Part shown: piece after piece, positions 1 through 46,859 of the stretch
How positions within the stretch are numbered: the stretch's first letter is position 1
Layout of the letters: the number at the start of each line of letters is the position of its first letter
DNA from: a virus
DNA length: 46,859 bases
IMG/VR virus record: IMGVR_UViG_3300035670_000363
Coordinates: 1-46,859 of that record
Direction: 5' to 3' (one strand)
Position numbers and translations under genes: made by a program
The notes under the pieces: generated by a model
The model's database searches: none
What the model was told of the DNA's origin: nothing
The model's input: only the letters and a program-made list of their open reading frames with translations

Positions 1-83
1 CGTCCCGCCTCACCAGACCCAGCCTCACCAGACACTAGCCCACCTGACCACACCAGACACGACCCCACCACGGCTTACCATGC
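1..83. repeat. Short noncoding stretch with CACCAGAC repeats
   Basis: This segment follows the stop codon of the minus-strand helicase gene. GCCTCACCAGAC occurs twice at a 15-nt spacing (7-18 and 22-33), and CACCAGAC occurs again at 51-58. I see no gene here. It could be part of a terminal or intergenic repeat that continues outside the window, but its edge position prevents a firm assignment. Confidence 0.5.
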
Positions 84-1499
84 CTAGTTATTCAGATACT
101 CTAAGAGTTCAGATTGCTTCAAATCCTTACGTTGGCAAGAATCCCAAACGTGCTCGTCAATGGTGTCTTTAGCAATCACCATGATCGTTTCAGTCTTTTC
201 CTTCTGGGATATACGATAAATTCGTTTATATGCCTGAAGGAAGTGCTCCAAGTTCGGAGTCGGGCTGGCAAAAATAGTTGTAGTGCCTCGGGTGAGAGTA
301 AGCCCGTGACCGGCACTTTGAGGGTGTGCAAACAGAACCTTATACTTGCCCTCTTGATACTCGCTGACGATCCTCTCACGTTCACCTTTCTTGGTGACGG
401 TTCCATCGATAAGCGCGTACGACCATTTTTCCTTTTTGGCAATCTTAATAAGCTCATCTCTTTGATGTGTCCAATTAAAGAACACGACAGAATGTTTTCG
501 TTGGTCAATGAGGTCACCGATCAACTCATAGCGCCCCGTGTCTAACAGTGCATAGGTTGTATCGTCTGTGTACGATGCGCCTGATGCACTCTGTAAGAGT
601 TTGTTGTAAAGCACAGCACCGTTGACCGCTGTGACCTTCTTCTCTTTGATCATTAGTGATGAACGAAGCTCAAGCTCCTCATACATACGACGATGCTTGG
701 GGCTCAATTCATACTCCACAGCGAACTGATGGTTCGGTGGGATATCGACACAGTCTTCGAACTTGTGCCGAATCACTACTGGTGCGATCAATGCACCTAC
801 GACAGTCTCTATCCCCGGCTTGTCTATCCATTGGATAGCTTGAGTATTGTTTCCAACTTGAACAGGGGTACATGTCGCAGATCGGAACGCATAGAAAGAT
901 GATCCGAGCAGCTTTCCTCCGTCGCAGATGAACATCTGATGCCAGAGGTCACAGATGCCATTAGATGTCGGAGTGCCGCTGAGAAGTCGTCGGTATTCGA
1001 AGTACTTAATGATCTTCGCAACCGCTCGACTTCTCTTGGAAGTAGCGTGCTTGTAGGCGGTGCTTTCGTCGATGATGAGTGTGTCGAACTTGTTGAAAAA
1101 CTTCTTTGGTTGCTCGGCAAGCCATGTCGACGCATCGATATTGGTGATATAAAAGTCTGCGTCAGCAAGGAATCCTTCTGCTCGATTGTCAGCGTAGATA
1201 AGGCTTGACCGTAAGTCAGGAGCGAAAGTTTTGATGTCCTTTCCCCATGCACAGCTAATAAGGGACTTCGGACAGAGAACAAGCGCCGCGCCTCCTCCAT
1301 TGCGCCGTCGAGTGGCGAAGTCTGTAATGTGGACAGGCGTTTTACCTGTGCCAGCGTCGGACATATCGAATACATTGGGACGACTCTTTAAGAATTTAAT
1401 CGACTCTTTCTGATGCTTTAAGAGTTCAGGAACCTTTACGACGAACGATTGCTTTACGGGCAAAGATGTTTGCTTGGGCTTTCTTGTTGGTGACGGCAT
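84..1499 (-). CDS. SNF2-family (SF2) DNA helicase
   Basis: A 471-residue ATP-dependent helicase or translocase, likely acting on phage DNA during replication or recombination. Motif I (DAGTGKT) lies near residue 53 and the motif II box (IIDES) near residue 144. Motif III (LLSGTPTSN) follows. The C-terminal RecA-like domain has the AGHGLTL and YKRIYRISQ motifs (V and VI, near residue 426). This order is typical of compact phage SNF2-like proteins. An upstream in-frame ATG would lengthen it by 16 residues; I chose this start because AAGGAAGG lies 11 nt before it. It overlaps the nuclease gene by 74 nt, which is unusually long. It is the last gene of the early minus-strand operon. The family assignment is firm; the role in the phage cycle is inferred from its primase and nuclease neighbours. 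Confidence 0.9.
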   Translation of the reverse strand: MPSPTRKPKQTSLPVKQSFVVKVPELLKHQKESIKFLKSRPNVFDMSDAGTGKTPVHITDFATRRRNGGGAALVLCPKSLISCAWGKDIKTFAPDLRSSLIYADNRAEGFLADADFYITNIDASTWLAEQPKKFFNKFDTLIIDESTAYKHATSKRSRAVAKIIKYFEYRRLLSGTPTSNGICDLWHQMFICDGGKLLGSSFYAFRSATCTPVQVGNNTQAIQWIDKPGIETVVGALIAPVVIRHKFEDCVDIPPNHQFAVEYELSPKHRRMYEELELRSSLMIKEKKVTAVNGAVLYNKLLQSASGASYTDDTTYALLDTGRYELIGDLIDQRKHSVVFFNWTHQRDELIKIAKKEKWSYALIDGTVTKKGERERIVSEYQEGKYKVLFAHPQSAGHGLTLTRGTTTIFASPTPNLEHFLQAYKRIYRISQKEKTETIMVIAKDTIDEHVWDSCQRKDLKQSELLEYLNN

Positions 1500-2172
1500 A
1501 CTCACAAATACCTTCCTTATATGCGCAATATTGACAAGAGAATACATTCGGATTCGGCTTGAACTCAGTAGCCGAAGTCATCTTCAAGCCACGGTTGTTG
1601 AACAGCTTCAAGGCATAAAGCCACTTGCTCACCGGCTTTGTCTCGACAGTCTCATCATCAACATCGAGATACCAAAGCTCGACAGTAATGGTTTCAGCTT
1701 TCCCATATTTGATCGCTGCTGCCAGCGCATAGAGTTGAAGCTGTTCAGAATGCTTCATCTCATTACCTTGCTTGCGTCCAGTCTTGAAATCGATAACAGC
1801 TATATGGGTAGGTGAGATGTGGACAACTGCATCACACTTCACTTTGAGCCACGCCTTGCGATAGTCACAAGGTTCCCAATCCTTGTTGAATCCCCATTCG
1901 CCTTCCAATTCTGCTTCGCCATCGGCAAAGCGACGACGCAGAGCTTCAATCTCTGCTTTGAACTTCAGAGCCTCGACAGGGAACTTCCCCTTGTCGCGAA
2001 TGTAGGCTTCAAGTTCTGAATGAATACGAGTCCCACGATCATTCGCGTGCTCAGTCTTACCCGGAGGCAAAGGGCGTTCAGGTTCTGGCACTCGATCAAT
2101 GATCTTGAGCTTGGCGCGGTAAGCACATGACTCAAATTCAGTGAGTCGACTGAATGACCAGTTGTTAATCAT
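1426..2172 (-). CDS. PD-(D/E)XK nuclease, RecB/Cas4-like
   Basis: A 248-residue nuclease of the PD-(D/E)XK superfamily. The N-terminus has the SFSRLTEFESC motif seen in RecB/Cas4-type nucleases. RGTRIHSELEAYI supplies the conserved His region. The catalytic core is CDAVV followed by IDFKTGRK (Asp and the D-x-K pair near residues 126-140), then QLQLYALA, the QxxxY motif. Four cysteines (one near residue 17 and three in a C-terminal CQYC...C cluster) are positioned like the Fe-S cluster of Cas4/AddB-type enzymes. Iron-sulphur binding is an inference. It starts by ATGA overlap with the zinc-ribbon gene and has a good AAGGAG site. It probably processes DNA ends during phage recombination or replication together with the adjacent SNF2 helicase. 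No cas genes or CRISPR arrays are nearby. Confidence 0.87.
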   Translation of the reverse strand: MINNWSFSRLTEFESCAYRAKLKIIDRVPEPERPLPPGKTEHANDRGTRIHSELEAYIRDKGKFPVEALKFKAEIEALRRRFADGEAELEGEWGFNKDWEPCDYRKAWLKVKCDAVVHISPTHIAVIDFKTGRKQGNEMKHSEQLQLYALAAAIKYGKAETITVELWYLDVDDETVETKPVSKWLYALKLFNNRGLKMTSATEFKPNPNVFSCQYCAYKEGICEYAVTNKKAQANIFARKAIVRRKGS

Positions 2173-2840
2173 TTTTCACTCCTTCCCTTGAACTGATCCT
2201 GATCTCTAAGCAAAGCACCCCATTCCTTCTCGCAGGCGGCGAGTTTCTGCTGAAACCCCTTCAATACCGCCTCAAGTCCGTGGCAGGAAAACTCCAAATC
2301 CTTCACTCGCTCACGCAGGTATGCTGCATTTCCGCCATTGAGGGCTGACGATTTCCACTCATCCCGCTCCTTCATCACATCAATAAGGTCTTGGTGGTCA
2401 GACGTAACTACCGACTGGAGAATGTCCCGCTCCTTCGTCACGGCGGCGAGTTGGGTTCGCAGACTCGCTGCTTCATCTGCCCACGATTCGCATAGGGCAG
2501 ATTCTGCTATCAGTTTTCGGTGATGCTGATCCCGCTCCTTCTCGCAGGCGGCGAGTTGCTCACCTTGTTCTAACATTGCCTGCTGCGCCATAGCGTGTGC
2601 GTTTCTTTGAAACTCAAGCTCTTTCCTCAACTCGATGTTGTCCTCTGCGCAGCAGTCGTGTTCTTCGATCTTGATGCGAAGTGCGGTTTTCAATGACTCA
2701 ATCACATCGAACCGAACACCGCTGCTGTGCTCTGCGTCGCGCAAAAGCAGCGATGCCCTGCGTCCGCAGGTTGGACAAATAGTTCCATCTGCGAAAAACA
2801 TTTCCTTGCGGTGTGAACATGTTGGGCATTGCTTACTCAT
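2169..2840 (-). CDS. Zinc-ribbon protein with long coiled coil
   Basis: A 223-residue protein of unknown function. The N-terminus has two CxxC knuckles (CPTC at residues 5-8 and another CPTC near residue 22), a zinc ribbon. Most of the rest is heptad-like coiled coil, with degenerate repeats of the form LAACEKERD / LAAVTKERD / LIDVMKERDEW / LAACEKEW. The same repeat unit recurs in the protein at 3418-3912, at both DNA and protein level. It overlaps the upstream gene by 8 nt and the nuclease start by ATGA. Such proteins are common in phage early operons; no biochemical role can be assigned. Confidence 0.8.
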   Translation of the reverse strand: MSKQCPTCSHRKEMFFADGTICPTCGRRASLLLRDAEHSSGVRFDVIESLKTALRIKIEEHDCCAEDNIELRKELEFQRNAHAMAQQAMLEQGEQLAACEKERDQHHRKLIAESALCESWADEAASLRTQLAAVTKERDILQSVVTSDHQDLIDVMKERDEWKSSALNGGNAAYLRERVKDLEFSCHGLEAVLKGFQQKLAACEKEWGALLRDQDQFKGRSEK

Positions 2841-3057
2841 TGCATGTCTCCTTCATCAAATCAACGATCTTCTCGACGCACATCAACGCACCGTCTGTAG
2901 CAAGTGGCGACCTTCGTTGGTCGAATCCGATATTTCGGCAGATGACTTGGGTTTCGCGCAGGGTTTCGTAACGCGATGCCTTCCATATCTCAAGCGCAGC
3001 GTGGTACTCGGCATTTATGTGGTGCTTGGCCTCTTGCCAGTATTCATCGAATGTCAT
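2833..3057 (-). CDS. Small early protein, function unknown
   Basis: A 74-residue protein beginning MTFDEYWQEAKHH, mostly helical and rich in charged and aromatic residues. I do not recognise a family. It lies 2 nt after the stop of the DUF551-like gene and overlaps the next gene by 8 nt. That spacing is the main evidence that it is real. Confidence 0.72.
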   Translation of the reverse strand: MTFDEYWQEAKHHINAEYHAALEIWKASRYETLRETQVICRNIGFDQRRSPLATDGALMCVEKIVDLMKETCNE

Positions 3058-3059
3058 GG

Positions 3060-3425
3060 CTATTTCCCTATGTCCGGTTTTCCGTGATTGCGCGGATCAG
3101 ACAGCGCAGCGCATGTTTCAATCTTGTCGCAATACTTGCAGTTCCATGTGTCAGAGTTGGTGCATTTAGAATGGGTGTCTTTTTCAACGTTCGAGTCAAG
3201 TGGTATCAGCGGTAACGGCATCCAATGGCTGGGGGTCAAAGAGTAAGGTCGATCCCGCCGTTCCATGTGTCGATGATTGAGCATCACGCTTTGCCATGGG
3301 TTCTGCGGCACAAACCCTGACTGGAAACGGTCACAATAAGTGGCAACCCACGCGCCATAGCGATTCCCGACGAGGATGTATGTCCCGTCTTTCGGCGCAG
3401 TCTCAATAGTCTTCCACTTAAACAT
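3060..3425 (-). CDS. DUF551-like protein with C-terminal cysteine cluster
   Basis: A 121-residue protein. The N-terminal part, WKTIETAPKDGTYILVGN followed later by PSHWMPLP, matches the DUF551 pattern found in many phage and prophage proteins of unknown function. The C-terminal third adds a CxxC plus further cysteines (WNCKYCDKIETC), a possible extra zinc site not usual for DUF551. I chose the ATG at 3425 over one 11 codons upstream because it overlaps the preceding stop codon in the string ATGTTTAA, fitting the coupled layout of the operon. Confidence 0.8.
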   Translation of the reverse strand: MFKWKTIETAPKDGTYILVGNRYGAWVATYCDRFQSGFVPQNPWQSVMLNHRHMERRDRPYSLTPSHWMPLPLIPLDSNVEKDTHSKCTNSDTWNCKYCDKIETCAALSDPRNHGKPDIGK

Positions 3426-3912
3426 CTTCTTCCTCGCTCTCTGCGCGTACCTCGACAAGTTTCTTTCCGCAGAAGCAGCAGAACTTCATGCCGTTCGCGT
3501 CCGGCCCTTCGTTCTCTATGTTGAAAAGTTCATTGCACTGCGTAGCCCAAGGGCCACCGTCGTCGCCTTCCCACCAGTTGCAGGTCGCCGTCTCGTCAGC
3601 GCCGACTTTTAGTCCATCGTGCGTTTCACAGGCCCATTTATGAAACTCGGCGGACGGGTTGTCGTATATCTCGGGGCTTCCAGTAAGGCAATACTTCTCA
3701 CGCCACTTAGCTAATTCTCGCAGTTCATCCAGCTCCTTCGTCACGGCGGCGAGTTTCTGTTCCCACAGGTCACTAAAACGGCGTTCTTCTACTGCGACCT
3801 CGCTTTCAAGGGAGGCGACACGGGCGCGGAGGGTTTCGATTTCTGCAACAGCAACTTCCAGCCGCAACTCCATTGGGTGCAGCGGGTTATTCCATATCTC
3901 AAGGTTGCTCAT
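3418..3912 (-). CDS. Coiled-coil protein with C-terminal zinc ribbon
   Basis: A 164-residue protein. The N-terminal half is a coiled coil (AEIETLRARVASLESEVAV) that ends in the same LAAVTKELDEL unit as the protein at 2169-2840. The C-terminal half has a cysteine set (C-N-W-W, ATQC, FCCFCGKKL) that looks like a zinc-binding treble-clef or ribbon. The start at 3912 is set by an ATGA overlap with the upstream gene; a longer in-frame extension lacks such support. Function unknown. The arrangement of coil plus zinc module is the reverse of its operon neighbour. Confidence 0.77.
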   Translation of the reverse strand: MSNLEIWNNPLHPMELRLEVAVAEIETLRARVASLESEVAVEERRFSDLWEQKLAAVTKELDELRELAKWREKYCLTGSPEIYDNPSAEFHKWACETHDGLKVGADETATCNWWEGDDGGPWATQCNELFNIENEGPDANGMKFCCFCGKKLVEVRAESEEEDV

Positions 3913-4187
3913 AGCTGCTCCTTGGTGTAGAGGGGAATCCATGCGGGTCGGTTCCACTTAGCCAGATAGTCAATCGCTTCTTGTGGTGGTGGGGTTTCCC
4001 GAAACGCTCTATATCCATGCTCTTCATCATCAGGAAAGAACCACGCCACCGGCTTCTGCTCCTGCTCCGGCTGCGCGAGGTATTCGCGGATTGCGGTGAT
4101 GGCATCCTCGACTTGCATCAGGGATGTGGTGTTGTCCTTTTGATCTATCAAAGCATCAAGAGCCTGTTGTAAAAGTGCGCGGGTCAT
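3909..4187 (-). CDS. Small phage protein with PVAW...PLYT motif
   Basis: A 92-residue protein. The N-terminus (MTRALLQQALDALIDQ) is helical. The C-terminus contains PVAWFFPD and ends in WIPLYTKEQL, a pattern common in short phage proteins of unknown function that often accompany DUF551 genes. The start at 4187 has AAAGGAG 9 nt upstream and overlaps the preceding stop by ATGA. A 39-codon upstream extension is open but has no equivalent site. Confidence 0.75.
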   Translation of the reverse strand: MTRALLQQALDALIDQKDNTTSLMQVEDAITAIREYLAQPEQEQKPVAWFFPDDEEHGYRAFRETPPPQEAIDYLAKWNRPAWIPLYTKEQL

Positions 4188-4336
4188 TTCAATACTCCTT
4201 TCTCTAACCAAAGGGAACAGATCGCCACAATAAGCATCAGTACCCCGATAGCTATATTCGTTGCCCAGCCTGAACTTGTTGGAACTGGGGATAGCCAAAC
4301 CCATGCGCCGATGATGAATAGCTGACTGGTTTTCAT
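4184..4336 (-). CDS. Small membrane protein
   Basis: A 50-residue protein starting MKTSQLFIIGAWVWL. Two hydrophobic segments (about residues 4-15 and 20-43) are separated by a Pro/Ser turn, so it is probably a small two-pass inner-membrane protein. GAAAGGA lies 7 nt before the start. It is coupled to the next gene by ATGA and follows a structured intergenic element. Function unknown. Confidence 0.7.
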   Translation of the reverse strand: MKTSQLFIIGAWVWLSPVPTSSGWATNIAIGVLMLIVAICSLWLEKGVLK

Positions 4337-4361
4337 TTCAAATCCTTTCTTATAAATGGGT

Positions 4362-4455
4362 GGGGAGGTGCTTATCATTTCCAGTCTGACTCTTGGCGGG
4401 AACAACTGGAAACAACGACCACTCACGGGACTAAGGCTAACCCCAGCACCTCCCC
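4362..4455 (-). ncRNA. Structured RNA element between early genes
   Basis: The outer arms GGGGAGGTGC (4362-4371) and GCACCTCCCC (4446-4455) form a perfect 10-bp helix. Nested inside, TTTCCAGT (4378-4385) pairs perfectly with ACTGGAAA (4405-4412). A weaker GGG/CCC pairing is possible in the remaining arm, giving a three-way-junction-like fold. On the transcribed strand it begins 7 nt after a stop codon and ends about 25 nt before the next start. It may be a processing site, attenuator or small RNA; there is no T-run to make it a classic terminator. Confidence 0.6.
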
Positions 4456-4462
4456 GAAACTC

Positions 4463-4654
4463 TCAATCCTCCTGCGCCAAGATTGCGGCGCCAACATCGC
4501 GTGGATCAGCACTGTCGGAATCCCAATCCTCTGCAATATGAGCATCAATCTCCATCTGTTTTTTGGCAATGAGTCGGGCGAAGGCGATAACCGCTTTACT
4601 CCATCCTGGTAAGTCAGTTTGTTTCCACATAGCAATGATCTCGTCATCGGTCAT
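4463..4654 (-). CDS. Small acidic early protein
   Basis: A 63-residue protein beginning MTDDEIIAMWKQ, helical and acidic. A GGAG site sits just upstream and the start overlaps the stop of a 30-residue reading frame by ATGA. An overlapping frame on the same strand (4423-4647) is open but has no such signals. I do not recognise a family. Confidence 0.7.
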   Translation of the reverse strand: MTDDEIIAMWKQTDLPGWSKAVIAFARLIAKKQMEIDAHIAEDWDSDSADPRDVGAAILAQED

Positions 4655-4743
4655 CTCATGCTCCGCATATTCCTAACACTTATGACAACAGACAATGTGC
4701 TGAAGTACAGCGATAGGATGGTTAGGAAATCGTCGTATGTCAC
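4651..4743 (-). CDS. 30-residue membrane peptide, GTG start
   Basis: A very short gene starting at GTG, encoding MTYDDFLTILSLYF and then a hydrophobic stretch (about residues 6-22) ending in basic residues (VRNMRSMR). This is the profile of a single-pass small membrane peptide. Support comes from position: its GTG overlaps the upstream stop as GTGA, GGAGGTGAAGGC forms an excellent ribosome site, and its own stop overlaps the next start as ATGA. It fills what would otherwise be the only gap here. Confidence 0.65.
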   Translation of the reverse strand: MTYDDFLTILSLYFSTLSVVISVRNMRSMR

Positions 4744-4922
4744 GCCTTCACCTCCCCACTATTCCGCTGCTCACGAAAGAGCGCATTGCTCAACAGCTTC
4801 GCGTTCTCGGATAGCTCCCGAGCGCGAAACTCAGCCTTGCCGTACTCGCCTTGGCCTAGCCACACTTCCACCTGTACTAGGTGGACTTGGCAGACGCTTA
4901 ATAGTTGGTTGATCTCGTTCAT
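4740..4922 (-). CDS. Small helical early protein
   Basis: A 60-residue protein beginning MNEINQLLSVCQVH, predicted almost entirely helical (ARELSENAKLLSNALFREQ). It is coupled at both ends: ATGA with the preceding gene and GTGA with the following membrane peptide. No family recognised. Confidence 0.7.
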   Translation of the reverse strand: MNEINQLLSVCQVHLVQVEVWLGQGEYGKAEFRARELSENAKLLSNALFREQRNSGEVKA

Positions 4923-5179
4923 AATGGATCAACCGCAAGCTCATAGGTCATCTCGAAAATATCGGGTTTGCATGGGTAGAAGTCACCCTTCACACCACGA
5001 ATAATGTAATCACCCACTGACGCTGTATGTTCACCTTCCAGTGTTTGGATTACAAAAGGTTTCCAAGGTTTTACATCCCAAACATCAGATGCAAAATTAG
5101 AAACTTGTTTACAGTTTTGCCCTGTCCATTGGATTGCGTCAATAATTACTGGCTTTTTTCTGTATTTCATTACATTCAT
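4919..5179 (-). CDS. Conserved small phage protein (MKYRKKPVxIDAIQW type)
   Basis: An 86-residue protein of a type common in phages of many hosts. It has KYRKKPVIIDAIQWTG near the N-terminus, then a GEHTASVGDYIIRGVKGDFYPCKPDIFEMTYE block towards the C-terminus (split here as VGDYIIRGVKGDFYPC and KPDIFEMTYE). These proteins are usually annotated as hypothetical. I chose the first ATG because GGAG lies 7 nt upstream; the internal ATG three codons later is an alternative. It follows the structured element at 5201-5265. Confidence 0.8.
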   Translation of the reverse strand: MNVMKYRKKPVIIDAIQWTGQNCKQVSNFASDVWDVKPWKPFVIQTLEGEHTASVGDYIIRGVKGDFYPCKPDIFEMTYELAVDPL

Positions 5180-5200
5180 CTTCCATCTCCTTCATCTGGA

Positions 5201-5265
5201 GCCAGCCCCGGCCTTTCGGCATTTCCCACCACCTTCCAAGTAAGTTGAAGAAATGTGGGGCTGGC
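5201..5265 (-). ncRNA. Structured RNA element with GNRA loop
   Basis: A 9-bp perfect helix (GCCAGCCCC 5201-5209 with GGGGCTGGC 5257-5265) closes a loop. On the transcribed strand this loop contains CATTTC/GAAATG and a small GCC-GAAA-GGC hairpin with a GNRA tetraloop, a three-way-junction-like fold. It starts 5 nt after the upstream stop codon. Its size and position resemble the element at 4362-4455. It may regulate or process the operon message. Confidence 0.55.
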
Positions 5266-5270
5266 GTTGA

Positions 5271-5423
5271 TCATTTCTTCAATGCGATAAAGAAGTGTCG
5301 AGCGCACAAAGGGGTGCTCCCCTTCTGATGGGTTGCATCATGCTTGCAGCGTTCTCCCGCCTTGGTAGTCGCGTGACATCTGCTGGGGTCGAATGTTGAG
5401 CGTGTAACTTTCTTCGTAAGCAT
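5271..5423 (-). CDS. Small Cys/His zinc-binding-like protein
   Basis: A 50-residue basic protein. The motif RCHATTKAGERCKHDATH followed by PLCARHF gives three cysteines and several histidines in the spacing of a small zinc finger, a pattern seen in short phage and bacterial proteins. AAAGGGA lies 6 nt before the ATG. The gene overlaps the preceding gene by 86 nt in a different frame, unusual in this operon where overlaps are normally 4-14 nt. A function in binding nucleic acid is possible but unproven. Confidence 0.65.
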   Translation of the reverse strand: MLTKKVTRSTFDPSRCHATTKAGERCKHDATHQKGSTPLCARHFFIALKK

Positions 5424-5583
5424 GGTGAATCCCTTTGTGTTTGACGTACTGTTGGGCGGCTTCGAAGGTTTCGAACTGGATGGGTGTCGTTGAACCATCC
5501 TTAACACTCACCCAAAAGAAACCCCACATGGGGAACTGGATTTCCCAGTTCCCTGTGACAGTTGAAAAGGCTATGCGAAACAT
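5338..5583 (-). CDS. Small early protein overlapping the next gene
   Basis: An 81-residue protein, MFRIAFSTVTGNWEIQF at the start, predicted beta-rich in its N-terminal half (WEIQF, WGFFWVSV) with a helix after FETFEAAQQYV. AAGGA lies 7 nt upstream and the start overlaps the end of the preceding gene. Its last 86 nt are shared with the zinc-finger-like gene. Either both are expressed or one C-terminus is over-called. Function unknown. Confidence 0.65.
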   Translation of the reverse strand: MFRIAFSTVTGNWEIQFPMWGFFWVSVKDGSTTPIQFETFEAAQQYVKHKGIHHAYEESYTLNIRPQQMSRDYQGGRTLQA

Positions 5584-5855
5584 GCTTCAATCCTTTTCCT
5601 TGGTTTGAATTCAGGACGTTCCACACGCACGCCGAACTGTCGGCGAAGGCTTTGCTCATAGAGATAAAGTTGTGCCTGAGCTTCTTCGTATGCTTCGGCG
5701 TCTTTCTTATGAGTGACAAGCTTGTTACACGCATTACCCAGTTGCACCAACTGAGCTTGGTATTCCGCAGGAAGCGGATAGGGTAATGCGATGTAGTTGA
5801 ACAAACCTGTTTGCTTGTTCGTATGTCCGTTATCAGACGGTTTCCGTTCGATCAT
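5571..5855 (-). CDS. Helical early protein, unknown function
   Basis: A 94-residue protein from MIERKPSDNGHTNKQ, with a central helical region (AEYQAQLVQLGNACNKLV ... AYEEAQAQLYLYEQSL) and a basic C-terminus. GAAGGAG sits 6 nt before the ATG and the start overlaps the preceding 43-residue gene by ATGA. A 17-codon extension upstream is open but less well supported. No family recognised. Confidence 0.72.
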   Translation of the reverse strand: MIERKPSDNGHTNKQTGLFNYIALPYPLPAEYQAQLVQLGNACNKLVTHKKDAEAYEEAQAQLYLYEQSLRRQFGVRVERPEFKPRKRIEACFA

Positions 5856-5983
5856 GACTTCTCCTTCGGTTGCTGGATTACGTTGCGTGATCCTTTGCGA
5901 TACCACGCATTAACCTTTTTATTACGCTGAAATCCTTTCAAATTGAAGCCTTGCTTGTGCGGATAACCTTGCGCCTTACTCAT
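5852..5983 (-). CDS. Small basic protein
   Basis: A 43-residue, strongly basic protein (MSKAQGYPHKQGFNLKGF at the start, later RNKKVNAWYRKGSRN). It is linked by ATGA overlaps at both ends, and AAAGGA precedes it by about 10 nt. Its charge suggests binding to nucleic acid or to an acidic host protein; nothing more can be said. Confidence 0.68.
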   Translation of the reverse strand: MSKAQGYPHKQGFNLKGFQRNKKVNAWYRKGSRNVIQQPKEKS

Positions 5984-6288
5984 GCTTGAAACATCCTTTC
6001 TGCTGTGTTATCGGAAATACGAAGACCGTCACGGACGGCTTCACCTACCTCTACTGCGTTCTCTTTCTTGAAGCCAAGTGCTTTCGAGTATTCAGCCAGC
6101 AAAGAACTACAAGCCAAACGACTGAGTTCAGCAGCAATCTCGACACGCTCTGGTGTCATGCCTGACAACAGCATGTTTGAGAACTGATGGAGCGTCATGG
6201 TGAACTTCGCCATTTGTGTATAGCGTTCACCTTTGATGTGTTGCATGGTTTCGAATTGCTCATAAGTGTTTTCAAGTATGTGGTTCAT
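5980..6288 (-). CDS. Helical early protein after primase
   Basis: A 102-residue protein from MNHILENTYEQFETMQ, rich in helices, with RVEIAAELSRLACSSLLAEYS centrally. The ATG overlaps the primase stop as ATGA, which decides it against an upstream in-frame ATG inside the primase gene. The coupling suggests it is made in proportion to primase-helicase, but I do not recognise it. Confidence 0.72.
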   Translation of the reverse strand: MNHILENTYEQFETMQHIKGERYTQMAKFTMTLHQFSNMLLSGMTPERVEIAAELSRLACSSLLAEYSKALGFKKENAVEVGEAVRDGLRISDNTAERMFQA

Positions 6289-8576
6289 TTCACTTTCCTC
6301 AGTTTTGGTTGCTGTTGTTGAAATTGAGATATGTCGATGACTTTCCAATCGACGTTAATTCCCCATGTGGACACACCGTCTACTTTGATTTTCTTGGTAT
6401 GAATACCGTGATGACGAAGGAAACTTGTGAATTTGTTTGCCCCTTCAGGAACCTTCCCAATACAGTGTTCAAAAATCACCTTAAGCTGATCTCGACTAAT
6501 GTTGTTGGGGCGTAAGAGGGCGAACGAGCGTATCAGAGAGGCGTATACGGAAGCTGATGATTCCATTGGAAGGTTCTCATCAGGCATGGCTGCAATGAGA
6601 GCATCAAGATTCCCATTGACAATATCGTTAGCGAGTTCATCGACTGATGTGATGGACAAAGCTTGAATTGCTGCACGATCATCTGTCTTAAGAACCTGTG
6701 CTGCCGTATCGATGCACGCCTTGCGTGTCAGGAGGTACTGGGCAAATGCAGGTACTTCCTTTGGGATGATGTATTCCACCTCATTGTGTGTTGAGATAAG
6801 TCGATGAGGTTGATACACCCCGACGTTAGTACGTCGGTCACTTAATGGGATACGCACTGGTTGTGCGTGGTTCGATGCGAAGATGAAGTTGCTGAAGTTA
6901 TCAGCGTTGTACCCATCAGTACGCATACGACGGATTTGAAGCGGTGAGTCTGTGATGTAAGAACGCAGTTTGTTCTCTGTTGCCTTACGTTCAAACACGT
7001 CCACATCGATTTCGTCGATAAAGACGAGTAAGGATTTCTCCATAAACGCATTGAACTCAGAGTTCAACGCATCTGATCCGATACATTCAACATAGTGTTC
7101 GAAGATTGCCCTGAGAACCTTGTTCACAAGGACACCTTTACCAGTGCCTTGTGTGCCGTGGAGAATCCATGCGGTCTTAGTTTTGATGCGATGCTGAATG
7201 ATTACAGCTAACCAGTTGAGAAAGTGTTCTTGAATCTGACCAGTACCTACAGCGTGGTTGATGAACTTCTGGATCGTAGGCCACTCACCAGCCTTTGGAT
7301 CACGCATCAGCTTGGTTGGTACGAACCGGTTAATGATTCGCTCATCCTCATCAACGATTGTTTCGATGCGTGGGTCAAAGATTACTTGCCACTCTGGTAT
7401 GAACGGTGGGGGTGGAACCCCATGTCCTTGCAGGAAGTCATGAAGCTTGTCCTTCGCATCGATACGGTGAATATCTAGGTTCTGAGCTTCCGCATTGAAC
7501 AAGCCCTTCCAATATTCCCCCGTAGCCTTATCGCGCACTGCAAGGACCATGTCACCTTGCATGGATGTGCTGGCAAGGGAGCTACGAGCTTGGCGTTGCA
7601 GCTTCTTGTACAGGTCAGGCAGGGTGTCCTTCATATAGGTGAAAGGCTCACCCTTGAAGTTCCTGATCACTTCGAAATCTGAGTTGAAGTACCAGTACGC
7701 GCCACTATCACCACCGTTGAGGTTCAGCCGTGTGAACTCGTCGTTCTCCTCAATGATCTCGTAAAGAGACACCTCGGTGGCGTTTGGTTGAATCTCCATA
7801 TCGCCAACGATCTTGATCTTGGATTTGTTAGGCTTCAGGTTCAGCGCCACACGCAGTGCTGTAATCTTCTCGCGCACCTTTTCTTTGAGTGCTGCAATGG
7901 GCTTCAGTTCAATGCTGTTCACCCCAATCGCATCCTTGGTCTTCTTGACCAACTGGATGCGGTCTTCATCCTTAAGCGGTGCTTTAATCCCCTTAAGGAC
8001 AGGTGGTGCGATGTAAATGATCTGAGAGTTCCGTGCACATACAATGTCCAGAGGGAAGGACAGATACTCCAACGAGTTGGTTAAAGACAGAGACTTTTCA
8101 AGCACAGGTGTGGAGAAGTTCAGGTGCATAAGCCACGCCTCAAGGTTTTTTGGGCTTAACGGCTGCTCCAGCATGGCGAAGATGTGACCATTGAAGGTCT
8201 TGTTCGGCTTGAGCTTGTAGCTGGATGAGTATTGAATGATGTAGGACACATCATCCAGACCGATAGCCTTCATGAACTCGTTAGCAGTCGTGAATGGCGC
8301 ACCGTCTAGGTCGAAGCACACGAACATCGTGTGAGCTTCCTTCTCATGGTGGTCACGCCGGGGTTCGTTCTTGAGGGCTTGATTCAGGTTGCCCTTAAGG
8401 AGACATTCACCTTTCAGGGCGTGCTTGGACAGGGCTTGGTGGAACTGGAGGAGGTTCTTGACTTCCTCTTCATGACTGGTCAGGTTCGTTACCTTCGGGT
8501 AGCTCTTAGAGGTCTTTGGGTCAGGGGTGATAGTCTTGGTGAGCGGCACGGCTGCGCTCAGGAACGTGAGTTTCAT
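6285..8576 (-). CDS. Primase-helicase, SF3/D5-like
   Basis: A 763-residue replication protein. The C-terminal half has a superfamily 3 helicase core: Walker A GTQGTGKG near residue 475, Walker B LLVFIDEID near 519, motif C NFIFASNH near 565, then SDRRTNV with candidate arginine-finger residues. The N-terminal third has FVCFDLDG near residue 88 and NGHIFAM further on, resembling the D-x-D and S/N-x-H motifs of archaeo-eukaryotic-type primases; this part is inferred. It would unwind DNA and lay primers at the phage origin. GAGGA precedes the ATG. It is the first gene of the early operon and the likely replication initiator, next to the structured region 8651-9256. Confidence 0.88.
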   Translation of the reverse strand: MKLTFLSAAVPLTKTITPDPKTSKSYPKVTNLTSHEEEVKNLLQFHQALSKHALKGECLLKGNLNQALKNEPRRDHHEKEAHTMFVCFDLDGAPFTTANEFMKAIGLDDVSYIIQYSSSYKLKPNKTFNGHIFAMLEQPLSPKNLEAWLMHLNFSTPVLEKSLSLTNSLEYLSFPLDIVCARNSQIIYIAPPVLKGIKAPLKDEDRIQLVKKTKDAIGVNSIELKPIAALKEKVREKITALRVALNLKPNKSKIKIVGDMEIQPNATEVSLYEIIEENDEFTRLNLNGGDSGAYWYFNSDFEVIRNFKGEPFTYMKDTLPDLYKKLQRQARSSLASTSMQGDMVLAVRDKATGEYWKGLFNAEAQNLDIHRIDAKDKLHDFLQGHGVPPPPFIPEWQVIFDPRIETIVDEDERIINRFVPTKLMRDPKAGEWPTIQKFINHAVGTGQIQEHFLNWLAVIIQHRIKTKTAWILHGTQGTGKGVLVNKVLRAIFEHYVECIGSDALNSEFNAFMEKSLLVFIDEIDVDVFERKATENKLRSYITDSPLQIRRMRTDGYNADNFSNFIFASNHAQPVRIPLSDRRTNVGVYQPHRLISTHNEVEYIIPKEVPAFAQYLLTRKACIDTAAQVLKTDDRAAIQALSITSVDELANDIVNGNLDALIAAMPDENLPMESSASVYASLIRSFALLRPNNISRDQLKVIFEHCIGKVPEGANKFTSFLRHHGIHTKKIKVDGVSTWGINVDWKVIDISQFQQQQPKLRKVK

Positions 8577-8621
8577 AGGTTCCTCGTTGGTTTTTTGTGG
8601 GGATAGAGAAGCTAGTCTGAC

Positions 8622-8635
8622 AGAAAGTGTAAGAG
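8622..8635 (-). promoter_or_regulatory. Candidate promoter motif before primase operon
   Basis: On the minus strand this reads CTCTTACACTTTCT, close to the CTCTGACACTCTCT block upstream of the capsid gene. It lies about 46 nt before the primase ATG, the right place for an operon promoter. Similarity to motifs on the other strand is the only evidence. Confidence 0.4.
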
Positions 8636-8650
8636 ACTACAAATAAGCTC

Positions 8651-9256
8651 TACCTTATGGGTTGATGGGTGATGTATAAGGTTGACTCATTCAGATGTAG
8701 AGGTTCCAGTCGTACTGACATACGCCCTTTCCCTGTGTCAGCAGAGTGAGGATTACGTCCCCATCCTCTACATGTGAATGAGTGCCGGTTACGTTGTCCG
8801 GCGTCACTGGCTATGACCGTGTTATGCCCTTCACGGGGATTTGCAGCCGCTTGCCAAGCGCACTGCCAGCCTTCACGCGCTGGATGTGTAGGGTCTTGCA
8901 CCCCTACACATTCGACTCTCGCTGGCTTACCAGCTACCCCTCTGAGAGTGTGAGGACGGACTCACGGTGCACTTCCTGATTGCAGTCAGGTGTTGATTCG
9001 TGTGAGGCTAGGCGGCGCTTACGGCACATGACTGACCACTGGTCACCCCTGCAAGGGTTGTCATGGCGGCAGAGGCTTGATATCCACCTTCAGCCTCACA
9101 CGGTTGCTGTTACTCCGTGTGGTGTGTTTTGGTCGGGCGCGTCACACATAGCCCGGTACTTAACGGAAAGGAAGCATAGGTGCTTTCTCCAGTAGTCCAT
9201 GTAACGCACATGCTGCGGGTTGATGTCGAGAACCACTCGCCTAGTGATCAGCTAGG
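8651..9256. ncRNA. Candidate large structured noncoding RNA
   Basis: About 600 nt without a credible gene but with dense base-pairing potential. An 18-nt long-range helix with one mismatch joins 8686-8703 and 8765-8782. Perfect helices include 10 bp at 8884-8893/8902-8911 and 11 bp at 8999-9009/9092-9102. That last helix encloses a three-way junction (CATGAC/GTCATG with two short hairpins, 9027-9065). Smaller hairpins lie at 8652-8682, 8715-8741, 8784-8802, 8817-8836, 8848-8860, 8866-8883, 8915-8949 (nested), 8950-8965, 8975-8990, 9134-9155, 9198-9212 and 9240-9256. Three loops contain TGCA and could kiss. It recalls large ornate phage RNAs such as GOLLD or ROOL, but I cannot confirm a family or the transcribed strand. 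A structured replication origin is the main alternative. Confidence 0.65.
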
Positions 9257-9261
9257 GACGT

Positions 9262-9420
9262 TTATTTCCCAACCACTGCCTTGCCAAAGTCACCGAGATT
9301 GGTGAAGAAGCTCTTCATTCCGGTGAATGTTTTCTTGGCAGCTTTGTTAACAGCCTGACCAGCCTTGCGGCCGGTTGAGGTGGTGGTAACGGATTGAGCG
9401 GGTTGTTTCTTGGTGGTCAT
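9262..9420 (-). CDS. Small basic protein
   Basis: A 52-residue basic protein (MTTKKQPAQSVTTTSTGRK at the start) with a conserved-looking C-terminus KSFFTNLGDFGKAVVGK. AAAGGAG precedes the ATG and the start overlaps the upstream gene by ATGA. Its stop codon lies next to the edge of the structured region. Function unknown. Confidence 0.68.
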   Translation of the reverse strand: MTTKKQPAQSVTTTSTGRKAGQAVNKAAKKTFTGMKSFFTNLGDFGKAVVGK

Positions 9421-9575
9421 TTGAGTTTCTCCTTTATACCTTGAGTGAGTGTTACTTTGCGTCCATCTGCGGTTGTGTAGTACTCATCAGGTGCTGTGTA
9501 GATAACTGCACCTGTGAATATGAGCACCATAATGATGAAGGCGACTACTGCGAAGATAAGCATCCTTTTAACCAT
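9417..9575 (-). CDS. Small single-pass membrane protein
   Basis: A 52-residue protein: a basic N-terminus (MVKRM), one hydrophobic helix of about 20 residues (LIFAVVAFIIMVLIFTGAVI) and a polar tail. AAGGGGG lies 4 nt upstream. It overlaps the previous gene by 31 nt and the next by ATGA. It may be an early membrane-acting phage peptide. Confidence 0.7.
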   Translation of the reverse strand: MVKRMLIFAVVAFIIMVLIFTGAVIYTAPDEYYTTADGRKVTLTQGIKEKLK

Positions 9576-9817
9576 ATAACCCCCTTGATGATTGCAAATC
9601 CAAACAAGTCGAATAGTAACGCGGCGAACGTCGCCGTCATTATGCCCACGTTGGCTTTACCACCGTGGATGCTATAGACGAATATCCATACGATGACTGA
9701 TGCTGTGACATGACCGATCTGACCAAGCACAAGGCGAATGATCAACGCCATCAATCCGATGAAAACTATACCGCCAGCGAGCAAAAACTCGATAGATGCG
9801 TGTGCTAGACCAAACAT
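9545..9817 (-). CDS. Three-helix membrane protein
   Basis: A 90-residue hydrophobic protein with about three transmembrane segments (around residues 9-31, 36-50 and 58-85). AAGGAG precedes the start by an A-rich spacer. It is the first gene of the small cluster reading away from the iteron region, so its promoter should lie within that region. It could alter the host membrane or be a holin-like protein, but it is far from the lysis genes. Function unknown. Confidence 0.7.
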   Translation of the reverse strand: MFGLAHASIEFLLAGGIVFIGLMALIIRLVLGQIGHVTASVIVWIFVYSIHGGKANVGIMTATFAALLFDLFGFAIIKGVIWLKGCLSSQ

Positions 9818-9853
9818 TTTTTTATGCTCCTTTCATTAACCAATGTCATAAAA

Positions 9854-10116
9854 GGTTCCGAAATTTCGGAACCGGCTTGATTGGGCTTGGAAGCTAATAC
9901 CCATGACAGCAAAAGGGTTTGACAAATGGGTAGGAAAGATTGGAACTTCGGAACTTTTTCGGAACCGATAAGTTATTGTTTTTATTGATTAGTTCCAAAG
10001 TTCCAAAATTTAAGTAAGTTAACAATAATAATAAGAAGTAAAGAGCTAGACCCATGTAATTAGCCAGCCAGCCAATGTCAGGATTGGAACCAGTTTCGGA
10101 ACTTTTTCGGAACCGA
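9854..10116. repeat. Iteron/operator cluster built on GTTCCGAA
   Basis: The region holds a perfect 20-bp palindrome (9854-9873; half-site GGTTCCGAAA). A 22-nt direct repeat at 9947-9968 and 10095-10116 has the core TTCGGAACTTTTTCGGAACC, each with an extra GGAAC just upstream. Tandem AGTTCCAA copies lie at 9991-9998 and 9999-10006. Sites sit in AT-rich DNA with an AATAATAATAAG stretch. There is no gene on either strand. This looks like a binding array for a repressor or replication initiator. It lies upstream of the 9545-9817 gene and 1.3 kb from the primase gene. Confidence 0.72.
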
Positions 10117-10137
10117 GCACTTTGTCATAAGCCCATG

Positions 10138-10149
10138 TGCATATATGCA
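10138..10149. promoter_or_regulatory. 12-bp palindrome TGCATATATGCA
   Basis: A perfect AT-rich palindrome beside the iteron cluster in the same 380-bp noncoding gap (9818-10199). It may be a further protein-binding site or part of an origin. There is no other evidence. Confidence 0.35.
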
Positions 10150-10199
10150 ATGAGCATCAAGCTGCCCCATGCGCTGTGACACCAGCATAAAATAAGGTT

Positions 10200-10225
10200 G
10201 GGAGCAACGCGCAAGCGTTGCTCCC
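10200..10225 (-). terminator. Strong hairpin after the 10234-10995 gene
   Basis: An 11-bp perfect stem (GGGAGCAACGC with GCGTTGCTCCC) has a 4-nt loop and begins about 8 nt after the stop codon. On the minus strand it is followed by AACCTTATTTTA, a weak T-tract. It is an intrinsic-terminator-like structure separating this gene from the iteron region. Confidence 0.65.
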
Positions 10226-10233
10226 TGTTGGTG

Positions 10234-10995
10234 TTACAGATTCTCTAGGTTGTCGATGAGATCATCGAGCAGTCGCACATCGCCAAGTGACCAGTCACCG
10301 ATCTGCTTCACCGCATTCAACATAGCGTCATCCGCCAGATGTTTTGCGGTGGTCAGCAACTTCATGTCCAGCGCATTCACGCCGTCATCGCTCATCAACT
10401 CGATGGTTTCATCGGCGTCACCGTAATCACCGAAGATGTGTTCAACCATCCACATCACGTTGGGTGCGGCTTCTGCCAATGCACGGGCGCTGGCTTGTTC
10501 CTTGGCGGTGTCAAGCTTCAACAACTGTTCAACACGCTCTTCACAATTCTTCGGAGCGCGTTTGCCACGCATCTGTAACGCGGCAAGGATTAGTTCACGC
10601 GAGATGCGCGACTCTTTACCGGGGCGGGTCATGAACGTAATGGTGTCGTTCAGTTTGGGAACAGCGCCCCAGCCAGCGATGCGTGTGAGGAGGGCGTGAT
10701 GCGCCTGAGCTTCCGGCACAAACTCATCCTCACCATCAGCGCCAAGTAACAGGGCGCGAACGGTTTTTGCATCGCACTTGGTAACGTCATACCCTTCACG
10801 TTCCAGTGAGCGAATACCACTGTTGGCTGTGCCAATCAGCTTGGCGTTCAGCCAGCCGCCAATGCGGAAGGCGAACGATTCCTTGATGTGGCTCGGGCAA
10901 TCATCAATGAGGTTGATCGCCTTAAAGCGGTCGACAGTGACGAGGTTGGCGTTAGCGATAGCGTCAGCCATTGCGGAGTTAACGGGTGCGTTCAT
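10234..10995 (-). CDS. Early protein of unknown function, 253 residues
   Basis: Starts MNAPVNSAMADAIANAN, chosen over a 26-codon upstream extension because GAAAGGA precedes it. It is a soluble, largely helical protein with an acidic C-terminal region (HIFGDYGDADETIELMSDD). A basic middle (MRGKRAPKNCEERVEQLLK) could be a DNA-binding helix. I do not recognise a family. It is bracketed by terminator-like hairpins on both sides, so it is probably regulated separately. Its place beside the iteron array makes it a candidate binder of those repeats, which is only an inference. Confidence 0.75.
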   Translation of the reverse strand: MNAPVNSAMADAIANANLVTVDRFKAINLIDDCPSHIKESFAFRIGGWLNAKLIGTANSGIRSLEREGYDVTKCDAKTVRALLLGADGEDEFVPEAQAHHALLTRIAGWGAVPKLNDTITFMTRPGKESRISRELILAALQMRGKRAPKNCEERVEQLLKLDTAKEQASARALAEAAPNVMWMVEHIFGDYGDADETIELMSDDGVNALDMKLLTTAKHLADDAMLNAVKQIGDWSLGDVRLLDDLIDNLENL

Positions 10996-11023
10996 GGTGA
11001 TTCCTTTCGATAGTAAAAGTGGT

Positions 11024-11045
11024 GGAGCACCCTCTCGGGCGCTCC
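11024..11045 (-). terminator. GNRA-capped hairpin between early genes
   Basis: On the minus strand GGAGCGCCC pairs with GGGTGCTCC (one G-U pair) around a GAGA tetraloop, followed shortly by CACTTTTACT. A second hairpin (GAGGC/GCCTC, 11067-11081) lies just after the preceding stop codon. Together they look like a partial terminator or processing site upstream of the 10234-10995 gene. Confidence 0.5.
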
Positions 11046-11086
11046 CATGTGATGCGAGGGTTGAAAGAGGCACAAGGCCTCAGTGA

Positions 11087-11290
11087 CTACTGTTTGCGGT
11101 AGAAGCGATAGCTGGTGATGCAGGCGTCGAAGAACTTGGGAATGTCAGCAGCCTTACGACCGACTAAGACTCCGAGGGGTTCATCCGAAGGGGTAACAGG
11201 TGTGGGAGCAGAGTTTGCAAGAGCAGCTTTCATTTCAGCCAACGTGGGGCGGGTGGTAGTGCGGGTAACAGTGGTAGAAGTGCGTGACAT
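11087..11290 (-). CDS. Small early protein, Thr-rich N-terminus
   Basis: A 67-residue protein with a Ser/Thr/Arg-rich start (MSRTSTTVTRTTTRPT), then a helical stretch and a more conserved-looking C-terminus (GRKAADIPKFFDACITSYRFYRKQ). TAGGAG precedes the ATG. No family recognised. It is the first clear gene of this minus-strand unit. Confidence 0.68.
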   Translation of the reverse strand: MSRTSTTVTRTTTRPTLAEMKAALANSAPTPVTPSDEPLGVLVGRKAADIPKFFDACITSYRFYRKQ

Positions 11291-11301
11291 GGTGTGATCT
11301 C

Positions 11302-11541
11302 CTAAGAGTGATTGATGAGTGAACTCAAGCAGCGAGTCCACAACCGCAACAGACAGAACATCGACGAGGAACGAGGAGATGTTCGAGAGGAATCCAATGG
11401 AGGTTGATCACGGACCCAGCGAATCCGAATCCGAAGTGGGGGCGTCAGATTGCGACTGGGGTGGGGCACTACCCACCTCCTAAATTTATGTACTTTTCTC
11501 GAAATATGCTTTTTACATATCTCACAATCTTCTTTTGACAT
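11302..11541 (-). CDS. Doubtful 79-residue reading frame
   Basis: The first residues (MSKEDCEICKKHISRK) look like a small CxxC protein, but the rest is Pro/Arg/Ser-rich and unlike a folded protein. No ribosome site precedes the ATG. It lies between the last early gene and the terminase promoter region, so part or all may be untranslated leader. I list it only because it fills an otherwise unexplained 240 nt. Confidence 0.22.
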   Translation of the reverse strand: MSKEDCEICKKHISRKVHKFRRWVVPHPSRNLTPPLRIRIRWVRDQPPLDSSRTSPRSSSMFCLLRLWTRCLSSLINHS

Positions 11542-11588
11542 TTATGTGAATCAAATCCGAACCCCACCCCACCTATCATATTTATCTG

Positions 11589-11613
11589 AACTCTGATATA
11601 TTTTTTCAGAGTT
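11589..11613. promoter_or_regulatory. Inverted repeat before terminase genes
   Basis: AACTCTGA and TCAGAGTT form a perfect 8-bp inverted repeat around a T-rich 9-nt spacer, 13 nt before the terminase small subunit start and in the gap between divergent transcription units. The left arm AACTCTGATA resembles the motif before the portal gene. It may be an operator overlapping a late promoter. The surrounding 11460-11625 stretch is AT-rich and otherwise featureless. Confidence 0.5.
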
Positions 11614-11625
11614 AATTTTGGAATT

Positions 11626-12087
11626 ATGACAATGGCACGCAAACACCAAAGCGTCTTGACGCAACGGCAGGAAATCTATTCGGAGGCTAGGCTTGATGGG
11701 GAATCCAAAGAGTCTGCACGAGCTAAAGCCGGTTACAAACCTTCGGATAACAAAACCGAAGCTCGTGATGTGAAGGAATACATCGCGGATCGGCAAGGCC
11801 AGTTGATTGAGATGTCGCAAATCAAGCGTCTGGATGTCCTGAACATGCTTAAGGAAGCCTACGACATGGCTAAGACGATGGCTGAACCATCGACGATGGT
11901 GTCTTCAGCCAAGGAGATTGGAAAGATGCTCGGTTTCTACGAGCCTGAGACCATCAAGGTGGAACTCAGCCACGCACAGGCCAGTATCCAAAGGCGTCTA
12001 ACGATCATGACGGACGAACAGTTACTCGCTCTGGCTGAAGGAAAAGGTCATCTGATCGAAGGGGAGAGCCACCGTGTCGACCACTGA
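11626..12087 (+). CDS. terS: Terminase small subunit
   Basis: A 153-residue protein, the DNA-recognition subunit of the packaging motor by position and form. The N-terminal part (TQRQEIYSEARLDGESKESARAKAGY) reads like the helix-turn-helix of small terminases (A-x-x-x-A-G-Y). A helical oligomerisation region follows and the C-terminal tail probably contacts the large subunit. It overlaps terL by 14 nt. A second ATG two codons in has better spacing from a weak GGA and may be the real start. It is the first gene of the plus-strand late region, behind the inverted repeat at 11589. Confidence 0.8.
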   Translation: MTMARKHQSVLTQRQEIYSEARLDGESKESARAKAGYKPSDNKTEARDVKEYIADRQGQLIEMSQIKRLDVLNMLKEAYDMAKTMAEPSTMVSSAKEIGKMLGFYEPETIKVELSHAQASIQRRLTIMTDEQLLALAEGKGHLIEGESHRVDH

Positions 12088-14719
12088 GTTCGTAAAGTGC
12101 AATGTCTGTGACGTAGAACGCGAGGCGAACACGCTGGATCAGCTAGGTCGATGCCCGTTTTGCGTTGACGAGGAAATCCCGACTGAAACCGTCAAGAAAT
12201 CGGCAAAAAGACGCACCGTAAAGGCTGTCAAAGCTGTACAGAATCCTGAGCCGGAACCTTCGCCGTCAGAATCTGTACAGATCACTCCAACGGTCATCCC
12301 TTACGAACCCCCTGTCTACACCCCCGCATCGTCACCTGAGCAGGAACTGGCGCTACGGGTGCTGTGTCGTCGCCGCCTCCTGCCCTTCATACAGCGTTTC
12401 AGACCGAAATACCTCCCCGGTTGGGTGCATGAGGACATCTGTCGGCGTCTGGAACGCTTCAAGGCGGCTGTAGAGCGCGGGGAAAGCCCTCGGATGCTCC
12501 TGATGTGTCCTCCACGGATGGGAAAGTCGGAAATCGGGTCACGGCACTTCGCTCCGTGGGTCTTGGGTGACCATCCTGACTGGGAAATCATCGCCGCAAG
12601 CCACACTTCCAGCCTAACCCTGTCCTTCAGCCGCTACGTGCGCGATCTGATGCGTGATCCGGCCTACCATGTGGTGTTTCCAGAGGCTCGTTTAGACCCT
12701 TCCAGCCAGTCCATCGAGAACTGGAACACGACCAAGGGTGGTGGCTACCTCGCGGCGGGTGTCGGAACCGGTATTACGGGTCGCGGGGCGCACATTCTGC
12801 TGCTGGACGACCTTGTGAAGGACATTGAGGCGGCAGACTCAGCCACGATCAAGGACAACACATGGGAATGGTACGGTTCAACCGCCTACACCCGTCTTGC
12901 TCCCGGTGGTGGTGTGCTGGGAATCATGTGTATGACTGGCGACACCCCTGTTCTGATGGCTGATGGTACCAACCGTAGGCTTGACACTCTCGCACCATCT
13001 GACTCAATCGCAACGTATGCGAAAGGTCGCTTGATAGCCACAACCGTTGCGGCTGTAAAGAAAAGTGGTCGGGATTCAGTCTTCAAAATGACGATGAAAT
13101 CTGGTAGAGTCGTCAGAGCGAATCAGAGACACCCGTTTCTGACTGTCTCACCGGATGGAGAACTCTCATGGAAGCGCTTGCGACAGTTGAGTACAGCGAC
13201 AAGAATCGTAACCGTAAAGGGCAATGGGGGAAGTGGCGGGGAGTTACGTGTTCGGCAGAAGGGTGTGAAAAGCCGGCTAAATGTCGAGGACTTTGCGACA
13301 GCCACTACGGGCGGGAAAGATGGAAGTCCGGTCATCGGGCAAAAAGCGATCTGGACGCTCAACGTAGACGAAACGCAAGACTCAAGCATCGCTACGGGAT
13401 CACGTCAGACGATTACGACGCTATGTACGAAGCTCAAAAAGGGTGTTGTGCAATTTGCGGAAAACATGCGGAAGCGGGTAACTCACCTGCTCACTGGAAA
13501 AACAAACTCGCAGTTGACCATTGCCACGACACTGGAAAAGTCAGAGGGTTACTTTGCAACGACTGCAATGCTGGAATTGGACACCTTGCCACTGAGTCAG
13601 TGGCACTTGCCGCCGCAAAATATCTCAGACTTCACGTTGGACGAAATCGTAAGCATCGAACCTGACGGGGAAGAAGACGTTTTTGATGTTCAGGTGGATC
13701 ACACTGAGAATTTCATAGCGAACGGGTTGGTAAGTCACAATACGTGGTGGTCGGAAGATGACTGGGCGGGGCGCATCCAGAGCGTCATGGAGTCCGGTGA
13801 GGGTGATGTCTTCGAGGTGGTGCGGTATCCGGCAATTAACGAGGATGGTGACGAATACATCCTGCTCAAGGAACCGAACCAGCCCATCGTTCAAATCCTC
13901 CCCGGTGACACTCCACCCCCCAGTGATGAGGCGAGACTCACACGACCGCACAACACGGCGGTGCATCCCGCACGCTACGACACGGAAGCAATGCTCCGTA
14001 TCAAGCGGAATCTGATCGCAACCGGTCAGAAGCGTGTATGGCAGTCACTCTACCAGCAGAACCCCATACCGGACGACGGTTTGTTCTTCACGAAGGAAAT
14101 GTTCCGGCACTACGCCACACCTCCGCACCCGACGCAGGTGAAGTATTACCAAGCGTGGGACTTTGCAATCTCCGAAGGAAAAGAATCGGACTTCACGGTG
14201 GGCGTGTGCATCGCCCACGATGCGAAGGACAACATCTACGTCTTGGATGTGCGCCGGTTCCGCTCTGATGATTCGATCATGATCGTCGACACGATCCTTG
14301 ACTACTACGTCGAGTACAACGCGCTGCCAGTCCTCGGTGTTGAAGATGGTCAGATATGGAAGGCGATGCAAGCATTCTTCGAACGCCGCTGTGCAGAGCG
14401 CCGGATTTATCCATCCTTCGAGATTCTGAAGCCTCTGACGGACAAGATGGTTCGTGCAGCACCCTTGCGCGGTCGGATGCAGATGAAGAAGGTCTGGTTC
14501 GACCCGAAAGCACCTTGGTACACCGCTCTCTACAACGAGCTTACCCGTTTCCCTGCCGGTAAGAACGATGACCAAGTGGACGCACTCTCTTGGGCTATCA
14601 GACTGTCTCTGATGTACGAGAAGCCGAAGGAACCAGACCGGACTCCGAAGTTCAAGAGTTGGAAAGACAAACTCCCCGGACTGTCACAGTCTGGATCACT
14701 TTCTCACATGGCGGCTTAG
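12074..14719 (+). CDS. terL: Terminase large subunit precursor with intein
   Basis: An 881-residue precursor; removing residues 286-556 leaves a 610-residue packaging ATPase/nuclease. It starts at GTG with GGGGAG upstream. An N-terminal CNVC...CPFC zinc ribbon (about residues 9-34) is unusual for terminases. The ATPase has Walker A CPPRMGKS (145-152) and Walker B ILLLDD (241-246). The coupling motif is reconstituted as IM-TWWSEDDWAGR after splicing. The nuclease has AWDFAISEGKESDFTVG (Asp 696), a VEDG acidic motif and DDQVDALSW (Asp 836), the three RNase H-like acidic positions. It moves phage DNA into the procapsid through the portal and cuts it. Without splicing the ATPase would be interrupted, so activity should depend on intein excision. 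Confidence 0.93.
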   Translation: MSTTEFVKCNVCDVEREANTLDQLGRCPFCVDEEIPTETVKKSAKRRTVKAVKAVQNPEPEPSPSESVQITPTVIPYEPPVYTPASSPEQELALRVLCRRRLLPFIQRFRPKYLPGWVHEDICRRLERFKAAVERGESPRMLLMCPPRMGKSEIGSRHFAPWVLGDHPDWEIIAASHTSSLTLSFSRYVRDLMRDPAYHVVFPEARLDPSSQSIENWNTTKGGGYLAAGVGTGITGRGAHILLLDDLVKDIEAADSATIKDNTWEWYGSTAYTRLAPGGGVLGIMCMTGDTPVLMADGTNRRLDTLAPSDSIATYAKGRLIATTVAAVKKSGRDSVFKMTMKSGRVVRANQRHPFLTVSPDGELSWKRLRQLSTATRIVTVKGNGGSGGELRVRQKGVKSRLNVEDFATATTGGKDGSPVIGQKAIWTLNVDETQDSSIATGSRQTITTLCTKLKKGVVQFAENMRKRVTHLLTGKTNSQLTIATTLEKSEGYFATTAMLELDTLPLSQWHLPPQNISDFTLDEIVSIEPDGEEDVFDVQVDHTENFIANGLVSHNTWWSEDDWAGRIQSVMESGEGDVFEVVRYPAINEDGDEYILLKEPNQPIVQILPGDTPPPSDEARLTRPHNTAVHPARYDTEAMLRIKRNLIATGQKRVWQSLYQQNPIPDDGLFFTKEMFRHYATPPHPTQVKYYQAWDFAISEGKESDFTVGVCIAHDAKDNIYVLDVRRFRSDDSIMIVDTILDYYVEYNALPVLGVEDGQIWKAMQAFFERRCAERRIYPSFEILKPLTDKMVRAAPLRGRMQMKKVWFDPKAPWYTALYNELTRFPAGKNDDQVDALSWAIRLSLMYEKPKEPDRTPKFKSWKDKLPGLSQSGSLSHMAA
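13157..13160 (+). promoter_or_regulatory. Internal ribosome-binding site for nested HNH gene
   Basis: GGAG lies 7 nt before the ATG at 13168, inside the intein coding sequence. It is well placed for independent translation of the out-of-frame endonuclease from terL mRNA. Confidence 0.65.
13168..13665 (+). CDS. Endonuclease VII-like HNH homing endonuclease nested in the intein
   Basis: A complete 165-residue gene lying wholly inside the intein but read in the frame one nucleotide upstream of the terL frame. An N-terminal zinc-binding segment (CSAEGCEKPAKCRGLCDSHY) is followed by a His-Me endonuclease core of the recombination endonuclease VII type. The core has GCCAICG, then VDHCHDTGKVRGLLCNDCN and AGIGHL, with the catalytic DH and four zinc cysteines intact. 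The segment YGITSDDYDAMYEAQKGCC is typical of this family. It has its own GGAG site. It probably cuts intein-free terL to promote homing. The preserved motifs show selection on this frame, while the terL frame is kept open across the same DNA. Confidence 0.9.
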   Translation: MEALATVEYSDKNRNRKGQWGKWRGVTCSAEGCEKPAKCRGLCDSHYGRERWKSGHRAKSDLDAQRRRNARLKHRYGITSDDYDAMYEAQKGCCAICGKHAEAGNSPAHWKNKLAVDHCHDTGKVRGLLCNDCNAGIGHLATESVALAAAKYLRLHVGRNRKHRT

Positions 14720-14721
14720 AA

Positions 14722-17352
14722 ATGATCGTACAGATAATTGCGACGACAAAGAAATATATTAAGGTCGCTGAGAAGGTGAACTCACTGACGAAGACGATGC
14801 CTGTAGGTAACAAGGTATACATCGTCGACGGTGAGGTGGTGATAGTCAAGGTTTACGGGAAATTCGATAAACCTACGGATAAGGAGCAGACCCCTTATCT
14901 CAAGCGCATCATCGTCGTCCCGTTTCCTGAAGCGTGGTGCGTACCTTGCTCACTGCCCAGAACGCAAGTGGCGTTCGTGCCGGACTATCGTTATGACAGT
15001 GTTTCTCGTGAGGGGAACTTCATCACCACAGACTTGCCTGTCCCATATGGTCTTTATCCGGCAGACAAGAGGAACTTCCAGAACGGCTATACACGGGAAG
15101 GGATTTCGGAAGAAAGTGGGGCTTACGTCGGGTATCCGGTTTACGATCCGAAGATTCTGGAAGAGAAAGGTAAGGAGTCTTACAAGTTTTGGGCTGGACT
15201 CCACGAGGGTCTTTTGACGACACTCTATCACTCGCTTTTTCCATTCACAGATTACGAAAAAGGGTTCTACTCGCAGTACATAAAAGGAATGCGAGCCGGT
15301 TGGTGGGGACCTGACGGAACACCTGTGGCGTGGAATTCCCAAACGGTATTTGCGAAATATCCACAAAAGGTCGACGGGGTGGATCGCGCCCTCACCGACC
15401 CGTTCCCGGCACGACATCGCAGGCATCAGTATTTCATGAACCGTGATGACCACAAGCACACGATGTGTGTCATGGTCGGAGGTAAGATTCATCAGGTGCC
15501 GGGGCTTGAAGGGACGGATGCGTTCATACAGGCGGCGTGTTACTACGACTATGAAGCAATGGTGAATGGGGAACCGAAAACGATCAGAGTGCTTCGCACA
15601 CTGATCGCATACGGCACAGAGATTCCCATGACTGGTTACATCGTGTGGCAGTATTTCATCCAAGACCAGTCCATCACACCGGAGTACCCCGTTGGGAGCG
15701 GCTACATGCTCTCAACTCCCCAGTTGTTCAACATGCACGTGTCTTGGTCTGGGTTTGACCGTACGGGAAGCGTCCTCTACCGTGCGAAGTATGGTGACAC
15801 CTACATTTACAACGGTATCCCGACGAAGATTCAGGATAACGAGAAGCTCGTCAGGGTTCAGATAAACAAGGTGACAACCCCTTATCCACAGTTGTCCCTA
15901 TCAGTTGTTGAGTCGGAGGTGACCCCTCCGTGGATGGCGACGACATCGGAGTCGAACCCTGAGTGGGAAAGGTTCCGCGAGGTTGAAGACACCGTGGAAC
16001 AGGTGGATTCAGAACCATCGTTCAGTTACCAGACATTCACGATCACCCACAAGTATTACTTGGCAACGATTGTCGATGGTCAGACCGTATTGGACGAGAT
16101 CGAGAACAGAACTTCGTCATCTGAGGTGACACACCTCACCCAGACAGACACCTCTTACACGCTAGGTGGTCACATCTTGGAACGCCTGACAGTGGTGTCA
16201 GGTAAGGTGATATCCATGTGGTTCGACAAGACAAATACTCTACAGGCGGCTTGGGAGAAGCGCACTGAGGCTATCGAGAAATACACCACTGTCACGGGTA
16301 GTGGGAACGCGCAGGTAAAACATGAGTACGATGTGTCGAATTACGGTCGGGATGTGGAGGGGTGGATTTTCGGCTACGACAAGGAGGACTTGCTCGGTGT
16401 CCCCTACGTTGCACGATCCTATACGAACAGTTACTCGACCCGCAGTGACTCGCAGACAACGACACGGGACTTCAAGATCGAGTTTGAAACGTCCACAGGT
16501 AAGAAGTGGACGGTGTTTGAGGACGATGTGCAATGGACATCTCTCACCATAAACGACACCCAGCAAACTGTGGACAACCACATTACGCGGGATTATGTCC
16601 AGACAACCTACGACAAGAAGTTCGAAGTGGTTGCGAGATACGACTACGACCACAACGAAGAATTCTTGGCGTGGGATGTGAGCAGTTTCACCCGCTCACT
16701 GGAGAAAGTGGGAATCAGGGATTTGGATCAGACCGTCACTACATACCGGGCATACCCGACACACGGTGAGTTGGGTCGTCCACCTGCATATGCGTGGTAT
16801 ACACTCGCTGTAGGGAACTTTAACCCTGAAGTGATTGCGGAAACGGTGTCGAACCTGACAGAGTTGGACGTTCGCAAGGCTGGGTTTGGTGACAACGGGA
16901 CTCTTTTTATCGACTATGAGCACACAGCCGGTGATACTGCGGATACCCAACAAGAACGTCAGGTTCATATGGACATGATGGATGCAATGGGTGTCACCCC
17001 ATCGGTTACACCCCCTCTTTCACCTTACGAGGTGTTTCCGAACCCATTGCCTATCCGTGGACCGGCATTCGTCCCGATCCATCTGGAGCAGCACATTTTT
17101 GCATTGGGGCGGGATTACATCTACTTCTTCACAGGGGATGTGTTGAAGTTGCCAAGTGTTCCACCCCTAAGACCTGCTGATGGGGGGAATCCTCGCAAGG
17201 GTTATTACAAAACCGACGCTCTTGGTGGGACTCTTCAGCCAGAATTGGACATATCGATGGGTCAGGCGGCTTTCACCGGTGACACCTATGAGATGAGTTA
17301 TCTGGTTTCAAGACATGAACTTACGATGAAATACCCCATGAACGGGTATTAA
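14722..17352 (+). CDS. Large unknown protein between terminase and portal
   Basis: An 876-residue protein starting MIVQIIATTKKYIKVAE, 2 nt after the terL stop. The frame is open 44 codons further upstream, but that would overlap terL. It is rich in Tyr, Thr and Asp, with many alternating beta-like stretches and few hydrophobic helices, suggesting a beta-structured or repetitive virion protein. I see no catalytic or membrane motif and do not recognise a family. Its position in the packaging/head block and its size suggest a structural or head-associated role. It has no obvious Shine-Dalgarno sequence, so it is probably translated by coupling with terL. Confidence 0.7.
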   Translation: MIVQIIATTKKYIKVAEKVNSLTKTMPVGNKVYIVDGEVVIVKVYGKFDKPTDKEQTPYLKRIIVVPFPEAWCVPCSLPRTQVAFVPDYRYDSVSREGNFITTDLPVPYGLYPADKRNFQNGYTREGISEESGAYVGYPVYDPKILEEKGKESYKFWAGLHEGLLTTLYHSLFPFTDYEKGFYSQYIKGMRAGWWGPDGTPVAWNSQTVFAKYPQKVDGVDRALTDPFPARHRRHQYFMNRDDHKHTMCVMVGGKIHQVPGLEGTDAFIQAACYYDYEAMVNGEPKTIRVLRTLIAYGTEIPMTGYIVWQYFIQDQSITPEYPVGSGYMLSTPQLFNMHVSWSGFDRTGSVLYRAKYGDTYIYNGIPTKIQDNEKLVRVQINKVTTPYPQLSLSVVESEVTPPWMATTSESNPEWERFREVEDTVEQVDSEPSFSYQTFTITHKYYLATIVDGQTVLDEIENRTSSSEVTHLTQTDTSYTLGGHILERLTVVSGKVISMWFDKTNTLQAAWEKRTEAIEKYTTVTGSGNAQVKHEYDVSNYGRDVEGWIFGYDKEDLLGVPYVARSYTNSYSTRSDSQTTTRDFKIEFETSTGKKWTVFEDDVQWTSLTINDTQQTVDNHITRDYVQTTYDKKFEVVARYDYDHNEEFLAWDVSSFTRSLEKVGIRDLDQTVTTYRAYPTHGELGRPPAYAWYTLAVGNFNPEVIAETVSNLTELDVRKAGFGDNGTLFIDYEHTAGDTADTQQERQVHMDMMDAMGVTPSVTPPLSPYEVFPNPLPIRGPAFVPIHLEQHIFALGRDYIYFFTGDVLKLPSVPPLRPADGGNPRKGYYKTDALGGTLQPELDISMGQAAFTGDTYEMSYLVSRHELTMKYPMNGY

Positions 17353-17363
17353 CTCTCTGATAC
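17349..17363 (+). promoter_or_regulatory. Candidate promoter motif before portal gene
   Basis: TTAACTCTCTGATAC differs by one base from TTAACTCTCTGACAC before the capsid gene, and lies 30-44 nt before the portal ATG. A second AACTCTGACA follows at about 17373. Repetition at operon starts is the evidence for a regulatory role. Confidence 0.45.
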
Positions 17364-17392
17364 AATCCGCCGAACTCTGACAGGACACCGCT

Positions 17393-19534
17393 ATGCCTAT
17401 CGATCCAATCAAAGCGAAAGAACAGTGGCAGAGATACGAATACTGCCGCGACAACGGGCATCATGACTTCATTCTGAAGGCTGATAAATGTGAAGATTTC
17501 TTCGCTGGTTTGCAATGGAAACCCGAAGACCTTGAACTGCTGAAATCCCAGCGCCGCCCTGCGCTGACGATCAACAAGATCATCTCCACGATTGGTACGA
17601 TCCTCGGTGAGCAGATTCAAAACCGGGCAGAAGTCCTGTTCCGTCCAAAGAACGGTTCACCGGCAGAGATTGCGGAAGCTCTGACGAAGGTCTGGATGTA
17701 TATCGCCCAAGAGAACCAGCTTCCTTGGGTTCGCTCTGATGTGTTCTGCGACGGTATTGTCAGATCACGCGGCTTCTACGATGTCCGAATGAAGTTCGAC
17801 GACTCCATGCAGGGTGAAGTCGAGATCGCCATGCTGAACAGCAAGAACGTGGTCATTGACTGCGACGGTGAGGAGTACGATCCTGACAAGTGGAACGACA
17901 TCTACATTACGAAGTGGATGAACGGGCAGGACATCTCTGTCCTCTACAACGAGGAAGATGCGAAATACCTCGCTGAGAACGTGTCTGCACAGACATTCGG
18001 TCTTGACTCCATTGAATCCCGGCGCGACAGCTTTGCTGGGAAGAAACGCCTGATCGGGAACTACAACACGGAAGACCTCGACATGGTGACGCGGAAGATT
18101 CGCGTCTTGGAGCGTCAGTATCGGAAGCTGGACAAGCAGTTGCACTTCGTGGACATCCAGACTGGTGACATGCGCCCTGTGCCGAATGACTGGGATCGGA
18201 ACCGCATCGCTGCACTGATCGAGAAGGCTGCTGGGCGCATCAGCACCACGAAGAAGCTGGTCAAGCGCATCCGGTGGTGCGTCACGGCAGATAACCTTGT
18301 TCTCCACGACGAGTGGTCGCCCTACAAGCACTTCACACCTGTCCCGTACTTCCCCTACTTCCGCTACGGGAACACTATCGGGATCGTGGAGAACCTGCTT
18401 GGACCACAGGAAATCCTGAACAAGGCGTCGAGCCAAGAGCTTCATGTGATCAACACGACGGCGAATAGCGGTTGGGTGGTCGAAGCTGGTTCCATCGTGA
18501 ACATGAGTATCGAAGAGCTTGAGGCGAAGGGTGCTCAGACCGGTCTGGTGCTTGAGTATGCCAAGGGTGCCGACGCACCGGTGAAGATCACGCCGAACCA
18601 GACCCCCACAGGTCTGGATCGTGTCACCTACAAGGCTGAAGAGCACATCAAGACTATCAGCAACGTCAGTGACTCCATGCAAGGCTTCGACCGTGAGGAT
18701 GTCGCTGCGAAAGCCATTGCCTATAAGCAGCAGCGCGGTAGCGTGAACCTGACGAAGGTGTTGGACAATCTTGAGCGCACGGATTACATCCTAGCGCGGA
18801 ACGTCCTTGACCTGATCCAGAACTTCTACACGGAGCCGCGCATCCTGAACATCACTCACGAAGACCTGACCCGTGAGCCGGAACAGATCGAAGTGAACCA
18901 GCCTGATCCGGTCACCGGGGCGATTGTGAATGACCTGATGCTTGGTGAGTACAACATCACGATCACCAGCACCCCGTATCGCTCGTCTATCGAAGACTCT
19001 CAGTTCGAACAGGCACGCGCTCTAAGAGAGATTGGCGTACCGATACCGGACAACATCCTGATCGAGAACTCCCGTCTGATGCGCCGCGCAGAGATCGTCA
19101 AGCAGATGGCTGGCGACAAGGAGTCACCGGAGGCACAGGCGGCAGCGCAGCTTGAACAGCGTGCCAAGGAAGCGGAAGTCGCTGGTATGGAGGCAGATGC
19201 TCAGCTTAAGGGAGCGCAAGCGGCGAAGACTGCGGCGGAAGCCCAAGGCGGCGGTCAGGCAGAGCTTCAGAAGATGGCAGCAGAGCTTCAGATGGAACAG
19301 CAGAAGATGAACGCTGAGCTTGAGAAGAAGTACGCCGAGATGCAAATGAAGATGGAAGAGATGGCGGCGAAGCTCCAGATGCAGCGCGAGGAGCATCAGC
19401 AGAACCTCGCTATCAAGCAGGAAGAGGCGGCACAGAACGCTCAGATTCGTGAGCAGGATGCTGCCATGAAGCGTGCTCAGATGCTCCGTCAGTCGGCAGA
19501 GCAAGGGTCTGAACCGAGTAATCCAACCGCATAA
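17393..19534 (+). CDS. Portal protein, P22-like
   Basis: A 713-residue portal, the dodecameric ring through which DNA enters and leaves the head. The N-terminal region (ADKCEDFFAGLQWKPEDLE, then RRPALTINKIISTIGTILGEQ) and the following NRAEVLFRP and DGIVRSRGFYDV segments match the P22-type portal family. The C-terminal 170 residues are a long Ala/Glu/Gln/Met-rich helix (QKMAAELQMEQQKMNAEL and similar), consistent with an extended barrel or coiled coil; this part is longer and more repetitive than I would expect. AGGA precedes the ATG. It is followed by a small protein and the scaffold gene, the usual head-assembly order. Confidence 0.88.
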   Translation: MPIDPIKAKEQWQRYEYCRDNGHHDFILKADKCEDFFAGLQWKPEDLELLKSQRRPALTINKIISTIGTILGEQIQNRAEVLFRPKNGSPAEIAEALTKVWMYIAQENQLPWVRSDVFCDGIVRSRGFYDVRMKFDDSMQGEVEIAMLNSKNVVIDCDGEEYDPDKWNDIYITKWMNGQDISVLYNEEDAKYLAENVSAQTFGLDSIESRRDSFAGKKRLIGNYNTEDLDMVTRKIRVLERQYRKLDKQLHFVDIQTGDMRPVPNDWDRNRIAALIEKAAGRISTTKKLVKRIRWCVTADNLVLHDEWSPYKHFTPVPYFPYFRYGNTIGIVENLLGPQEILNKASSQELHVINTTANSGWVVEAGSIVNMSIEELEAKGAQTGLVLEYAKGADAPVKITPNQTPTGLDRVTYKAEEHIKTISNVSDSMQGFDREDVAAKAIAYKQQRGSVNLTKVLDNLERTDYILARNVLDLIQNFYTEPRILNITHEDLTREPEQIEVNQPDPVTGAIVNDLMLGEYNITITSTPYRSSIEDSQFEQARALREIGVPIPDNILIENSRLMRRAEIVKQMAGDKESPEAQAAAQLEQRAKEAEVAGMEADAQLKGAQAAKTAAEAQGGGQAELQKMAAELQMEQQKMNAELEKKYAEMQMKMEEMAAKLQMQREEHQQNLAIKQEEAAQNAQIREQDAAMKRAQMLRQSAEQGSEPSNPTA

Positions 19535-19545
19535 GGAGTTTGAAG

Positions 19546-19773
19546 ATGGATTTGAAGAAAAGAAACCAGACTTTACGCGATGCCGCTGGTATGGGTGCAA
19601 GTACTGATGGTGAAAGTGAGCCGAGTGCAGTGAGTAAGTTTCTTGACAGTGCTAAGGCTGGTATGAAGACAGTAACTGACCCGAAGCGTGGGGACGGCGG
19701 CATGGCTGATGCGGTGGAAGGTGCGGGGTCGGCAATAAAGCGCATTGGTAAGAAGTTGGGGGTAATGAAGTAA
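19546..19773 (+). CDS. Small protein between portal and scaffold
   Basis: A 75-residue, Gly/Lys-rich protein (MDLKKRNQTLRDAAGMG at the start, AIKRIGKKLGVMK at the end). AAGGAG lies 7 nt before this ATG; a TTG two codons earlier is the only longer alternative. It probably has a head-assembly role by position. No family recognised. Confidence 0.7.
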   Translation: MDLKKRNQTLRDAAGMGASTDGESEPSAVSKFLDSAKAGMKTVTDPKRGDGGMADAVEGAGSAIKRIGKKLGVMK

Positions 19774-19802
19774 GTTCGTAGTTCAACCAAAGGAGAAGCG
19801 CG

Positions 19803-20768
19803 ATGTTTAAGCACGGGTATGTATTGATGGCTGAAGAAGGTGAAGGTTCAACTGGTGGTAGTGCCGTGGATCGTGGTGATAATTTAGAGGACACTCTGAC
19901 ACCATCGGACAAGAGTGAAGACACCTCTGACGAAGACCTGAAAGAGGTTCTCAAAGACGATGAAGCTGACGAAAAGCCCCGTGATGCCAGCGGGAAGTTC
20001 ACCAAGAAGGACAAGGAAGGTGAACCGTCTGTTCCGAAGCACCGCTTCGATGAAGCGATTGCCAAGGAACGCGAAGCTCGTGAGGCGGCAGAGCGCCGCG
20101 CCCAAGAGCTTGCTGCGAAAGTAAAGCAGGAGGAGCGCAACGTCGACGTAGAGAAGCTTGAGACTGAAATTGAGAAGCTCGAAAAGGATCACGCTCGTCT
20201 ACTGCTCGACGGTGAGCATGAGAAGGCTGCTGCGGTGATGAAGCAGATTCGCCACGGTGAGCGTCTGATTGCGAAGCTGGAGTCCGATGAGAAGACCACC
20301 CGCGCCACCCAACAAGCGGTTGAACAGGTTCGCATGGACGCTGCTATCGCCAGTCTGGAAGCCACCTACCCTGCGTTGAATCAGGACTCCGAGTCGTATG
20401 ACCAAGACCTCGTTGACCTTGTTCTGGCAGAGCAGCGCCGCTTGATCCAAGTCGAAGGTGTCAGCCCCGCTGCCGCCTTGACAAAGGCGGGTAGCAAGAT
20501 CATGAAGAAGTTCGCACCGGCTGAAGACGCCCCTGCCAAGAAGGGTCTGGAAGCTGCGAAGAACGGTGAAGACCGGAAGTCCAAGCAGGTTGAAAAGAAC
20601 CTTGACACGGATCGCCGTCAGCCTCCGAGCATGAAGGACTCCGGTATCGACTCTGACAAGGCCGGTGTCAAGGGAGACAAGATCGATGTGACGAAGCTGT
20701 CGCGGGAGGAGTTCGCTGCTCTACCTGCGGCAACCCGTGAGCGTCTGCGTGGAGATATGGTGGCATGA
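19803..20768 (+). CDS. Scaffolding protein
   Basis: A 321-residue highly charged protein. An acidic, disordered N-terminus (EDTSDEDLKEVLKDDEADE) is followed by a long coiled coil (FDEAIAKEREAREAAERRAQ onward, with LETEIEKLEKDHARLLLDG). A basic linker and a short helical C-terminus (VTKLSREEFAALPAATRERL) complete it. This composition and its place between portal and capsid genes are typical of phage scaffolds, which guide coat assembly and then leave. AAAGGAG precedes the ATG. Assigned by architecture, not by a sequence signature. Confidence 0.82.
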   Translation: MFKHGYVLMAEEGEGSTGGSAVDRGDNLEDTLTPSDKSEDTSDEDLKEVLKDDEADEKPRDASGKFTKKDKEGEPSVPKHRFDEAIAKEREAREAAERRAQELAAKVKQEERNVDVEKLETEIEKLEKDHARLLLDGEHEKAAAVMKQIRHGERLIAKLESDEKTTRATQQAVEQVRMDAAIASLEATYPALNQDSESYDQDLVDLVLAEQRRLIQVEGVSPAAALTKAGSKIMKKFAPAEDAPAKKGLEAAKNGEDRKSKQVEKNLDTDRRQPPSMKDSGIDSDKAGVKGDKIDVTKLSREEFAALPAATRERLRGDMVA

Positions 20769-20992
20769 GCAACGATCCTTGGAAGCACCGTAGTTCTGGA
20801 ATGCGTTGCGCGACTTGCATGTGGTTTGTCGCTAAAGCGTTGCCGAATACTGCAATCAATACGGACAAGACTGCTGACAAACCTCGCGTGTTGGGTCGCT
20901 GCCGTCGCCATGCACCAACAATGAATGGCTACCCCGCTGTTTTTGAGGATGACTGGTGCGGCGATCACAAACTGGATGAAACGAAACTCTGA
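20765..20992 (+). CDS. Small cysteine-rich phage protein
   Basis: A 75-residue protein with MRCATCMWFV, then GRCRRHAPT and DDWCGDHKLDE. Two CxxC/CxxxH-like pairs suggest a zinc site. Proteins of this pattern are common beside phage head genes but have no known role. It overlaps the scaffold stop by ATGA. Confidence 0.78.
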   Translation: MSNDPWKHRSSGMRCATCMWFVAKALPNTAINTDKTADKPRVLGRCRRHAPTMNGYPAVFEDDWCGDHKLDETKL

Positions 20993-21008
20993 AGGGAGGT
21001 GATCCAAA

Positions 21009-21047
21009 GTGGCAAAAGGTAAGAAAGGTGGTGGCAAGAAGTGCTAA
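21009..21047 (+). CDS. Possible 12-residue basic peptide
   Basis: A GTG codon preceded by an almost ideal ribosome site (GGGAGGTGAT, about 5 nt spacing) opens the tiny frame MAKGKKGGGKKC, then TAA. The peptide is Lys/Gly-rich and ends in Cys. The strength of the ribosome site is the argument for translation; it might instead be a relic of a longer gene or a leader peptide for the downstream RNA structure. Confidence 0.4.
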   Translation: MAKGKKGGGKKC

Positions 21048-21060
21048 ACACTCTTGCACT

Positions 21061-21245
21061 CTCTAAAATGTTCTGTTAGAGTTCGCTCCAAGTCGCAAGA
21101 CCGACTCACCCCCGTAAGGGGTGAACCTCCCACGGGTTTGTACATGGTCTCGCTGAGCTAGAAGCGACACATCTAGCCGACTCGTCCTCGTAAAGGTCGT
21201 TCGTTCGCAACTCCCGGCGACAGAGGGGGAAAGGCGGTACTCCGC
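21061..21245 (+). ncRNA. Structured leader with H-type pseudoknot
   Basis: Hairpins lie at 21061-21081 (CTCTAA/TTAGAG), 21091-21106 (AGTCG/CGACT) and 21107-21123 (CACCCC, CGTAA loop, GGGGTG). A smaller CCT-CGTAA-AGG hairpin is at 21186-21196 and GCGG/CCGC at 21234-21245. TCGCT (21150-21154), GCTAGA (21157-21162), AGCGA (21163-21167) and TCTAGC (21172-21177) form a textbook H-type pseudoknot: 5-bp and 6-bp stems with 2-nt and 4-nt linkers. It lies upstream of the HNH gene and could regulate its translation or be part of a mobile RNA. Confidence 0.6.
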
Positions 21246-21280
21246 AAAAAGCTAAGTAACTATGGTTTGAAGGAGCCGTT

Positions 21281-21829
21281 GTGAAGCTTTGTCCACAATG
21301 CGAACGGCATCACCCATTGACTGAGTTCTACAAGAACAAAGCTCAGTGGGACGGTCTATCCGTGCAATGCAAAGCGTGTTGTAAGTCAAATGCTGCTCAA
21401 CGCAGGATTGATAAGCCAGAAGTCACTCGTGAAGAAGTTCGACAGGCGTGGAAGCGCAACGGTCGCGAGTATGAAGCGGTTCGTAGGGATACGAAGCGTA
21501 AGTACAGGGCTGAAAACGCTGAAACACTGAAGAAGTATTTCGAGGTGTATCGAAAGGCTAATCGACCGAAGGTCGCCGCTAATCGTGCCAAAGCACGTGC
21601 AGCGCGAAAGCTTGCAACACCCTCTTGGGCGAACCAGAGCTACATCGCTTTGTTTTACGAAATGGCAAAGCTCGAATCTGAACGCATAAGCGTACCTGTA
21701 GAAGTTGATCACATAGTTCCGTTGCAAAGCGACATTGTATGCGGTTTGCATTGTGAGCATAACCTTCAACTACTCAGTGCTTACGACAACCGCGCTAAAG
21801 GTAATCGAGTTTGGCCGGATATGCCTTAA
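21281..21829 (+). CDS. HNH endonuclease, free-standing homing type
   Basis: A 182-residue protein starting at GTG with AAGGAG 5 nt upstream. The N-terminus is a zinc ribbon (CPQC, then CKACC). The middle is basic and helical with alternating Arg/Lys/Ala. The C-terminus holds the HNH core: VEVDHIVPLQSD, then LHCEHNLQLLSAYDNRAKGNR (catalytic DH and the N-L/H residues). It probably makes a site-specific cut that favours inheritance of its own locus. It sits between head-assembly genes and the capsid gene, inside flanking repeats, and looks more AT-rich than its neighbours, consistent with transfer. Confidence 0.88.
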   Translation: MKLCPQCERHHPLTEFYKNKAQWDGLSVQCKACCKSNAAQRRIDKPEVTREEVRQAWKRNGREYEAVRRDTKRKYRAENAETLKKYFEVYRKANRPKVAANRAKARAARKLATPSWANQSYIALFYEMAKLESERISVPVEVDHIVPLQSDIVCGLHCEHNLQLLSAYDNRAKGNRVWPDMP

Positions 21830-21849
21830 CTCTCTGACACTCTCTTAAA
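21826..21849 (+). promoter_or_regulatory. Candidate late promoter motif before capsid gene
   Basis: TTAACTCTCTGACACTCTC and the following TTAAA lie immediately after the HNH stop and 12-35 nt before the capsid ATG, ahead of the AAAGGAG ribosome site. A 17-nt core (21832-21848) recurs with one change at 34116-34132. Repetition before strongly expressed or operon-leading genes suggests a promoter or processing signal. Confidence 0.5.
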
Positions 21850-21860
21850 GGAGATCAAAC

Positions 21861-22988
21861 ATGGCCAATACAAACTTCGGCCTCTTGACGAACGAACAGA
21901 AGACCATCTGGTCGATGGACTTTTGGGAGCAAGCCCGTAATCACAGCTTCATCAACAAGTTCCTTGGCAAGGGTGCCAACTCGATGATTCAACACGTTAC
22001 CGAGTTGAAGAAGACCGAGAAGGGTGCTCGTGCCGTCATCACGTTGCTGACCGATATGGAAGGCGATGGCGTGGTTGGAGACAACCGCCTGAAGGGCAAT
22101 GAGGAAATGCTCAAGTCCTACGACAAGGTGATTCGCATTGACCAGATGCGTAATGCGAACCACAACGAAGGTCGTATGGCTGACCAGAAGTCCATCGTGA
22201 ACTTCCGTGAAGTTTCCCGCGACAAGCTGGCCTACTGGCTGGCTGACCGTATGGATCAACTGGCGTTCCTGACCCTCTCCGGTGTCGCCTACACCAAGCG
22301 CAACAACGGCGCTACCCGTGTCGGTTCGAAGCTGCCCGATCTGGAGTTCGCCGCTGATGTGGTTGCCCCGTCCAACAAGCGTTATGGTCAGTGGGACGAA
22401 GGCACGAAGCAAATCCTGTGGGGTACGGGTACTGGCGGCATCGTCGGTGGTGCAGTCGGTACGGGTGACTATCCCTGCTGGGAAATGCTGGTTCAGGCCA
22501 AGGCGTATGCCAAGGAGAACTACGTCCGTGGCGTCCGTGGTGAGGGTGGCGAAGAGTCCTATCACGTGTTCCTGACCCCGCAAGCCATGTCGCGCCTCAA
22601 GCTCGACCCGACCTACATGCAGAACCTGCGTCACGCCACCTCGGCTGGTGCCAACGCCAAGCTGTTCTCTGGCAGCACGGTTCACATCGATGGTCTGTAC
22701 CTGCACGAGTTCCGTCATGTCTACAACACCTCGGGTGCTGCTTCCGGCTCCAAGTGGGGTGGCGGTGGCGCGGTCGACGGCTGTCAGATTCTCTTCTGCG
22801 GCGCTCAGGCGATGGGTATGGCTGATCTCGGAAACCCCGAGTGGGACGAAGAGACCGACGACTACAAGAACTCGCAAGGCATCGCGGTTGCCAAGATTCT
22901 TGGCTTCCTGAAGCCGCAGTTCTACACCCAGTACTCGGGCGGCACCGTGCAAGACCACGGCGTTATCTCGATCTACACCGCTCAGTAA
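21861..22988 (+). CDS. Major capsid protein, N4-gp56 family
   Basis: A 375-residue HK97-fold coat protein of the N4-gp56 / DUF4043 type. Recognisable segments include WEQARNHSFINKFLGKGANS, ELKKTEKGARAVITLL and MEGDGVVGDNRLKGNEEML near the N-terminus, followed by RNANHNEGRMADQKS. The C-terminal half has a GGGGAVDGCQILFCGAQAM strand region and ends in a beta-rich tail. It forms the icosahedral shell on the scaffold at 19803-20768. Codon use is strongly biased to C-ending codons compared with flanking genes, fitting very high expression. An AAAGGAG site precedes it. Confidence 0.92.
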   Translation: MANTNFGLLTNEQKTIWSMDFWEQARNHSFINKFLGKGANSMIQHVTELKKTEKGARAVITLLTDMEGDGVVGDNRLKGNEEMLKSYDKVIRIDQMRNANHNEGRMADQKSIVNFREVSRDKLAYWLADRMDQLAFLTLSGVAYTKRNNGATRVGSKLPDLEFAADVVAPSNKRYGQWDEGTKQILWGTGTGGIVGGAVGTGDYPCWEMLVQAKAYAKENYVRGVRGEGGEESYHVFLTPQAMSRLKLDPTYMQNLRHATSAGANAKLFSGSTVHIDGLYLHEFRHVYNTSGAASGSKWGGGGAVDGCQILFCGAQAMGMADLGNPEWDEETDDYKNSQGIAVAKILGFLKPQFYTQYSGGTVQDHGVISIYTAQ

Positions 22989-23000
22989 GGAGAAATTGAC

Positions 23001-23438
23001 ATGAGCAAATTGATCGCTGCGCGTACCGCGCAAAACGTGGTCGAAGCTGAATTCACCTTCAACTTCGATGACACGATGGTGAGCGTTGCTGGCTCTGAAG
23101 TCGACTTTGGCAAGACGAACATCTCCGCCACTTCGTTCGACATCATCCCGCTTCCGGCTGGTGCAACCATCCTCTTTGGTGAAGTTGTTCGCACCACGGC
23201 TTTCGACACTGCGTCGTACGCCGTGACTGTGGGTGACGCAACCACTGCGGATCGTTACCTCGCGTCGACCGACCTGAAAGCCGCTGGGCACACAGCCCTC
23301 GTGCCGACTGGTTTCGTCAGCACGGGTGAGAAGGTTCGTATCGGCATCACCAACGCAGACGTTTGCACTACTGGCGTATGTACTGTCCGTATCGGATACG
23401 TCGTCGCCGGCAAGGCTGACATTGTTCAGATCAAGTAA
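23001..23438 (+). CDS. Probable head decoration protein
   Basis: A 145-residue, Thr/Ala/Val-rich, mostly beta protein (FDIIPLPAGATILFGEVV in the centre) with no helices of note. Small beta proteins encoded directly after the capsid gene are often capsid-decorating proteins; that role is inferred from position and composition. AAGGAG precedes the ATG. It is followed by a strong hairpin, so capsid and decoration genes may form one abundant message. Confidence 0.6.
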   Translation: MSKLIAARTAQNVVEAEFTFNFDDTMVSVAGSEVDFGKTNISATSFDIIPLPAGATILFGEVVRTTAFDTASYAVTVGDATTADRYLASTDLKAAGHTALVPTGFVSTGEKVRIGITNADVCTTGVCTVRIGYVVAGKADIVQIK

Positions 23439-23451
23439 TTGACCTGACCTT

Positions 23452-23472
23452 CCGGGGGACTTCGGTCCCCCG
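23452..23472 (+). terminator. Strong hairpin after capsid/decoration genes
   Basis: GGGGGAC pairs with GTCCCCC around a very short UUCG-type loop, about 14 nt after a stop codon. There is no T-run, so full termination is unlikely. It may stabilise the 3' end of the capsid message or reduce read-through. Confidence 0.55.
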
Positions 23473-23492
23473 ATTCACATTCGGAGACAAGC

Positions 23493-23879
23493 ATGGCAAA
23501 CATGGTTCTTAATCGGAACTACACCCTCGCGGGTAAGGGTTTCATGATCAATTTCATCAAAGGTCAGCCGACTTGGGTTCCTCCCGAAATGGTCAAAGCC
23601 GCTGCTGGTATCGGTGCAGAGGACCTTGACGGTGACAAGGTTGATCCTTTGGAAGACGAAGCCCCTGCGCCCCCTGCTGAACTGACGGCAGAAGAGCGTG
23701 TGGCTGAACTGAAGACTGCGTTCGAACTCATCTGCGAACGCAATAACAGCAACGACTTCGGTGGTGACAATCGCCCCTCGTTAAACGCGCTTCACAAGGT
23801 GGTCAGCTTCGAGACTACTAAGAAGGAGCGAGACAAGGCGTGGGTCGAGTGGACTGCTGAGAAGGCACAGGCTCAGTAA
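23493..23879 (+). CDS. Head-region protein, unknown
   Basis: A 128-residue protein. The N-terminus (NMVLNRNYTLAGKGFMINF, then KGQPTWVPPEM) is a short beta-rich module seen next to capsid genes in related phages. It is followed by an acidic linker (DKVDPLEDEAPAPPAEL) and a helical C-terminus. It is probably virion- or assembly-associated. An HNH gene begins directly after its stop codon. Confidence 0.65.
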   Translation: MANMVLNRNYTLAGKGFMINFIKGQPTWVPPEMVKAAAGIGAEDLDGDKVDPLEDEAPAPPAELTAEERVAELKTAFELICERNNSNDFGGDNRPSLNALHKVVSFETTKKERDKAWVEWTAEKAQAQ

Positions 23880-24368
23880 ATGCTGACACTTCCCGTTGAG
23901 CGACTGCGAGAGTTGTTCGAATATTGCTCCAAAACAGGTAACTTGTTTTGGAAAGTAGACGCATCTACTAGAGCAAAGGTTGGGTCAAAGGCAGGTTGCA
24001 TAAGTGAAAATTCGTGCATCCGTATTGGGCTTGACGGGAAGTATTACATGGCCCATAGGATTGTATGGGCGTTGCATACAGGTGAATTTCCTTCGCAGCA
24101 GATAGACCACATTAACGGAAACCCACTTGATAACAGAATTGAGAATCTGCGCTTAGCGACAACGCAGCAAAACGGTGAAAACCGCAGACATGCTCAGAGA
24201 AACAACAGATCAGGTCTGTTAGGTGTTTGTGAAGTGAACGGTCGCTGGAAAGCGACTATTTGGGTAAAAGGTATTGCGCGTCACCTTGGCTATTTCTCAG
24301 ATAAAGAGACTGCTCACAATGAATACTTATCCGCTAAACGCAATCTTCATAGGTTCTGCACGATATGA
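23880..24368 (+). CDS. HNH homing endonuclease with AP2 DNA-binding domain
   Basis: A 162-residue protein. The HNH motif IDHINGNPLDNRIENLRLAT lies near residues 76-95. It is followed by an AP2-like DNA-binding domain (RNNRSGLLGV, GRWKATIWVKG, HLGYFSDKETAHNEY). This pairing is a well-known free-standing homing endonuclease design. The ATG follows the upstream TAA with no gap, and the stop overlaps the next gene's ATG, so it fits between two head genes without disrupting either. It has no clear ribosome site and looks AT-richer than its surroundings. Confidence 0.9.
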   Translation: MLTLPVERLRELFEYCSKTGNLFWKVDASTRAKVGSKAGCISENSCIRIGLDGKYYMAHRIVWALHTGEFPSQQIDHINGNPLDNRIENLRLATTQQNGENRRHAQRNNRSGLLGVCEVNGRWKATIWVKGIARHLGYFSDKETAHNEYLSAKRNLHRFCTI

Positions 24369-25051
24369 TAAATAGTGGTGAGCTATACGACACATTCAGG
24401 TCGGATGTCGTAGACGAGGAACTGCCCTACCTCTGGAAGGACGAAGAGGTGTGGCGGTATATGGACGCCGCCTACAGGATGTTCGTGCGGCTCAACGGAG
24501 GTATAGCTGACTTCTCCTCTGATGCAACGCGCATCACGCTCTCGGCGGGTGAAGAGTTTGTTGACCTTCACCCGTCCCTTCTTCGCATCATGAGTGCGGA
24601 GAGAGTGTCTGACAACGGGGTGGTGAAAATCATCAACAACCCTGAACTGGACAGCTTGGTCAGTGATCCTGACTACAGCGAGATTCGCACACTGGCACGG
24701 ACGAACACGCCGGGAACAGTGAAATATCTCTTGATCGGAACCGAGCGCAACAAAGGTCGGGTGTTCCATATCCCGCAGGTTGATGACGAGTTGTCCTGCG
24801 TGATCTACCGGCTACCGTTGACCAATATCGTCGACGGCACTCATGACTTGGCTGAAGTCGATGAAGACCATCACATCTACCTGCTCGACTGGATGAAGCA
24901 CCTTGCCTACAAGAAGCAGGATGCTGAGACCTTCGATAAGACGAAGTCAACCGAAGCTGGTGAAGCTTTCAAAGCGTATTGCGAGTTCACGAAGGCTGAG
25001 TGGGCGCGATACAAGCACAAAACCCGTGTCGTATCTTACGGAGGTATTTGA
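24365..25051 (+). CDS. Probable head-tail adaptor protein
   Basis: A 228-residue protein with an N-terminal helical region (WKDEEVWRYMDAAYRMFVRL), a central beta-rich part and a C-terminal helical region ending in TKAEWARYKHKTRVVSYGG. This layout, length and place after the capsid genes resemble adaptor/connector proteins of short-tailed phages that bind beneath the portal. The assignment is by architecture and synteny. The start overlaps the HNH-AP2 stop, so its translation may now depend on that inserted gene. Confidence 0.6.
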   Translation: MINSGELYDTFRSDVVDEELPYLWKDEEVWRYMDAAYRMFVRLNGGIADFSSDATRITLSAGEEFVDLHPSLLRIMSAERVSDNGVVKIINNPELDSLVSDPDYSEIRTLARTNTPGTVKYLLIGTERNKGRVFHIPQVDDELSCVIYRLPLTNIVDGTHDLAEVDEDHHIYLLDWMKHLAYKKQDAETFDKTKSTEAGEAFKAYCEFTKAEWARYKHKTRVVSYGGI

Positions 25052-25052
25052 A

Positions 25053-25349
25053 ATGAGTCTATGGTCATATTCTGGTGTAGTGGAAACCGGTGCTACGGGT
25101 CCAGCGGTCTACATTCCCAAAGAAATCGAAGCGGTTGTGTCGGTAGGTCTGGTCCCGGCCGGTGGAGCCTCCGGCAAGGTGCAATACACGCTCTCGCCAC
25201 CTGCTGCGGTCGAGGGCGCTACGGCAACGTGGCGCGACTGGCCGGGCGGCGTCGTGACGGAAACGACCGACGATGTTCTGGTCGGGCCGGTGACTGCGGT
25301 TCGTGCCGTTTCTTCTTCAGGTGATGTGACTTTGGAGGTAGTTGGATAA
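25053..25349 (+). CDS. Small beta-rich structural protein
   Basis: A 98-residue protein (MSLWSYSGVVETGATGPAVY at the start) composed of short beta strands and Gly/Val/Thr. GGAGG precedes the ATG by 8 nt; longer in-frame extensions overlap the adaptor gene and lack a site. It may be a small head or neck protein. Its stop overlaps the next start (TAATG). Confidence 0.68.
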   Translation: MSLWSYSGVVETGATGPAVYIPKEIEAVVSVGLVPAGGASGKVQYTLSPPAAVEGATATWRDWPGGVVTETTDDVLVGPVTAVRAVSSSGDVTLEVVG

Positions 25350-25525
25350 TGAAAACTTTTACCATTCCCGGCCTTCCGGGTGAAACATTCTCTCAGTACG
25401 TCGAGCGCGTCAGTGGTCTTGCTTGGCAGTTCAACGGCGACCGCACCTTGCAAATCGCAGAAATTGGCAAGGTCACGCTCGACGGCGACAAGCCTGTCGG
25501 TTCCGATCTGGTCGAGGAGGTTTAA
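25349..25525 (+). CDS. 58-residue protein in structural operon
   Basis: Starts MKTFTIPGLPGETFSQYVER and ends KPVGSDLVEEV. The ATG overlaps the preceding stop as TAATG, and the next gene follows by 2 nt with a GAGGAGG site inside this gene's end. Position and coupling support it; the function is unknown. Confidence 0.7.
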   Translation: MKTFTIPGLPGETFSQYVERVSGLAWQFNGDRTLQIAEIGKVTLDGDKPVGSDLVEEV

Positions 25526-25527
25526 TC

Positions 25528-26433
25528 ATGTGGGCCAAATACGCATACAACGCCAACATCACCCAAGCGCAGATGCTTGATGATTTAGTCGCCATCCTTA
25601 CCGGAACGACAGACAAAGCAACGCTGTCGGCAGGATGCGATCAAGCGAATACCGAGATTCTGGCGACCTACGACCCCGCTGGTTGGACGCTGCACGACGC
25701 CGCTGCTGGAGCAAATGCTAAGGTAATTAAAGCGCCATGCCAAGGCGATGCCGCGCAATTCAAGTTCGTAGAAATCAACACGAATACTGCGGGGCAAGTA
25801 TTTACTGGACTATGGGAGAGCTTTAACGAAACAACGCACGTGGGAACGAACATAGCCTATCAAAGCAAATCGACCGGCTACGGGCAGCTTTACGCAACAA
25901 CGGCTGTTGGCGATATGTATGTCTCGGCAAGTAGTGGAAGGATAATCCTTTATGGTACTTCTTCTGCTGGTAACGGTCCAACAAATAGGAGTGGTCAATC
26001 AACAGGTGTTGTAGAGGCTGATCGTGGCTTTACTTGGTGCGCGGTTGGGCAAGGGTATGTTCCTGTGGCTTATCTACATAGTAACTCACAGATTTATTGC
26101 TCCCGGTCAAAAGGGGCGGACGGAATTCCAGCCACGTCGTCTAACGCTGGAGCTAGCGTACGAACCTCATTCGGTTTAGTTTTGTCGACGGCGCTGTCCC
26201 CAATATCGGGGCCACCATCTGCTTCCGGAAATCACGCGCCAATCGGGGAATTCGGTTGCGGTGGTACATCCGTGGCTTCGGTTTGGTTCAACAGTTTTGC
26301 ACCTAGCGGTGTGAAGTTGGTTGGCATAGGTAATGCGTTTGATGAGTTTTCACACGACAGCAAAACGTGGGTAATCCTACCAGCCTCTACCAACTTTGGT
26401 GGGTATATGCACTACTGTGTACCAAAGGGGTAA
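25528..26433 (+). CDS. Structural protein, possibly fibre or receptor-related
   Basis: A 301-residue Gly/Ser/Thr/Ala-rich protein with many beta-prone segments (YGQLYATTAVGDMYVSASSG). It starts MWAKYAYNANITQAQML after a GAGGAGG site. The first 40 residues are helical and resemble the N-terminal connector of small appendage proteins; the rest looks like a beta-sandwich or fibre domain. It looks less GC-biased than adjacent genes, as often seen for exchangeable host-contact proteins. No family recognised. Confidence 0.6.
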   Translation: MWAKYAYNANITQAQMLDDLVAILTGTTDKATLSAGCDQANTEILATYDPAGWTLHDAAAGANAKVIKAPCQGDAAQFKFVEINTNTAGQVFTGLWESFNETTHVGTNIAYQSKSTGYGQLYATTAVGDMYVSASSGRIILYGTSSAGNGPTNRSGQSTGVVEADRGFTWCAVGQGYVPVAYLHSNSQIYCSRSKGADGIPATSSNAGASVRTSFGLVLSTALSPISGPPSASGNHAPIGEFGCGGTSVASVWFNSFAPSGVKLVGIGNAFDEFSHDSKTWVILPASTNFGGYMHYCVPKG

Positions 26434-26436
26434 ATG

Positions 26437-26601
26437 ATGGCGACATTAACGCAAACACCCGCCGCATTAAACAATGTCGTTGTTGCGACAAGTAGCGCAA
26501 TGAAGATTAGCGCAATTCCTGTTGCGCTGAATAGCGGGTCGTCGCAGTCGTCGCAAGCGCCCGGCGTTTTCCTTGGTGGCATTTTCAAAGGTTCGCGCTG
26601 A
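26437..26601 (+). CDS. 54-residue protein after appendage gene
   Basis: Encodes MATLTQTPAALNNVVVATSS and ends GVFLGGIFKGSR. It follows the previous stop directly; AAGGGG is 6 nt before this ATG, with another ATG one codon earlier. Composition is Ala/Ser/Gly-rich. Function unknown. Confidence 0.55.
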   Translation: MATLTQTPAALNNVVVATSSAMKISAIPVALNSGSSQSSQAPGVFLGGIFKGSR

Positions 26602-26669
26602 GCGTTGACATAACATGAACAAGCCGTAACGACCAGCCGTGGGTGTCCAGCTTGTGGGTTTCTTCCGTG

Positions 26670-26724
26670 CACCCTATCCAACCCCGGCAGCTAGGGTGTG
26701 AGTTACTCCGATCATAGCCCTAGC
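26670..26724 (+). promoter_or_regulatory. Mutually exclusive hairpins in a 140-nt gap
   Basis: CACCCTA (26670-26676) pairs with TAGGGTG (26692-26698), while GCTAGGG (26690-26696) pairs with CCCTAGC (26718-26724). Both use the same TAGGG and cannot form together. The element ends 16 nt before the next start codon, covering part of its ribosome-site region, so it could work as an attenuator or translation switch. The rest of 26602-26740 holds no gene. Confidence 0.45.
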
Positions 26725-26740
26725 ACTAATTCAGGAGCAG

Positions 26741-27358
26741 ATGATGGCAAAGAAGAAGGACTTGGTAATCGAACAGGGTCGGACATTCAACCAGATTGTC
26801 CGTTGGGGAACTGAGCCGATCATCTACAAAGCGATTACAGCAATCACGCAAGCTGCCCCGGTTCGTATCACTTCTGCCAGTCACGGAATCCCTGACGGTT
26901 GGGAGGTCGCGATAGTCTCTGTCAAAGGGATGACGCAGATCAACGCCTCAACTCCTCCTAAAGACAAAGAGTTCGTCAGGGCGACTAAAATCGACTCTAA
27001 CACTATCGAACTAAATTCGGTAAACTCGTCAGAGTTCAAGGCTTATACGTCAGGTGGATACATCCAGTTCGCCACCCCGGTTGATCTGGCTGGATTCACA
27101 GGGCGCATGAAGATCAAGGACAAAGTTGGTGGAACAGTTCTGGCGTCGACGGATGTGGTCGACACACCGGCTGACATCATTACTGTGACACTCGACAATG
27201 TTGACAAGACGATAACCATTGAAATCAGCGCGGCGGATACGGAGCAGATCACTTGGAAGAAGGGTGTTTACGACCTTGAGTTGGAATCGGGAACAGGTGT
27301 TGTAACGGCTCTTCTCACGGGTGCTGTGTCGGTAGTTCAAGAAGTGACAACTGCATAA
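26741..27358 (+). CDS. Virion-associated protein, beta-sandwich type
   Basis: A 205-residue protein. The N-terminus (KKDLVIEQGRTFNQIVRWG) and C-terminus (WKKGVYDLELESG) match a widespread phage tail/virion protein pattern; the inserted centre has repeated beta strands (SASHGIPDGWEVAIVSVKGM) like an FCCH-type domain. Pfam-style labels for this group vary, so I call it only virion-associated. AGGAG lies before a double ATG; either may start it. Confidence 0.6.
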   Translation: MMAKKKDLVIEQGRTFNQIVRWGTEPIIYKAITAITQAAPVRITSASHGIPDGWEVAIVSVKGMTQINASTPPKDKEFVRATKIDSNTIELNSVNSSEFKAYTSGGYIQFATPVDLAGFTGRMKIKDKVGGTVLASTDVVDTPADIITVTLDNVDKTITIEISAADTEQITWKKGVYDLELESGTGVVTALLTGAVSVVQEVTTA

Positions 27359-27368
27359 AGGATAGATC

Positions 27369-29144
27369 ATGGCACTAGACGCCGCACGTTGGTCGGTTAA
27401 TTCGACCACAAAGGAAATCAAATACGAGGCTGGTGGCGGCACTTATGCCCACGCCACCGCCGGGGTCAACTACGTCACGGTGCTTGAACTGCACCGTTGG
27501 TTGCAGAGCCTCGCTGACGACGCCACGGCTGGAAGCGATGATTACGTCGACATCACTCGGTTGAACCCGACCGACAAGAAGTTCGACACCATCATCACGC
27601 TCCAGAACGGCTACTTCATCTCCGACACGACTGCCGAGTACATCTACGGCGGTTCGATCATTCAGGACGATGGCGGTGGCGAGAGCATCTTCGACGGTGT
27701 GCAGATCGTTGCCAACTCCGCTTGTTACGTCGATGTGATTCAGAACGGCGCTCGACTGACTAACGACTTCTGGAACAACAACCATGCCAATACGGGTGTT
27801 CGCGGCATCAACCCGAATGCAGCTACCGGTGTGTCGGCACGTTTCATGGTCAAGGTCAAGAATGACGGTGCTGACATCGACGGCCAGCGTCTGTTGTTCC
27901 AGACCCGCGAGTGGGGCAAGACCTACTCCGAGTTCAAGATTCCCGGTACTGGTCGCGGTATCAACGTCGTACCTCTGACCTATGCCACCGACTTGAACAA
28001 CGCCACGGCACTTCTGTCCGTGTTCAACGTCAGCTACCAAGCTCCATTTGACGGCATTACCAACGTAACCGCTGGTTTCAACCTGATCGACGTAGATCAG
28101 AATGGCGCAGACGAGGAATACTACTCGGAGTGGAATCGCGGCTCTGCGTCGATCAACCAGTTCTACGAGTACATGAAGTACCTCACTCGGCGTACTGAGA
28201 CTGGTACGATCTACGGGTGTCCCGGTGAACTCTTCCGTGGTATCACACACTCCATCGCGTACTCGTCGCTGGCTGGCGGCACGTTCTCTGAGGCAAGCAC
28301 AACCAAAGTAACGTGGGCGTCCGGTGCTGGCGAAGGCTACATCCTTGCTGACGACACGACAGACGACATCCTCTACATCTGCCAGATCAAGGGTCCGGCT
28401 CCGAGCGGCACGCTGACGCAAGGTGGTGTCACGGCAACGGCTGGGACGGTGACGGAAAAGACGGTTTCCTCCCCGGTCTGCGGTCAATCAACTGGTTCTT
28501 CGTTGGTTGGTGCTTACGGTTTCAGCCTTGAGTATGCCGACCTGACCAAAGATGACAAGATTCAGGCTCTTGACGGAACTACCCGTTCCAGCCCGAACAA
28601 TGTCTCGTTCACCGTGTCTGGTATCAAGTATGGTTGGCGGATTCTGGTTGGACCGGAGGATGGTGCTGGTGGTCTGAAGCTGGATCAGTTGTCGAACACG
28701 AATCTGCTCAACGGTGCGTCTGTCACGACGGTGACTGTCGATGAGGCGATCCCTGCCAACACCCCGTCGAGTGGCACGATCCGTATCCAGCGTGCAGATG
28801 GGAGCTACACCCGCCACCCGTACAGCGCACGGTCTGGTACGGGTCCGTCGACCTTCACGATTACCAGCCACGACTTCAGCACCAACAACGCTGCGGCAGG
28901 TGCTAACGTCTTCATCAGCTACATCGACGCTGATGCACCCGACCCCGGTGGCGGCACTATCGGTGTGACGGCAACCACGGCTTCGTTCAACACCGTGCAG
29001 TCGACTACACAGACGCTGTTCATCGAGGCTCGTTACGGTGGTACGGGTCCGAACTACACCGACTCCATCAAACCGGCGAAGACCACAGGTACGCTTGGTG
29101 GAACCGGTGGTAGCGCGACGATCTCGGCGGTATCGGATGCGTAA
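27369..29144 (+). CDS. Large virion structural protein
   Basis: A 591-residue, Gly/Thr/Ser-rich, mostly beta protein beginning MALDAARWSVNSTTKEIKYE. The N-terminal 100 residues (LHRWLQSLADDATAGSDDYV, then LNPTDKKFDTIITLQNGY) are a module I associate with phage appendage proteins. The C-terminal third looks like Ig-like repeats. Codon bias is strong and similar to the capsid gene, suggesting high expression. It is probably a tail or head fibre/shaft protein. The exact role is unknown. Confidence 0.62.
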   Translation: MALDAARWSVNSTTKEIKYEAGGGTYAHATAGVNYVTVLELHRWLQSLADDATAGSDDYVDITRLNPTDKKFDTIITLQNGYFISDTTAEYIYGGSIIQDDGGGESIFDGVQIVANSACYVDVIQNGARLTNDFWNNNHANTGVRGINPNAATGVSARFMVKVKNDGADIDGQRLLFQTREWGKTYSEFKIPGTGRGINVVPLTYATDLNNATALLSVFNVSYQAPFDGITNVTAGFNLIDVDQNGADEEYYSEWNRGSASINQFYEYMKYLTRRTETGTIYGCPGELFRGITHSIAYSSLAGGTFSEASTTKVTWASGAGEGYILADDTTDDILYICQIKGPAPSGTLTQGGVTATAGTVTEKTVSSPVCGQSTGSSLVGAYGFSLEYADLTKDDKIQALDGTTRSSPNNVSFTVSGIKYGWRILVGPEDGAGGLKLDQLSNTNLLNGASVTTVTVDEAIPANTPSSGTIRIQRADGSYTRHPYSARSGTGPSTFTITSHDFSTNNAAAGANVFISYIDADAPDPGGGTIGVTATTASFNTVQSTTQTLFIEARYGGTGPNYTDSIKPAKTTGTLGGTGGSATISAVSDA

Positions 29145-29482
29145 TGGGTATCCAACTCGCCACGGCGGTATCACAGCCAGAGGTGGTGTTTGACAAGGTT
29201 CATGTCACCACCCTGACTGTCGAGCAGCCGCTCAATACCGACGACAGCAAACCACCCTACTACAAGGTGCTGATTGAGTATCGGCTGTATGGGGTGGATG
29301 CTGACGGGCAACGCCATTACCAGAGCCTGACGCATGAAGCTGATGTGAAGGATTTCTTCGCGGTGGCGATGCTTCAGGCTCAGAACGGCGATCCGCGCTT
29401 GATTCAGGCTCTGGCGACCATCGAGGTTGCCATTGCCGCGATCATCGCGGAGCAGACCGGGATTGCGACGGAGGTGGTGTAA
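29144..29482 (+). CDS. Small virion-operon protein
   Basis: A 112-residue protein: a beta-rich N-terminal half (YYKVLIEYRLYGVDADGQRH) and a helical C-terminus (RLIQALATIEVAIAAIIAEQ). The start overlaps the previous stop (TAATG). It could be a chaperone or small tail protein for the large protein before it; this is inferred from coupling only. Confidence 0.62.
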   Translation: MGIQLATAVSQPEVVFDKVHVTTLTVEQPLNTDDSKPPYYKVLIEYRLYGVDADGQRHYQSLTHEADVKDFFAVAMLQAQNGDPRLIQALATIEVAIAAIIAEQTGIATEVV

Positions 29483-31081
29483 GTGGCGGCACCGTCTTAT
29501 ACCCATGACCTTACCGATTGGATCGCTGATTCGGACACGACAGCGTGGTCTGAGTTGACTAATGCTGCATCAGGTGGCCTCCCAGACGAAGCGGATACGG
29601 AGTCTGCACTTCAAGGAACAAACACAGTAAGTCAAGCGACAAACACGACTGGCTTGTGTTCAATGCTTCGTGTCCTCGGCACACCAGTCACGTTCTCGTC
29701 GGGTCAGGTTGCATTGGTTTGGCATGGGCATGGTGTGGCAACGGCGCTGAATACCTACGCCAACAACGGACTTCGTGTGGCTTTCTCCGGTAATGCCGTG
29801 GGCGATTGGAAGTCCTATACGGTAGGTGGTAGCGATGTAGCGCCGATGCCTTATGGTAAATGGGTGAATAACGCGGTTGATCCTTCCCTTACAGCAGACG
29901 CAACCAACGGTACGCCGCCGAGTGGAGGCACAAACATCTATGGTATAGGTAGTATGTGTCAGCAGACCGCAGTGATTGGTAAAGGTCAACCGCATGTGTG
30001 CGACATCATTCGTTATGGTCGGGCGGAAGCGAGGTTCGCTAACGGCGATCTTGCTAACGGGTACGCGACATTCGCAGGGTTCGCGGCACTCAACGATGCC
30101 CAAACAGCGCGGTGGGGGTTGATCCAAGCGGTGCAGGGTGGATATCAATGGAAAGGGTTGATGACCCTCGGATACTCCACTGCGGTTGATTTCCGTGACT
30201 CCAACGTCAACGTCTTTATTCAAGACACCCGCAAGGTAAGCTCGACGTTCAACAAGATCGAGATTCGCCAAGCATCCTCCCGTGTGGATTGGACGGGGGT
30301 TTCATTCATCTGCGTTGCTCCGACTACTACTGCGTCAAAGGGCGATTTTGCGGTAATCGACAACGCAGATGTGAACTTTGAGTCCTGTTCTTTCACCGAC
30401 ATGGGTACCTTTGGGTTCCTGTCAAACTCGACGGTGAATCGAACAACTTTCCGACGCTGCGGGTTGATTACGACTGGCGGCGGTGTATTCAGCAACTGCA
30501 CGTTCGACCAAGGCACCGGGTCAGTAGCTGTGACAGCGTCTTCCCCAGCGAATGCGGCGCTGATTACGGACTCGACATTCATCTCTGACGGTTCAGGTAA
30601 CGGGCTGCAAGTGACCGGCACGGCGGCGAATTTCACGGTGTCCAGCACATTCACTGGTTACAGCGGTACGAGTACAGACGCTGCGATCTGGGTTGATATT
30701 GCATCGGGTAATGTCGAAATCAGCTATACAGGTGGCGGCGCACAACCTTCTATCCGCACATCCGGCGCGACTGTTACTTTCGCCGCCACCTCTGTCACGG
30801 TGGCAGTCAAGGTGAAGGACGCCACCTCGGGAAATAACGTACCGAGTGCAAGGGTGTTGATCGAGAAGGTATCGGACGGGACTGACATCCTAGCCGGTGT
30901 CACGGACGCTAACGGTGAGCTTTCAACCTCGTTCTCTTACACCGCATCCACAGACGTAATCGTGCGCGTTCGTCGCGCATCTACTGACCTCGGTGACGGC
31001 ACGCTCTACAAAGCGTTCGACGGTTCAGGAACGATAACTGCCGGTGGCTTCAATCAGACAATTTCGCTGCAAAGGGATTAA
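29483..31081 (+). CDS. Beta-helix appendage protein with Ig-like C-terminus
   Basis: A 532-residue protein starting at GTG with GGAGGTG upstream. Residues about 280-420 show the short repeating strands of a right-handed beta-helix (NADVNFESCSFTDMGTFGFL, then FRRCGLITTGGGVFSNCTFD). The last 90 residues (VKVKDATSGNNVPSARVLIE, then DANGELSTSFSYTAS) look like a carboxypeptidase-regulatory/Ig-like domain often found at fibre ends. Such proteins attach to, or degrade, surface glycans. No catalytic residues are identifiable by eye. Confidence 0.65.
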   Translation: MAAPSYTHDLTDWIADSDTTAWSELTNAASGGLPDEADTESALQGTNTVSQATNTTGLCSMLRVLGTPVTFSSGQVALVWHGHGVATALNTYANNGLRVAFSGNAVGDWKSYTVGGSDVAPMPYGKWVNNAVDPSLTADATNGTPPSGGTNIYGIGSMCQQTAVIGKGQPHVCDIIRYGRAEARFANGDLANGYATFAGFAALNDAQTARWGLIQAVQGGYQWKGLMTLGYSTAVDFRDSNVNVFIQDTRKVSSTFNKIEIRQASSRVDWTGVSFICVAPTTTASKGDFAVIDNADVNFESCSFTDMGTFGFLSNSTVNRTTFRRCGLITTGGGVFSNCTFDQGTGSVAVTASSPANAALITDSTFISDGSGNGLQVTGTAANFTVSSTFTGYSGTSTDAAIWVDIASGNVEISYTGGGAQPSIRTSGATVTFAATSVTVAVKVKDATSGNNVPSARVLIEKVSDGTDILAGVTDANGELSTSFSYTASTDVIVRVRRASTDLGDGTLYKAFDGSGTITAGGFNQTISLQRD

Positions 31082-31083
31082 CG

Positions 31084-31791
31084 ATGGCTTACACATTCCG
31101 CTCAGTAAAAGGCTCAAAGCTATCGGTGGCAGAGGGTGACGAGAACACCCGCATGGCTCGTGACGGTGACAGGCTTCAAGTTCCGAAGGCGTCAGGTAAT
31201 GGTCTGCGAATTGGTCCCGATACCGACCTGACGTTCGGATGGCACGATCTACCCCCTGTCGGCGGTCTTCAGGTGTATGGCGAACCGGGTGACGCAACTC
31301 GTGCGATCTATCGCGGGGGCATCAAAGCCTTGCAGTTCACCGAAGGTGATTCTGCCTACGCAGACTTCCATATCCCGCATGATTACGTGCTTGGGTCGAA
31401 CATCTACATCCACGCTCACTGGTCTCACAATGTCACTAACGTGACTGGTGGTTCGACTACGTGGGGGTTTGAATTGATGTATGCCAAGGGTCACAATCAG
31501 GCGGCTTTCTCCGAACCTCTGATCGTCACTGTGGCGCAGAATGCAAACATCATTCAGTATCAGCACATGGTGGCTGAAGGTCTTGCGTCGACGCCGGGAG
31601 GTTCAGGTGTTCTGCTTAACACGACTGACCTTGAGGTCGATGGCTTGATCCAGTGCCGCGTGTTCCTCGATTCCAACGATCTGACGGTGAGTGCTGGCGG
31701 AGTGCCGGAACCTTTCGTACACACAGTCGATATTCACTACCAGTCCAGCAATGTCGGAACGAAACAGCGTGCGCCTAACTTCTACGTCTAA
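31084..31791 (+). CDS. Conserved phage structural protein
   Basis: A 235-residue protein. FGWHDLPPVGGLQVYG, then FHIPHDYVLGSNIYIHAHWS, TWGFELMYAKGH and FVHTVDIHYQSS with a TKQRAPNFYV end form a pattern I recognise from many phage structural genes without a known role. The His-rich strands suggest a compact beta-barrel. AAAGGGA precedes the ATG. It sits between two beta-helix proteins, so it may be an adaptor for spikes or fibres. Confidence 0.65.
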   Translation: MAYTFRSVKGSKLSVAEGDENTRMARDGDRLQVPKASGNGLRIGPDTDLTFGWHDLPPVGGLQVYGEPGDATRAIYRGGIKALQFTEGDSAYADFHIPHDYVLGSNIYIHAHWSHNVTNVTGGSTTWGFELMYAKGHNQAAFSEPLIVTVAQNANIIQYQHMVAEGLASTPGGSGVLLNTTDLEVDGLIQCRVFLDSNDLTVSAGGVPEPFVHTVDIHYQSSNVGTKQRAPNFYV

Positions 31792-31794
31792 GCC

Positions 31795-33921
31795 ATGTCC
31801 TACTACATTGACGACGACTACATTGATGCTGAGTTCTACCAGTCCGGTGTATCAATCGACTGGCTGACGAAGGTCATCACTATCCCCCAGTTGTTCCTGA
31901 ACTACTTGGGCGGAACGTCGTATCAGCTTGACACCAACGCCTTCCGTATCGCCCTGCGTGACATTGAGGACAACGCAGATGGGGTAGTGTTCGCACCGAC
32001 GCACAACCACAACACACAGGTAACGCTCGGCGGTATCCAGTACGCCCGAGTCATCGAAATCCTCTCACCCTACACGATCACGTTTGAAGACACCGGCACA
32101 CCCTACGTTGTCTCCCTGTCAGGGTCGAACAACAACATCCTTGAGAAGACGAACCTCGGGACGGTTCAGGTGCTGTCGAACAACTCTGCGGGTCTTATCA
32201 ACCTGACGGAAGTTCAACAAGCGGCGTTTGAAGGTCAGGTGACGATCTCTGCTTCGACGGGTCAGGTCGGTACGACCTACCCAATCGGCACGCTGACAAA
32301 GCCGGTGAGCAACATTGCCGACGCGAAGCTGATCGCTACGGCGCGGGGTATTGACGACTACTACATCATCGGGAACCTCACGGTTGGCGCAACCGATAAC
32401 GTGACGGGTTTGCACTTCACCGGTGACGGTGCGACTCTCAACGTGACCCGTACCACGGTCACATTGACCAGTGGATGCGTCACAACGAACTCTGTTTGGC
32501 GGAACTGCAAGATCACTGGCTACCAAGGCGGTGAGTCGATCTACGAAGACTGCATCATCGACGGTCTGGACAACGCCCACTGCTTCTACACCCGCTGCGG
32601 CTTGATTGATGGCGCATCCCGTGGCTACACGATTCGGCAGACCAGTGGTGTGTCTTCCGGTCACGCTTCGTACTTCAAGGAGTGCTACTCCGACGAAGGG
32701 ACGGCGATCATCGACCGTAACGGTGCGCGGTTGAACATGACCTTCGACGGTTGGCATGGGCGCATCAAGTTCATCAACCAGAACCACTCTACCTCCTCTG
32801 GTCAGGTGTGGCTCCACATGAACGGTGGAACAGTCACCATTGACTCAACCTGTACCAAGGGGAAGATCACTATCACCGGAACAGGTGAACTGGTGAATAA
32901 CTCCGCAGGTACGGAGGTGGATGCAACGGGTCTGCTGGCGGAAGTCGGTACGCAACTGAAGTTGGACATTGAGTCCATGCGCGAGACTCACCAAGGCTTC
33001 GGCGCACGCTTCTTCGTGGATTGGATCAACGGTAACGATCTGGCTCCCGGCACGTCATCGAAATCGCCGGTCAAGACGATCACCAAAGCACTGGAGAAGT
33101 GTGTCTCTGGTCGCGGTGATGTTATCTACATGCTGTCACCAACGAATGTCGTTGCATCGTGGGATGAGCGTGTGGTGGTGAATAAGGAAGACGTTCATAT
33201 CCGTGGCCCCGGTCGCGGTGCCGAGATCAAGCCGTTGTCCGGTTCTGGCGATGCCATCACGATAGACGCGAACAACTGCTCTTTGTCAGGCTTCGTGATC
33301 CGCACCTACGGAGTGGATGAGAACGCAGTCACCATCAACGCCAAGTTCTTCAAAGGAACGAAGCTCTATTTGGTCGGCAAGGATGCGGTAGGACTGGGGA
33401 ATGGCTTCCTGATCCGCGCTGGCGACTATCACGAGTTCTGGGATTGTGAGTCCGAGAAGTTTGGTGGCTCTGGCCTGAAGACTTACGATGCTGGCCTTGC
33501 CACCCCCGGCTCCCCACGAGAGATCACGATCTTCGGCGGGAACTACTACCTGAACAAGACAGACGGTATCGAACTGACTAGCAATACGGGTGCTGCCGCT
33601 GGAGCCTCGACACGTATTGTGCGGATCAAGCATTCACCGAATATCACGTCCAACAGTCGCTACGGCATCAGCATCGACAGCAACTCGACGCGGGTGGTAG
33701 TCGATTCCGACGTGAATCTGACAGACAACACCGTGGCGAACATCCTGAACAACGGCCCTTCGACCTACATCAAGGGGTCTGACTTCGATGATCTGGTCAT
33801 CGCCATGATGGCAGCGGCGCAAGCCACGCCGATCCACGCTGACATGCGGAAGACGGTTGGCACTGCTCTGAAAGGTGATGGTACAGAAGGTGACAAGTTC
33901 AGATCGGTATTGGTGCCGTAA
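31795..33921 (+). CDS. Tailspike-like right-handed beta-helix protein
   Basis: A 708-residue protein with two beta-helix-like regions. Residues about 190-370 have strand-turn units (GYQGGESIYEDCIIDGLDN, ECYSDEGTAIIDRNGARLN). Residues 400-650 form a pectate-lyase-like domain (FVDWINGNDLAPGTSSKSPV, IRGPGRGAEIKPLSGSGDAI, FGGNYYLNKTDGIELTSNTG). The N-terminal 160 residues (MSYYIDDDYIDAEFYQ onward) probably anchor it to the virion. The likely role is receptor binding or polysaccharide degradation. The family is seen from repeats; the enzyme type cannot be set. Confidence 0.72.
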   Translation: MSYYIDDDYIDAEFYQSGVSIDWLTKVITIPQLFLNYLGGTSYQLDTNAFRIALRDIEDNADGVVFAPTHNHNTQVTLGGIQYARVIEILSPYTITFEDTGTPYVVSLSGSNNNILEKTNLGTVQVLSNNSAGLINLTEVQQAAFEGQVTISASTGQVGTTYPIGTLTKPVSNIADAKLIATARGIDDYYIIGNLTVGATDNVTGLHFTGDGATLNVTRTTVTLTSGCVTTNSVWRNCKITGYQGGESIYEDCIIDGLDNAHCFYTRCGLIDGASRGYTIRQTSGVSSGHASYFKECYSDEGTAIIDRNGARLNMTFDGWHGRIKFINQNHSTSSGQVWLHMNGGTVTIDSTCTKGKITITGTGELVNNSAGTEVDATGLLAEVGTQLKLDIESMRETHQGFGARFFVDWINGNDLAPGTSSKSPVKTITKALEKCVSGRGDVIYMLSPTNVVASWDERVVVNKEDVHIRGPGRGAEIKPLSGSGDAITIDANNCSLSGFVIRTYGVDENAVTINAKFFKGTKLYLVGKDAVGLGNGFLIRAGDYHEFWDCESEKFGGSGLKTYDAGLATPGSPREITIFGGNYYLNKTDGIELTSNTGAAAGASTRIVRIKHSPNITSNSRYGISIDSNSTRVVVDSDVNLTDNTVANILNNGPSTYIKGSDFDDLVIAMMAAAQATPIHADMRKTVGTALKGDGTEGDKFRSVLVP

Positions 33922-34091
33922 TGTTCGACTCTCGCTCATTCTCGACAACCTCGTTTGACTCGACATCATGGTGGATCGATGTTCTGAGTCAGGTGAAGAA
34001 GTACGCCCGACAGATCGCTGTAACCACCGTTGCCGCTGCGGTATATCTGTTCACGAAACCTGATGATGTTGGAGTAAAGAAGCGTGTCTGA
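33921..34091 (+). CDS. 56-residue protein with one hydrophobic segment
   Basis: Starts MFDSRSFSTTSFDSTSWWID; a moderately hydrophobic stretch (RQIAVTTVAAAVYLF) could be a membrane helix. The start overlaps the spike stop as TAATG and its end overlaps the next gene by 8 nt. Its position before the lysis genes suggests a virion or lysis accessory protein, unproven. Confidence 0.65.
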   Translation: MFDSRSFSTTSFDSTSWWIDVLSQVKKYARQIAVTTVAAAVYLFTKPDDVGVKKRV

Positions 34092-34254
34092 CATCACCAT
34101 TCATACGAGCCAAGACTCTGACACTGTCTTAATCAGACTGGTAGAATCCATCCTAGTCAGCGTCACCGATGAGGTGGAAACGGTGCTTCTTGGTGACACG
34201 AGTTTTAGTGTCTTTACAACCCAGCACGCTATCACTGTAAATCTGGAGCAATGA
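34084..34254 (+). CDS. 56-residue protein, GTG start
   Basis: Encodes MSDITIHTSQDSDTVLIRLV, a beta-prone small protein ending AITVNLEQ. GGAG lies 9 nt before the GTG. Its stop overlaps the ATG pair of the next gene. The coding sequence contains the candidate promoter motif at 34116-34132, which may constrain it. Function unknown. Confidence 0.58.
   Translation: MSDITIHTSQDSDTVLIRLVESILVSVTDEVETVLLGDTSFSVFTTQHAITVNLEQ
34116..34132 (+). promoter_or_regulatory. Candidate promoter motif before lysis genes
   Basis: CTCTGACACTGTCTTAA matches the motif before the capsid gene in 16 of 17 positions, although it lies inside a short gene. It is about 120 nt upstream of the lysis cassette, a sensible place for a late promoter. 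Confidence 0.45.
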
Positions 34255-34697
34255 TGTCTGACGAAAACAACCCCAACCGTCGATATGACGATGACGAAAA
34301 TGTGAAAGATGAGATTCACGAACTCATCATGCAAGCTGAGTCACCGCGCGACAAGGCTGAGCTTCTGATCCTCCTTCGAATATCCCAAAACCTGTCGAAG
34401 AACACACAACTGACTGAGAAGCTGAGTCACAGCCTCGACGCGCACGTGGAGCGGTTTGTGATCCACGAGAGGGAGGAAATGGCCTTGATTAACCAAGGTC
34501 GCGGCTTTCTTCGGGCGATGGTTATCGGGCTTGCTCTTTTTCAGGGTGTAGTTGTATACGCCTACACGCAGCACATGACTGAAACTAAGAAGATGCAAGA
34601 AGACTTAGTTGAGTTTAAGAAGTTCATTGCTGAGCACACCGCTCATCACAAAGAAGAGCGTGAGACATACAAGGCGTGGATGAAACAAGAGCCATGA
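34254..34697 (+). CDS. Membrane protein with coiled coil, possible holin or lysis accessory
   Basis: A 147-residue protein. A charged N-terminal half with helical heptads (DKAELLILLRISQNLSKNTQ) is followed by one transmembrane helix (residues about 86-106, FLRAMVIGLALFQGVVVYAY) and a charged C-terminal coil (KKMQEDLVEFKKFIAEHTAH). It ends by ATGA overlap with the endolysin gene, so a lysis role is plausible, but a single central helix with long soluble arms is not a typical holin. A second ATG one codon upstream is possible. Confidence 0.6.
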   Translation: MSDENNPNRRYDDDENVKDEIHELIMQAESPRDKAELLILLRISQNLSKNTQLTEKLSHSLDAHVERFVIHEREEMALINQGRGFLRAMVIGLALFQGVVVYAYTQHMTETKKMQEDLVEFKKFIAEHTAHHKEERETYKAWMKQEP

Positions 34698-35161
34698 ACA
34701 ATACCTCGCTCAACCGCCTTCAGTTGGTTCATCCTGACCTTCAACAGGTCATTCTCACTGCATCTCAGCGCCACCCTTACGAGTTCATCGTGACAGAGGG
34801 TGAGCGCACTCTGGAGAAACAGCGTCAGTATTACGAGTCAGGTGCAAGCAAGACGATGAAGTCACGCCATGTACCCGCGTCGAACTCTTGCGGTAAATCC
34901 TGTGCTGTTGATTTGGCTGTCATCATTGCCGGTGAAGTGCGTTGGGACGGAAACCTCTACACATCACTTGCCTACACAGTTCGTGACGCGGCTATTGAAC
35001 ACGACATCCCTGTTGTGTGGGGTGGATGCTGGGAAGTGCTGAATGACGTGGAGTCCATTGAAGAGGCTCAGTTCCAGTACATCAAGCGCAAACGCAACCG
35101 TGGTCAGAAGGCGTTCATCGACGGACCACACTTCGAACTGTCTTGGGGAGCCTACCCATGA
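34694..35161 (+). CDS. Endolysin, M15-type L-alanyl-D-glutamate peptidase
   Basis: A 155-residue peptidoglycan peptidase. The zinc ligands of the M15/VanY-like family are visible: His 59 in SRHVPASNS, Asp 73 in CAVDLAV and His 146 in DGPHFELSW, with the usual spacing. An N-terminal segment (LVHPDLQQVI ... FIVTEGERTLEKQRQY) matches the family. It cuts peptide cross-links in the cell wall at the end of infection. There is no signal peptide, so it needs a holin to cross the membrane. It is coupled by ATGA to the genes before and after. Confidence 0.92.
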   Translation: MNNTSLNRLQLVHPDLQQVILTASQRHPYEFIVTEGERTLEKQRQYYESGASKTMKSRHVPASNSCGKSCAVDLAVIIAGEVRWDGNLYTSLAYTVRDAAIEHDIPVVWGGCWEVLNDVESIEEAQFQYIKRKRNRGQKAFIDGPHFELSWGAYP

Positions 35162-35268
35162 GAACGAAACTGCTCACCTTTGCCGTGAAGACCTTGAGGC
35201 TCCGCTTGGACGCCCCTTGGCCTAGCAAGAAGGACTGGCGACATTACTTGACTCTGAGGTTGCTATGA
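35158..35268 (+). CDS. 36-residue basic peptide in lysis cassette
   Basis: Encodes MRTKLLTFAVKTLRLRLDAP and ends YLTLRLL. ATGA overlaps at both ends tie it to the endolysin and to the following membrane peptide. It is basic and amphipathic. It may be a lysis accessory peptide or a coupling relay; no family is recognised. Confidence 0.55.
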   Translation: MRTKLLTFAVKTLRLRLDAPWPSKKDWRHYLTLRLL

Positions 35269-35357
35269 ATGAGTGGTTCATCGGACTTGGAGCGGCTATG
35301 GCTGTAGCAGTCGTATGGGTATTGATCAAAGTTTCAAGCTATGACGATTGGGATTGA
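35265..35357 (+). CDS. 30-residue membrane peptide in lysis cassette
   Basis: Encodes MNEWFIGLGAAMAVAVVWVL and ends KVSSYDDWD: a short acidic start, one 18-20-residue transmembrane helix and an acidic tail. Coupled by ATGA to the preceding gene. Size and topology fit a pinholin-like or accessory lysis peptide. The role is inferred from context. Confidence 0.58.
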   Translation: MNEWFIGLGAAMAVAVVWVLIKVSSYDDWD

Positions 35358-35360
35358 AGA

Positions 35361-35777
35361 GTGATCCAACTATGGCGAAGCACGGACACAGGCAAGGTAA
35401 GTACGAGCAAAGCGTGGAGGAATATCGCTTACCTCGCGGCTACCTACGTCGTCTTAAGACAGGCGGATACGGTGAGTTGGGAGCTTCTACTCGTGTACCT
35501 CGCGGTGGTAAGTGGCAGCGAGATTGCTCAGAGAATTGTTACTTTGAAGGGTGCTCAGAATGTTTTGGCGAGAGGGACTGATAGCGATCCTCGTGGCGCT
35601 TCTGGCGCTGACGGGCGTGGCGTATCTGAACGAGCACGATTCGAGGGTGATGATCGAGACCGAGTATCGTTTGAAGATGGACGAATCGGAACGTATAAGG
35701 AAAGCCGTCAAGGAGCAAAGCGACCGTTCTCTAAAGGAATTGACAGAGAGTCACAATCGTACCCTGAAGGAGGTTGA
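35361..35777 (+). CDS. Holin-like membrane protein overlapping the spanin gene
   Basis: A 138-residue frame starting at GTG. The first 70 residues (TSKAWRNIAYLAATYVVLRQ, then VSWELLLVYLAVVSGSEIAQ) are well formed, with two hydrophobic helices. They match a small membrane protein type found beside endolysins in many phages of Gram-negative hosts. The C-terminal half, from about residue 67, overlaps the inner spanin in another frame and is charged and low in structure (GVSERARFEGDDRDRVSFED). It may be an extended tail tolerated because of the overlap. The stop lies 5 nt before the outer spanin ATG, whose ribosome site it contains. Confidence 0.65.
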   Translation: MIQLWRSTDTGKVSTSKAWRNIAYLAATYVVLRQADTVSWELLLVYLAVVSGSEIAQRIVTLKGAQNVLARGTDSDPRGASGADGRGVSERARFEGDDRDRVSFEDGRIGTYKESRQGAKRPFSKGIDRESQSYPEGG

Positions 35778-36015
35778 GAATAATGCGTGGGCTAACTTTA
35801 AGCGTCGTTTCCCTACTTACGCTGGCTGCTTGCCACCACAACCCTCCTTGCCCCGACTTGGGCAAACCAACTCTACCAGTAGTCCCACAGTATCTGATGA
35901 AGTCCCCGAAGGGAGAATGGCTGCTTTCGTCGCCGGTTGTGCCTACGACGCTGCCACCGTTAGAGACTTCCAGAAGTGGGTCAGAATGAACAAGCTGCCC
36001 GTGGAGGGTGAGTAA
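35560..36015 (+). CDS. Inner-membrane spanin (Rz-like)
   Basis: A 151-residue protein: an N-terminal transmembrane anchor (residues about 5-22, EGLIAILVALLALTGVAYL) followed by a charged periplasmic coil (EYRLKMDESERIRKAVKEQS) and a C-terminal AAFVAGCAYDAATVRDFQKW typical of Rz-type i-spanins. It pairs with the outer spanin to fuse inner and outer membranes after the wall is cut. GAAGGG precedes the ATG; an in-frame GTG three codons upstream is less likely. It contains the whole outer spanin gene in another frame. Confidence 0.88.
   Translation: MFWREGLIAILVALLALTGVAYLNEHDSRVMIETEYRLKMDESERIRKAVKEQSDRSLKELTESHNRTLKEVENNAWANFKRRFPTYAGCLPPQPSLPRLGQTNSTSSPTVSDEVPEGRMAAFVAGCAYDAATVRDFQKWVRMNKLPVEGE
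35783..35989 (+). CDS. Outer-membrane spanin lipoprotein (Rz1-like), nested
   Basis: A 68-residue lipoprotein nested entirely inside the inner spanin gene in a different frame. It has a signal peptide (MRGLTLSVVSLLTLAAC) with lipobox LTLAAC, so Cys 17 is the lipidated residue, then a Pro-rich mature region (NPPCPDLGKPTLPVVPQ) typical of Rz1. AAGGAGG lies 9 nt upstream of the ATG. It is the outer-membrane partner of the i-spanin. The embedded layout is the same as in phage lambda. Confidence 0.88.
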   Translation: MRGLTLSVVSLLTLAACHHNPPCPDLGKPTLPVVPQYLMKSPKGEWLLSSPVVPTTLPPLETSRSGSE

Positions 36016-36911
36016 TGACAAAGACAGTTCAAATGGATGCGTTCTCAGGTGTGCGTAACGATGTCACACCTGAAAGGTTCAAGCCTGAAGACCTCGCCTC
36101 TGCTGTTAACGTCGAGCTTGATGAAACTGGGAAGCCTCAACGCCGACTGGGTGTGACTGAAGTGGATGGAACCTCTACACACAGCCTGTGGGCGAAGGAA
36201 GACCACTGCCTGTGTGTCCGTGGCGGGAACCTGCACCGCATGAACGTCGACACCACGTTTACCAATCTCGGCATGGCGATCAGAGGTACACGGGTGGCAT
36301 ACCGTCGCGTGAACAACACGACCTACTTCACTGACAACATCATCTGCGGGAGGTATGACGGTAACACGGCTTCTTCGTGGGGTGGCTCCAGAGTGACTGC
36401 GACGAATGTTCAACTCTTACCGCCTCTACCGGGGGTGCTTCTGGGCTTCTACAACGGCAGGATTTATGTTGGACGGGATAATTACCTTTGGTATACTGAG
36501 CCTTACGACTACGAGCATGTGAATCTTGCCATGAACTTCCTCGGCTTCACCGCGCCAGTCACTACCTTTGCGCCGGTCTCTGACGGTGTCTACGTTGGAA
36601 CCAGCGAAGAGACTTCGTTTCTGGCAGGGTCTGATCCGAAAGACTTCGTGCGTAAGCCGGTTTCCAACTACGGAACTTTGCTCGGTACGGAAGTGGAACT
36701 GCCGGCGTTCTATCTCGGCGGTGATGAGAAACCAGCCAAACCTGTTCAAGCATGGATGTCCAAGAAGGGGCTGTGTGTCGGACTGGATGGTGGTGAATTC
36801 ATGAATCTGACCGGTGAGAGGTTCCTCTTGCCGGAAGGTGTGGCGACAGGCGCAAGCTTGTTCAAATTACGCGGCGGGTCGCCGCAGCTTGTTACAACTC
36901 TTTTTTCATAA
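36015..36911 (+). CDS. Tail or nozzle-like structural protein
   Basis: A 298-residue protein. The N-terminus (FSGVRNDVTPERFKPEDLA, then AVNVELDETGKPQRRLG) has the pattern of phage tail-stabilisation/nozzle-type proteins. The rest shows repeated short strands with Gly-Arg/Asp turns (FYNGRIYVGRDNYLWYT, SDGVYVGTSEETSFLAG), suggesting a beta-propeller. It is probably part of the short tail below the adaptor. The start overlaps the spanin stop by one base. The propeller assignment is by eye. Confidence 0.62.
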   Translation: MTKTVQMDAFSGVRNDVTPERFKPEDLASAVNVELDETGKPQRRLGVTEVDGTSTHSLWAKEDHCLCVRGGNLHRMNVDTTFTNLGMAIRGTRVAYRRVNNTTYFTDNIICGRYDGNTASSWGGSRVTATNVQLLPPLPGVLLGFYNGRIYVGRDNYLWYTEPYDYEHVNLAMNFLGFTAPVTTFAPVSDGVYVGTSEETSFLAGSDPKDFVRKPVSNYGTLLGTEVELPAFYLGGDEKPAKPVQAWMSKKGLCVGLDGGEFMNLTGERFLLPEGVATGASLFKLRGGSPQLVTTLFS

Positions 36912-36920
36912 GGAAATATC

Positions 36921-37388
36921 ATGGCTCTGAAACTCTCTACTGGTCTCATCAATAAGATGATGGACACCGGATCGTTCAAGTCGATCTTCGAAAACGCGGC
37001 TGACGGTTTCATGATCGACATCTTCTCAGGCACCCGCCCTGCTGACGCCGACGCTGCGACTGGTAACGGTTCGACCGCTACCTTGCTCGTCACGGTCAGT
37101 AACGGTGCGTCTGGTCTGACCTTCGAAGCAACTGCTACGGCTGGTCAGCTTGAGAAGAATGCCGGTGAAACGTGGCAAGGGACTGCCGCTGCTACCGGCA
37201 CTGCTTCGTGGTTCCGTGTGCGCCTGAAGACAGGTGACTCTGCATCCGGCACTCTCAGTACAACCCTTCCGCGTGTCGACGGTTCCGTGTCGACCAGTGG
37301 TGCTGACATGAACCTTGGTTCCGTCACTGTGACCAGCGGCGCCCCGTTCGTTCTGTCGACAGCTTCTTTCACCCTGCCGTCTGCGTAA
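36921..37388 (+). CDS. Conserved virion-associated beta protein
   Basis: A 155-residue protein starting MALKLSTGLINKMMDTGSFK, with IDIFSGTRPADADAATG and WFRVRLKTGDSASG. This is a common pattern in phage structural modules, usually unnamed. It is small, beta-rich and has capsid-like codon bias, so it is likely abundant. AAGGAA precedes the ATG. It is followed by a strong hairpin. Confidence 0.66.
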   Translation: MALKLSTGLINKMMDTGSFKSIFENAADGFMIDIFSGTRPADADAATGNGSTATLLVTVSNGASGLTFEATATAGQLEKNAGETWQGTAAATGTASWFRVRLKTGDSASGTLSTTLPRVDGSVSTSGADMNLGSVTVTSGAPFVLSTASFTLPSA

Positions 37389-37392
37389 TGTG

Positions 37393-37424
37393 TTGGATCA
37401 ACCGGGTTGGTGATCCAACCCGGT
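37393..37424 (+). terminator. Strong hairpin with an alternative pairing
   Basis: ACCGGGTTGG (37401-37410) and CCAACCCGGT (37415-37424) form a perfect 10-bp stem with a TGAT loop. TTGGATCA (37393-37400) can instead pair with TGATCCAA (37411-37418). The two folds exclude each other. It lies 5 nt after a stop codon and lacks a T-run, so it may be a processing or attenuation signal before the next gene. Confidence 0.55.
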
Positions 37425-37444
37425 AATGAGTTGATGGGGGTGTT

Positions 37445-39487
37445 ATGGCGAACGTATTGGGTTATGTTGATAGAGACATACTGGTTCCTACGAATCAAAC
37501 GTCGAGTTCAGCCCGTTATCTAAATGGCAACTGGATTATCAGCGGGGGGTTACCCGGTTCACCCGGTGGTTCTATTGGCAAACATGACTATCATTTGAAG
37601 TCTTCAAACGGCGGGGCGTCATGGTCACAGGTTAATTACGGTGTAACGGCATGGTTTAGAGCCTTTGCTTACGGTGGTGGGACTTACGTAGCTCTCGCTC
37701 AATACAACTCCTCCGATGTCGTCACGAACGTAATTCGTTATTCAAGTGACTTGGTAAACTGGTCAAGTGCGACCGGTGCTTCTTCCCAAGCGTGGAACGA
37801 TATCACCTATGGTAACGGTGCTTTTGTCGCAGTCTGCTCAGCTTCTGCCACAGCACAACGCTCTACTGACGGTGTAAGTTGGAGCGCGATTGGGAGTTTC
37901 CCAAGTGCCGGGGCAATATACTCGATACGCTACGTCAACAACCTGTTCATCTGCGGTGCAGATTCAGGAACAAGTATCTTCACTTCCAGCGACGGTATCA
38001 CGTGGAATACACGGACTGCTGCGACTTCAGGGTTCAAAGGTCGAGCGGCTTACGGTGCCTCCACCTACGTGATCCCTGTTAGCGGAACGGCTTTTGCCGA
38101 TTACTCGTCGGACGGTGTAACGTGGAATGCCGGTTCACTACCTGTGAGTTCGAGCTGGAACGATGTTGAGTTTGGTAACAACGTCTTTGTTGCCATGACG
38201 ACAAGCGCAGTTAATTTCGTTGCAACGTCGAGTGACGGAATCACTTGGACTCAACGCACTCTTCCAAAAACAAGGCAGTGGGCTAAGGTTGTTTTCGACG
38301 GAACAAAGTTTGTTCTGTTTGCATGGAACGACCCCATCGCATTAACTTCAACTGACGGCATCACTTGGTCTGAAAATTTCATCCTCAGTACGACTACATG
38401 GAATATTTCTGGTGCTGCACTCCCTACTTGGAGTGGTGAGCAGTGGGTTATATCCAACTCGACCAACCAATACACATTATTTAGTAAAGACGGTGTGTAT
38501 TGGGGCGGGGCTAGTTTCAGCAACTACTCATCAGAAGCGAAGGACATCTGCGCGAATACAGTAACTGGAAGGGTTATGTTGGCAACAGGTAGTACCACTG
38601 TGGCTGATCGGGTACGATTTAGCACTAATCACGGATTAACGTGGTCTTCTTCAACAACCGGACCTACTGGTAATATCTCTCGGCTGGCATTCGGGAATAA
38701 CATATTCGTTGGTTTAGTTGATGGTTCAAATGTCTTCTCCAGTCCAGACGGTGTAACTTGGACTTCAAGAACCAACCCTGTGTCAGCTTCTTGGTCTGAC
38801 ATAACCTATGGTTCCGATAAGTTCGTTGCTGTCGGAATCGGAACTACAAACTTCATCAGATCGACTGATGGCATTACTTGGACTTCTACTGCAAGTGGTT
38901 ATACAGGCACTGTAGCCTCTAAGAATCCTCGCATTGCTTTCGGTGCATCGACCTATGTTGTTGTTTGGCCTGATAACGACAAATACATGACCAGTTCGGA
39001 CGGTGTCTCTTGGACAGAGCGTACGTTCCCAGTCACGCTTAGCGGAAACACTGCGACTACCCTTGAGTTCACTTCATCCCAGTTCATCGTTACAACTGCC
39101 ACTACAACAGCCTATCGTTCAAGCGACGGTATTAACTGGACGAGTTTAACGCTTCCTTCTGTGGGTTCTGCTTACGACCGCAGTGCTGCATCACCTACAC
39201 AGTTCCTGCTTGCCGGTGGATCAGGTCTGAACAAGTATGCCGTGTCCAGCGAGTATCACGTATCGGGAACTGTGCTTAACGATGCCGGTAATGGTGCAGC
39301 CCGTCAGGTGTATGTCTATGACCGGACAAACGGAAAGCTGGTTGGCTCCCAGATGTCATCCGGTGCGGGAGCATTCGACATCGTTCCGCAAACATTCGAA
39401 GATGTGTTCATCGTGGTTCTTGATGATGACGCTGGTGCTCAATACAACGCCAAGATTCAGGATCGCATCACACCGGACATTCCATAA
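37445..39487 (+). CDS. Asp-box beta-propeller appendage protein
   Basis: A 680-residue protein with at least ten copies of an S-x-DG(I/V)xW motif (for example SSDGITWNTR, SPDGVTWTSR, SSDGINWTSL) spaced through residues 130-580. These are the Asp-box/BNR repeats of sialidase-like beta-propellers. The last 90 residues (YHVSGTVLNDAGNGAARQVY onward) form a separate Ig-like or carboxypeptidase-regulatory-like domain. The likely role is glycan binding or cleavage by a fibre or spike. It looks AT-richer than the structural genes before it, as expected for a host-range gene exchanged between phages. GGGGG lies before the ATG. Confidence 0.72.
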   Translation: MANVLGYVDRDILVPTNQTSSSARYLNGNWIISGGLPGSPGGSIGKHDYHLKSSNGGASWSQVNYGVTAWFRAFAYGGGTYVALAQYNSSDVVTNVIRYSSDLVNWSSATGASSQAWNDITYGNGAFVAVCSASATAQRSTDGVSWSAIGSFPSAGAIYSIRYVNNLFICGADSGTSIFTSSDGITWNTRTAATSGFKGRAAYGASTYVIPVSGTAFADYSSDGVTWNAGSLPVSSSWNDVEFGNNVFVAMTTSAVNFVATSSDGITWTQRTLPKTRQWAKVVFDGTKFVLFAWNDPIALTSTDGITWSENFILSTTTWNISGAALPTWSGEQWVISNSTNQYTLFSKDGVYWGGASFSNYSSEAKDICANTVTGRVMLATGSTTVADRVRFSTNHGLTWSSSTTGPTGNISRLAFGNNIFVGLVDGSNVFSSPDGVTWTSRTNPVSASWSDITYGSDKFVAVGIGTTNFIRSTDGITWTSTASGYTGTVASKNPRIAFGASTYVVVWPDNDKYMTSSDGVSWTERTFPVTLSGNTATTLEFTSSQFIVTTATTTAYRSSDGINWTSLTLPSVGSAYDRSAASPTQFLLAGGSGLNKYAVSSEYHVSGTVLNDAGNGAARQVYVYDRTNGKLVGSQMSSGAGAFDIVPQTFEDVFIVVLDDDAGAQYNAKIQDRITPDIP

Positions 39488-40998
39488 TGGCAACCAACTT
39501 CACCTTTGTTGGGGATTCGGCATATACCCCGCCGTCGAATGCGCTGACACTGTCGTTTGAGTTCGTAGCTGATTCGATTGCGGCTCAGCTACCTGCCGTC
39601 CTCACAAGTGATATTGGTGGTCAAGCATTACTCACAGGGACACTGACTCTTCCGACTTCAACACTGGGTGGTAACGTCATCCTGTCGGCAAACTTGCCGA
39701 CGCCAATGACCAGTGCGTTCGTATCAGATGCGGTGTCTGCATACCTGAACGGAACAATACCCTTGTTGACTGGTTCAGCAACAGCCATCATTGGTAACGA
39801 GGGTAGCACCCATGCAAGCACGCCGAAGATGGTGGCTGCTCTGGTGTCACCGAACAATGCTGGTGACATTGACGCCTCGCTGACAGTTCCAACCTCGGCT
39901 TTCGTTTCACCAAACATCGTTGCTAATTCTGCCGGGAATCTGACTTTGATGACCGGTAATGGTGTGCTTGACTACTACCGCCATATTGTTGCTGACCTAC
40001 CTTCAATCACAGGTAGTTCGACCGGCTTGTTTGGTTATGCCGGTGATTTGCAAGGAAGGTTGAATCGCGTTAGATCATCGATCACTGGTGGTAGTTACGG
40101 ATTAAGGGCAAGCTTACCGAAACCGACTTTCCAATCTGTTTCCCACGCAGGTATCTCTGCAAACTTGAACGGTCAGTTGCCTCTGACCACAAGCTCGTTT
40201 GATGTGGTTAGTGGACTAGCCACTGGTTTGAACATGCGCGTGTGGCGCGTGATGCGTGGCTCTTTGTCCGGCTCACCGGGGCGAATCGGCTCAATCAATG
40301 CAGAACTCCCTCTGCTTGAGACAGGTTGGTCACACATTGGGCAAAGTGAAGGGCGGTTATCTGGAAGGTTGAAAAAGCTCACATCTTCGTCAACCGGTTA
40401 TGTAACCTTAATAGGTAACTTGTCAGGCACTATTGAACTCGGAGAGATGACTTCTTCGATTCAGGCTCTGACAACCTATTACGCCACTGTCGGTGCCACG
40501 TTTGGGAGTATCGAAGGTCTAATTCGTGGTGACAAGCTCGTCACCCACTCAATGACCCACGTGACGAACACCTTGACTTCCGCTGTGACCACCTATGGGA
40601 ACTACCCGTATAACAGCATGGTGTTCTTCAACGGGGCTTACTACGGTGCTTCGGGCGACGGTGTGTTCAAGCTCGATGACACACTCTCTGATGAAGTCCG
40701 ATCTGGTCTGATGAAGACTGGTAAACTTCACTTCGGTAGTGAGATGCAGAAGCGCATGAGCGACTTCTACATAGGTATGCGAAGCAAGGGTGACATCACC
40801 TTGCGGGTCACGACAGATGAACTTGATCCTTACGAATACACGATACAGACCAAAGGTGTTGAAAGACTGAAGCAGCGTCGAAGCCCAATCGGCAAAGGTG
40901 CCAAAGGTAAGTATTGGGAATTCGAACTGGAATGTTCCGATGACTTTGAATACGACACGATGAATGCCACCGCCGTGGTTGTGTCAAGGAGGTTGTAA
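39487..40998 (+). CDS. Repetitive structural protein, tail-associated
   Basis: A 503-residue protein starting by TAATG overlap. The first 340 residues consist of degenerate repeats of a short strand pattern (AALTLP / ANLPTPMTS / LNGQLPLTTSSF). The C-terminal 150 residues look like a folded domain (YNSMVFFNGAYYGASGDGVF, KLHFGSEMQKRMSDFYIGM). That second part resembles a tail-hub or structural domain seen at the ends of phage tail proteins. Function unknown. Confidence 0.6.
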   Translation: MATNFTFVGDSAYTPPSNALTLSFEFVADSIAAQLPAVLTSDIGGQALLTGTLTLPTSTLGGNVILSANLPTPMTSAFVSDAVSAYLNGTIPLLTGSATAIIGNEGSTHASTPKMVAALVSPNNAGDIDASLTVPTSAFVSPNIVANSAGNLTLMTGNGVLDYYRHIVADLPSITGSSTGLFGYAGDLQGRLNRVRSSITGGSYGLRASLPKPTFQSVSHAGISANLNGQLPLTTSSFDVVSGLATGLNMRVWRVMRGSLSGSPGRIGSINAELPLLETGWSHIGQSEGRLSGRLKKLTSSSTGYVTLIGNLSGTIELGEMTSSIQALTTYYATVGATFGSIEGLIRGDKLVTHSMTHVTNTLTSAVTTYGNYPYNSMVFFNGAYYGASGDGVFKLDDTLSDEVRSGLMKTGKLHFGSEMQKRMSDFYIGMRSKGDITLRVTTDELDPYEYTIQTKGVERLKQRRSPIGKGAKGKYWEFELECSDDFEYDTMNATAVVVSRRL

Positions 40999-42995
40999 TG
41001 GCTGGAGAAGTTACAGCAGACCGTGCGCTAGTACACGGACAATTAGAGGAGTGGTTCGCACGGCTAGACACTGTTCTTGAGAAATCCGAAGAAGCTGCGG
41101 ATATGCTTTCGAACATAATTGTTGGTTTTCCTGATCCACCCAGCCCAGACCCGTTAGACAAGACGGCTATTCAGCTTGCCCTAGCCGCTGCGAATCAGGC
41201 CGCACAGCTTCAACCGCCTGACCCGATGGACCCTCCTCCTAGTCCCCAACCTCCTCCGGGATTCACGCCACCTAATCCTCCAGAATTCAACCCTCCGTCA
41301 CCACCACCCGGTGATCCCGGTTCAGCACCGAACCCGCCAAGTATACCCATACCAAATAAACCGAGTAAACCGGGGGTTGGTTACATTCAACCCTCTGACC
41401 TTCTTGACGTTGACCCGACAGTTCAGTTCCCAAATCCACCTGTTTTCGAACCACCTGTTCTTGACGCGATCTACCTCCCGTCAGCACCGGATCGCCCTAC
41501 GATCACATACAGTGATATTTCTGGAATCACAATTCCCGAATACAACTTAGGTGAGGTTCCTGAATACGATGGTTTATCCAGTGGTTACTTGTCAGGAAAG
41601 ACGTTGCAGTGGTTTGAACAGGATTACAAATCCACACTGCTCGACAATCTGATTCAGAAGCTTCTTGGCGATCTCGTCAACGGTGGTTACGGTATTGAAG
41701 TGGATGACGAAAGGCAACTCTACGAGCGTGCCTTGCTTCGTCAGGAAGAAGCTCGTCAGATCGCTATTGATGAGGCGACTGCTCAAGCCGCTGCTCGTGG
41801 GTTCGAACTCCCACCCGGTGCGTTGATGCTCATGATCGACAAAGCGATCAAGGACTCGACTGACCAACTGACAGAACTAAATCGCGATATTTATTTGAAG
41901 CGTTCCGATCTTTACGTTCAGAACCGTCAATTTGTAATCACTCAGTCTCGCGAGTTGGAAAGCATGATGATTACCTATTGGGGTTATCGTCAGGAACGTG
42001 CTTTGAAGTTCGCCCAGTTGAGCGTCGAGATTCAGATCAATATCTACAACGCAATCGCCAACGTCTACAACATGCGTGTTCAAGCTTATAAGACCGCAGT
42101 TGAGGCTTATAACGAGCAAGTGAAGGCCGCACTCGCCCCGCTTGAGCGTGACAAGATTTTGCTTGAAGTTTCAAAGACACAAGCGCAGGTTTACTCGGCA
42201 GAGATCGACGCTTATAAGGCTGAGATTCAAGCTGCATTAGCTCCGTTGGAAATCGTAAAGGCTAAGACTGATGTGGCGAAGGCGTCTGCTGATGTTTACA
42301 GTGCCACGATGCAAGGAGTCTCTGAGGAAGTAAAGATTCGCCTGACCCCGCTGGAGATCAATCGATTCAAGCTGGAGCAAGATCGTTTGCGGCTTGAACA
42401 GGAGAAAGTCAAGATCGACGTATATGCTGCGGAGGTCAACGCATATAAAGCTTCAGTGGACGGTTTGAACTCGCAAGCCTCTGTATTTGCCTCTCAGATT
42501 CAAGCATACAAAGCCAACGTCGAAGCTTTTTCAGAGCGGTGGAGGACATACGGAGTACAGGTTGACTCTGAAGCAAAGAGGTTCGAAGCTGGAATGAAGG
42601 CGAACGAAGGGGCTTACAAGACTCGTGAGATGGAGTTGAGCCAGTTCCGTTCAGAGCTTGACGTTTTCAGGTCTAAGATTGATTCCAACAAAGCCATCAA
42701 CGATTACAGAGCGGATACTGTGAAGTTGAAACTGGCTGTAATTGCCGAACAACTGAAAGCCTACGCGCAACATGCTGCCGCCGCCGCTGAAGAGTTCAAG
42801 GCTATCAACGGTTTCAATACGACGGTATGGTCGCAACAAATGTCTTCCACCAACCAGACATTTACGAATGTTGTAAACGCTGCCAACGTGATGGCTTCTT
42901 CATACAACGCGATTGGTTCAACACTCGGTAGCGCCGCTAGTACTTATGGTCAAACGGCTGCTTCGATTGCCGCTGCGATTGAAATTGCAAACTAG
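40998..42995 (+). CDS. Pro-rich and coiled-coil virion protein
   Basis: A 665-residue protein. Residues about 70-130 are a Pro-rich segment (PPPSPQPPPGFTPPNPPEF). Residues about 210-620 are almost all helical, with repeats of AYKAEIQAALAPLE / AYNEQVKAALAPLE and VYSAEIDAYKAEIQ that suggest a long alpha-helical rod. The C-terminus is Ala/Ser-rich. AGGAGG precedes the ATG. Such proteins in short-tailed phages are internal or ejected virion proteins, or tail-rod components. The choice cannot be made from sequence alone. Confidence 0.62.
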   Translation: MAGEVTADRALVHGQLEEWFARLDTVLEKSEEAADMLSNIIVGFPDPPSPDPLDKTAIQLALAAANQAAQLQPPDPMDPPPSPQPPPGFTPPNPPEFNPPSPPPGDPGSAPNPPSIPIPNKPSKPGVGYIQPSDLLDVDPTVQFPNPPVFEPPVLDAIYLPSAPDRPTITYSDISGITIPEYNLGEVPEYDGLSSGYLSGKTLQWFEQDYKSTLLDNLIQKLLGDLVNGGYGIEVDDERQLYERALLRQEEARQIAIDEATAQAAARGFELPPGALMLMIDKAIKDSTDQLTELNRDIYLKRSDLYVQNRQFVITQSRELESMMITYWGYRQERALKFAQLSVEIQINIYNAIANVYNMRVQAYKTAVEAYNEQVKAALAPLERDKILLEVSKTQAQVYSAEIDAYKAEIQAALAPLEIVKAKTDVAKASADVYSATMQGVSEEVKIRLTPLEINRFKLEQDRLRLEQEKVKIDVYAAEVNAYKASVDGLNSQASVFASQIQAYKANVEAFSERWRTYGVQVDSEAKRFEAGMKANEGAYKTREMELSQFRSELDVFRSKIDSNKAINDYRADTVKLKLAVIAEQLKAYAQHAAAAAEEFKAINGFNTTVWSQQMSSTNQTFTNVVNAANVMASSYNAIGSTLGSAASTYGQTAASIAAAIEIAN

Positions 42996-43008
42996 GGGTA
43001 TTTGAAAA

Positions 43009-44745
43009 ATGGCATACGATGACATCACCAAAGAACTGAAAAAGAAAAATACCCTAGCTCAAGCGAGTCAGGCAATCGCAGACTATCAACCGGGCAATAT
43101 GCCACGGTTGATAAATGATATTGGTAACGCTGATAAAAGCACCCCATCTTCCACCCCCGCCCATACCAACGCTTTACAGCAACAAGCTATGGAAGAAGTC
43201 AGGACAGGTCGACCGGCGCAAGGTTCTCGGGCAATTCAACCTACAACGGGTTTGCCGAAAGCGTCCGTTCTTGATATGAAACTGCCGGGGGCTGAGAACG
43301 ATGCTAGGGATGGCACCTTCTTCGGTCTCGATCCTGTGGGTGCTATCAGAAGCGGTTTGAAAGCGGCAACCACTCAGACCACACAAGACGCTGCCGGTAA
43401 TTTCGAACAGATTGGATTTCAAGGTAGTGGTGGACAACCTGTACAAAGAAATACTTTACCCCCAACCACACAAGATGCTGCTGGTAATTTCGAACTTGTG
43501 GGTTTTGGTTACACCGAACCTGAGACCAAACCATCTACACCAAGAATCGAAACCCCTACATCTAAAACCACTGAAGTCACCCAATCACCCTATTCCTCTT
43601 CCTTCCAAGCCGGTGCGAACCCGACAGCCTTGATGGTTAACGGACCTGAGATTGGCGCTTTGATTAATGAGCAGAAGCAGAGTATTCGTAACCTTACTCA
43701 AGGTCAGCTTGACCTTGAAAAGGCCAGAGCGAATATGGTTCAGAACCGTGGGTTGTTCACACCAGTTGAAGCCGGTCAGGGTGCTCAAGAAAAACCTTGG
43801 AATTTCCAAGAGTGGGCTGCTGAGCAAAATGCAAGAGATGCGTTTGCCGATCAACAACGCGCTAGGCAATATGGCTATAACAGCGTTGATGAAATGAACA
43901 ACGCAGGGCGGTCTAATAGGGGTGGTGGATTCATGGGTTTAGTAAATAACCTTGCAGATAGACGCCGTGCATCGATCCAACGTAAGCAAGGTTTTGAACT
44001 CGATAAACAAGCTCGTTCTGACGCCGCAGCTTTAGCGCGAACCAATGTCGGTGAGCAAGGTGCAACCCTTCGTACAGCAATGACGAACGCCACCACGGCG
44101 CGTGGTCAGGATTTGAACTTCCAAAACTCAGGTCTTGATCGTGCTTCTCGTGAAGGAATGAACGAACGCGATAACTCAACAAGGATGTTGATGAACGATC
44201 AAGACAACGCTGTCAGGATGTATGGTCATCAGTCAACGGCTGAAACAGCTAAGGCTCGTTTGGGTCTTGATGCTGCGAAACAGAATTACGATAACAACAT
44301 GAAGTTGATTGATCAAATCACGACACATGGGAGAGACAAAAACAATAACCCTGTGATGGATGAAAATCAACGCGGTTTGATCTCAGCTTACATGGTGCAG
44401 AACGGTATTGATCCTAGAACTGCAAGTGGTGAGGATGTTGTTGCCGCAGCAGAGATGGCTCGTCTAGCTCAAGATGAGGTAGTCAAGGCCAATAAGTATC
44501 GCTTCAGTAAAGACGTTAAGCCGGGCTTGAGGCCGACCGATGTTGTTGTCGGTTCAAATGGTGAAAGTATGATCAGTTCTGGATCAGGAGACCTTGCTGC
44601 TGAAAGTGCAAAAACTGGTTTGAAGCAAGCCAAGATGGCTAAGGAATTGAAACTAATTGAGGAGACATTGCGTAAAGACCCTCGCGGCTTTTCTGATACT
44701 GAAATAGAAGCGCAAAAGCAAAAATATCTAAACGGAGTCAAATAA
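43009..44745 (+). CDS. Disordered/helical internal virion protein
   Basis: A 578-residue, Gln/Asn/Ala/Arg-rich protein. The N-terminal 200 residues are low-complexity and contain a tandem 14-residue repeat (TTQDAAGNFEQIGF and TTQDAAGNFELVGF). The middle is basic and helical (LADRRRASIQRKQGFELDKQ), and the C-terminus is a mixed helical domain. It lies directly upstream of a long protein with an Ala/Gly hydrophobic region. Together they resemble ejection-protein pairs, an inference from composition and order. AGGGG precedes the ATG. Confidence 0.58.
   Translation: MAYDDITKELKKKNTLAQASQAIADYQPGNMPRLINDIGNADKSTPSSTPAHTNALQQQAMEEVRTGRPAQGSRAIQPTTGLPKASVLDMKLPGAENDARDGTFFGLDPVGAIRSGLKAATTQTTQDAAGNFEQIGFQGSGGQPVQRNTLPPTTQDAAGNFELVGFGYTEPETKPSTPRIETPTSKTTEVTQSPYSSSFQAGANPTALMVNGPEIGALINEQKQSIRNLTQGQLDLEKARANMVQNRGLFTPVEAGQGAQEKPWNFQEWAAEQNARDAFADQQRARQYGYNSVDEMNNAGRSNRGGGFMGLVNNLADRRRASIQRKQGFELDKQARSDAAALARTNVGEQGATLRTAMTNATTARGQDLNFQNSGLDRASREGMNERDNSTRMLMNDQDNAVRMYGHQSTAETAKARLGLDAAKQNYDNNMKLIDQITTHGRDKNNNPVMDENQRGLISAYMVQNGIDPRTASGEDVVAAAEMARLAQDEVVKANKYRFSKDVKPGLRPTDVVVGSNGESMISSGSGDLAAESAKTGLKQAKMAKELKLIEETLRKDPRGFSDTEIEAQKQKYLNGVK
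43378..43506 (+). repeat. In-frame 42-nt repeat pair
   Basis: Two 42-nt units (43378-43419 and 43465-43506) share most bases and encode TTQDAAGNFEQIGF and TTQDAAGNFELVGF. They lie in the low-complexity N-terminal region and indicate recent duplication within the gene. Confidence 0.7.
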
Positions 44746-46859
44746 TGGCATCGCTTTACGACGCAGTTGTAGCCCCTCCAGTTCGTCGGAATCGACTTGC
44801 AGATGCTGTTGCAAACATCGATCAATCTGTTGTTGATCGGAACATTGCCTTAGCGAATACTTCCGGTAACGGAGACTTTGTTCGCAGCATTAAAAGTGCA
44901 AATCTAGGTTTTGAAGCTGGCGATGCCTTTGCCGAAGCTGACAACTTGGATAATCGTGGGGAGTATGGTGCTGCCACCCTAATGCGTCAGAAGGGTGGTG
45001 ATCTTCAAGGTATGGCTCAGGTCACGCGAGGTAATACCCCAACCTTCGGTGATGTGCTTGACGGTAAAGTTGGTTTGGGTGGTGCGATTGACTACGCTCA
45101 AGGTGCGATGGGTCAGGGTGTGGCGTCGTTCGTCCCTGTCATTAAAGGTGCCGCCGCTGGAGCACTTGCCGGGGGTGCTGCCGGATTCCTATCACCTGTT
45201 CCGGGCGGTCTCGCTGCCGGGGCAACCCTCGGTGCTGGTGTTGGTGCATACGGTGCTGGGGCGAACTTAATGGCTGGCGAAGCAGCCGCAGAAATGGCCG
45301 GCGACCCAACCATCATGGCGAATACCAGTGCCGGTGATCGAATCTTAGCTCGTCGCGGAATCGGTGCTGTAGGTGGGTTGATTGATGTTCTACCGGTTGG
45401 TCGTGCAGCTTCCCAGATCGCTAAACCATTCCTGAAGGATGCCGGTCAAGAAGCTGTGAAGATGACACTCGGTAAGGCCGGTAAAGAGCTTGCCACGAAC
45501 ATGGCGTTGGAAGGAACAACTGAAGCCTTGCAAGGTATCACTACGAATACCGGTTTGGCAATGATGAACCCTGATCGTGAGATCATCGACGGTCGTGAGA
45601 TTGCTGAGAACTTTACAGGCGGTGCACTAGGTGGCACAGCCTTAGCTGCCCCGGTCATTGCCGCACAGTATGTTGGTTCAAAAACACCTGAGAAGAAAGA
45701 AGCAAAACCGCTTGAGCCTCATCGCAAGTGGGCTGGTCACGAAGGTATCGACTTCCTTGAGAAGCCACAAGTGCCGGGTGAGTGGGCTAAGACAGCATCA
45801 GACGAAGACCTGTTGAACTGGCAAGCACAAGACGATGTGAAGCGCACCGAGAAGGCCAACAAGGTTGCCGACGGCATCCTGAAGGACAAAGACGCACCAG
45901 AGCATATTCGTGAAGCTGCGGCACAGTTCAAGACTCGCGCAGCAAGTAACGACGTAACCGCTTGGGGTGAGTTCGCAAACGTGCTGTCCACCCACCGTCA
46001 GGCCACTCTCGATGCCGACAAGGTGGAAGCATTCGGAGCCAAGGTTGGTGAGATGCTTGCCAAGGGTGCGAACAAGCTCAAAAAGGGTGAAAAACCTAGT
46101 CTCATGGACGTTCGCCCGAGCCAGTTCGAAGAAACAGAGGAGGATGTGAAGTTCCGCGAGACCTTGCTCTCACGCGACGGTATGCGTGGTCTGAACAAGT
46201 TCAATGACGATCAGAAGAAGGTCATTTCCAAATACCTGCGAGGTTACGTCGAGTCCGGTTTCGGTGCAGACCTGAATGACGGTGAAGTGGTTGTACCGGA
46301 TGAACTAACCGATCTATTTGGCGAAGACACGGCGAAGATTCTTACCTCGACGGCTGACGTGTTGAAGCGCGACTACGGTTTGGTCTACGACAAGACTTAC
46401 GTTGATCGGATAAAAGAGGTTGCTGACACGGTCAATGCGTCGAACTCTGCGCGTAAAGACAGTGTAAACATGGTCGGTGACTTCCTGACGACGGAAGCCT
46501 ATGACAACACCCCTCATAAGCGTTGGGGTGACATCCTTGACGACGTGAAGAAGCATCTTTCCACGAACCCTTCAAAGGAAGCAGAGCAACGCCTTCGCAC
46601 CAAGTTCGGAGGAAACTTCGACCGTGCGATGGAAGCGTTTGCGAAGAAGTACAAACGAGCCAATCCGGTTTCTCTTGACCCGTCCAAGGGTGCGACAAAC
46701 ATTGAAGACGAGGCGAACGCCGCCGACGAGTTCAGTGAAGATTACAACCTGAGCCAAGACTCTGAACCAGAGTATTCCTTCTCCAACCAGAAGGAAGGTA
46801 AGGGTTACTTCGACATGAACGGTGACTCGCGCAAGCGCATGGAAGACCGCATGGAAGAA
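44745..46859 (+). CDS. Large internal virion protein, N-terminal part
   Basis: At least 705 residues; the frame is still open at the window edge. It begins MASLYDAVVAPPVRRNRLAD, overlapping the previous stop as TAATG. Residues about 130-190 are an Ala/Gly-rich hydrophobic stretch (AAAGALAGGAAGFLSPVPGG, then AGATLGAGVGAYGAGANLMA), able to insert in a membrane. The remainder is charged and helical. Very long proteins with an early Ala/Gly hydrophobic segment at the end of podovirus structural blocks are typically internal ejection proteins that enter the host envelope with the DNA. Any enzyme domain would lie further downstream. Confidence 0.62.
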   Translation, partial: MASLYDAVVAPPVRRNRLADAVANIDQSVVDRNIALANTSGNGDFVRSIKSANLGFEAGDAFAEADNLDNRGEYGAATLMRQKGGDLQGMAQVTRGNTPTFGDVLDGKVGLGGAIDYAQGAMGQGVASFVPVIKGAAAGALAGGAAGFLSPVPGGLAAGATLGAGVGAYGAGANLMAGEAAAEMAGDPTIMANTSAGDRILARRGIGAVGGLIDVLPVGRAASQIAKPFLKDAGQEAVKMTLGKAGKELATNMALEGTTEALQGITTNTGLAMMNPDREIIDGREIAENFTGGALGGTALAAPVIAAQYVGSKTPEKKEAKPLEPHRKWAGHEGIDFLEKPQVPGEWAKTASDEDLLNWQAQDDVKRTEKANKVADGILKDKDAPEHIREAAAQFKTRAASNDVTAWGEFANVLSTHRQATLDADKVEAFGAKVGEMLAKGANKLKKGEKPSLMDVRPSQFEETEEDVKFRETLLSRDGMRGLNKFNDDQKKVISKYLRGYVESGFGADLNDGEVVVPDELTDLFGEDTAKILTSTADVLKRDYGLVYDKTYVDRIKEVADTVNASNSARKDSVNMVGDFLTTEAYDNTPHKRWGDILDDVKKHLSTNPSKEAEQRLRTKFGGNFDRAMEAFAKKYKRANPVSLDPSKGATNIEDEANAADEFSEDYNLSQDSEPEYSFSNQKEGKGYFDMNGDSRKRMEDRMEE

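Follow-up and report, generated by a model that had tools for sequence, protein, structure and literature searches.

An endonuclease VII-type HNH gene nested out of frame within a splicing-competent-looking intein of a phage terminase large subunit

Inteins that carry an endonuclease are textbook two-domain fusion proteins. Fractured genes, in which a free-standing nuclease gene accompanies split inteins, were reportedly described by Dassa and colleagues in 2009. An HNH encoded out of frame within a phage gene is known from the ShiLan domain, or 'hidden HNH', of phage DNA methylases, an insertion expressly distinguished from inteins (Arsenault, Gosselin, Gogarten 2025, PMC11855218). For terminase inteins, the accessible text of Kelley et al. 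2016 (PMC5050341) describes splicing of the TerL6-f intein of phage Chandler in an MBP-intein-GFP reporter. In that text, endonuclease activity and HEN domains are reported only for TerL1-b and TerL1-c (LAGLIDADG), and an out-of-frame HNH in TerL6-f is unmentioned.

The locus described here lies in a 46.9-kb phage record of IMG/VR (IMGVR_UViG_3300035670_000363), which was analysed over its whole length of 46,859 nt (the window) and carries terS-like, terL, portal and major head genes consecutively. terL, the intein and the nested HNH, with their parts, are on the + strand. The terL (terminase large subunit) ORF (12074..14719; 881 aa; phrog_38, 1.3e-96) begins with a GTG that overlaps the end of the putative terS. 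It is interrupted by an intein, its frame is open across the insert, and its Pfam domains are Terminase_6N, Intein_splicing (6.9e-16) and Terminase_6C. Two calls near the end of the gene concern other elements. ARAGORN placed a tRNA-Arg within the terL coding sequence (14186-14278); it is probably a false positive, and Rfam gave no match there at the gathering score. Directly after terL and ahead of portal lies an ORF of ~900 aa (14590-17352), for which PHROG gave no match; its listed start, a TTG, falls within terL, and the true start is probably near the terL end.

The intein (12929..13741; 271 aa, 813 nt) sits in the C-motif (coupling motif) of TerL, between the ATPase and nuclease domains, with the junctions GVLGIM/CMTGDT...SHN/TWWSEDDW. 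Its N-terminal HINT half (12929..13219; pLDDT about 83-97) holds block A with C1 and block B with N65-x-x-H68. The C-terminal half (13625..13741), assigned from the splicing blocks and the model, holds block F (VFDVQV..TENFIANG) and block G (SHN) and is followed by a +1 Thr. C1, N65-x-x-H68 and H270-N271 are invariant among the 44 members of the family, the +1 Thr is present at the loci shown, and the Pfam Intein_splicing domain was found in 44/44 members. With blocks A, B, F and G, Cys1, the block B His, a C-terminal His-Asn, the +1 Thr, a precise in-frame insertion in a conserved motif and existing empty homologues, the element is class 1-like. The initial annotation, which described an open intein with intact splicing blocks, agrees with the Pfam match (6.9e-16) and with the presence of all four blocks. 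In AlphaFold2, the HINT halves were mostly modelled at pLDDT >90. The linker between them (residues about 100-216; 13226..13576), which is encoded by the HNH overlap, is predicted to be disordered: nearly all of it scored <50, with no secondary structure. Pfam detected no HEN domain in the intein frame between the HINT halves, which sets the element apart from inteins with an in-frame HEN. One group of alleles, that of the Gordonia phage Fosterous terL (L104), ends in ...THNFIANGLEVSN/T, without the penultimate His usual in other alleles; the nested HNH was still found there by tblastn. An RNA (group I) intron was rejected as the identity of the insert, as there was no Rfam match in the window and the host frame is open through the insert.

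Between the splicing blocks, in a frame other than that of terL and the intein, lies a complete gene of 165 aa for an endonuclease VII-type HNH protein (13168..13665; Pfam Endonuclease_7, 1.1e-21), as the initial annotation had proposed. The protein has an N-terminal zinc finger, recognised by conservation (C28, C33, C43, H46; 13249..13305), and an Endonuclease_7 (beta-beta-alpha-metal) catalytic domain (13375..13629) with D117-H118, N134 and the zinc ligands C94/C97/C130/C133. The intactness of the zinc cysteines and the catalytic DH, also read from this one sequence beforehand, extends to the homologues: D117-H118, N134 and the zinc ligands C28, C33, C43, C94, C97, C130 and C133 are invariant among them. 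Four zinc Cys together with a catalytic Asp-His and an Asn characterise Endonuclease VII / HNH (PF02945), and all are present. A T4 endonuclease VII profile matched the protein at 1.2e-8, AlphaFold2 modelled it at pLDDT 85, and Foldseek gave modest matches of the model to T4 endonuclease VII and Hpy99I (E about 0.004-0.01).

The nested protein varies in size. In one group of loci (L026-L034, L044-L080), inteins of about 300 aa contain a nested HNH of about 190-198 aa (one of 236 aa); compared with the 150-165 aa version, the consensus of this group has extra N-terminal Cys, which suggests an additional zinc finger. About 1,690 other records of the public phage collection hold HNH matches of the endonuclease VII type that are more distant. 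The ones listed carry the annotation of free-standing endonuclease VII genes, in Mycobacterium and Rhodococcus phages, and such genes are a possible source of the nested gene.

The arrangement is not confined to this record. Viral contigs were searched with the HNH protein, and among the best 80 of 268 relatives (window-homologue identity 46-81%), the intein frame was open across the HNH in 80/80, with 2-25 stops in the third frame. A second search used the intein as query (best 80 of 519 relatives). Among further distinct inteins found with either query, bacterial-genome loci included, the HNH was in the same frame in 63/63. Both splicing blocks and the out-of-frame HNH are kept in about 99 distinct inteins of phages and prophages. 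Nine full-length homologues were found in bacterial genomes (Bradyrhizobium, Nonomuraea, Mycolicibacterium and several metagenome-assembled genomes), all within an open frame that starts with CMTGDT or CMVGDT. Records matching the N-terminal half of the intein number 36 in the public phage collection, as many as have a terminase-embedded HNH match (36). No HNH-less allele of the intein was seen among these 36 records or the 63 further distinct inteins, although sets of the best 80 may under-sample degenerate or HNH-less alleles. Sequenced, cultured Mycobacterium and Gordonia phages have the design with the HNH unannotated; in Phlyer, the annotation covers the intein but omits the HNH.

These counts bear on several expectations of the initial annotation. 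A search for other inteins with an out-of-frame HNH had been proposed, and it returned ~99 distinct ones. A sequencing frameshift that had moved an in-frame HNH out of register fails as an explanation, since the same arrangement occurs in ~99 distinct loci. Homologues in which the intein is kept and the HNH frame is broken by stops would also have spoken against the nested gene; only one locus fits this description. The idea of an undescribed or rarely described design stands in part. A literature search found no paper on a hidden HNH inside a splicing intein, the ShiLan papers being the sole precedent; a 2025 preprint of the same group (10.1101/2025.01.02.630785), on actinobacteriophage inteins with 'non-canonical architecture', may overlap. 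The arrangement itself, however, is not rare.

GC-rich DNA commonly has long antisense or alternative-frame ORFs, and on this ground the HNH frame might simply result by chance from a conserved intein linker. The content of the two frames points the other way: a Pfam domain was found in the HNH frame of 44/44 members (best 1.6e-22), with structural and profile relatives, while the linker frame has no Pfam domain and is predicted to be disordered. Stop codons were counted in the intein frame over 63 distinct HNH genes. None was observed, against ~242 expected when the genes were recoded with host-gene codon usage and ~99 when their own codons were shuffled. The strength of this deficit comes from the homologues, because for the window HNH alone the effect is mild (2.8 stops expected, 3% of recodings open). 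As a control, the +1 frame of distant free-standing endonuclease VII genes was examined; it had stops in 14/15 scored, and the exception (L122, with no +1-frame stops) is without intein motifs. With the stop deficit over 63 genes and the Pfam domain in all 44 members, the chance-ORF reading was excluded, and its probability is negligible.

For selection on the two frames, close relatives were compared in 14 non-overlapping pairs, and dN/dS was computed with changes kept nonsynonymous in the other frame. It was 0.16 (0.13-0.19) for the HNH frame and 0.60 (0.51-0.72) for the intein-frame linker, and all-pairs bins agreed with these values. In 14/14 pairs, substitutions concentrated at HNH codon position 3, which is intein-frame position 2. 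Purifying selection acts strongly on the HNH frame; the linker is weakly constrained and mostly need only stay open. Taken together, dN/dS and the AlphaFold2 models indicate that the overlapping stretch specifies a genuine nuclease in one frame, and that its other frame yields a disordered linker that is tolerated. The frame-specific comparison suggested by the initial annotation (HNH about 0.16, linker about 0.6) thereby qualifies its view that one stretch must serve two proteins. Both frames are indeed open in the homologues, but the constraint is lopsided, with the HNH selected and the linker loose.

The same values bear on whether the HNH frame is a relic, once an in-frame HEN, displaced by an old indel and now decaying. 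One locus looks like this: in L116 (2700-3300, a bacterial bin), a single stop breaks the nested HNH frame and the intein is intact, with its frame open. L116 is likely a decaying allele, as decay in the homing cycle predicts. As an account of the family, a relic is highly improbable: purifying selection on the HNH frame is strong (dN/dS about 0.16 among close pairs without overlap), catalytic and zinc residues are invariant, start and Shine-Dalgarno site are conserved, and the HNH is intact in 98/99 distinct loci.

The start of the nested gene is built from intein codons. The coordinates 13168-13665, the ATG and a GGAG 7 nt upstream, as first annotated, are correct as read from the sequence. 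The Shine-Dalgarno-like GGAG (13157..13160) comes from the codons of intein Gly77-Glu78, and the nested ATG (13168..13170) overlaps the TGG of the invariant Trp81 (13169-13171). The same construction holds across the family: the nested RTG combines the last base of the preceding codon with the TGG of the conserved HINT Trp, the start is ATG in 80 and GTG in 19 of the 99/99 distinct inteins, and a Shine-Dalgarno-like site is usually found 7 nt upstream. Where the codon before the Trp belongs to a codon family with C- or T-ending members, it ended in C or T in 0/25 cases (nominal P 1.7e-10). The Gly codon of the Shine-Dalgarno site was GGA or GGG in 86/94 homologues vs 34% elsewhere in the same ORFs (nominal p 1e-31). 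Both nominal values overstate the evidence, because the homologues share ancestry and are not phylogenetically independent. No match to a sigma-70 promoter of its own was found near 13168, so expression of the HNH from the terL message is assumed.

These data also speak to the possibility that the HNH is not independently initiated and is instead fused to the N-terminal half of the intein by -1 ribosomal frameshifting. In favour of this, the HNH lies in the -1 frame with respect to terL, and at a minority of loci its ORF continues open far ahead of the start. Yet an HNH-frame stop lies <=12 nt before the start in 43/99 distinct loci and <=30 nt before it in 59/99, two loci (L013 and L014) have no open HNH-frame codon ahead of the start at all, and start codon and Shine-Dalgarno site are conserved beyond the needs of intein coding. 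We consider frameshifting very unlikely and independent initiation the better account of the nested gene.

Comparison of terL loci with and without the intein, which the initial annotation had recommended, found intein-free relatives lacking exactly the intein plus HNH. A close intein-free relative (L088) has the uninterrupted motif GVLGIM/TWWSEDDW and no HNH. The flanks of Mycobacterium phages Akoma and Nozo are ~99.8% identical, and Akoma is without exactly the 762-bp intein; between Gordonia phages McKinley and Affeca, McKinley is without 795 bp. Among intein-bearing phages, AlanGrant and phi1_186018 have exteins 94/85% identical and an HNH of 47% identity, and Affeca and Angelicage share ~97% of extein DNA and 90% of intein DNA. 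Intein alleles therefore move or diverge independently of their hosts. Distances of the HNH and of the splicing domain were correlated (r 0.72; partial r 0.56 given the extein), as expected if both travel together. The sporadic presence and the host-independent alleles, that is, the distribution, point to a homing-endonuclease role of the HNH.

A different role, in DNA packaging together with the terminase and comparable to that of HNH proteins whose genes lie next to terminase genes, could be proposed from the position of the nested HNH inside terL and from HNH proteins that aid terminases in some phages (mentioned in PMC11855218). Akoma and McKinley, whose terL flanks are ~97-99.8% identical to those of their intein-bearing relatives, and L088 are without HNH and intein, which makes the HNH dispensable. 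Its distribution follows the intein, and the HNH itself varies independently of the surrounding TerL. We regard a packaging role as unlikely.

We read the 813-nt element as a mobile intein with its homing endonuclease encoded by an overlapping gene that is initiated independently, and not by an in-frame domain, with a probability of roughly 0.86. Ribosomes translating terL would read the HNH region in the intein frame, as a long disordered linker between the HINT halves, and the intein would then splice out to leave active TerL; for the window allele this follows by analogy with the splicing reported for the homologous Chandler TerL6-f. Other ribosomes may initiate inside the terL message, at the ATG or GTG of the Trp codon behind the Gly-codon Shine-Dalgarno, which would yield a free EndoVII-type HNH nuclease of 150-200 aa. 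Judging from the distribution, the nuclease would cleave terL copies that lack the intein, at the C-motif, and intein and nuclease would be inserted together when the break is repaired from an intein-bearing copy. As to its origin, a mini-intein probably acquired an endonuclease VII-like gene, out of frame, at the position of its linker, and intein-frame stops were purged. With some reservation, we favour the broader view of a widespread and hitherto undescribed intein class in which splicing and homing occupy two overlapping frames, the start and ribosome-binding site of the HNH come from intein Gly and Trp codons, and homing is set by internal initiation, uncoupled from splicing.

The nested arrangement looks like a stable but overlooked way to build a mobile intein. 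The terL inteins of this type would be a whole splicing family that carries the nuclease in an overlapping gene. It escaped notice because annotation does not look beyond a single frame, in phages whose sequences have been available for years and even in one whose intein was assayed for splicing. Other inteins classed as HEN-less may hide nucleases. The locus is also a natural case of strong gene entanglement, in which about 500 nt encode two proteins under unequal selection, and it raises the question of how internal initiation apportions output to spliced TerL and to free nuclease. With 36 sequenced phage records and near-identical empty alleles, it offers a control-rich homing system for Mycobacterium smegmatis.

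Among known systems, the TerL6-f inteins of cluster B3/B4 mycobacteriophages occupy the same insertion site, the TerL C-motif, as the window intein, and Chandler gp6 carries the same nested HNH architecture. Classical inteins with an in-frame HEN (LAGLIDADG or HNH) likewise have the HEN coding sequence between blocks B and F and sit in a conserved ATPase motif, but in the terL intein the HEN is a separate overlapping gene and not a fused domain. In group I introns that contain free-standing HNH ORFs (I-HmuI, I-PfoP3I), too, an HNH homing gene with its own start lies inside a splicing element; in the terL intein, by contrast, splicing would be at the protein level and the same nucleotides would be translated twice. 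As in fractured genes, the HEN gene is separate and lies between two intein halves, whereas here intein and terL form one continuous ORF. The ShiLan domain shares an out-of-frame HNH in a phage gene, an open host frame and a disjunct distribution that suggests homing. Unlike the terL insert, it has no domains for splicing and presumably remains in the methylase; no ribosome-binding site is detectable for its HNH, and the insertion is almost entirely HNH. The terL HNH is flanked by both HINT halves of a complete intein and preceded by a Shine-Dalgarno-like site of its own, and splicing can restore the host protein; with its splicing domains, the terL insert is not a non-splicing insertion of the ShiLan type.
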